Origin: Alphaproteobacteria bacterium
GTDB taxonomy: Bacteria > Pseudomonadota > Alphaproteobacteria > CAAHEQ01 > UBA3637
NCBI GenBank assembly: GCA_015062395.1
Contig: SUUS01000013.1
Coordinates: forward strand, 1-32,786
DNA: 32,786 bases
Direction: 5' to 3'
Below the pieces are notes generated by a model. It was not told the origin of the DNA, made no database searches, and saw nothing but the letters and a program-made list of their open reading frames with translations. Below are positions 1 through 32,786 of this stretch, piece by piece. Numbering within the stretch: position 1 is the first letter of the stretch; each line of letters begins with the position of its first letter. Made by a program: the position numbers and the translations under genes.

Positions 1-366
1 TTGTACAACACCAATCACATCTTTTAATGTAATCAGTCCAATGCACCAACACTCGCTGCCCGTTCCTATATAACTTACAACAACTGCCCGTGCATCTATT
101 ATATCTTCTATTCACTCGTCTATCAACCTTCCTTTTTCAAGGAATAAACGGCATTATACACATTTAATTTTTATTGTCAAGCACTTTTTTATTTTTTTTG
201 AACTTTTTTTATTGTTCTTTTTTTTCGAGCACTCAACCTGCCGTCTGTTTCATCAATATAACCGATTCGCTTTTTTATGTCAATAGATATTTTAACTTTT
301 TATTAATTTATATTATGAAAATTTTTCTCCCTTATATACAAGGAATCTGGAAAATAGATTTTCCTC
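1..366. other. Non-coding stretch at left edge
   Basis: No convincing gene lies here. The sequence is very AT-rich with long T runs. On the minus strand a 37-codon frame (111 down to 1) runs off the left edge and reads somewhat like a CBS-domain fragment, but it has no start codon in view, so it is not called as a gene. A long in-frame extension of dksA upstream of 429 is low-complexity and has no ribosome binding site. Confidence 0.5.
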
Positions 367-395
367 TTGACTTTCAACGTTTTTTATTTTATTTA
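367..395 (+). promoter_or_regulatory. Predicted promoter of dksA
   Basis: TTGACT (367-372) and TATTTA (390-395) are separated by 17 bases. The expected start near 402 leaves a leader of about 27 bases before dksA, with the ribosome binding site AAAAAAAGGAG just upstream of the start. Confidence 0.5.
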
Positions 396-428
396 GAGAA
401 AAAAGACAAACAAAAAAAGGAGTTTTAC

Positions 429-848
429 ATGCCAAACATTGTTTTACCACCAGATTACAAACCTAGCGCAAAAGAAGAATATATGTCCGAAATGCAATTA
501 GAGTACTTCAGACAAAAACTAATCGCATGGAAAGAAGAATTACTAAAAGAATCAGGCGAGACCATCGACGACCTAAAAGAAGGTGGTCTGAACGAACCAG
601 ACTTAAACGATAGAGCATCTAATGAAACCGAAAAAGCGTTAGAATTGCGTACAAGAGACAGAATGCGTAAGCTGATAAAGAAAATCAACCAAGCATTAGA
701 ACGAATCGAAGATGGTTCCTATGGTTTTTGCGAAGAAACTGGCGACCCGATTGGTTTAGAAAGACTCGAAGCAAGACCAGTGACTACGATGACAATCGAA
801 GCGCAAGAGCGCCATGAAAGAATGGAAAAAACACACGCAGACGAATAA
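429..848 (+). CDS. dksA: RNA polymerase-binding transcription factor DksA (cysteine-poor type)
   Basis: DksA binds the secondary channel of RNA polymerase and works with ppGpp in the stringent response. The 139-residue product (MPNIVLPPDYK...) has the family layout: an N-terminal part, a long coiled-coil region (LNDRASNETEKALELRTRDR) and a C-terminal finger region (YGFCEETGDPIGLERLEARP). Only the first of the four zinc-binding cysteines is kept; the others are T, T and A, as in the single-Cys DksA known from alphaproteobacteria. The start at 429 is chosen because AAAGGAG precedes it and the upstream in-frame extension is low-complexity. Its stop overlaps the next start by one base (TAATG), so translation is probably coupled. 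Confidence 0.93.
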   Translation: MPNIVLPPDYKPSAKEEYMSEMQLEYFRQKLIAWKEELLKESGETIDDLKEGGLNEPDLNDRASNETEKALELRTRDRMRKLIKKINQALERIEDGSYGFCEETGDPIGLERLEARPVTTMTIEAQERHERMEKTHADE

Positions 849-1831
849 TGTTCTATGCAATAAAATCGTTTTTATCGCAGATAACCGTTGCCTTACTGGA
901 TTCGGATAAAAAGCCGTTTACATTTTATACAATTCGCACAGAAGATGTTAATTTGTCTGATATTTATGTTGGACAAATTACTCAAAAGATGCCCGAATTA
1001 AAGGCTTTTTTTGCAGATATTGGAAACGGCAGAAGCGTTTATTTATCATCGAAACAGCCGTTGGAAATAGGTCAACGAATCAATATCTGTATTATAAAAG
1101 AGCCCAGATTAGGAAAAATAGCAGAAGGGAAAAGAAAAGGCAATGTTTTGCAGCCACAAACCCCTGTTGGTTTAGTGCAAAAAGGAGACTTTTTGGCTGG
1201 TATCCCTGATACAGAAGACTACCAACAACTTGAATGGTTTGACGAACTTGATGACGCAATAAACGAATCGAGCGATATTTTTGTTTCATTTGCCGATGGA
1301 GCTCGCTTAATTTTTGAAAGAACTCATGCATTTCACAGCATAGACGTTGACAGTCACACAAGTTTACTGCCAATGGATAAAATCAACCAAATTGCGGCAA
1401 AAATCATTGGAAGCGAAATAATAAAAAGAAATCTATCTGGAAACATAATAATTGACTTTATCGGACAAAAAAGGAAATCCGATGTTGGAGAATTAAAAAA
1501 CATTATGTCCAGAGAATTATTTAAAAGTCCTGTTCAATACCAGATTATGGGGATTTCGCCAATGGGCAACCTTGAACTACGTCGAAAAAGGTTGCGCGCA
1601 AGTTTTGCAGACTCATCAAAAACAACTTCTTCAACAGCATTTAAGATGTTTGAAGAAATTGTCAAAAATCCCACAGACATTTCATCTGTTCGAGTTTCTT
1701 TGACGCTTTACGCACATCTGACATCTATTCTGCAAAACACTTGGAATCAGGTTCAAATGAAAACAGGCGATAAAATTCGCCTGATTGCAGACACACAAAC
1801 AGACACTTTTAACATAGAGTATAAAAAATGA
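848..1831 (+). CDS. Short ribonuclease E/G family protein
   Basis: The 327-residue protein matches the RNase E/G catalytic core: an S1-like start (IYVGQITQKMPELKAFFADIG, residues 39-59), a first metal-binding Asp in HSIDVDS (D166), a second in IIDFIG (D203), and the closing block GNLELRRKRLR (240-250). These Asp correspond to E. coli RNase E D303 and D346, so it may still cleave RNA. It is much shorter than RNase G (about 490 residues): the Zn-link CPxC motif is absent and the tail is reduced. The family acts on single-stranded RNA in rRNA or mRNA processing. It lies between dksA (1-base overlap) and yacG (ATGA overlap); RNase E/G next to yacG is a common alphaproteobacterial arrangement. Confidence 0.85.
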   Translation: MFYAIKSFLSQITVALLDSDKKPFTFYTIRTEDVNLSDIYVGQITQKMPELKAFFADIGNGRSVYLSSKQPLEIGQRINICIIKEPRLGKIAEGKRKGNVLQPQTPVGLVQKGDFLAGIPDTEDYQQLEWFDELDDAINESSDIFVSFADGARLIFERTHAFHSIDVDSHTSLLPMDKINQIAAKIIGSEIIKRNLSGNIIIDFIGQKRKSDVGELKNIMSRELFKSPVQYQIMGISPMGNLELRRKRLRASFADSSKTTSSTAFKMFEEIVKNPTDISSVRVSLTLYAHLTSILQNTWNQVQMKTGDKIRLIADTQTDTFNIEYKK

Positions 1832-2010
1832 ATACAAATACACAAACAACAACATCCAAATGTCCCATCTGTGGAAAAGAAAGTAATGCAAACTATCATC
1901 CATTTTGTTCAAAGCACTGTGCTGATGTTGACTTAAATCGTTGGTTAAGTGGTGTTTATCGAATCGAAACCGACGAATCGCCTGACGATTTACCTGTCGA
2001 AGAAGATTAA
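1828..2010 (+). CDS. yacG: DNA gyrase inhibitor YacG (zinc-binding)
   Basis: This 60-residue protein carries the YacG zinc knuckle: CPICGKE at residues 12-18 and PFCSKHC at 26-32, followed by the family signature DLNRWLSGVYRI and an acidic tail. YacG of E. coli binds GyrB and inhibits DNA gyrase. It overlaps the end of the RNase E/G gene by four bases (ATGA). Length and motif order fit the family well. Confidence 0.92.
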   Translation: MNTNTQTTTSKCPICGKESNANYHPFCSKHCADVDLNRWLSGVYRIETDESPDDLPVEED

Positions 2011-2055
2011 ATTATATAAAACAAACAAAAACCCAATAAATAAGCAAAAAAACAC

Positions 2056-2084
2056 TTGCATTTTTCGATAAATTAGTATATAAA
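2056..2084 (+). promoter_or_regulatory. Predicted promoter of rplY-pth-ychF
   Basis: TTGCAT (2056-2061) and TATAAA (2079-2084) are 17 bases apart. Transcription would start near 2091, upstream of the hairpin at 2113-2149, so that hairpin lies inside the rplY leader. Confidence 0.55.
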
Positions 2085-2112
2085 GAAAAAACTTTTTTCA
2101 TGGGAAAAAAGC

Positions 2113-2149
2113 AAAACCCTTCACCACCCCTGGAGGAGTTGGGTTTTTA
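2113..2149 (+). promoter_or_regulatory. Hairpin with T run in the rplY leader
   Basis: AAAACCC (2113-2119) pairs with GGGTTTT (2141-2147), with further partial pairing inside (CCA/TGG around CCCC), followed by TTTTT. It could end read-through from yacG. Because a good promoter lies upstream of it, it could also be an attenuator or protein-binding element for rplY. The T run is short, so termination strength is uncertain. Confidence 0.5.
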
Positions 2150-2175
2150 GTTATAAAATTGATAAGGATAAAAAA

Positions 2176-2484
2176 ATGACAAATATCATTGAAATTAAAG
2201 CTGTTAAACGTGAAAAGGCTGGTAAGGGGGCCTCCCGTGCTGTTCGTCGCACAGGTTGGATTCCTGCAGTTATTTATGGCGATAAAAAAGCACCTGTTTT
2301 GTTTAACGTAGAAGAAAAAGTAATGGTTGCTTTATTGAATAAAGCTGGTTTCTGGTCTCATCAATTTGAAATTGATGTTGATGGAGAAAAAATCCGTACA
2401 GTATGTCAAGACGTTCAATTCCATCGTGTTTCAGATCGTCCTATTCATGCAGACTTTTTGCGTGTTTCTGAAACAAAGGAATAA
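2176..2484 (+). CDS. rplY: 50S ribosomal protein L25, short form
   Basis: The 102-residue product has the L25 5S-rRNA-binding domain: an N-terminal block with GKGASRAVRRTGWIPAVIYG (residues 17-36), and the closing RPIHADFLRVSE. Most alphaproteobacterial L25 proteins are the two-domain Ctc type of about 200 residues. This one ends right after the N-terminal domain, close to E. coli L25 (94 residues). The next gene starts three bases after the stop, so no frameshifted remnant of a second domain remains. AAGGA precedes the start. It is the first gene of an apparent operon with pth and ychF. Confidence 0.92.
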   Translation: MTNIIEIKAVKREKAGKGASRAVRRTGWIPAVIYGDKKAPVLFNVEEKVMVALLNKAGFWSHQFEIDVDGEKIRTVCQDVQFHRVSDRPIHADFLRVSETKE

Positions 2485-2487
2485 TAA

Positions 2488-3060
2488 ATGCTTTTAGTGG
2501 TCGGACTTGGAAATCCAAATAAGGAATATCAAGCAACCCGCCACAATGTCGGTTTTATGGCGGTGGATGAGATATTCCACCGTCATCATTTTTCTGATTT
2601 TAAGAAAAAAGCACAAGGTTTGGTTGCGCAAGGAGAAATAGCAGGCGAAAAAGTTTTACTTGTAAAACCGATAACTTATATGAATCTGTCTGGTAATTGC
2701 GTTGCTGAATTAGTTAATTTTTATAAATTAACGCCTAAACAAGTTATTGTTATTCACGACGATATGGATTTGGTCACAGGACAAATAAAAGCCAAAAATG
2801 GTGGTGGTGCAGCTGGTCATAACGGATTGAAAAGTATCGATAGCCAAATTGGAAACGCTTATAGCAGAATTCGAGTCGGAATCAGTCGCCCACAACAAAA
2901 AGAGCAAGTCGTTGATTGGGTTTTATCATCTTTCAACAAAGAAGATAAAACAAAAATTGAAAAAGCTCTTGACTTAATTGCAGAAAACATAGATATTTTT
3001 ATATCAAGAGGTTGGCAAGATTTTGCCAGTGTTATAGGAGAAAAAACAAATGGGATTTAA
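2488..3060 (+). CDS. pth: Peptidyl-tRNA hydrolase
   Basis: Pth cleaves the ester bond of peptidyl-tRNAs released from stalled ribosomes and recycles tRNA. The 190 residues contain the N-terminal VGLGNP motif, the catalytic His in TRHNVGF (H19), the substrate-binding YMNLSG, the HDDMD motif and the [12 protein letters not shown] loop. Length is typical (about 190). It follows rplY by three bases, and its end overlaps ychF by 11 bases. The rplY-pth-ychF order is conserved in many proteobacteria. Confidence 0.97.
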
Positions 3061-4153
3061 TTGTGGAATTGTTGGATTACCAAACGTAGGAAAATCAACA
3101 TTATTCAATGCATTAACACAAACAGCTGCAGCACAGGCTGCAAATTATCCTTTTTGTACAATAGAACCTAATGTAGGGCGCGTAGCCGTTCCCGATTCGC
3201 GCTTAAACACATTGGCAGAAATTGATAAAGCCGAAAAAATTGTTCCAACACAATTAGAATTTGTTGATATTGCTGGTTTAGTTCGTGGAGCTTCAAAAGG
3301 TGAAGGTCTGGGAAATCAATTTTTAGCAAACATTCGAGAAGTTGACGCAATTATTCATGTTCTACGCTGTTTTGAAAATGATGATATTACCCATGTCGAA
3401 GGCAATATAGACCCTGTCAGAGATGCTCAAACAGTTGAAACAGAATTGATGCTTGCCGATTTAGAAAGTTTAGAAAAACGAATCGTTAACGTTGAAAAAA
3501 AAGCAAAAGCAAACGATCGCGAATCGAAAGAAATACTACCTGTTATGCAAAAAGTTTTAGAAGCATTACAAGAAGGACGTCCTGCTCGTAGCGTTAAAAT
3601 GAATGACGCGACAGAAGAAAAAATTTTAAAATCACTTTTTTTACTGACATCAAAACCTGTTATGTATGTATGCAACGTAGATGAAGATTCTGCAGCAACA
3701 GGAAACGAATATTCGAAGCAAGTTATTGATTTTGCTGAAAAAGAAGGTGCAAAAGCTGTCATCATTTCAGCAGCAATTGAAGCAGAAGTAGCTCAATTAA
3801 CTGACGAAGAAGAACAAAAAGAATTTCTAAATTCTTTAAATTTAGAAGAAACAGGCTTGAATCGAATCATAAAAGTAGGTTATAATTTATTGAACCTTTT
3901 AACATTTTTCACAAGTGGACCAAAAGAAGCTCATGCGTGGACAGTGAAAAAGGGTGCTCTTGCACCGAATGCTGCTGGAGTAATCCATACCGATTTTGAG
4001 CGAGGGTTTATTCGAGCTGAAGTAGTTTCCTATACAGATTACGTTTCTTGCAATGGAGAAACAGGGGCGAAAGAACAAGGGAAATTACGTTCGGAAGGAA
4101 AAAATTATGTTATGCAAGATGGAGACGTCGTTCATTTCTTGTTTAACGTTTAG
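3050..4153 (+). CDS. ychF: Ribosome-binding P-loop ATPase YchF
   Basis: The 367-residue protein begins with the G1 loop [15 protein letters not shown] (8-22), the switch region [20 protein letters not shown] and the NVDE base-recognition motif in place of NKxD, which is the mark of the ATP-preferring YchF/OLA1 branch. A coiled-coil insertion lies in the middle. The C-terminal TGS domain ends in [18 protein letters not shown]. YchF binds ribosomes and affects leaderless translation and oxidative-stress responses in E. coli. Length equals the family norm (363-367). Confidence 0.96.
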
Positions 4154-4168
4154 AAAAAGGAGATAAAA

Positions 4169-4606
4169 ATGCCGTTAGCAACTTGGCGTGATAGTATGAA
4201 CTTGAATTATGCTCCATTAGATGATGAGCATAGAGCTTTTTTGGATGTTGTAAATCAAGCTTTTATGGCTTCCCAGGTTGACGATTTTCAAATGATAGAA
4301 AAAGTCTTTGAAAAATGTTATGATTATGCAAGAAACCATTTTTCTCACGAAGAAGATATTATGGAACGCATTCAATTCCCCGACATAGAAAATCATATGC
4401 GCTCTCATCAAGTTTTTATACATAACGTATCTGAAATGCGTCAACAATTCGATGTTGCGCCATCTATTGACGAAAAAAGAAAACTCTCCAGAAAGTTGGC
4501 TAATTTTTTAAATGTTTGGTTGCTGGGACATATTATGAGTCGGGATAAAGCCTTTAAACCTTATCTAACACGCTTACGCAACCTTCCACCAAGAATGAAT
4601 TTTTAA
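4169..4606 (+). CDS. Bacteriohemerythrin (di-iron O2-binding protein)
   Basis: The 145-residue protein has the hemerythrin ligand pattern: H21 in DDEHR, H57-x3-E61 in HFSHE, H76-x3-H80 in HMRSH, and H121-x4-D126 in HIMSRD. The W in the N-terminal TWRDSMNLNY block is also typical. Such proteins bind O2 at a di-iron centre and serve in oxygen sensing, delivery or scavenging. It sits 15 bases after ychF with its own AAAAAGGAG and ends at a strong terminator. It converges on an O2-sensitive [FeFe]-hydrogenase gene; a protective link between the two is only inference. Confidence 0.88.
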   Translation: MPLATWRDSMNLNYAPLDDEHRAFLDVVNQAFMASQVDDFQMIEKVFEKCYDYARNHFSHEEDIMERIQFPDIENHMRSHQVFIHNVSEMRQQFDVAPSIDEKRKLSRKLANFLNVWLLGHIMSRDKAFKPYLTRLRNLPPRMNF

Positions 4607-4610
4607 AAAG

Positions 4611-4645
4611 AAGCCAAAACTTGATTTAAGTTTTGGCTTTTTTTA
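4611..4645 (+). terminator. Rho-independent terminator after the hemerythrin gene
   Basis: AAGCCAAAACTT (4611-4622) and AAGTTTTGGCTT (4628-4639) form a 12-bp stem with a GATTT loop, followed by a T run. A tract of A before the stem lets it also serve the convergent hydrogenase gene. Confidence 0.9.
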
Positions 4646-4658
4646 CGACAGAACTTAT

Positions 4659-6116
4659 CTATTTTGTTATCGTTTCACCTGATTTACTGTAATCATCGAC
4701 TTTTTTAAACGCATCCTTTAATGTATTCAAACCAGCATTTCCACCGATACAACCTCCAGAACAGCTCATCACTTCAATTAAATTACCTAAAGGACATTTA
4801 CCTGTCTTTGCATAAACTTTCAAATCTCTAATAGAAGCCTTATCTAAACCATTTATTGTGGTTGGTCTTAAATCTTCTGGATTACCTTTCCAAGCAGCCT
4901 GAACAGCTTTAGCAACGCCACCTGATAAAGCAAATGCTCGGCCTTCCTTTGAAGAAACATAATCAAAAGCTTCAGATGTGCAATCCTGTACATCAATCTC
5001 CATAGCAATTAAAATTGCGCCCAACTCTTCAAAATTCAAAATATGATTAATGTTCGGATTATCAAAAGCTTCTTTACGCTTCGCAAAACAAGGACTTAAA
5101 AATACAGTAATTGCATCGGGATGCTCTTTTTTAATTAATTCTGCAGTATAATACATTGGTGTTTTTGTTTCCGAAACAAATGGCTTTAATTCTGGAACAT
5201 GTTTTTTTACTAACTCATTATACGCAGCACAACAAGAGGTAGTCATAAAACCATCGCCACGTTCCATCCGTTCTGCAAAATCCTGCGCTTCAACTCGAGT
5301 TGTAATATCTGCACCTTGAGCGACTTCATAAACCTTGGAAAAACCTATTTTCTTTAAAGCCGTATGCATTTGTTCAGCCGTACAAGGTAGATGTCCAACA
5401 ATGGCTGGAGCCATCATTGCAACGACATTTTTACCTTCTTTTATTTTTCTTAAAACGTCAATGATTTGACTTTTTGCATGAACAGCGCCAAAAGGACAGG
5501 CAGAGACACACTTACCACAAGAAATACATTTATCCATATCTATATGCGCATAACCGTCCTCTGCTTTAGAAATAGCCCCGACAGGACATGCATGTTCACA
5601 TGGAACGATTGTTTTTACAATGGCTCCGTAAGGACATGCCGCCATGCATACACCACATTTTTTACATTTTTCATCATCAATAAATGCTCGATTCTTTTTA
5701 ACAGAGATAGCGCCAAATCTGCATGTTTTCATACATGCTTTAGCCAAACAATTTTGACATAAGTCCGTCACATAAACGCGCGCACCAGGGCAACCTTTAC
5801 AAGCATTTTGCAAAACAGTTAATGGAATTTCCTCTGCTCGTTCTCTTTTCAATGCTTTTTTTGCAATTTCAGATAACAGAGTTCTTTCATCATCTTCTTC
5901 AATCGAAAAGCCCAATCCAGCAACAGTTCTAGAACGTAAAATAGCCCGTTCTTTATAAACACAACAACGAAAAGACATTTCCGAAGCTTTCGGACGCATA
6001 TCATACGGAATTAATCGAGTATTTTCTGCAAAATCCTCGGACATAAAAGCCTTTATTAAGCGAATCAATACTTCTCGTTTCCAATACTTTGTTTCTATTT
6101 CTTGTGTTTCTGTCAT
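4659..6116 (-). CDS. Monomeric [FeFe]-hydrogenase, group B-like
   Basis: The 485-residue protein catalyses reversible H2 formation with ferredoxin-like electron input. The N-terminal half carries several [4Fe-4S] sites: C106/C109, C120-C123-C128-C132, C151-C154-C157-C161, C173/C177 and C197-C200-C203-C207. The H-cluster motifs follow: L1 TTSCCAAY (C295, C296), L2 SPCFAKRKEA (C343) and L3 EVMSCSGGCIGG (C452, C456). TSCCAAY rather than TSCCPxW suggests the group B (TIGR04105-like) branch rather than group A. The start is supported by AGGAAAGTAG before ATG and a good promoter. The maturases HydE, HydF and HydG are not in the window. It implies fermentative or anaerobic metabolism, unusual for most alphaproteobacteria. 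Confidence 0.93.
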   Translation of the reverse strand: MTETQEIETKYWKREVLIRLIKAFMSEDFAENTRLIPYDMRPKASEMSFRCCVYKERAILRSRTVAGLGFSIEEDDERTLLSEIAKKALKRERAEEIPLTVLQNACKGCPGARVYVTDLCQNCLAKACMKTCRFGAISVKKNRAFIDDEKCKKCGVCMAACPYGAIVKTIVPCEHACPVGAISKAEDGYAHIDMDKCISCGKCVSACPFGAVHAKSQIIDVLRKIKEGKNVVAMMAPAIVGHLPCTAEQMHTALKKIGFSKVYEVAQGADITTRVEAQDFAERMERGDGFMTTSCCAAYNELVKKHVPELKPFVSETKTPMYYTAELIKKEHPDAITVFLSPCFAKRKEAFDNPNINHILNFEELGAILIAMEIDVQDCTSEAFDYVSSKEGRAFALSGGVAKAVQAAWKGNPEDLRPTTINGLDKASIRDLKVYAKTGKCPLGNLIEVMSCSGGCIGGNAGLNTLKDAFKKVDDYSKSGETITK

Positions 6117-6143
6117 CTACTTTCCTCATCAAAAAAACAATGG

Positions 6144-6171
6144 ATTATACCCTAATAGATTAATTTGTCAA
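6144..6171 (-). promoter_or_regulatory. Predicted promoter of the [FeFe]-hydrogenase gene
   Basis: On the minus strand TTGACA (6171-6166) and TATAAT (6149-6144) are 16 bases apart, close to the sigma-70 consensus. The gene starts about 28 bases downstream of the -10 box. Confidence 0.75.
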
Positions 6172-6204
6172 GAAAAAATCAAAAAATCTTTAATCATAAA
6201 ATAA

Positions 6205-6233
6205 TTGCATAAAAATAAAATAACATATATAAT
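6205..6233 (+). promoter_or_regulatory. Predicted promoter of the small lipoprotein gene
   Basis: TTGCAT (6205-6210) and TATAAT (6228-6233) are 17 bases apart. It is divergent from the hydrogenase promoter. Confidence 0.7.
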
Positions 6234-6268
6234 TATGCTTGGTTTTATTTTAAAGGAAAGGAAATATC

Positions 6269-6418
6269 ATGAAAATTTTAGCTTTATTAGCGTTAACATT
6301 GGCTTTAACTGCATGTATGGGTTCAAGAGGATATGTCGGAGGACAGAAAGTATGCGAAAATGATTACTTGCTTGGTGTCATTTCTTTATCTGAATTATTC
6401 TCGCCATGCAATAAATAA
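6269..6418 (+). CDS. Small predicted lipoprotein (49 residues)
   Basis: A 49-codon frame begins MKILALLALTLALTACMGSR and ends LFSPCNK. It has a short charged start, a hydrophobic stretch and a lipobox LTAC with the lipidated Cys at residue 16. Two further Cys (34 and 47) could form a disulphide. AAAGGAAAGG precedes the start, a near-consensus promoter lies upstream and a strong terminator follows, so it is probably a real single-gene transcript. The mature part is about 34 residues. I do not recognise the family; entericidin-like small lipoproteins are similar in size only. Confidence 0.7.
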   Translation: MKILALLALTLALTACMGSRGYVGGQKVCENDYLLGVISLSELFSPCNK

Positions 6419-6428
6419 ACAAATATAA

Positions 6429-6459
6429 AAAATCCCGTTTTAAAAACGGGATTTTTTTT
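6429..6459. terminator. Bidirectional terminator
   Basis: ATCCCGTTT and AACGGGAT form a GC-centred stem with AAAAAA before and TTTTTTTT after, so it can act in both directions: for the small lipoprotein gene on plus and for the 65-residue gene on minus, whose stop codon touches the T run. Confidence 0.85.
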
Positions 6460-6655
6460 ACGTTAAATCTGTTTTATCAATAACACACCCGAACTTCACT
6501 TCATAGCGAGGTTGTTTTCTGATTTCCGAAGACTTAAGTGTTATCTTTTCACCATACAATGTTTCATAAGAAATTACTTTGTTCGGACAGGCTTTGTTGA
6601 TTTTACAGCCAAAAGTACCCTTTTCTTTATCGATATTCCATTTGAGTATTTTCAT
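6458..6655 (-). CDS. Small uncharacterised protein (65 residues)
   Basis: The 65-residue product (MKILKWNIDKEKGTFGCKIN...) is lysine-rich and has three Cys (17, 23 and 57). It has no signal peptide or membrane segment. AGGAAAGGATAAACA before the ATG is a good ribosome binding site, and the gene ends at a shared terminator, which supports a real gene. The alternation of charged and hydrophobic residues suggests a small beta-rich fold, but no family is recognised. Confidence 0.6.
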   Translation of the reverse strand: MKILKWNIDKEKGTFGCKINKACPNKVISYETLYGEKITLKSSEIRKQPRYEVKFGCVIDKTDLT

Positions 6656-6726
6656 TGTTTATCCTTTCCTGATTTAAGTATTCTATAGATAAATATAATC
6701 TATTTTTTAAAATAAATCAAGTCTTT

Positions 6727-7593
6727 CTAACGCAAATAACGTTTCAAAAAAACAGACACTTTTTTCAATGTATCATCTTTTTCGCCTGATGTATCTATAT
6801 GGCGCCAATTAATTAGCCCCACGTCTTGAGATAGTTGCACAAGCAATTCGCTGGATTTTTTGACATCTGATGGATTATTTAAACGTGTTTCGACACGACT
6901 GGCTCGTTCAGCCAACGGAGCTTCCATCCAAAACGCTTCAAAAGGAACTTCTAATTTTAAAGCCAACGCTTCGGCCTTTTCTCGTTCTTTTACATTATAA
7001 AACAGCGCATCTAAAATCACAGGATATCCAGCAAGGATGGCTTGTTTTGCCTGACGTCTCATTTCTTTGTAAACCAAACGTTCATTTTCTAGAGTATAAT
7101 AGCGTTCATCCAAAGTTGTATCAAAATCAACACCTGCTAACTGTTTTCTAACAATATCATCACGTATAACGATTGCGCCAAAAGGAGAAGCTATATGAGG
7201 AGCTATTTCTCTAGCTACACGTGACTTTCCACTACCAGAAAGCCCACCACAAGCCATAATAAATGGTTTCCTTTTTGATTTAGGTAAAAATTTAAAAAAT
7301 TCTGTATTGTTTTGACAGGCTAAATAATGATTTAAAAATATAGAAGCCAACCGACGATTTGTCACTGCATAAACAGCGGCTAAAAGCAAAGAAAAGTACT
7401 GCAAAACTTCTTTTTTCTTAATTCGTTTTGTTTGCAAAACATTAAACTGACTTTCGCAAGTAAAATCTATTTGTTCAAACGATGCATATAATGCTTTTTT
7501 ATTTAAATCGGATAAAACTTCAGCCAATTTCATAATTTCAAAGCGATCAATTTTACCATTCAAATAAGCTTGTGCCAATTTCACTTTAAACAC
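6727..7593 (-). CDS. P-loop kinase-like protein (AAA_33, COG0645/COG2187-like)
   Basis: The 288-residue protein has a P-loop GGLSGSGKSRVAREIA (about residues 116-131), IRDDIVRKQL as in small-molecule kinases, a second Asp in VILDALFYNVKERE, and a lid-like ETRLNNPSDVKKS. This is the C-terminal kinase domain seen in COG2187 proteins, where it follows an aminoglycoside-phosphotransferase-like domain. Here only about 110 helical residues precede it, without phosphotransferase motifs. The substrate is unknown. Its start overlaps the yqgE stop by eight bases, and yqgE overlaps the TIGR02300 gene, so the three are one transcript. Confidence 0.75.
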   Translation of the reverse strand: MFKVKLAQAYLNGKIDRFEIMKLAEVLSDLNKKALYASFEQIDFTCESQFNVLQTKRIKKKEVLQYFSLLLAAVYAVTNRRLASIFLNHYLACQNNTEFFKFLPKSKRKPFIMACGGLSGSGKSRVAREIAPHIASPFGAIVIRDDIVRKQLAGVDFDTTLDERYYTLENERLVYKEMRRQAKQAILAGYPVILDALFYNVKEREKAEALALKLEVPFEAFWMEAPLAERASRVETRLNNPSDVKKSSELLVQLSQDVGLINWRHIDTSGEKDDTLKKVSVFLKRYLR

Positions 7594-8176
7594 TCCCCTG
7601 CTCTAAAGACAGCATCAAAGGATCTATCCCAATTTTTGACAGACCTTTTTTCCATTTAAACGCGGCTGGACAATGGAACAAAAAATCATCATCGACATCC
7701 ATAACAAACCATAAATTCGCACTAATTTCCAATTCTAACTGTCCTTCATCCCAATGCGTTTTTCCCAAAGCTAACAAAAAATCTTTTGGTCCTTCGCCTT
7801 TTGCTAAATCACTTAAAACATCTACTGTTGCAGTTAAACTGACTTTTTCAGTTATTTTTGTCGTTTCAAAACCAGTGTAATCATTTCCATGCAAAATAAA
7901 GCCACGTATTTGTTCAACTGGTCCACCCCATAATACTTTTGTACGTTCTAAATTTAAACTGTTTTTATTTTGAATCCCTTGTTGAGATAAAACTTGGTTA
8001 AACGCAACAGAACATGGCTTATTTATAACCAACCCTGTTGAACCATTTTTTCCATGTTCAAAGATGTAAATAACACTGGTTGCAAAACGAAAATCAGAAA
8101 TATCTGGCAAAGCAATCAAACATTTGTTTACCAAAGAACCTGACAAAATGAATGTATTTACCTTATTCTTCGTCAT
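7586..8176 (-). CDS. YqgE/AlgH family protein (UPF0301)
   Basis: The 196-residue protein shows the family pattern: an N-terminal block ending FIFEHGKNGSTGLVINKP in form (YIFEHGKNGSTGLVINKP), then GGPV with GFILHG, and a C-terminal LGKTHWDEGQLELEISANLW. The fold is a compact alpha/beta domain whose biochemical role is still unclear; AlgH was first linked to alginate regulation in Pseudomonas. It overlaps the upstream TIGR02300 gene by 14 bases and the downstream kinase gene by eight. Confidence 0.9.
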   Translation of the reverse strand: MTKNKVNTFILSGSLVNKCLIALPDISDFRFATSVIYIFEHGKNGSTGLVINKPCSVAFNQVLSQQGIQNKNSLNLERTKVLWGGPVEQIRGFILHGNDYTGFETTKITEKVSLTATVDVLSDLAKGEGPKDFLLALGKTHWDEGQLELEISANLWFVMDVDDDFLFHCPAAFKWKKGLSKIGIDPLMLSLEQGSV

Positions 8177-8513
8177 TCCCTGGTCCGATATTATCTACAA
8201 CGCCAGCCATATCATGATTATCATCGCCCAAATCAGACGCATCTTCCAACAAGTCAACAGGACTGTCATCTGTATCTTGAAAGTCAGCATCCCCAACGAC
8301 TGAAGCAACAATTGCTTCTTCGTCCATATCATCTTCCAAAGTTTTTACATTGCTGACATTTTTTAAAGCAGCTTCGATTTTTGCGGCCTCTATTGTTTCT
8401 GTATTGTATTCAATACCACATTTAGGACAAGCAAATTCTGCTTTTCGCATATCATAGAAAATCGCCCCACAAGCTAAACATTTTCTTTTTGTTCCCCATT
8501 CTGGTTTTGCCAT
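8163..8513 (-). CDS. TIGR02300 (FYDLN acid) family protein
   Basis: The 116-residue product begins MAKPEWGTKRKCLACGAIFY, followed by DMRK and CPKCG: a four-Cys zinc ribbon with the FYDL-like motif (FYDM here) that names the family. The rest is strongly acidic (D/E-rich to the end). The family is essentially alphaproteobacterial and of unknown function. In many relatives it neighbours aroA-cmk-rpsA; here it is divergent from cmk-rpsA and aroA is absent. AAAGGAG precedes the start. Confidence 0.92.
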   Translation of the reverse strand: MAKPEWGTKRKCLACGAIFYDMRKAEFACPKCGIEYNTETIEAAKIEAALKNVSNVKTLEDDMDEEAIVASVVGDADFQDTDDSPVDLLEDASDLGDDNHDMAGVVDNIGPGNDEE

Positions 8514-8579
8514 TTTAAAACTCCTTTACAAATTAAAAATAAAATAGTTATAATATGCGTATGATACGATATTTTATTC

Positions 8580-8608
8580 TTGTCAACAAGAAAATTTAAA
8601 AATATGAT
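8580..8608 (+). promoter_or_regulatory. Predicted promoter of cmk-rpsA
   Basis: TTGTCA (8580-8585) and TATGAT (8603-8608) are 17 bases apart, 42 bases before cmk. The -35 lies in the small palindromic CTTGTCAACAAG shared by the divergent gene region. Confidence 0.5.
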
Positions 8609-8650
8609 ATTTTTTATAAAAAATTTTTCAATAAAGAAAGGAAATAAAAA

Positions 8651-9340
8651 ATGATTATCGCTATTGATGGTACTTCAGCAGCAGGAAAAGGCACGCTAGC
8701 AAAGCGTTTGCAAGATTTTTTTGGTTTTGCTTACTTGGACACAGGGGCTCTTTATAGAGCTGTAGGAAAAAAAGTGTTAGATTCTCAAAATAATCCAGAA
8801 AATGCGACCATAGCAACCCAAATTGCACAAAGTTTATCACCAGAAACGATGCTTTGTTTACAAAACGACCCGTCGATTCGCACAGAAGTTTGTGGCGCAG
8901 CTGCATCAAAAGTGTCTGCAATTCCTTCTGTCAGACAAGCTTTATTTGATTTTCAAAGAAACTTTGCTCTGAACCCTGTTTTTGAAGATGGAACCCCTGC
9001 AAAAGGAGCCATTTTAGACGGTCGGGATATCGGAACAGTTGTTTGTCCTGATGCTGAAATTAAACTATTTTTAATCGCTTCAGCTGAAATAAGAGCAAAA
9101 AGACGATTAAAAGAGTTGCAAGAAAAAGGAATTTATGCTATATATGAAGATGTTTTGGCTGATGTCAAAAAAAGAGACGAGCGGGATTCCAATCGAGCAG
9201 TAGCTCCGTTGAAACCTGCCGATGATGCTTTTATATTGGATACATCGGACTTAACAGTCGATTCGGTTTTTGAACAAGTAATCGATTTTATTAAATCAAA
9301 ACAAAAGACCGTTGGAACCAACCAACAGGCAAATGATTGA
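8651..9340 (+). CDS. cmk: Cytidylate kinase
   Basis: Cmk phosphorylates CMP and dCMP. The 229 residues include the P-loop GTSAAGKGTLAKRL (7-20), YLDTGALYRAVG (28-39), the DGRDIGTVVCPDAEIK substrate loop and RDERDSNRAVAPLKPADDA, all classic Cmk motifs. Length fits (about 225). AAAGGAA precedes the ATG. It is followed 24 bases later by rpsA, the usual pairing in proteobacteria. Confidence 0.96.
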   Translation: MIIAIDGTSAAGKGTLAKRLQDFFGFAYLDTGALYRAVGKKVLDSQNNPENATIATQIAQSLSPETMLCLQNDPSIRTEVCGAAASKVSAIPSVRQALFDFQRNFALNPVFEDGTPAKGAILDGRDIGTVVCPDAEIKLFLIASAEIRAKRRLKELQEKGIYAIYEDVLADVKKRDERDSNRAVAPLKPADDAFILDTSDLTVDSVFEQVIDFIKSKQKTVGTNQQAND

Positions 9341-9364
9341 TAAAATGTAAAGGAATAAATAAAT

Positions 9365-11143
9365 ATGACTGAATATAAAGAAGATTTCTCTGCTCTTTTA
9401 GACGAATTTATGAGCAAAGAAAAATCATTGCAAGGAACTGTTATCAATGGTACAATCGTTGCATTGAATGATGATTTTGCGACCGTTGATGTCGGTTTAA
9501 AATCAGAAGGCCGTTTAGCAATCAAAGAATTAGGTTTAAAAGAAGAACCTAAAGTTGGCGACAAAATCGATGTTTATGTAGATAAATACGAAGACAGAGA
9601 TGGTTTGGTTGTTTTATCTCGTGAAAAAGCTCGCAGAGAAGAAGCTTGGGGCGAATTAGAAAAATCACTAGCTGCTGGCGAACAAGTTATTGGAACAATC
9701 TTTGGTCGCGTTAAAGGTGGTTTCACAGTTGACTTAAATGGAGCTGTTGCTTTCTTACCAGGAAGCCAAATTGATGTTCGTCCAATCAGAGATGTCACTC
9801 CATTGATTGGTGTTGCTCAACCATTCCAAATTTTAAAAATGGATAAAGTTCGTGGAAATATCGTTGTTTCTCGCAGAGCTGTATTGGAAGAATCTCGTTC
9901 AGAACAACGTTCTGAAATCATCAAAAATTTATCAGAAGGTCAAGTTGTTGACGGTGTTGTTAAAAACATCACAGACTATGGTGCATTCATTGATTTGGGT
10001 GGTGTAGATGGTTTATTACACGTCACAGATATTTCTTGGAAGCGTATTAATCACCCAGCAGAAGCTTTAACTGTTGGTCAAAACATTAAAGTTCAAATCA
10101 TAAAATTCAACCAAGATACTCAACGTATTTCTTTGGGCATGAAACAATTAGAAGTCGATCCTTGGGAAGGTGTTGATGCTAAATATCCTGTTGGAACACC
10201 TGTTAAAGGTCGTATTACAAATATCACTGATTACGGTGCATTTGTTGAATTGGATCAAGGAATCGAAGGTTTAGTTCATGTTTCTGAAATGAGTTGGACA
10301 AAGAAAAACGTTCATCCATCAAAATTGGTTTCAACATCTCAAGAAGTTGAATGCATCGTTTTGGATGTTGACGAATCTAAACGTCGTATTTCTTTGGGCA
10401 TGAAACAATGCCAAGAAAATCCTTGGAAAGCATTTGCTGATGCTCATAAAGTTGACGATGTTATCGAAGGTGAAATTCGCAACATCACAGAATTTGGTTT
10501 ATTCATTGCTTTGAATGAAGATATTGATGGCATGATTCATATGTCTGATTTATCTTGGGAAAAAGCTAGTGAAGAAGCTATTAAAGACTACAAAAAAGGT
10601 CAGGTTATCCAAGCTAAAGTTTTGGATATCGATGTTGAAAAAGAACGCGTTAGCTTGGGTGTAAAACAATTATCAGAAGATCCTTTTGCTGGTGCAGCAG
10701 CTGATATCAAAAAAGGCGAAGTTGTCACAGCTATTATTACAGGAATCGAAGATAATGGTATTACAGTTGAAGTAAACGGCGTTAAAGGCTACATCAAAAA
10801 ATCTGATTTAGCAAAAGAACGCAGCGAACAAAAACCAGAACGTTTTGCTGTTGGTGAAAAAGTTGATGCTAAAGTGACAACTTTTGATGCTAAAAATCAC
10901 AAATTAGCATTATCTATCAAAGCAAAGGAAGCTGACGAAGAAAAAGCTGCTATGGCTGAATTTGGTTCTGCTGATTCTGGTGCTTCATTAGGCGATATTT
11001 TAGGTGCTGCTTTGAAAAAAGCAAAGAAAGCAAAAGCTGATGACGCTGAAGAAGAAACTGTTAAACCAAAGAAAACAACAAGAAAGAAAAAAACTGAAGA
11101 AGCTGTAGCAGAAGAAACTGCAACAGAAGAAACAGCTGGATAA
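9365..11143 (+). CDS. rpsA: 30S ribosomal protein S1
   Basis: The 592-residue protein has six S1 RNA-binding domains at about 24-90, 107-172, 193-261, 278-346, 363-431 and 448-515. Domains 3 and 4 are the best conserved (ITDYGAF, GLLHVTDISW and GLVHVSEMSW). S1 recruits mRNA to the 30S subunit and unfolds structured leaders. The C-terminal tail (about 540-592) is a long Lys/Glu/Ala-rich extension rather than a further domain. The codon choice looks more biased than in neighbouring genes, as expected for high expression. It ends at a strong terminator. Confidence 0.97.
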   Translation: MTEYKEDFSALLDEFMSKEKSLQGTVINGTIVALNDDFATVDVGLKSEGRLAIKELGLKEEPKVGDKIDVYVDKYEDRDGLVVLSREKARREEAWGELEKSLAAGEQVIGTIFGRVKGGFTVDLNGAVAFLPGSQIDVRPIRDVTPLIGVAQPFQILKMDKVRGNIVVSRRAVLEESRSEQRSEIIKNLSEGQVVDGVVKNITDYGAFIDLGGVDGLLHVTDISWKRINHPAEALTVGQNIKVQIIKFNQDTQRISLGMKQLEVDPWEGVDAKYPVGTPVKGRITNITDYGAFVELDQGIEGLVHVSEMSWTKKNVHPSKLVSTSQEVECIVLDVDESKRRISLGMKQCQENPWKAFADAHKVDDVIEGEIRNITEFGLFIALNEDIDGMIHMSDLSWEKASEEAIKDYKKGQVIQAKVLDIDVEKERVSLGVKQLSEDPFAGAAADIKKGEVVTAIITGIEDNGITVEVNGVKGYIKKSDLAKERSEQKPERFAVGEKVDAKVTTFDAKNHKLALSIKAKEADEEKAAMAEFGSADSGASLGDILGAALKKAKKAKADDAEEETVKPKKTTRKKKTEEAVAEETATEETAG

Positions 11144-11161
11144 TTGTTGTTTCAAACGACG

Positions 11162-11197
11162 AAAAATACCTTGCAATGATTGCAAGGTATTTTTTTA
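11162..11197 (+). terminator. Rho-independent terminator of rpsA
   Basis: ATACCTTGC (11166-11174) pairs with GCAAGGTAT (11182-11190) around a seven-base loop, followed by a seven-T run. The following TTGACT promoter element starts inside the T-rich end. Confidence 0.92.
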
Positions 11198-11227
11198 TTG
11201 ACTATACAAGCGATTATCTTGTATAAT
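11198..11227 (+). promoter_or_regulatory. Predicted promoter of the structured leader RNA
   Basis: TTGACT (11198-11203) and TATAAT (11222-11227) are 18 bases apart. It lies directly after the rpsA terminator and about 219 bases before the start codon of the next gene, so it makes a long leader. Confidence 0.75.
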
Positions 11228-11233
11228 GTTAAC

Positions 11234-11422
11234 GACTTTCAGATAGCTGAAAGTTTGGGCGTAGAAAACCCATATAACAAGAAGTTGTCAACACAACTTA
11301 AAAAAAGTGACATTCGCCTTTAGGCGGATGTCGACGAATAAGGTCTTGACCCAATAAGTCGAGCCGTTTTCTTGTTATACGGTTTTCTAACATCCGCCTA
11401 CCTCTATGGTAGGTTTTGTTTT
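11234..11422 (+). ncRNA. Structured leader RNA, candidate riboswitch or attenuator
   Basis: From its own promoter to a terminator the RNA folds extensively. Hairpin 1 is ACTTTCAG (11235-11242) with CTGAAAGT (11247-11254), tetraloop ATAG. A long-range stem joins TAGAAAACC (11262-11270) to GGTTTTCTA (11381-11389) and TATAACAAGAA (11273-11283) to TTCTTGTTATA (11369-11379): 20 bp with one small internal loop. Inside are hairpins GTTGT/ACAAC (11284-11297) and GACATTCGCCT/AGGCGGATGTC (11309-11332). TAGGCGGATGT (11321-11331) also matches ACATCCGCCTA (11390-11400) perfectly, the latter overlapping the terminator arm. TTGGG (11255-11259) could pair with CCCAA (11350-11354). I cannot match it to a known class; it could also be a free small RNA. 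Confidence 0.65.
11397..11422 (+). terminator. Leader terminator before the small membrane protein gene
   Basis: CCTACC (11397-11402) and GGTAGG (11408-11413) form a 6-bp stem with loop TCTAT, followed by TTTTGTTTT. The left arm overlaps the strand that can instead pair with 11321-11331, so formation may be conditional. Confidence 0.7.
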
Positions 11423-11445
11423 AACATTTAATTATGGAGACTATT

Positions 11446-11829
11446 ATGACATATAAAATTTTTACACCAATATATTTAACTTTGACAATTTTAACTTATT
11501 TAGTACGAGGGCTTATATTCTTTCTAATCGGTTATTCTGCAATAAATCCTATGGCTATGGCTTTTAATCCTCTGGCAGGAGTTCTGGGCGCTTTGCAAGA
11601 AAAAGGTCTTTTATGTTTCATTATTTCGACGATTATTTTAGTTTTAATTTATTCAATCTTATGCATCATTACATGGAAAAGAGGTGTTGAAAACAACTAT
11701 TCCTCTCGTTTATTTCTTTATCCATTCGTTGCAGGTTTATTTGATATTTTCTTTCTAGTTCCGTTTGTTCCAACAATCATGCTTTTAATGGGCTTTTTCA
11801 TTGGAACAAGAGAATATATAGAAGATTAA
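11446..11829 (+). CDS. Small integral membrane protein, unknown function
   Basis: Starting at 11446 the product has 127 residues (MTYKIFTPIYLTL...). Hydrophobic segments at about 5-30, 50-75 and 90-115 predict three to four membrane helices, with a short charged tail (GTREYIED). The ATG at 11446 is preferred over the in-frame ATG at 11434 because GGAG at 11436-11439 is well spaced for it and lies inside the longer form. I do not recognise the family. Its position behind a folded leader with a terminator suggests expression controlled by read-through; a transporter or ion-related role would be a guess. Confidence 0.7.
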   Translation: MTYKIFTPIYLTLTILTYLVRGLIFFLIGYSAINPMAMAFNPLAGVLGALQEKGLLCFIISTIILVLIYSILCIITWKRGVENNYSSRLFLYPFVAGLFDIFFLVPFVPTIMLLMGFFIGTREYIED

Positions 11830-11840
11830 TTTCAACGACA

Positions 11841-11875
11841 AAAAAGCCCCTGTTTTTACAACAGGGGCTTTCAAT
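11841..11875. terminator. Bidirectional terminator between convergent genes
   Basis: AAAGCCCCTGTT (11843-11854) and AACAGGGGCTTT (11860-11871) form a 12-bp stem. The minus-strand side has a TTTTTT run and ends fabF; the plus side has a weaker T-rich tail for the membrane protein gene. Confidence 0.88.
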
Positions 11876-11895
11876 TTAATACAAATAAATTTGCA

Positions 11896-13149
11896 CTAAA
11901 TTTTTCCGAAGATTAAACAACCATTTGTACCACCAAAACCAAAAGAATTTGATAATACATAGTTGACTTTTTTCTCCTTTGCGACTTGTGGTATTAAATC
12001 AATACCTTCAGTCCCTTCATCGGGATTTTCTAAATTAACTGTCGGAGGCAAAATTCCACTATTTAATGCTTGCAAAGAATAAACAGCTTCAATAGCCCCT
12101 GCAGCCCCTAACAAATGTCCTACTGTAGATTTTGTTGAAGACATAGATACTTTATCTATATCAGCACCGAATAATTCCTTAACAGCGCCTAACTCAACCA
12201 TATCACCTGCAGGTGTTGATGTTCCATGAGCATTAACATATCCAATATCTGCTGCATTCAATCCAGATTGCTTCAATGCATTACGCATCGCACGCAAGCC
12301 ACCTTTATTTCCTGGCATCGTAATATGATAAGCATCTGAACTCATACCATATCCAACAATTTCACCATAAATTTTAGCACCACGTTTTTTAGCATGCTCA
12401 TATTCTTCTAAAACTAAAATAGCAGAACCTTCGCCCATCACGAATCCATCGCGATCTTTGTCCCAAGGACGAGAAGCCTTTTCAGGTGTTTCGTTATACT
12501 TTGTTGATAAAGCTCTTGCTTGACCAAATCCAGCCAACGCTAATGGAGTAATCGCTGCTTCAGCACCACCAGCCAACATCACATCAGCTTCATCGCAACG
12601 AATTAAACGTGCAGCATCGCCAATGGCATGCGTTCCTGTAGCACAAGCTGTCACAACGCATGTATTTGGACCCTGGAAACCAGCTCTCATGGACAAATGA
12701 CCAGAAATCATATTAGACAAAGCTGATGGAATAAAAAACGGAGAAACCCTGCGTGGACCACCTGCATTAATTGTTTGAGACGTAGCATCGATTGTTTGCA
12801 ATCCACCAATACCTGTACCAACATAAACACCAGAACGATTTTTTTCTTCTTCTGTTTCTGCCTTATATCCAGCATCTGCCAAGGCTTGTAATCCAGCAAC
12901 GATTCCATAAATAACGAACATATCTAAATGACGTTGTTCTTTTGGTGTAATCCATAAATCTGGATTAAATTGTCCTTCTTCTTGTCCCCAAGGAACCTGC
13001 CCTGCAACCTGTGCAGCATAATCAGATACATCAAAAGATGAAATGCGACTAATCGCAGATTTACCACTTATAATTCCATTAAAATTATCTTCTAAACTTA
13101 CACCCAGAGGAGAAACAACCCCCATACCAGTGACTACGACTCGTCTCAT
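11896..13149 (-). CDS. fabF: Beta-ketoacyl-ACP synthase II
   Basis: FabF condenses malonyl-ACP with acyl-ACP in fatty acid elongation. Using the ATG at 13149 (MRRVVVTGMGVVSPLG) gives 417 residues. The catalytic triad is Cys169 in VVTACATG, His308 in NAHGTST and His345 in STVGHLLGAAG. The C-terminal SNSFGFGGTNG is also typical. A GTG 42 bases upstream keeps the frame open, but AGGAAAAAAT lies well placed before 13149 and this start gives the standard N-terminus. It follows acpP by 104 bases and ends the fabD-fabG-acpP-fabF cluster. Confidence 0.96.
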   Translation of the reverse strand: MRRVVVTGMGVVSPLGVSLEDNFNGIISGKSAISRISSFDVSDYAAQVAGQVPWGQEEGQFNPDLWITPKEQRHLDMFVIYGIVAGLQALADAGYKAETEEEKNRSGVYVGTGIGGLQTIDATSQTINAGGPRRVSPFFIPSALSNMISGHLSMRAGFQGPNTCVVTACATGTHAIGDAARLIRCDEADVMLAGGAEAAITPLALAGFGQARALSTKYNETPEKASRPWDKDRDGFVMGEGSAILVLEEYEHAKKRGAKIYGEIVGYGMSSDAYHITMPGNKGGLRAMRNALKQSGLNAADIGYVNAHGTSTPAGDMVELGAVKELFGADIDKVSMSSTKSTVGHLLGAAGAIEAVYSLQALNSGILPPTVNLENPDEGTEGIDLIPQVAKEKKVNYVLSNSFGFGGTNGCLIFGKI

Positions 13150-13253
13150 ATTTTTTCCTAACTTCAGATTAATAAAATTATAAAACACCACAAGCGCGTC
13201 ATCATCCGAAACGAATCCGAATGAAGAAGCGCTTGAGGCAATTATACAATGAC

Positions 13254-13487
13254 TTAAACAGCTTTTTCAATAAAGTCGATTGCGTCTTTAACAGTACGGA
13301 TTTTTTCTGCCGCATTGTCAGGAATAGAACAACCGAATTCTTCTTCAAAAGCCATGACAAGCTCAACAGTATCTAAACTGTCTGCACCCAGATCATCAAT
13401 GAAACTTGCATTGTCAACAACTTTAGCTTCTTCAACACCCAAGTGTTCAACAACAATCTTTTTTACGCGTTCAGCAATATCACTCAT
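13254..13487 (-). CDS. acpP: Acyl carrier protein
   Basis: The 77-residue acidic protein has the phosphopantetheine attachment motif [12 protein letters not shown] with Ser37 as the modified residue, and the usual helices I-IV. ACP carries growing acyl chains for FabD, FabF, FabG and FabI, all encoded in this window. Two good promoters lie just upstream, in line with its high expression. GAGGAATT precedes the ATG. Confidence 0.98.
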
Positions 13488-13534
13488 TTTTTAATTCCTC
13501 AATTAATTAAACCAAAAACATTGTTAAAAACTGA

Positions 13535-13564
13535 ATTATAACAACGATTCTTTTTCAAGAACAA
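13535..13564 (-). promoter_or_regulatory. Predicted acpP promoter, proximal
   Basis: On the minus strand TTGTTC (13564-13559) and TATAAT (13540-13535) are 18 bases apart, about 48 bases before acpP. Confidence 0.55.
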
Positions 13565-13568
13565 GTTA

Positions 13569-13598
13569 GTTATAACACAGAAAAAAAGTATTTGTCAA
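13569..13598 (-). promoter_or_regulatory. Predicted acpP promoter, distal
   Basis: On the minus strand TTGACA (13598-13593) and TATAAC (13574-13569) are 18 bases apart. Together with the proximal pair it forms a tandem promoter between fabG and acpP. Confidence 0.6.
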
Positions 13599-13630
13599 AC
13601 ACCTTTTTTTATTTTGCATGCAATAACAAG

Positions 13631-14368
13631 CTAAACCATAGCCATTCCACCATTTACATGGATGGTTTGACCTGTTATATAACTAGCCTCATCACTAGCT
13701 AAAAATGCCACTGCATTTGCTATATCCTGTGGTTCACCTAAACGAGCCAAAGGAATCGAACTTAACATTTTTGCCTTAACCTCTTCAGGCAAAACATCTG
13801 TCATTCTTGTTTTAACAAAACCTGGAGCCACGCAGTTAGCTGTCACACCACGAGCTGCCATTTCTGCAGCAACAGCCTTTGTCATTGCAATCATTCCACC
13901 TTTTGATGCGCAATAATTCGCTTGACCCGGGTTCCCCATAACACCAACTATAGATGCCATATTAATGATTCGTCCATATCTGCGTTTCATCATTCCAGGC
14001 ATAACAGCACGCATTAACATAAAGGGAGCTATTAAATTAATGTCTAAAACATCTGTAAATTGTTCATCAGACATTCTCATTGCTAAACCATCTTTTGTAA
14101 TACCTGCATTATTAACTAAAATATCAATTTTTCCCATTTGATTTTCGACATCTTTAACCAATTGTTTTAAAGATTCGCTATTGGTCAAATTTCCATCAAA
14201 AACAAAAACACGTTCAGCTAATTCTGCTGCAAAAGCATCTAATGCATCGCGATTTATATCGGTAATCGCTATTGTAGCACCCAATGCATGCAAAGTTTTA
14301 ACAATCGCACGACCGATACCTCCAGTTGCGCCCGTCACCAATGCTGTTTTTCCCGTTAATTGAAACAT
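13631..14368 (-). CDS. fabG: 3-oxoacyl-ACP reductase
   Basis: FabG reduces 3-oxoacyl-ACP with NADPH. The 245-residue SDR protein shows the cofactor loop TGATGGIG (13-20), NNAG (86-89), catalytic Ser139 in NMASIVG, and Tyr152 and Lys156 in YCASK, then the PGFVKTRM loop and a C-terminal ITGQTIHVNGGMAM that is typical of FabG. It lies 23 bases downstream of fabD. AGGAAATAAAA precedes the ATG. Confidence 0.96.
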   Translation of the reverse strand: MFQLTGKTALVTGATGGIGRAIVKTLHALGATIAITDINRDALDAFAAELAERVFVFDGNLTNSESLKQLVKDVENQMGKIDILVNNAGITKDGLAMRMSDEQFTDVLDINLIAPFMLMRAVMPGMMKRRYGRIINMASIVGVMGNPGQANYCASKGGMIAMTKAVAAEMAARGVTANCVAPGFVKTRMTDVLPEEVKAKMLSSIPLARLGEPQDIANAVAFLASDEASYITGQTIHVNGGMAMV

Positions 14369-14391
14369 TTTTATTTCCTTCCGTTTTTTAT

Positions 14392-15318
14392 TTAGATTAT
14401 CTTTTTCAATTCATCAACCGATGGTACATCATAAATATTAAAAGTTGCAATATCTGCATCGATTCGTTTAACTAACCCAGTTAATACTTTTCCTGCACCA
14501 ATTTCAACAATCGTATCGACACCTTGAGCCTTTAACCACTGAATACTTTCTGTCCATCGAACTTGTCCCGTAATTTGTTGATAAAGCAATTCTTTAATTT
14601 TTTCTGCATCACTGACAGGACCAGCTAAAACGTTCGAAATAATTGGAATAATCGGTATATTAAAATCTGTCACAGCAAAAACTGCTTTCATTTCATCTGC
14701 AGCCGACTGCATCAACGGAGAATGAAACGCACCTGCAACATTCAAAGGCAAAGCTCTTTTAGCGCCCATTTCCTTTGCTTTAACACAAGCCTTTTCTATA
14801 TTTTCAACAGCACCACTTATCACAATTTGCCCAAGCGAATTATCGTTTGCGATAAAACATCCTGTTTCATCAGATAACTGCTGAACAGCATTTTTATCCA
14901 TTCCAATAATTGCGGCCATCAATCCTTGTTTTTCAGATGCAGCCTTGGACATTGCAAGCCCTCTTTTTCTTAATAAGCGCGCAGCATCTGTCAAAGACAG
15001 TGCTTGAGTTGCACACAAAGCACTGTATTCCCCTAAAGAATGTCCTGCAGCATATTCAAAATCCGTTATCTTTAAACCACATTCGGATTGCATAACAGCC
15101 CAAACAGCCATACTCATTGCCAACAATGCTGGTTGAGCATTTTCTGTTTTTGTTAAATCTTCATTCGAACCATTAAAAATAATATCTGATAACTTAACAT
15201 CCAATGCATCATCCACTTGATTAAAGATGTCTTTTGCAACTGAAAAATTATCATATAAATCTTTTCCCATGCCGACCGTTTGAGAACCCTGACCAGGGAA
15301 AACACATACTTTTTTCAT
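14392..15318 (-). CDS. fabD: Malonyl-CoA:ACP transacylase
   Basis: FabD loads malonyl groups from CoA onto ACP. The 308-residue protein starts with FPGQGSQ (7-13), has the nucleophile Ser94 in AAGHSLGEYSA, the malonyl-binding Arg region (RKRGLAMSKAA) and His199 in GAFHSPLM. Length is standard (about 310). It is the first gene of the minus-strand fab cluster, with AAAGGAAATGTT before the ATG. Confidence 0.97.
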   Translation of the reverse strand: MKKVCVFPGQGSQTVGMGKDLYDNFSVAKDIFNQVDDALDVKLSDIIFNGSNEDLTKTENAQPALLAMSMAVWAVMQSECGLKITDFEYAAGHSLGEYSALCATQALSLTDAARLLRKRGLAMSKAASEKQGLMAAIIGMDKNAVQQLSDETGCFIANDNSLGQIVISGAVENIEKACVKAKEMGAKRALPLNVAGAFHSPLMQSAADEMKAVFAVTDFNIPIIPIISNVLAGPVSDAEKIKELLYQQITGQVRWTESIQWLKAQGVDTIVEIGAGKVLTGLVKRIDADIATFNIYDVPSVDELKKII

Positions 15319-15433
15319 AACATTTCCTTTTATTGTTATTTAATAACTTTCATTATCATACACAAAAGACAAAAAAAAGAAAGTTAAATTTTTATGACAG
15401 GCTTTTTTACATCAAAATTCATCAATAAAAAAG

Positions 15434-15462
15434 TTGCAGCTTTAGCCAAAAGGTTGTATAAA
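15434..15462 (+). promoter_or_regulatory. Predicted promoter of the kinase-like/PHP-GH77 operon
   Basis: TTGCAG (15434-15439) and TATAAA (15457-15462) are 17 bases apart, 28 bases before the first gene of the four-gene operon. Confidence 0.6.
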
Positions 15463-15490
15463 TGTAAAATGAATAAAAAAGGGGCGTGAA

Positions 15491-16660
15491 ATGCACAAAA
15501 AAAACACAATTATAAAATTTGTTTCAGAATTACAAAAAGAAAATGAAGATTTATCGAAAACACTTTTAAACTTACTAAAAGATAAAAATCAAAGAAGTGC
15601 ATTTTTAGATACCATTTTAAACAATCCAAGAGATAACAAACAAGCTTATCGTTTATTTAGCAATAGTTTTAAAACGCTAAAAGCGCGTCATAAATGGCAA
15701 GAAAGCTACAACAAAGTTTACTCTGAACACGTTAACAAAATTTTTAAAGATGCCAAACAGCCAGAAGATGTTATAAAATTCTTTCCCAATTTTACACCGT
15801 GGACATTGGAACAAAAGTTTTCTAACATAAAACTTGGAAGTATTCCTGATATTTTTGGAACTGAAACAAATTTTTTATCGTTTGTTTCTCAAATTAACAA
15901 ATCGAGCGCTGTTCGAAATTTTAAAAGAATAAAAAAGTTGGAATGTTCTCTGCCAGAATTTGAAAAAGCATTCCCAGCAGTCAAAAAAATAGATTGGTTT
16001 AATTTTTCAAAACGCTCTGACTTTTTAAGAAACCTACTTAAGGTAAAATGCGCAAAACCTTTTAATGTTGAATTAAACAAACAAAAATTTAAGGTGACAT
16101 TTTTATGTAATCCCTTTTCAAGTAAAATGGTATTCTTAATTACAGCTCCAAACAAAGAAAATTTCATATTAAAAGCGTCACCTTATGCCTTTTTAAATGT
16201 TCGAAATGATCGTGTCAGAAAAGAACATGAAAATATGGCTATCCGTGCAGATTCGACTTATTCAGATGCAATGTTGGAATTTTATCTGAAATTAAATGGC
16301 TGTATCCATACACCAGATATACTTTACTATAACTTCAAACATGAAATTGCACTTTATACTCAAGAAACAGGAAAGCACTTTCACGTTGAAGAAAACAAGA
16401 AAAAGTTTTTAGATTTTTATTCTTTTAATACCAAAATTGTTCCAGATGCGATGCGTTTAGGTGTTTATATTAACGACATCAACGAAGGCAACTTTGTTGT
16501 TTCTGAAAAAGATGGGCAAGTAAAAATAATTGATATTGGACATGCAACTTTTGCAAATCCATTGACACCAGGCATTCCAGGATTAACATTTACTATTGGA
16601 AATCTGTGTGGACAAGATTATATTTCTATTTATGGTGTTTTAGATGTTGAGGATGTATAA
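15491..16660 (+). CDS. Protein-kinase/APH-fold protein of unknown function
   Basis: The 389-residue protein is not one I recognise as a named family. The C-terminal half has kinase-fold signs: a possible ATP-binding Lys in FILKAS (K228), D329-x4-N334 in YINDINEGN (catalytic-loop like, Asp+5=Asn), and D348-x-G350 in IIDIGHA (DFG-like), 14 residues after the Asn as in real kinases. The N-terminal half (1-200) is Lys/Phe-rich and mostly helical. No signal peptide or membrane segment is seen. Only two bases separate it from the PHP-GH77 gene, so the two are very likely cotranscribed and may act on a common carbohydrate. Kinase activity is an inference. Confidence 0.6.
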   Translation: MHKKNTIIKFVSELQKENEDLSKTLLNLLKDKNQRSAFLDTILNNPRDNKQAYRLFSNSFKTLKARHKWQESYNKVYSEHVNKIFKDAKQPEDVIKFFPNFTPWTLEQKFSNIKLGSIPDIFGTETNFLSFVSQINKSSAVRNFKRIKKLECSLPEFEKAFPAVKKIDWFNFSKRSDFLRNLLKVKCAKPFNVELNKQKFKVTFLCNPFSSKMVFLITAPNKENFILKASPYAFLNVRNDRVRKEHENMAIRADSTYSDAMLEFYLKLNGCIHTPDILYYNFKHEIALYTQETGKHFHVEENKKKFLDFYSFNTKIVPDAMRLGVYINDINEGNFVVSEKDGQVKIIDIGHATFANPLTPGIPGLTFTIGNLCGQDYISIYGVLDVEDV

Positions 16661-16662
16661 TA

Positions 16663-19290
16663 ATGTTTGATGAATCCTACTTAAAAAAGTTAGCAAAAGG
16701 TTTGAATATAAACGATATTAAATCCTTATCCGTTATTATGGGACCTGAAGAATTAAAAGAACGGATAAAGAATTTAACTCTCTCTGATTTTGATGATGGA
16801 AAAACTTTAATATCATTGCATTCTCATACAAACGCATCGGACGGACAACTTAAACCAGAAGATTACTTAAAAAACGCCATTCAATTTAAAGAAGAATATG
16901 GTTATAAAGAATTAATTTTGGCAATTACTGATCACGATTCAATTGACGCTCTTTTACCTGCGTTAAAAGATGCTCAAAAAAATTACAAAAAATACAAAAA
17001 CATTCGATTGGTTCTAGGATGTGAATTAAGTTTATCTTATTTTGATGAAAAACTTCGCAGACCTGTTGATTTTGAAATGCTGCATTATGGAATAAATCCG
17101 TTTGATAAAAAATATGATAAATTTTTAAAAAATGCAAAAAAAAGAAAACTAAACGCATTTCCAGAGATTTTTAGTTTTTTTGAAAATCGCTATCCTAGTG
17201 CCAATATAAATTTAGAAGATTTTTTAATAAATTTTCCTAAAAACAAATTTGGTTTTGGTTGTTATGCAGCGTATGATGCCCCTCGTTATATCTGTCAACG
17301 GGTAAACAATCCAGCTGAAGATGAATTTATTTGGGATTATTTCAGACGTCTGGGAAGTCCTTTTTCAGAACTGTCTCAACACCCCTTTTGGTTTTCAGTT
17401 GATGAAGTTATCGAAAATTTCAAAAAACATCAATTTGGATTTTTAAGTATTGCACATCCATATAGAATTCAGCTAGAAGGAAAAGTTCAAGAAAATGGAA
17501 CGGATTTTTTAAATCGCTTTTTCTCCGTTTTAAAAGAAAAAGGTGTTGAAGGTTTAGAAACATTTTACATGAATTTACATCAACCACTATCTTCATCTTT
17601 GGATAGAATGCTTGAAAATAATTATCCATTAAATGATACTGATAAATGGGTGAAAACCATTTTAGATTTTGCAAAAAATAATCAAATGATCCAAACGGGT
17701 GGAACAGATTCTCATACTGATTTTTTAGCTGGGCGAAAACGAAAAATCGTAAAAGAATTAACAAAAATGCTCCAGCAATTTAAGCCTCTTATTCAAGCAG
17801 GGTATAATGTTTTAGATAAAGAAGTGACGTTGGGACTTCCTGCACCTTGTATGCCTGCCAAAAGCGCATATGAAAACACAGGAATTGGTTCTTCTTATGG
17901 ATGTGGAGCGAAAAGAATAGATGACTTTTTCGGTGGTTTATTTGATAAAATACAACTAGGCCCGATGGGTAAAACAAATTCAAAGTCGAAACATTCCCCT
18001 TATGTTTCCTCGTCAAAAGCCAATCCATTTTTCATTCCGTTGGAAAAATTGGTTAAAGACAACCTCCTGACTGAAAAAACGCTTTATTCAATCTATGATA
18101 TTCAAAAATCAGATACAGAAATTGATTTTGATTTAGTGGAAAAAGCATACGATAAAGCATTAAAAGAAGCTTATCAAAAGTCTAAAACCAACCTTTCTTT
18201 TGATGACTTCATAGAACAACTTGCGAACAAATATCAATCAGAAAACGCTGTTAAATATATCGCTGACTTGCAAGTTCACATTCCATCTGATACGGAAGGA
18301 CTAACAGAAGACTTGTTTTTAAAGGGCTTTTCTTTGGGTGCGCCAGGCGATGATTTTTCACCCAAGCCACGTAATTGGGGCTTTAAAGTTTTTAATCCTA
18401 ACTTATTATTCGACAACGATGGCAATTTAGGTCCTGCAGGTAAAGTTTGGTATAACATCATAGACAAGACTATGAAAAACGCAAAAGGTGGATTGCGTGT
18501 TGATCATTATATCGGATTCGTAAATCCGTTTGTCATTAACGATGAAAATCCTGATATTTGTGGTCGATTATACAGTTCTCCTCATATATCTGAACTGTCC
18601 GATTTTGTTAAAACTGATTTTTCAAATATAACAAAGAAAATTTTGCTTGATGCAGCCCAAAAGAACGGATTAACATACAGTGATATTTACGTCGAAGATG
18701 TCGGAAAACGCCCTGAACAACTTGATAATGTAATGCAAGAATGTCATTTAGGACGTTTACTTATTTCGCAATTTTGGGAACCGACAAACTATAATCACAT
18801 GTATCATTTCGCAAAGGCTCAAAAAACAGATGTAGCATGTTTGGATACACATGATTTGCCATCGATTCATAGTTTCTTTGAAAATATGCCTGATTACAAA
18901 AAAGGCGAATTTGCTTGGCATTTAGCGCAAGACTTACGCTTTAACTATAACGACGATTTAAAATCCACATCACAACTAACACGTATGATGTGGGGGGCAT
19001 TACTGGCCTGCCCAGCAAAACGAGTTCAAGCATTTTTTACCAGTTGGACGGGTCAGAAAGGAAGATACAATCAATCAGGCAATCCAATAAAATGGAAGCT
19101 CCGTTGTGATGTTAATTTCGATAAATTATATTTTGAAAATTTAGCAAAAGGTATTGCCTATAACCCATTTGATGCTATTGCTTTGGCTATTTACGCAAGA
19201 GGCGATGAGTTTTATCATCAAAATGAAGCCCTTGTTCATCAATTAAGAAAGGCTGAAGAAGAAATTTTAAATTTAGCAAAACAATTATAA
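16663..19290 (+). CDS. PHP domain - GH77 4-alpha-glucanotransferase-like fusion
   Basis: The 875-residue protein joins two enzymes. Residues about 45-370 are a PHP phosphoesterase domain: H53-S-H55 with D60 in SLHSHTNASDG, D90-H91-D92 in ITDHDS, E121, H265 in AHPY, and D349-S-H351 in GGTDSH. Residues about 385-875 match GH77 (MalQ): a QLGPM start with SPYVSSSKANPFFIPLE, SLGAPGDDFSPKPRNWG, then nucleophile D614 in LRVDHYIGF, acid/base E678 in VEDVG and third carboxylate D731 in DTHDLPS. All three GH77 catalytic residues are kept. MalQ transfers alpha-1,4-glucan segments. I do not know a described PHP-GH77 fusion; the PHP half may hydrolyse a sugar phosphate or nucleotide. ATG follows TAATA of the preceding gene. 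Confidence 0.8.
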   Translation: MFDESYLKKLAKGLNINDIKSLSVIMGPEELKERIKNLTLSDFDDGKTLISLHSHTNASDGQLKPEDYLKNAIQFKEEYGYKELILAITDHDSIDALLPALKDAQKNYKKYKNIRLVLGCELSLSYFDEKLRRPVDFEMLHYGINPFDKKYDKFLKNAKKRKLNAFPEIFSFFENRYPSANINLEDFLINFPKNKFGFGCYAAYDAPRYICQRVNNPAEDEFIWDYFRRLGSPFSELSQHPFWFSVDEVIENFKKHQFGFLSIAHPYRIQLEGKVQENGTDFLNRFFSVLKEKGVEGLETFYMNLHQPLSSSLDRMLENNYPLNDTDKWVKTILDFAKNNQMIQTGGTDSHTDFLAGRKRKIVKELTKMLQQFKPLIQAGYNVLDKEVTLGLPAPCMPAKSAYENTGIGSSYGCGAKRIDDFFGGLFDKIQLGPMGKTNSKSKHSPYVSSSKANPFFIPLEKLVKDNLLTEKTLYSIYDIQKSDTEIDFDLVEKAYDKALKEAYQKSKTNLSFDDFIEQLANKYQSENAVKYIADLQVHIPSDTEGLTEDLFLKGFSLGAPGDDFSPKPRNWGFKVFNPNLLFDNDGNLGPAGKVWYNIIDKTMKNAKGGLRVDHYIGFVNPFVINDENPDICGRLYSSPHISELSDFVKTDFSNITKKILLDAAQKNGLTYSDIYVEDVGKRPEQLDNVMQECHLGRLLISQFWEPTNYNHMYHFAKAQKTDVACLDTHDLPSIHSFFENMPDYKKGEFAWHLAQDLRFNYNDDLKSTSQLTRMMWGALLACPAKRVQAFFTSWTGQKGRYNQSGNPIKWKLRCDVNFDKLYFENLAKGIAYNPFDAIALAIYARGDEFYHQNEALVHQLRKAEEEILNLAKQL

Positions 19291-19304
19291 AAAGGATGAC
19301 GTTT

Positions 19305-19793
19305 ATGATAACAGAAGACATTTGGTATCCCAAAAGAAAAATTATTTCTTTAGACAAAGCAAAACAGATAATTTTTGAATTAAAAAAAGACGGGAAAAAA
19401 GTAGGTTTTACCAATGGTTGTTTTGACTGTTGTCATTTGGGACATTTAAGTTCTTTTTTACAAGCTAAACAACACTGCGACATTTTAGTCGTTGGCGTTA
19501 ATTCTGACGCTTGTGTCAAAAGTTATAAAGGAGAAAATCGCCCAATTCAAGACGAAAAAACACGCGCGATGTTATTGGCATGTTTAGAATTTATAGATTT
19601 TGTTATTATTTTCGATGACAGAACGGCTCTACCACTGGTTGAAGCGTTAAAGCCTGATATTATTGCTAAAGAAGGATATTCTTTAGATAAATGGCCTGAA
19701 GGACAATTTGTCCAAAGCTATGGAGGACAAGCTATTACATTAGAACGAATTGATGGATATTCAACTTCTGAACTAATAAAAAAAATGCAGTAA
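19305..19793 (+). CDS. HldE/RfaE C-terminal-type sugar-phosphate nucleotidyltransferase
   Basis: The 162-residue protein has the cytidylyltransferase-fold signature GFTNGCFDCCHLGHLSSF (HxGH class), VGVNSDACVKSYKGENRPI and the closing GYSTSELIKK, all typical of the C-terminal (adenylyltransferase) domain of HldE, which makes ADP-heptose. It stands alone without the N-terminal kinase domain, as HldC proteins do. Start 19305 is preferred over 19296 because AAAAGG is well spaced for it. No GmhA or sugar kinase is in the window, so ADP-heptose as the real product is not proven; another nucleotide sugar or a glycerol-phosphate-type substrate is possible. Confidence 0.8.
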   Translation: MITEDIWYPKRKIISLDKAKQIIFELKKDGKKVGFTNGCFDCCHLGHLSSFLQAKQHCDILVVGVNSDACVKSYKGENRPIQDEKTRAMLLACLEFIDFVIIFDDRTALPLVEALKPDIIAKEGYSLDKWPEGQFVQSYGGQAITLERIDGYSTSELIKKMQ

Positions 19794-19809
19794 TTGGTAG
19801 GGATATTTT

Positions 19810-20274
19810 ATGCAAAAAGCGTTATTTTTAGACCGTGATGGTACGATTAATGTTGATTATGGATACGTTTACCAAATCGAAAAATTTGAATTGATTGATG
19901 GAATTATTGAGCTATGCCAAAAGGCTCAAGAAAAAGGATATTTAATTATCGTTATAACTAATCAGTCTGGAATTGAGCGTGGTTATTATACATTGGATGA
20001 TTTTAACAAACTAACACAACATATGATAAGCATTTTTAAAGAGCAAAACATTAAAATCCACGATGTTTTCTATTGTCCTAGCTTAAATAGTCCAGACAGA
20101 AAACCAAATCCAGGTATGTTTTTAAAAGCAAAAGAAAAGTACAATATAGATATGAATGCATCCATTTCAGTCGGAGATAAAACAACGGATATTCAAGCTG
20201 CTCAAAAAGCTGGCATAAGCAAAAACTTTTTACTAACCGAAAAAAATTATTCTTCAATTATAGATGCTCTTTAA
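19810..20274 (+). CDS. HAD-family phosphatase, GmhB/HisB-N-like
   Basis: The 154-residue protein has the HAD motifs: I FLDRDGTINVDYGY (nucleophile D8, acid/base D10), II ITNQSG, III Lys in RKPNPGM, and IV SVGDKTTDIQAA. This layout is that of GmhB (heptose-1,7-bisphosphate phosphatase) and HisB N-domain. Both normally carry a zinc loop with three Cys and one His before the RKP motif. Here the loop reads FYCPSLNSPDRKP with a single Cys, so zinc binding is probably lost. It follows the HldE-like gene by 16 bases in the same operon, supporting a role in nucleotide-sugar synthesis. Confidence 0.8.
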   Translation: MQKALFLDRDGTINVDYGYVYQIEKFELIDGIIELCQKAQEKGYLIIVITNQSGIERGYYTLDDFNKLTQHMISIFKEQNIKIHDVFYCPSLNSPDRKPNPGMFLKAKEKYNIDMNASISVGDKTTDIQAAQKAGISKNFLLTEKNYSSIIDAL

Positions 20275-20279
20275 TTTTT

Positions 20280-21308
20280 TTACATCTCTTTACCTTGAGA
20301 CAAAAGACGATTTCTTTGCCGTTCTTGAGCCAAAGCCATACTCATACAATCTCTGGCAAAATCCATAATTTTAGGGAACCTTTCATTATCCCAAAAATCT
20401 TCAAATTTTCCCAGCTCTCCAACTTGTTGGCTCAAAGAATGTTGCCATTCCTCTTTACAGTAATCTTTTAAAGATTTTCCTTCTGAATTTGGTGTTGTCA
20501 ACAACGTTTCATCCAAATTAAGTGGTAAATTTTTAAATCTAAATTTACCTATCATCGCTTCTCCGATTTCAAGCTTTTTAGATTGAATATCTGGATGAGC
20601 ATACAATATATGCAAATCATATAAATCACGAGGAGAACAACGTTCAAATAAAGAACGAACTTTTTCTGCAAACATCCCTTGTAAAGAATAGCAACGCGTT
20701 CTTAAATTCTTTTCTTTTTCGTTGTCTGATGGATATGGATGATAAATTGCCTCCAAGGATGGTTCATAAACAACTTTTTCATCAGCAGTAATATCTATCT
20801 TTAAATTTGGAGGAGATAATGGTTCAAATTTCTTTCCCTTTGCTTCTGCTTTTTGTCGCAAAACTTCCAGTCCATGCAAATAAAGTGGTCCACGATAACG
20901 AAGCCCTGCTCTGGAATTTGTTTTTTCCTGTTTTGGATTAAAATGCATTGGAAATGAAAGATCTTCCAAAATCAATCCATGTTCTTTTTCCAAATAATCG
21001 GCCACTTGCGAAAAAGCTTCTATCAATTTATCCGTACTCATTAATCGCTTTGAAATCGTCAAATCAATATCGGAAGAAAATCTTCCTTGAGTGAAATAAG
21101 GATCCAACGTTTTAGCATCTTTTGGTCTTTCAAAAAAAGTAAAACACTTATGAACACATGTTCCACCTTTGAAAATAACATCATCTTTTGTCTTTTCACA
21201 TTTCGATAAAGCATCCAAAATCAATCCCATCACATAATCTCGTTCCAAACGTTCTGCTTTTATATGTGCTTTTTTTGCAATTTTAATAAGTACTGATGCA
21301 TCTATCAT
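20280..21308 (-). CDS. AbiEii/AbiGii-type nucleotidyltransferase toxin
   Basis: The 342-residue protein, counted from the ATG at 21308, has the type IV toxin motifs: IFKGGTCVHKCF (GGT at 48-50), RFSSDIDLTI (D80, D82), NLKIDITADE with a further Asp, and PRDLYDLHIL. AbiEii proteins are nucleotidyltransferases; relatives add nucleotides to tRNA 3' ends and stop translation. The longer frame up to 21479 would overlap the antitoxin gene deeply. The ATG at 21308 gives the usual 4-base ATGA overlap with the antitoxin, so it is chosen. Its real target is not shown by sequence. Confidence 0.88.
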   Translation of the reverse strand: MIDASVLIKIAKKAHIKAERLERDYVMGLILDALSKCEKTKDDVIFKGGTCVHKCFTFFERPKDAKTLDPYFTQGRFSSDIDLTISKRLMSTDKLIEAFSQVADYLEKEHGLILEDLSFPMHFNPKQEKTNSRAGLRYRGPLYLHGLEVLRQKAEAKGKKFEPLSPPNLKIDITADEKVVYEPSLEAIYHPYPSDNEKEKNLRTRCYSLQGMFAEKVRSLFERCSPRDLYDLHILYAHPDIQSKKLEIGEAMIGKFRFKNLPLNLDETLLTTPNSEGKSLKDYCKEEWQHSLSQQVGELGKFEDFWDNERFPKIMDFARDCMSMALAQERQRNRLLSQGKEM

Positions 21309-21757
21309 TTTTCTGATTCCTGTATTAATTTTAAAATATGAGAAACTTTTTGAGGCGCTAAAATCTGCTTTGCATATTTCAACAACAAAGATGGATTGTA
21401 TAAAGGGCTTTCTGCATATATCGAAAAAATATAATCGACTTGTCGCTCTCCACCAGCCCATTGTGGAAATGCGAAACAATCTGTCATTGTTTTAGTTGGG
21501 GAAGAAACATAAAAACCACCCTCTTCTTCAGCTTGGAGTTTAATATCAAAGAAAAAAGTCTCTGGAACTTTTTTTATCCGTACATTCAAATCGCATATCG
21601 TTTTAGTTGTTTCTTGCGTCTTTGAAAACAGGATGACATCTCTGGGTAATTCATCAATAATTTCCCAAAATTCTGCAGCACTCCACGAAGCTAGATAGCA
21701 ATCAGGACATTCCTTTGCTATTTCGATATAGGGATTTTCATACAAAACATCTGTCAT
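21305..21757 (-). CDS. AbiEi-like antitoxin without N-terminal HTH
   Basis: The 150-residue protein has the AbiEi core: YLASWSAAEFWEI (like SxWSALExWGL), a beta-rich middle and SPTKTMTDCF (the S.EKTxxDC motif). AbiEi antitoxins usually start with a winged helix-turn-helix of about 60 residues that represses the operon. Here the protein begins almost directly at the core. AAGGAG lies eight bases before ATG 21757, and no HTH-like frame is seen upstream to 21900, so this seems to be its natural start. Regulation of the pair must then differ. The gene overlaps the toxin by ATGA. Confidence 0.8.
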   Translation of the reverse strand: MTDVLYENPYIEIAKECPDCYLASWSAAEFWEIIDELPRDVILFSKTQETTKTICDLNVRIKKVPETFFFDIKLQAEEEGGFYVSSPTKTMTDCFAFPQWAGGERQVDYIFSIYAESPLYNPSLLLKYAKQILAPQKVSHILKLIQESEK

Positions 21758-21857
21758 CAAAATAACTCCTTCTTCTTTATTCTATCACAAAAATTAAAAA
21801 AATCCAGCTTTTTATAATAAATATCACATAAAAACGAAACTTTTCGGTCAAAAAACA

Positions 21858-21886
21858 TTGACACCCCAAACAACATACTATATTAT
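21858..21886 (+). promoter_or_regulatory. Predicted promoter of the small membrane protein-SPFH operon
   Basis: TTGACA (21858-21863) and TATTAT (21881-21886) are 17 bases apart, 21 bases before the first gene. Confidence 0.65.
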
Positions 21887-21907
21887 GAAAACGAAAGGAG
21901 TTTTTCT

Positions 21908-22102
21908 ATGTCTATTTTATTATTAAGATTTCTTGCTATTTTTTACGTAGTCGGTATTTTGGTTTTAATTGTATCCCTTTGTTCCAAAGCGATTGTAGAG
22001 AAAAAGAAAACTTTGTTAGGTTTATTCTTGTTTCCTATTTTGCTTTTTACAAAGGAAGGTCGTTCTTTTTTAAACAAAATTATTAAGGAGGATTCTAAAT
22101 GA
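21908..22102 (+). CDS. Small membrane protein upstream of the SPFH gene
   Basis: The 64-residue product has one long hydrophobic stretch (residues 3-28), a Lys-rich turn (EKKKT) and a second hydrophobic run (36-47), ending charged. Two membrane segments are likely, or a hairpin with a cytoplasmic tail. AAAGGAG stands before the ATG and its end overlaps the SPFH gene by ATGA, so it is probably a partner of that protein. No named family is recognised. Confidence 0.7.
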   Translation: MSILLLRFLAIFYVVGILVLIVSLCSKAIVEKKKTLLGLFLFPILLFTKEGRSFLNKIIKEDSK

Positions 22103-22983
22103 ATAAAAAAATTATCATTGGTGGTTTAGTCGCATTATTATTGTGTTCTGTTTCTTTTATGGGATTTGAACAAGTCAATGCTGGGCATCGTGGCATTAAG
22201 TTGGTTTGGGGAAAAGTTGTATCAGAATCTTTGCCCGAAGGATTGTATTTTTACAATCCAATCAGCACCAATTTGGTGACAATGGATACACGTTTACAAA
22301 AACTGACCACCAAATTAGAAACCTACACAAAAGATATTCAACAAACGACTATGCATATTACGATTAACTATTACATAGATCCAAACAATGTTCATATTTT
22401 ATACCAGCGTATTGGTCAAGAGTATGTATCAACCTTGATTGGACCTGCTTTGTTTAGCTCTGTCAAAGACGTAGTCGGTAAAGTAGAAGCAGATAAATTT
22501 ATTAACAACCGAGAAGTTGTCACAGAAGAAATAAAACAAAAATTATCTGCTGCATTAGAAGGTACTCATGTTGTTGTTCAAAGCATTGCTATTGAAGATA
22601 TCGCTTTTTCTGTAGCATTTGAAGCTGCTATTGAAGCAAAACAAATCGCTACACAGGAAGCTATAAAATCCCAAAATGAAACAGTACGTGTAGAAGAAGA
22701 AGGAAAACAACAAGTCATTAAGGCTCGTGCTGAATCAGATTCTAAAAAAGCTCAATCCGATGCTGATGCATATGCTATTGAAGTGGAATCTAAAGCGAAA
22801 GCCGAAGCTATTCGTCAAATGGGATTAGCTGAAGCTGAAGCAATCCGAGAAAAATCTAAAGCTTTAGCCCAAAATGCCAAGTTAGTAGAATTAACAAAAG
22901 CTGAAAAGTGGAATGGTGAATTACCTCAAAACATTTATGGTTCAGCCCCTGTTCCGTTTTTAGATATATCAAAACAAGATTAA
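22099..22983 (+). CDS. SPFH/prohibitin-family membrane protein
   Basis: The 294-residue protein has an N-terminal membrane anchor (about 4-22), then an SPFH domain (GHRGIKLVWGKVVSESLPEG, about 29-48, and the TMHITINYYID strand), and a long Ala/Glu/Lys-rich coiled coil (about 175-265). The order matches prohibitins and HflC/HflK-like scaffold proteins, which form large membrane rings and modulate FtsH or membrane domains. It is not clearly HflK or HflC, so no symbol is given. A strong terminator follows. Confidence 0.88.
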   Translation: MNKKIIIGGLVALLLCSVSFMGFEQVNAGHRGIKLVWGKVVSESLPEGLYFYNPISTNLVTMDTRLQKLTTKLETYTKDIQQTTMHITINYYIDPNNVHILYQRIGQEYVSTLIGPALFSSVKDVVGKVEADKFINNREVVTEEIKQKLSAALEGTHVVVQSIAIEDIAFSVAFEAAIEAKQIATQEAIKSQNETVRVEEEGKQQVIKARAESDSKKAQSDADAYAIEVESKAKAEAIRQMGLAEAEAIREKSKALAQNAKLVELTKAEKWNGELPQNIYGSAPVPFLDISKQD

Positions 22984-22990
22984 AATTGTT

Positions 22991-23021
22991 AAAAGCCACT
23001 CTGATTAGAGTGGCTTTTTTG
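22991..23021 (+). terminator. Rho-independent terminator of the SPFH operon
   Basis: AAAAGCCACTCT (22991-23002) and AGAGTGGCTTTT (23007-23018) form a 12-bp stem with loop GATT and a T run. Confidence 0.92.
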
Positions 23022-23027
23022 TAATAA

Positions 23028-23054
23028 AAAAACCGCCCTAACGGACGGCTTTTA
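23028..23054 (-). terminator. Terminator of tRNA-fMet
   Basis: CCGCCC and GGACGG (with one mismatch) enclose TAAC. Read on the minus strand, the hairpin is followed by TTTTTTT, directly downstream of the tRNA. Confidence 0.7.
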
Positions 23055-23060
23055 TTTTAT

Positions 23061-23138
<78 letters not shown>

Positions 23139-23167
23139 ATAAGGAATCTTAATCAAAAGATATTTAC

Positions 23168-23195
23168 ATTATAATCATAAAAAAATTATTGTCAA
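23168..23195 (-). promoter_or_regulatory. Predicted promoter of tRNA-fMet
   Basis: On the minus strand TTGACA (23195-23190) and TATAAT (23173-23168) match the consensus, 16 bases apart, about 30 bases before the tRNA. Confidence 0.8.
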
Positions 23196-23220
23196 CACTT
23201 TTTTTATTTTTTTAAAAAAT

Positions 23221-24075
23221 TTATGAACATTCTTTTTGTTTACTTAAAATCGCATCCAAAAAATGTTTTGGAATATTTAAATTTTTACGTCCAATGCCTA
23301 ACTCAACACCAGGATGTGCATTTTGTCCATGATAATCAGAGCCTCCACTTTTTAACAAACCTAAAGCATCAGCTATTTGGTTATATTCTGTCATTTGTAC
23401 ATCGGAACAATCAGAATGATAAACCTCGATTCCATCCAAACCTTTTTGTTTAAAATACTTTATTTCATTAAACAAATCGTTTCCTGTCAACCGTATCAAA
23501 CACGGATGCGCTAAAATAGAAACAGCTCCAGTTTGTTTGATAAAATCCAACGTTTCTTCAACTGTTGGTTCTTGTTTTTTTACATAGGCTGGACAACCTT
23601 TCGCCAATAAATTTTTATAAACAAATTCGGTATCTTTAACCTGTGCCGTCTTCAATAAAAATTGTGCAATATGTGGTTTTGCAATTACAGAACGTTCTTC
23701 CCCTTTTTCATCAAAAGCAACATCATTCCATGAAATGTTAAAACCTGCCTTTTTTAAAAGTTCTACGCGCTGAATGTTAGCAAGCTTACGCAGTTCAAGT
23801 AAATGTTTTTGTCTTTCTAAATAAGGCGACAAATCAGAAATACACAAAGCAATTATTTCCACATTTGCAGGATGATTAACGCCCAGCTCACAACCATTTA
23901 TTGCCGTTAAATCAGGATATTTTTTTGCTGCATTTTGAAATTCAATACAGCCATTGACCACATCATGATCTGTTAAAGCTATCGCCTCAATTTCTAAACA
24001 AACGGCCCTCTGTACTAATTGAGAGGGAGTATCTGTTCCATCTGAAAATGTTGAATGTGTATGTAAATCTATCAT
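23221..24075 (-). CDS. PHP phosphoesterase, RNase AM/YciV-like
   Basis: The 284-residue protein carries PHP metal motifs: H5-T-H7 in IDLHTHSTFSDG, LTDHDVV, E63 in GCELG, a C-terminal HP in ILAHPCLIRL and GGSDYHG. The overall layout and length match YciV/TrpH (RNase AM, a 5'-3' exonuclease that matures rRNA 5' ends and hydrolyses 3',5'-nucleoside bisphosphates). It has no partner gene nearby; fabI is divergent. Compared with the PHP half of the protein at 16663-19290, it is the ordinary single-domain form. Confidence 0.88.
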   Translation of the reverse strand: MIDLHTHSTFSDGTDTPSQLVQRAVCLEIEAIALTDHDVVNGCIEFQNAAKKYPDLTAINGCELGVNHPANVEIIALCISDLSPYLERQKHLLELRKLANIQRVELLKKAGFNISWNDVAFDEKGEERSVIAKPHIAQFLLKTAQVKDTEFVYKNLLAKGCPAYVKKQEPTVEETLDFIKQTGAVSILAHPCLIRLTGNDLFNEIKYFKQKGLDGIEVYHSDCSDVQMTEYNQIADALGLLKSGGSDYHGQNAHPGVELGIGRKNLNIPKHFLDAILSKQKECS

Positions 24076-24220
24076 AATAAACTTATCCTAATTGCTCATC
24101 AAAATAAAGTCAATGTTTTTTGACAAAAATAAGACATTTTTATGACATAAAAATAAAGATTTGATTTTTTGTAATTATTCCTTTATCTTATAGTAAAATA
24201 AAAACGCGAAAGGATTAATC

Positions 24221-25039
24221 ATGACTAAAATAATGGAAAACAAACGTGGTTTAATTATGGGGTTGGCAAACAACCATTCTATTGCTTGGGGAATAGCAAA
24301 AGCGTTAGCTGACGCAGGAGCTGAACTTGCGTTCACATACCAAGGAGAAGCCTTAAAGCGCAGAGTGGAGCCTTTGGCTCAATCGTTGGGAAGTGATTTT
24401 ATATTACCTTGCGATGTGACAGATGAAGCATCCATGGATGCTACATTTGCTCAATTAAAAGAAAAATGGGGTAAAATCGATTTCGTTGTTCATGCGATAG
24501 CTTTTTCTGACAAAAACGAATTACAAGGTCGTTATGTTGATACATCTTTAGCAAATTTTGAAACTTCAATGAGAATTTCCGTATATTCCTTTACAGATGT
24601 TTGCAGAAGAGCATCTGAAATCATGAATGAAGGAGGTTCTTGTTTAACTTTATCATATATTGGTGCAGAAAAGTACATTCCTAACTATAACGTAATGGGG
24701 GTTGCAAAAGCTGCTTTGGAGGCTTCGGTACACTTTCTGGCATTTGATTTAGGAAAACAAGGTATTCGTGTTAATGCAATTTCTGCAGGACCCTTGCGTA
24801 CACTGGCAGCTGCGGGTATTGGTGATTTTAGAAACATATTAGAGTGGAATAAAATCCATGCAGCACTACGCAAAAATATAACCATTGATGATGTTGGACG
24901 TTCAGCCTTATACTTATTGTCTGATTTATCTTCTGGCGTCACTGCAGAGGTATTACACGTTGATGCAGGCATTCATAAACAAGGGATGATTAATGTTGAA
25001 GGCGCTCACGAAACAGCCGAGTTGTTAAAAACATTTTAA
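24221..25039 (+). CDS. fabI: Enoyl-ACP reductase (NADH)
   Basis: FabI performs the last reduction in fatty acid elongation and is the triclosan target. The 272-residue protein has the FabI-type cofactor motif GLANNHSIAWGIA (14-26), and Y146, Y156 and K163 in SYIGAEKYIPNYNVMGVAK, the positions of the E. coli active site. SAGPLRTLAAAGI follows as the substrate-binding loop. GAAAGGA precedes the start. It stands alone, away from the other fab genes, and ends at a strong terminator. Confidence 0.96.
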   Translation: MTKIMENKRGLIMGLANNHSIAWGIAKALADAGAELAFTYQGEALKRRVEPLAQSLGSDFILPCDVTDEASMDATFAQLKEKWGKIDFVVHAIAFSDKNELQGRYVDTSLANFETSMRISVYSFTDVCRRASEIMNEGGSCLTLSYIGAEKYIPNYNVMGVAKAALEASVHFLAFDLGKQGIRVNAISAGPLRTLAAAGIGDFRNILEWNKIHAALRKNITIDDVGRSALYLLSDLSSGVTAEVLHVDAGIHKQGMINVEGAHETAELLKTF

Positions 25040-25042
25040 ATT

Positions 25043-25072
25043 AAAAAGCTCCACTTAAGTGGAGCTTTTTTT
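25043..25072. terminator. Bidirectional terminator between fabI and the YgiW-like gene
   Basis: AAAAAGCTCCACTT and AAGTGGAGCTTTTT form an almost perfect palindrome with T runs on both strands, between two convergent genes. Confidence 0.92.
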
Positions 25073-25409
25073 ACTTAACTAATTCTATCGAATTAACATC
25101 TATTTCCGAAGATAAAAAGCCTTTATCGACTTCTCCATCGATAATAATCAAGTCTGAAGCCCTCACGTCTTTTCCATTCCAGTCTTCTTCATCAATTTCA
25201 ATAATAATAACACCTGTGTTATCCGAAAAAGAATACTTATCATCGCCTAAATTTTTGGTAATTTTCCCTTTTAAACGGACGGGGCTTTCATCTTTTAAAT
25301 CTTTAACATTTTGAACAGTCATAAAGCTTTCTGACTCTTCAACAAAAGCAGCGAAAGCTGGACTTGCAACCATCAATGCACATAAAAATAAATAAAATAC
25401 GTTCTTCAC
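25071..25409 (-). CDS. YgiW/YdeI-family periplasmic OB-fold protein
   Basis: The 112-residue product has a signal peptide (MKNVFYLFLCALMVASPAFA) with cleavage likely after AFA at residue 20. The rest fits the bacterial OB-fold family (BOF): VRLKGKITKNLGDDKYSFSD, then TGVIIIEIDEEDWNG and a closing VDVNSIEL-like strand. Relatives are linked to stress tolerance and may bind cationic ligands. The start is GTG, set by AAGGAGG five bases upstream. It converges with fabI. Confidence 0.85.
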   Translation of the reverse strand: MKNVFYLFLCALMVASPAFAAFVEESESFMTVQNVKDLKDESPVRLKGKITKNLGDDKYSFSDNTGVIIIEIDEEDWNGKDVRASDLIIIDGEVDKGFLSSEIDVNSIELVK

Positions 25410-25494
25410 TTTAACCTCCTTATTTTTTGAAGATACATAAAAATTATAGTTTTAAAAAGAACAGAGCGCAAGACTAAACATTTGTCCATAAAAT

Positions 25495-26037
25495 TTATAT
25501 GTCTTTAATTAACGCACATACTGTTGCGGCATCGTAATCATGTAATAAAGTTTTATCTGTTAAAAAACACCCTTGCTTTAAATAAAAATCAACGGAAAAA
25601 CTTTTCTTTTTTGAACCATTTGGTAATTGCATTCCAGATAACAATGTCCAAATTTGCATTTTAGAAAAACCTTTTTCTTTCATTTCATTACAAAAAGCTG
25701 TAAACAAACGTGTTCCAACTTTTTTTTGCTGAAAATCAGGTAAAACATATAAAGTTCCTAATTCGCAATCAATATCTGATTGAATTTTTTCATTTAAAAC
25801 ATCTTGAGTAATCTCTCCAACAATTACACCATCAGCTTCAGCAACAAAGCAAACTGAATTTTCTATAACTTCTTCCCACTGTTTAATTTTTAAATTCGAT
25901 AAATGAATAATTTTCTGAATGCTCTCATCCGAAAAAAAATCTTTATAGGATATTTTCCAAGCCGTATTTTTTACATTTAAAATGCCTGAAACATCGGATT
26001 TTTTTGCTTTTCTGATTACGATATTTGACATACACAT
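25495..26037 (-). CDS. GNAT-family N-acetyltransferase
   Basis: The 180-residue protein has the GNAT fold order: an N-terminal strand (IVIRKAKKSDVSGI), then the acetyl-CoA-binding motif A in ELGTLYVLPDFQQKKVGTRL (QxxGxG-like QKKVGT), and motif B near FYLKQGCF. The substrate cannot be told. ATG 26037 follows AAAGGTGTT; a second in-frame ATG at 26031 is also possible. A terminator separates it from the upstream gene, so it probably has its own promoter. Confidence 0.85.
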   Translation of the reverse strand: MCMSNIVIRKAKKSDVSGILNVKNTAWKISYKDFFSDESIQKIIHLSNLKIKQWEEVIENSVCFVAEADGVIVGEITQDVLNEKIQSDIDCELGTLYVLPDFQQKKVGTRLFTAFCNEMKEKGFSKMQIWTLLSGMQLPNGSKKKSFSVDFYLKQGCFLTDKTLLHDYDAATVCALIKDI

Positions 26038-26047
26038 AACACCTTTA

Positions 26048-26083
26048 AAAAAAATCAGCTCTAAATAAAAGAGCTGATTTAAA
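26048..26083 (-). terminator. Terminator of the peptidoglycan-binding protein gene
   Basis: AAATCAGCTCT and AGAGCTGATTT form an 11-bp stem; read on the minus strand it is followed by a run of T. Confidence 0.88.
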
Positions 26084-26085
26084 AT

Positions 26086-26772
26086 TTAACGTTGATTTGC
26101 ATTTTTTTGCATCAAAATTTTAGCATTGTCTGTTTTATTTCTTTCTGCATTATAGGCCTGGGCAAACATTTGAATGTTTTTAGTAGATTTAAAAACATTG
26201 GCAAGAGCAGCTTGCGTTTGTTTACCATATTTACCATCTACTAAAACATCAAAACCTATTTGGCGCAAAGCTAATTGAACTTCTTTTGTTGCCGTTCCAT
26301 CCTTGTTAAAAGCTTCGGCTCTGCGTTCTAACATTTTATCAAAAGTCGATGCACTTTGTCGTGAAATATCCCCTTTCATCCACAATTGTAAAACAGTTCT
26401 ATCGATTTTCGGCATTAATTGGTGCAGCAATCGTTTTAAAGAATCTTCTGGTAATGCCTCCAAAGCATACTCGTATTGAGACTTTTTTTCCCACGCATTA
26501 AAACCATCTTCTTTTACCTTTTGCCCTTCTGGTAATTCTTGATTCAATAAGATTTGAAAAGCTTTTAATTCTTCCAAATAAACAGTATCTGATTCAAGAT
26601 GTAATTTATGCGTATTATATATTTGCGAAATCAAAGCTTGACGTTTTGCCTGTGTAGCAGCTTCTTGTTTGTTTTTATTATGAATATGATTTGCAAACAA
26701 AGAACCCAACACAACCAATCCCGAAAGAGCGATTGACGAAATTACCTTTTTTAAATTTTTCTTTTTTTGCAT
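26086..26772 (-). CDS. Membrane-anchored protein with peptidoglycan-binding-like domain
   Basis: The 228-residue protein has a Lys-rich start, an N-terminal membrane segment (about 11-28) and a mainly helical periplasmic part. Near the C-terminus (about 164-190) a PG_binding_1-like unit is visible: VQLALRQIGFDVLVDGKYGK followed by QTQAAL, matching the VQxxLxxxGF...VDGxxGxxTxxAL pattern. This points to cell-wall attachment. AGGAGG is well placed before ATG and a near-consensus promoter lies upstream. It lies next to the repeat protein gene, separated by a terminator. No catalytic domain is seen. Confidence 0.75.
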   Translation of the reverse strand: MQKKKNLKKVISSIALSGLVVLGSLFANHIHNKNKQEAATQAKRQALISQIYNTHKLHLESDTVYLEELKAFQILLNQELPEGQKVKEDGFNAWEKKSQYEYALEALPEDSLKRLLHQLMPKIDRTVLQLWMKGDISRQSASTFDKMLERRAEAFNKDGTATKEVQLALRQIGFDVLVDGKYGKQTQAALANVFKSTKNIQMFAQAYNAERNKTDNAKILMQKNANQR

Positions 26773-26797
26773 ATTCTGCCTCCTAAAACATTTTTAT

Positions 26798-26826
26798 ATT
26801 ATAGCAAAAAAACAGCTAAAAGTCAA
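26798..26826 (-). promoter_or_regulatory. Predicted promoter of the peptidoglycan-binding protein gene
   Basis: On the minus strand TTGACT (26826-26821) and TATAAT (26803-26798) are 17 bases apart. Confidence 0.75.
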
Positions 26827-26840
26827 ATGTGTTTTGCAAC

Positions 26841-26876
26841 CAAAAAAGGCAGACTAAAAACAGCCTGCCTTTTTTT
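26841..26876 (-). terminator. Terminator of the repeat protein gene
   Basis: AAAAGGCAG and CTGCCTTTT pair around a 12-base loop; on the minus strand a T run follows, 17 bases after the stop codon. Confidence 0.82.
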
Positions 26877-26892
26877 AAACATTGATTTGATT

Positions 26893-28356
26893 TTACTTTC
26901 CTTTTCCAGCGATTTTAACTGCACCCACCAGGGCATAATTTTTAGCCTTATCCCATAATTTTACAGCATTTTCGCCAGCTTCCCGAACGAAAGTTTCAGC
27001 GATTTGACGCTTTTGTTCTGGTGTTAAATTTTTAAATCCATCAATATCGCGTTCCAAACCTCTCATAGTGACTTCGACAGCATTAGAAACTTTTTGCGTA
27101 GCTTTTTGAACTGGTTGCGCAGCTCTTCGCAAAGCACCCTTTATACCAGCAACTTTACCAGCAATAAATCCTTTTGAAGCATCAATGCCATCTTTTCCTG
27201 CTTTTTGCAAATCTTTCAAAAAACCTTCTGCAATCATTTGCTGTTGATCTTTTGGTAATTCTGTAAAACCTTTGACATCACGCCCGAAACGAACCAAAAC
27301 TGCTTGAATTTGATCGTACTGTTCGCCAGTCTTTTGTGCAGCTTTTCCCAAAACGCCTTTTACAGAAGCGATAGCTTTTCCAGCAGCATTACCTACTGGT
27401 ACTGCAGCCTTTTCAACCATTCCAGAAACAGTTCTGGCAACATCGCGACCAAATGCTGCAGGATCTTGAGCAATCCCATCAACGGTTTCACGAAGTGTTG
27501 CTACCTCTTCTTTTACTGGCTGAACAACGTATTTATCAACAACACGTTTTGTTGTATTGGCTGCATCTACCATTGGTGCTGTAGCCTCTTTAACCATTCC
27601 AGAAACAGTTCTGTCAACATCGCGACCAAATGCTTTTGGATCTCGAGCAATCCCATCAACGGTTTCTGCAACGGTTTTTACTGCAGGAGCTTTTTTTACA
27701 TCTTCAGCAAATGCTTTTGGATCCTGTACAATTCCATCAACAGTTTCTGCAACGGCTCCTAGTACAGGAACTTTTTTTACATCTTCAGCAAATGCTTTTG
27801 GATCCTGTACAATTCCATCAACAGTTTCTGCAACGCTTCTTACTGCAGGAGCTTTTTTTACATCTTCAGCAAATGCTTTTGGATCCTGTACAATTCCATC
27901 AACAGTTTCTGCAACGGCTCCTAGTACAGGAACTTTTTTTACATCTTCAACAAATGCTTTTGGATCCTGTACAATTCCATCAACAGTTTCTGCAACGCTT
28001 CTTACTGCAGGAGCTTTTTTTACATCTTCAGCAAATGCTTTTGGATCCTGTACAATTCCATCAACAGTTTCTGCAACGGCTCCTAGTACAGGAACTTTTT
28101 TTACATCTTCAACAAATGCTTTTGGATCCTGTACAATTCCATCAACGGTTTCTGCAACGGCACCTAGTACAGGAGCTTTTTTTACATCTTCAGCAAATGC
28201 TTTTGGATCCTGTATAATTCCATCAACAGTTTCTGCAACGGCTCCTAATACAGGAACTTTTTTTAGATCTTCAACAAATGCACCTGCGTTCTGTCCAATT
28301 CCATCAACTGTTTCTTTAACTGCTTTTCCAACCTTTTTTAAAGCTTCTTTAACCAT
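26893..28356 (-). CDS. Helical tandem-repeat protein, unknown function
   Basis: The 487-residue protein has no signal peptide or membrane segment. Residues 14-229 are eight copies of a 27-residue unit, for example AETVDGIVQDPKAFAEDVKK plus a 7-residue linker that alternates between VPVLGAV and APAVRSV types. Two degenerate copies follow (ETVDGIARDPKAFGRDV, ETVDGIAQDPAAFGRDV), then a Lys/Ala-rich C-terminal part with two similar segments (RFGRDVKGFTELPKDQQQMI and GLERDIDGFKNLTPEQKRQI). The repeats look amphipathic and helical, like LEA or apolipoprotein-type proteins, suggesting a stress-protective, membrane-coating or scaffold role, but this is inference. AAAGGAGG precedes ATG. I do not recognise the family. 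Confidence 0.8.
   Translation of the reverse strand: MVKEALKKVGKAVKETVDGIGQNAGAFVEDLKKVPVLGAVAETVDGIIQDPKAFAEDVKKAPVLGAVAETVDGIVQDPKAFVEDVKKVPVLGAVAETVDGIVQDPKAFAEDVKKAPAVRSVAETVDGIVQDPKAFVEDVKKVPVLGAVAETVDGIVQDPKAFAEDVKKAPAVRSVAETVDGIVQDPKAFAEDVKKVPVLGAVAETVDGIVQDPKAFAEDVKKAPAVKTVAETVDGIARDPKAFGRDVDRTVSGMVKEATAPMVDAANTTKRVVDKYVVQPVKEEVATLRETVDGIAQDPAAFGRDVARTVSGMVEKAAVPVGNAAGKAIASVKGVLGKAAQKTGEQYDQIQAVLVRFGRDVKGFTELPKDQQQMIAEGFLKDLQKAGKDGIDASKGFIAGKVAGIKGALRRAAQPVQKATQKVSNAVEVTMRGLERDIDGFKNLTPEQKRQIAETFVREAGENAVKLWDKAKNYALVGAVKIAGKGK
27670..28317 (-). repeat. 81-bp tandem repeat array (8 units)
   Basis: Eight in-frame units of 81 bases encode the 27-residue repeats. Several units differ by only a few bases. 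Alternate units are more alike, giving a 162-bp higher-order period. This is the mark of recent unequal recombination or slippage, so copy number may vary between strains, always in frame. Confidence 0.92.
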
Positions 28357-28395
28357 GTTAAACCTCCTTTAGCAATAAAAGCTTCATCATAATAT

Positions 28396-28424
28396 ATTAT
28401 AACTTTTTCCAAAAAAAATGTAAA
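28396..28424 (-). promoter_or_regulatory. Predicted promoter of the repeat protein gene
   Basis: On the minus strand TTTACA (28424-28419) and TATAAT (28401-28396) are 17 bases apart, 40 bases before the start codon. Confidence 0.65.
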
Positions 28425-28437
28425 GCTTTTTTTTACG

Positions 28438-29817
28438 TTATATTGGAAATTTTAATCGTACTCGCAAGCCTTTTTGAGGACTGTCTTCCAACGAAATTTC
28501 ACCACCATGAGCCAAAACAATATCTCTTGTTATCGTCAATCCCAAACCAACACCTCCTGTTTTAGGATTTCTGGATGCATCCAAACGGTAAAAAGCTTTA
28601 AAAACATCTTCTTTTTTATCATCTGGAATACCAGCCCCATCATCATCGATTGTTATGTCAACAAAGCCGTTCGAAACAGCCATATTGACATAAGCCGTCC
28701 CTGCATAACGATGCGCATTCATTAAGATATTTGTAATCGCACGCGAAAAATCATTAGAACGCAATGCAATTTTTTGCCGTTGTTCTATATGTAAATCAAT
28801 ATCATGTCCTTGTCTGCGCAACTTATCAACAATACTTGTCAATAAATCTGCAACATCCATATTTTGGACTGGTTCTTTACCTTCGCCTTTAGCAAATGCC
28901 AAATATCCCTCTAACATTTGCTCCATTTCTTCGACATCCTGAAGTAAATCGTCAGCCCCTTCAACTTTTGTCATAGATAATTGCAACTTCATTCGAGTCA
29001 ATGGCGTTTTCAAATCATGAGAAACACCCGAAAGCATACTGGTCCGTTCAAATAAATATCTGGAAATTCTGTTTTGCATATTTAAAAAAGCCATTCCAGC
29101 TTGTCTGACTTCGGCAGCTCCTTCTGGTTTAAAAGTTTGAACTGGACGCCCTGTTCCAAAATTTTCAGCAGCATTAGATAAACGCGTAATCGCACGAACC
29201 TGATTTTTCATAAACAAAAAAGCAATCCAAAACAACAGAACAGACGCTAAAATCATCCACACCAAGAAAACATAAGTCGAAGAACTAAAGAAACGTTTTT
29301 TAGGAACTTTCACTTCTAAAACACCATTTTTTAATTGAACATAAATCAACAAATGATCTTGTTCTAAATTTTCTTGAATTTGATGGGGATATTCCAAACC
29401 ATTTAACGCTTTTTCAAGCTGTTTTACTATAGAACTTCTTTCCTTATTAGATGAAAAAATAAGCTGTCCATCCTTTGAAAAAGACACCGTTAACAACAAT
29501 TTTTTTTCAAGCTGTTCCAACAAATCCAGCGTTTGAACTGTATCAGGATATTCATCCAAAACATAACTGACCGTATCGATTTCACCTACGATATCTTTTG
29601 CCAAACGACGACTGATTAAATGCCAGTGATTTTCAAAGAAAACCATTCCTGCAACAACTTGCAAAGCAATCAAAGGCAGTAAAATGATTAAAATAAAGCG
29701 CCCCAGCAAACTTTTAGGGAAAATTTTCCCTTTAACTTTTTTACAAAGATACATAAAAAAATCCCATGCTTCTTCAAAAATACTGGTCATTTTATTGTTT
29801 TTTTTCTGTTTTTTCAT
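28438..29817 (-). CDS. EnvZ-type sensor histidine kinase
   Basis: The 459-residue protein has two membrane helices (about 38-60 and 182-203) around a periplasmic sensor region of about 120 residues, a HAMP-like segment, the H box SGVSHDLKTPLTRMKL, N box NILMNAHRY, G1 DDDGAGIP, and G2 GGVGLGLTI. This is a class I kinase like EnvZ. It lies 17 bases after the response regulator gene, which is its likely partner. The signal is unknown. The gene ends close to the promoter of the repeat protein gene and no clear terminator is seen. Confidence 0.93.
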   Translation of the reverse strand: MKKQKKNNKMTSIFEEAWDFFMYLCKKVKGKIFPKSLLGRFILIILLPLIALQVVAGMVFFENHWHLISRRLAKDIVGEIDTVSYVLDEYPDTVQTLDLLEQLEKKLLLTVSFSKDGQLIFSSNKERSSIVKQLEKALNGLEYPHQIQENLEQDHLLIYVQLKNGVLEVKVPKKRFFSSSTYVFLVWMILASVLLFWIAFLFMKNQVRAITRLSNAAENFGTGRPVQTFKPEGAAEVRQAGMAFLNMQNRISRYLFERTSMLSGVSHDLKTPLTRMKLQLSMTKVEGADDLLQDVEEMEQMLEGYLAFAKGEGKEPVQNMDVADLLTSIVDKLRRQGHDIDLHIEQRQKIALRSNDFSRAITNILMNAHRYAGTAYVNMAVSNGFVDITIDDDGAGIPDDKKEDVFKAFYRLDASRNPKTGGVGLGLTITRDIVLAHGGEISLEDSPQKGLRVRLKFPI

Positions 29818-29834
29818 TTTATTTTTCCCTTTAA

Positions 29835-30530
29835 TTAATCTGCCAATAACAAATATCCCTTACCTCGAACGGTTTGTAAATAGCGTGGTTTTTTAGGTTC
29901 TTCTTCTATTTTTTTACGTAAGCGATTGACTTGAACATCAATTGTACGTTCATTTTCAGTTTTCGTCAAGCGCGCTAATTCTTCCCGAGAAACTTCACAA
30001 CCAATTTGAGAAACCAATAAATGCATTAATTCACTTTCCACAGGCGTTAATGCAATAAATTCACCATCTTTTGAAAGCTCTTGACGTTCTATATCGTACA
30101 GGCAATTCCCAAAGCGCAACTGATTTAAACGTTGCTTTTCTAATATCATTTCTGTTCTACGTAAAATTGAATAAATTCGCAACAAAAGCTCTTTTGGTTC
30201 AAAAGGTTTTGGCAAATAATCATCTACCCCAGCTTCGAATCCATCGATTCTGTTTTGTACATCCCCCATTGCAGTTAGCATCAAAACAGGTGTAAAAATT
30301 TTATTTTCACGCAACCATTTAGTAAATTCTAAACCATTTTCCAATGGCATCATCACATCAACAACAAACAAATCAAAAGTAAAATCTTCCATTAACTGTC
30401 TTGCTTGCACAGGATTTTCAGCCTCTGAAACAAAAAAATCATTTTGAGATAAATACTTATGCAACAACTGGCGTAAGCGATTATCATCATCAATGACTAA
30501 AATGTGTTTTTTTTCTGTTGTTTGTATCAT
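29835..30530 (-). CDS. OmpR-family response regulator
   Basis: The 231-residue protein has a receiver domain (DDDN at 14-17, phospho-acceptor D58 in VVDVMMP, conserved T in MLTAMG, Lys in YLPKPF) and a C-terminal winged-helix domain of OmpR type (ALTPVESELMHLL, ERTIDVQVNRLRKKIEEEP, YLQTVRGKGYLL). Its start overlaps the Hpt gene by ATGA and it precedes the kinase gene by 17 bases, so the three form one operon. Target genes cannot be told from this window. Confidence 0.95.
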   Translation of the reverse strand: MIQTTEKKHILVIDDDNRLRQLLHKYLSQNDFFVSEAENPVQARQLMEDFTFDLFVVDVMMPLENGLEFTKWLRENKIFTPVLMLTAMGDVQNRIDGFEAGVDDYLPKPFEPKELLLRIYSILRRTEMILEKQRLNQLRFGNCLYDIERQELSKDGEFIALTPVESELMHLLVSQIGCEVSREELARLTKTENERTIDVQVNRLRKKIEEEPKKPRYLQTVRGKGYLLLAD

Positions 30531-30928
30531 AAAGCCTCTACTTTTTGTTTTAAAAAAGCCCCTTTTTCACCACCATCATGAATTAAAGCTTCATCGATAA
30601 TTTGACGTAAAGCTTCAACATGGATTTTTATTTCATTCATTTGCTTTTCATCAAAATCATCGAAACGTTCTATATAACGGCATAAATGATTTCCAATATC
30701 CGTAACCAAATCATAACCGAAAGTAGCTCCCTGCCCCTTCATATCGTGAGCTGTACGAAATAAATTTTCACGAATTAAAGATTTTCTTTGTTCCCCAGAA
30801 GTTTGTTGAGCTTGCAAAAAAGCCTTTTCCAAATTTTCCAAATCAGTCTGAACCCAAACTAAATAATCTTTGGCTAAATCATCCAATACGGCCATTGCTT
30901 TTTCGTAATCATTCAAAATATCCGTCAT
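30527..30928 (-). CDS. Hpt-domain phosphotransfer protein
   Basis: From ATG 30928 the product has 133 residues, helical throughout, with the Hpt motif FRTAHDMKGQGATFGY (phospho-acceptor H61). The frame extends to 30967, but GAGG stands before 30928 and the extra residues look like leader sequence. Hpt proteins relay phosphate between receivers. Here the neighbours are a plain OmpR-type regulator and a non-hybrid kinase, so its partners may be elsewhere, or it may feed the regulator. It is the first gene of the operon. Confidence 0.88.
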   Translation of the reverse strand: MTDILNDYEKAMAVLDDLAKDYLVWVQTDLENLEKAFLQAQQTSGEQRKSLIRENLFRTAHDMKGQGATFGYDLVTDIGNHLCRYIERFDDFDEKQMNEIKIHVEALRQIIDEALIHDGGEKGAFLKQKVEAL

Positions 30929-30958
30929 TTTCAAGACCTCTTTTTTATTTCGAATCTT

Positions 30959-30988
30959 ATTATACAAAAAAAATATAAATTATGACAA
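30959..30988 (-). promoter_or_regulatory. Predicted promoter of the Hpt-regulator-kinase operon
   Basis: On the minus strand TTGTCA (30988-30983) and TATAAT (30964-30959) are 18 bases apart, 30 bases before the start of the Hpt gene. Confidence 0.65.
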
Positions 30989-31000
30989 CTGTTTTATTAC

Positions 31001-31036
31001 AAAAAAATAAGACTTGCCTAGGTAAGCAAGTCTAAA
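31001..31036 (-). terminator. Terminator of tRNA-Leu
   Basis: AGACTTGC (31010-31017) pairs with GCAAGTCT (31026-31033) around CTAGGTAA; on the minus strand a T run follows. Confidence 0.85.
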
Positions 31037-31044
31037 ACATTTTT

Positions 31045-31129
31045 TGGTGCGATCGAAAAGACTTGAACTTTCACGGGTCTCCCCACAGCGACCTCAACGC
31101 TGCGCGTCTACCAATTCCGCCACGACCGC
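31045..31129 (-). tRNA. tRNA-Leu (GAG)
   Basis: The minus strand folds into an 85-base class II tRNA: acceptor GCGGTCG/CGATCGC (one G-T pair), D arm with GGTAGAC, anticodon stem CAGCG/CGCTG with loop TTGAGGT giving anticodon GAG, a long variable arm TGGGGAGACCCGT, T arm GAAAG/CTTTT around TTCAAGT, and an encoded CCA. It reads CUC and CUU. Confidence 0.95.
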
Positions 31130-31150
31130 ATATTTGATATGACATTCATA

Positions 31151-31179
31151 TATTTAACAAACTTTTTTATTTTTTTCAA
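31151..31179 (-). promoter_or_regulatory. Possible promoter of tRNA-Leu
   Basis: On the minus strand TTGAAA (31179-31174) and TAAATA (31156-31151) are 17 bases apart, about 21 bases before the tRNA. Confidence 0.45.
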
Positions 31180-31247
31180 GCTTTTTTTATCAAAACACTA
31201 GATTTTATTTAAAAAGAAATTATATCCACTTACTATAGGAGGCTAAA

Positions 31248-31850
31248 ATGTTTGAACTTTTAAAACTACCGTACAGTCAAAAAGCACTGGAACCATATAT
31301 TTCACAATCGACGTTATTTTACCATTATGAAAAACATCATGCAACATACTTAAACAACTTAAATCAATTAATCAAAGGAACAGACTTTGAAAATTTTTCA
31401 CTAGAAGACATAATCTTAAAAACCAAAGATAATCCTGATTTTACATCTATTTACAACAATGCTGCTCAAGTATGGAATCATGACTTTTATTGGAAAAGTT
31501 TATCAGAAACAGCAAATGCCGACAATAAAATACCAAAAGGAAACTTTAAAGATTTAGTTATTAAAAGTTTTGGTTCGGAAGAAAATTTAAAAGCAGAACT
31601 AAAAAAAGCTGCTCTGGGTCAATTTGGCAGTGGATGGGTTTGGTTAGTTTTTGAAAACAATCAACTAAAAATAATTAAAACATCTAATGCGATTAATCCA
31701 TTAGGACAAGCTCAAGCACTTTTAACAATAGATGTTTGGGAGCACGCATATTACCTTGATTATCAAAACAAACGCGCAGAATATGTTGAAAACATACTTA
31801 ATCACATCATTAATTGGAATTTTGCTATTCAAAACTTAAATAATTTTTAA
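31248..31850 (+). CDS. sodB: Iron superoxide dismutase
   Basis: The 200-residue enzyme converts superoxide to O2 and H2O2. Metal ligands are visible: H26 in YHYEKHHATY, H78 in VWNHDFYW, and D162 and H166 in DVWEHAYYLDY. NAAQVWNHDF carries the Gln typical of iron rather than manganese forms, and GQFGSGWVWL is conserved. AGGAGG precedes the ATG. It fits a cell that normally lives at low oxygen. No clear promoter or terminator is visible around it; the repeats at 31870 begin 19 bases after the stop. Confidence 0.96.
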   Translation: MFELLKLPYSQKALEPYISQSTLFYHYEKHHATYLNNLNQLIKGTDFENFSLEDIILKTKDNPDFTSIYNNAAQVWNHDFYWKSLSETANADNKIPKGNFKDLVIKSFGSEENLKAELKKAALGQFGSGWVWLVFENNQLKIIKTSNAINPLGQAQALLTIDVWEHAYYLDYQNKRAEYVENILNHIINWNFAIQNLNNF

Positions 31851-31869
31851 ATTAATGTTTTCTACACTT

Positions 31870-31906
31870 CAAGAGATTCTTCGGGCTGACGCCCTTCAGA
31901 ATGACG
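31870..31906 (+). repeat. Palindromic interspersed repeat, copy 1
   Basis: Begins CAAGAGATTCTTCGGGCT, ends TTCAGAATGACG, with an inner GGGC/GCCC hairpin. It is 37 bases, one base different from copy 2. The sequence resembles the GTCATTCTGA...GAATCTC type of interspersed repeat found in many bacterial genomes. Confidence 0.8.
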
Positions 31907-31920
31907 AACGACACATACCC

Positions 31921-31953
31921 CGTCATCCTGAACGGATGTGAAGGATCTCATGA
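31921..31953 (-). repeat. Palindromic interspersed repeat, inverted divergent copy
   Basis: CGTCATCCTGAACGGATGTG and AAGGATCTCATGA match the reverse complement of copy 1 with several changes in the centre. Confidence 0.7.
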
Positions 31954-31981
31954 ATTGTGGTACGACGTGGGTACAAAACCT

Positions 31982-32018
31982 CAAGAGATTCTTCGGGCTG
32001 GCGCCCTTCAGAATGACG
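31982..32018 (+). repeat. Palindromic interspersed repeat, copy 2
   Basis: A 37-base direct copy of the unit at 31870; a single A to G change in the loop (CTGGCGCCC). Confidence 0.8.
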
Positions 32019-32040
32019 TTCTGTTCGTCCCACACTTGAT

Positions 32041-32069
32041 GAGATATTTCGCATTCACTCAATATGACG
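32041..32069 (+). repeat. Degenerate interspersed repeat copy
   Basis: GAGATATTTCGCATTCACTC followed by AATATGACG keeps the ends of the unit (GAGAT, TTTCG, ATGACG) but lost the inner hairpin. Confidence 0.4.
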
Positions 32070-32110
32070 TGATAAAAAAAAGATAAAAATCCTATGTCCA
32101 AAAAACGTTC

Positions 32111-32139
32111 TTGACTAAAGATTTTGATTCGTTTAAAAT
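32111..32139 (+). promoter_or_regulatory. Predicted promoter of the prepilin-like gene
   Basis: TTGACT (32111-32116) and TAAAAT (32134-32139) are 17 bases apart, 44 bases before the ATG at 32184, with AAAGGAAG as ribosome binding site between. Confidence 0.7.
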
Positions 32140-32183
32140 GAGGGAAATTTAACAAGTTTTTTTATAGAAAGGAAGTATTTAAT

Positions 32184-32786
32184 ATGTCCATTAATTTATT
32201 CAAATTTACCCCCCCCCCCCGAATTTTCAAGTAAATTCAATGACTTACAGGACATTCCTGATTTAAACCCTGTTTCTAATTCCAATTTTCAATCCAATTT
32301 TTCTTCTATTTCTCGCCATTCTCAATTCGGTCGTTCGATGATTGAAATGTTGGGCGTGTTGGCTGTAATTGGTGTTTTAAGCATTGGTGCTGTTTTGGGT
32401 ATCAGATATGTCTTGGACAAACTGTCTGCTAATTTGGTTTATAAAGAAGCTGCTTCTCAAGCTGCCGAAATTCTGAATAAAAAAGTCATATACACAACCG
32501 AAGCAAATGGGTTAGAAATTGCTTATGCTTATTCTTCTAAATACATTCATTCCAGAGAATTTAAAACTTCTTCCAGAGATACGATTTTGTTGTTCGCAAA
32601 CAATTTATCTGCTGGCGTTTGTAATAAATTAATCACTGAAGAAGAAGGCAATGTTTTTACTCGTATTTATCCAAAAGATAGCACTTCATGCCAAGATACA
32701 AATACCGTTGTTTTTCAAATCAACGTAGGAAAAAAACGGACGCCAAATATACCAAATCCGCTTCCGACAGAAGAATGTACTGAAAA
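32184..32786 (+). CDS. Prepilin-like protein, out of frame at a poly-C tract, runs off the window
   Basis: The ATG at 32184 opens MSINLFKFTPPPRIFK and then stops at 32232-32234, because the 12-C tract (32209-32220) is one base too long, or two too short, for the main frame. From 32221 a frame without stops runs 188 codons to the window end. It contains FGRSMIEMLGVLAVIGVLSI: a prepilin-type Gly (32329-32331), Glu at +5 and a hydrophobic helix, as in type IV pilin and pseudopilin N-termini. The rest is Ser/Asn-rich with two Cys in a likely disulphide (GVCNK, TSCQD). The leader before the Gly would be about 50 residues, long for a prepilin. No other start with a binding site exists in the second frame. 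Tracts of 11 or 14 C would fuse the frames. The gene is also incomplete at its 3' end. Confidence 0.8.
32209..32220 (+). repeat. Homopolymeric C12 tract near gene start
   Basis: Twelve consecutive C in a roughly 35% GC genome, eight codons after the ATG of the prepilin-like gene. No other G or C run of similar length occurs in the window. Such tracts are typical sites of slipped-strand mispairing. Confidence 0.95.

Follow-up and report, generated by a model that had tools for sequence, protein, structure and literature searches.

The window analysed here (32,786 nucleotides) spans contig C11 in full; the genome to which this contig belongs measures 1.357 Mb. The gene of interest runs up to the contig end and its 3' end is therefore missing. 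A promoter, a ribosome binding site and an ATG precede a run of 12 C (Table 1), which lies eight codons plus one base after the start; all of these elements were found where the first-pass annotation had placed them. With 12 C, the frame that begins at the ATG comprises 16 codons. With a tract length of n = 2 mod 3 (11 or 14 C), this start would be joined to a frame that stays open for 188 codons to the end of the window (32221-32784) and carries a GRSMIE motif at 32329 with Glu at +5, as that annotation had also reasoned. The first ATG, GTG or TTG of the ON frame is the Met codon within this motif (32338), so that the OFF state would yield no complete prepilin.

Table 1. Features of the poly-C locus at the end of the window.
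Feature	Position	Strand	Evidence
Sigma-70-type promoter of leader A: TTGACT (32111-32116), 17 bp, TAAAAT (32134-32139)	32111-32139	+	Sequence; kept in 13 leader copies, 81-100% identity
Ribosome binding site AAAGGAAG, 8 nt ahead of the ATG	32168-32175	+	Sequence; kept in nearly all leader copies
First 8 codons, from the ATG at 32184 (MSINLFKF + A); N-terminus constant in leader A	32184-32208	+	14 genome copies of ATGTCCATTAATTTATTYAARTTT
C12 tract, proposed slippage switch; 12 = OFF, 11/14 = ON	32209-32220	+	Length varies in paralogs, flanks nearly identical
Leader peptide ahead of the putative prepilin peptidase site, ON-frame reading	32221-32328	+	Open frame; near-identical sequence after the tract of the copy on contig C29
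Type IVb pilin-like domain (predicted) G^RSMIEMLGVLAVIGVLS, runs past contig end	32329-32784	+	27 aligned homologs; AlphaFold2 model; VIA-align

Apart from the C12 tract, no C or G homopolymer of the window is longer than 6. Under a first-order Markov model, 6e-5 runs of at least 12 are expected per window, in agreement with the earlier claim that the 12-C run is improbable by chance. For runs of at least 10, 0.08 are expected in the whole genome versus 12 observed. Eleven of these 12 are held by one of two leader modules, A and B, and the homopolymers thus found at coding starts and promoters are far above chance. The twelfth is a run of 11 G on contig C2 of the same genome (G000 C2:33861-33871, L009, minus strand), which breaks the frame of a long coding sequence, presumably for an aryl-sulfotransferase-type enzyme; this may be another switched gene.

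Two leader families in the genome

A genome-wide search for further tracts near the starts of prepilin-like genes, as the first-pass annotation had suggested, identified 14 copies of leader A together with the poly-G-bearing leader B. The sequence ATGTCCATTAATTTATTYAARTTT occurs in 13 exact copies and one with two mismatches (none in the reversed control), each closing a leader of about 100 bp and followed by ACn; 13 leader A copies retrieved by DNA search are 81-100% identical to that of the window. A fixed tract of 11 C, named earlier as a sign of assembly error, is not what the paralogs carry: their tracts comprise 6, 12, 13 or at least 14 C, or are interrupted, and with one genome per species as the comparison base these are differences between paralogs. 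All three uninterrupted tracts that can be read across (6 C, 12 C in the window and 13 C) are out of frame and hence OFF. All three interrupted ones (CCCCCTCCCCC, CCCCCTGCCCCCCC and TCCCCCCTCCCCCC, with totals of 11, 14 and 14) are in frame and hence ON, although a TAG follows soon after the TCCCCCCTCCCCCC tract. Interrupted tracts are to be expected in a copy locked in the ON phase. The remaining leader A copies end at a contig edge inside or just past the tract. Contigs break at the tracts (for 11 of the 12 of at least 10, the nearest contig end is at most 600 bp away), leaving many leader copies incomplete, and the counts of 14 for leader A and about 10 for leader B are counts of leaders, not of complete genes. 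Outside its own genome, leader A gave two weak partial matches only among the 57 genomes searched, and none in viral contigs. Intergenic repeats (GATTCTTCGGGCTGACGCCCTTCAGAATGACG) that resemble dispersed palindromic elements occupy window positions 31862-32090 and are also present upstream of most copies of both leaders.

In leader B the homopolymer lies within the promoter. The sequence AAAAAAGGACTTGACA with 7 or more G after it was found at 11 places in the genome, about 8-10 of which are clear copies of the module, with tracts from G8 to G19. Its layout is TTGACA-Gn, then TATG-T-TATAAC, a stem-loop and ATGCAACAAAATCGTGATAAAAAAGC; where the contig is long enough, the same GRSM prepilin genes follow. 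The -10 element is of the extended TGn form and the G tract therefore sets the spacer. Spacers to TATAAC that are readable in this genome, counted by hand from the sequence, measure 13, 13, 19, 19, 23 and 24, where both 19s are interrupted tracts and one 13 ends at a contig edge. The stem-loop in the 5' UTR is 16 bp long (-30.8 kcal/mol, z -6.2). For one copy with a G8 tract (G000 C13:2141-2164, L043), the downstream gene is unrelated and no clear -10 can be seen, which gives the impression of a relocated leader or a replaced gene. Leader B matched viral contigs twice, with unrelated genes downstream.

The frames behind the tracts are under purifying selection. In most pairs of copies dN/dS is well below 1 (about 0.02 to 0.46); the copies on contigs C2 and C38, both OFF in the assembly, differ by 4 nonsynonymous and 14 synonymous changes (dN/dS 0.06). 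Frames behind OFF tracts are therefore not decayed, and the low ratios imply that they were expressed and selected in the past. The downstream frame, whose decay in relatives would have spoken against the earlier reading, is conserved in paralogs and relatives. As judged from the frame logic and the dN/dS of 0.06, a change in tract length would switch a conserved and otherwise intact gene; in the window itself, the contig ends before the gene does. The cassette behind leader A on contig C38 is 99% identical to that behind leader B on C31 and 98.7% identical to that behind leader B on C8. Such near-identity across leaders points to an exchange of leader and cassette modules between loci.

The pilin-like domain and the pilus machinery

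The longest members of the family that could be read comprise 830-850 residues. In these proteins, a leader peptide and a GRSM[IVL]E signal are followed by a pilin-like domain, by segments rich in Cys (64-75 Cys) and by poly-Ser stretches. The prepilin signal of the window protein has Gly at -1 and Glu at +5, and its helix (residues 2-55 in the model) is hydrophobic. Arg at the prepilin +1 position is unusual, and the low score against the Pfam N_methyl model (PF07963; 14.7 bits, below the 21.2 cut-off) may reflect it; such a cut-off is a matter of scoring and does not describe a structural trait of the family. TIGR02532 also scored below its cut-off. The large proteins matched no pilin family confidently in Pfam or NCBIfam, a sequence search of solved structures returned nothing convincing, and Foldseek alone gave no confident match. 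When the window domain was aligned with 27 domains from other genomes, two cysteines proved invariant.

The AlphaFold2 model of the window domain (pLDDT 77) shows a pilin layout. Among the Foldseek candidates realigned with VIA-align, the top rows were type IVb pilins, namely 9iuf (Z 8.8 over 127 residues), 3fhu (S. Typhi PilS; Z 7.9) and 8uhf (TCP; Z 7.6), followed by C. difficile PilW and then CofB (Z 5.5); the first row unrelated to pili scored Z 4.1. Z values near 8 are moderate, but the best rows are consistent among themselves and with the sequence motif. The modelled structure thus suggests a type IVb pilin fold.

A single locus in the genome encodes TcpQ, a secretin, PilO, T2SSE (the ATPase) and T2SSF (the platform protein), providing the assembly machinery, and a prepilin peptidase (Peptidase_A24) is also present. 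At C33:55.8-56.7 kb lies a tandem pair of small pilin genes that lack tracts; either could encode the main subunit. The first-pass annotation had named a surface filament subunit as a typical phase-variable target; the window product looks less like a main subunit than like a large type IVb minor-pilin-like protein, one of a big family.

Long tracts in related genomes

Homologs are numerous in uncultured Alphaproteobacteria, mostly metagenome-assembled genomes from animal guts as judged by title in a scan of named genomes. Three of the closest homologs carry poly-G just upstream (TTGACA-G11 in L094, TTGACA-6-G13 in L096 and TTGACA-3-G11 in L099). Within the same family, two genomes from other genera hold 69 (G017) and 57 (G022) tracts of at least 11. 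The single genome of the same genus (G001) has no tract of at least 11 and no leader match, and others also lack tracts of this length; the trait is therefore patchy. The pattern TTGACA-N0-8-G11 is present in 5 of 43 genomes of the order (none in the reversed control), with 49 overlapping matches in G017 and 22 in G022, and the spacers to the best -10 in relatives cluster at about 16-20 bp. G022 has a frame-switch leader of its own, an ATG and six-codon ATGTTCACTTTAACCAAAATTA-Cn that recurs ahead of genes for secreted Cys-rich proteins; some of its tracts have an ON length (C13) and some an OFF length (C12, C15). A glycosyltransferase-like gene of this genome also starts with a tract. A ribosome binding site and ATG precede the C run in 23 of 70 tracts versus 2 of 70 in the control direction, in samples that are non-random and contain related, non-independent copies.

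Prepilin domains were found in all 20 genomes tested, at 11 to 104 per genome, and the prepilin family is therefore wider than the switches. The tracts of G005 are not at prepilin starts, so that some tracts in the group are of another kind. In G017, a TTGACT-CT-G11-TATGC-TATAAT promoter precedes an ankyrin-repeat-like gene (L217, contig C23), by which the switch reaches beyond pilin-like genes. Ahead of prepilin genes of G022 (L243, L252), promoter spacers are built from poly-C (TTGACTG-C14-TATGGTAAAGT) in addition to poly-G.

Proposed switching and alternative explanations

We consider it very likely that the 12-C run is a contingency-locus switch within a large phase-variable family of Cys-rich, Ser-rich minor-pilin-like proteins that is controlled by two mechanisms. 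The phase-variation reading of the first-pass annotation is strengthened by the two leader families, the ON and OFF phases, the selection on the frames and the relatives with long tracts. Slipped-strand mispairing at replication would add or remove C in the tract. At n = 2 mod 3 the ribosome would cross a short poly-proline stretch into the prepilin signal and the type IVb pilin-like domain, and then into Cys-rich and poly-Ser regions as in full-length paralogs; at other lengths translation would stop within about 30 codons. About 14 genes would be frame-switched in this way; for roughly ten further copies of this type, transcription would be switched through the distance that poly-G sets between -35 and -10. 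The products would be exported by the type IVb pilus machinery of the genome as minor or tip pilins, and each cell would display a randomly drawn part of a large adhesin-like repertoire. We infer the switching itself from sequence, and the adhesin function is proposed by analogy with PilV and PilC. For a broader scheme of two-layer random display we judge the chances to be even. Here, giant type IVb minor pilins would be controlled in one set by poly-C in the signal peptide (translation) and in another by poly-G in the promoter spacer (transcription), leaders and adhesin cassettes would be exchanged, and pilus tips would differ from cell to cell; in relatives the scheme would cover dozens of loci and also Cys-rich proteins secreted through Sec.

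Homopolymers are error-prone, and the closeness of 11 of the 12 tracts of at least 10 to contig ends would fit an assembly or sequencing error, with the true tract in frame or the poly-C an artefact. Such an error is nevertheless highly improbable, given that the window tract is flanked on both sides, that long tracts occupy the same functional place in paralogs and distant relatives (some deep inside long contigs), and that interrupted tracts, which are not pure homopolymers, still keep the ON phase. The two-colour poly-G read artefact leaves contigs that end in G or start with C; this was rejected as a source, as those contigs on which leader A is cut off at the tract (C17, C30, C39 and C25) end in C in the gene direction. 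We regard it as extremely unlikely that the gene is decayed and the frameshift a plain pseudogene mutation. The window frame is indeed broken in the assembly, a TAG follows the tract in the copy on contig C29, and the copies on contigs C12 and C2 break up further downstream; however, downstream frames are open and selected even between two OFF copies, the promoter and ribosome binding site are kept, and 188 codons are open in the window.

Slippage could also act mainly in transcription or on the ribosome, giving a constant low level of protein instead of on/off switching. A run of 12 C could slip in transcription, but the tracts of leader B lie in promoter spacers, where a change in DNA length alone can act, and several copies have an interrupted in-phase tract, as expected if slippage of the DNA matters; we find this reading very unlikely. 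Somewhat less remote, though still unlikely, is that the leaders serve mainly as recombination sites between gene copies (antigenic variation), with tract length secondary. The occurrence of the same prepilin cassettes behind leaders A and B (98.7-99% identical) favours it, whereas the phase of the interrupted tracts and the promoter-spacer place of the G tracts would be left unexplained; recombination is also compatible with switching by tract length.

Homopolymer phase variation has been studied mostly in a few cultured mucosal bacteria (Neisseria, Campylobacter, Haemophilus). The order described here is uncultured, small-genomed and gut-associated; in some members the long C/G tracts number as many as about 70 per 1.3 Mb, and many of these sit in promoter spacers or at start codons and target large pilus-like surface proteins. 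Cells of gut commensals are thus predicted to differ strongly from each other at their surface, and the tracts may explain assembly breaks at these sites and broken-looking genes.

The individual parts are of known kinds and are joined here in more copies and in a host group that is new for them. In Neisseria pilC the G/C homopolymer lies near the start of the coding sequence, and PilC, present in one or two copies, is not a pilin. Frame switching by a homopolymer in pilC, which encodes a tip adhesin of type IV pili, is established (Jonsson 1991, cited in PMC5084427; Rudel 1995, cited in PMC9045228). As in pilC, a G/C homopolymer would turn a pilus-associated gene on and off by frame shift, but the targets here are prepilin-like, with about 14 copies under one common leader. 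Leader B resembles N. meningitidis opc and porA, in which a homopolymer also lies between -35 and -10 (Sarkari 1994; van der Ende 1995; both cited in PMC5084427), in that tract length would set promoter strength; it differs in that about ten copies of the promoter module stand before members of a single gene family, and in its strong 5' UTR stem-loop. The PilV shufflon of R64/TP114, in which the C-terminal adhesin part of a type IVb minor pilin is varied (PMC9045228, PMC5430464), likewise belongs to a type IVb pilus with machinery genes of similar type, but acts by DNA inversion within one gene, in contrast to the many separately switched genes here. With CofA/CofB, TcpA and S. Typhi PilS the window domain shares the type IVb pilin fold, according to its model, yet sequence identity is about 15%, the GRSMIE motif has Arg at +1, and the paralogs carry a long Cys-rich and poly-Ser C-terminal part. 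Our literature search found nothing on phase variation or type IV pili for this lineage, and no record of the combination.

Elsewhere in the window, the minus strand encodes a protein of tandem AETVDGIVQDPKAFAEDVKKVPVLGAV repeats (26893-28356) and a two-gene pair (20280-21760) that resembles an AbiE-type toxin-antitoxin or phage-defence pair.
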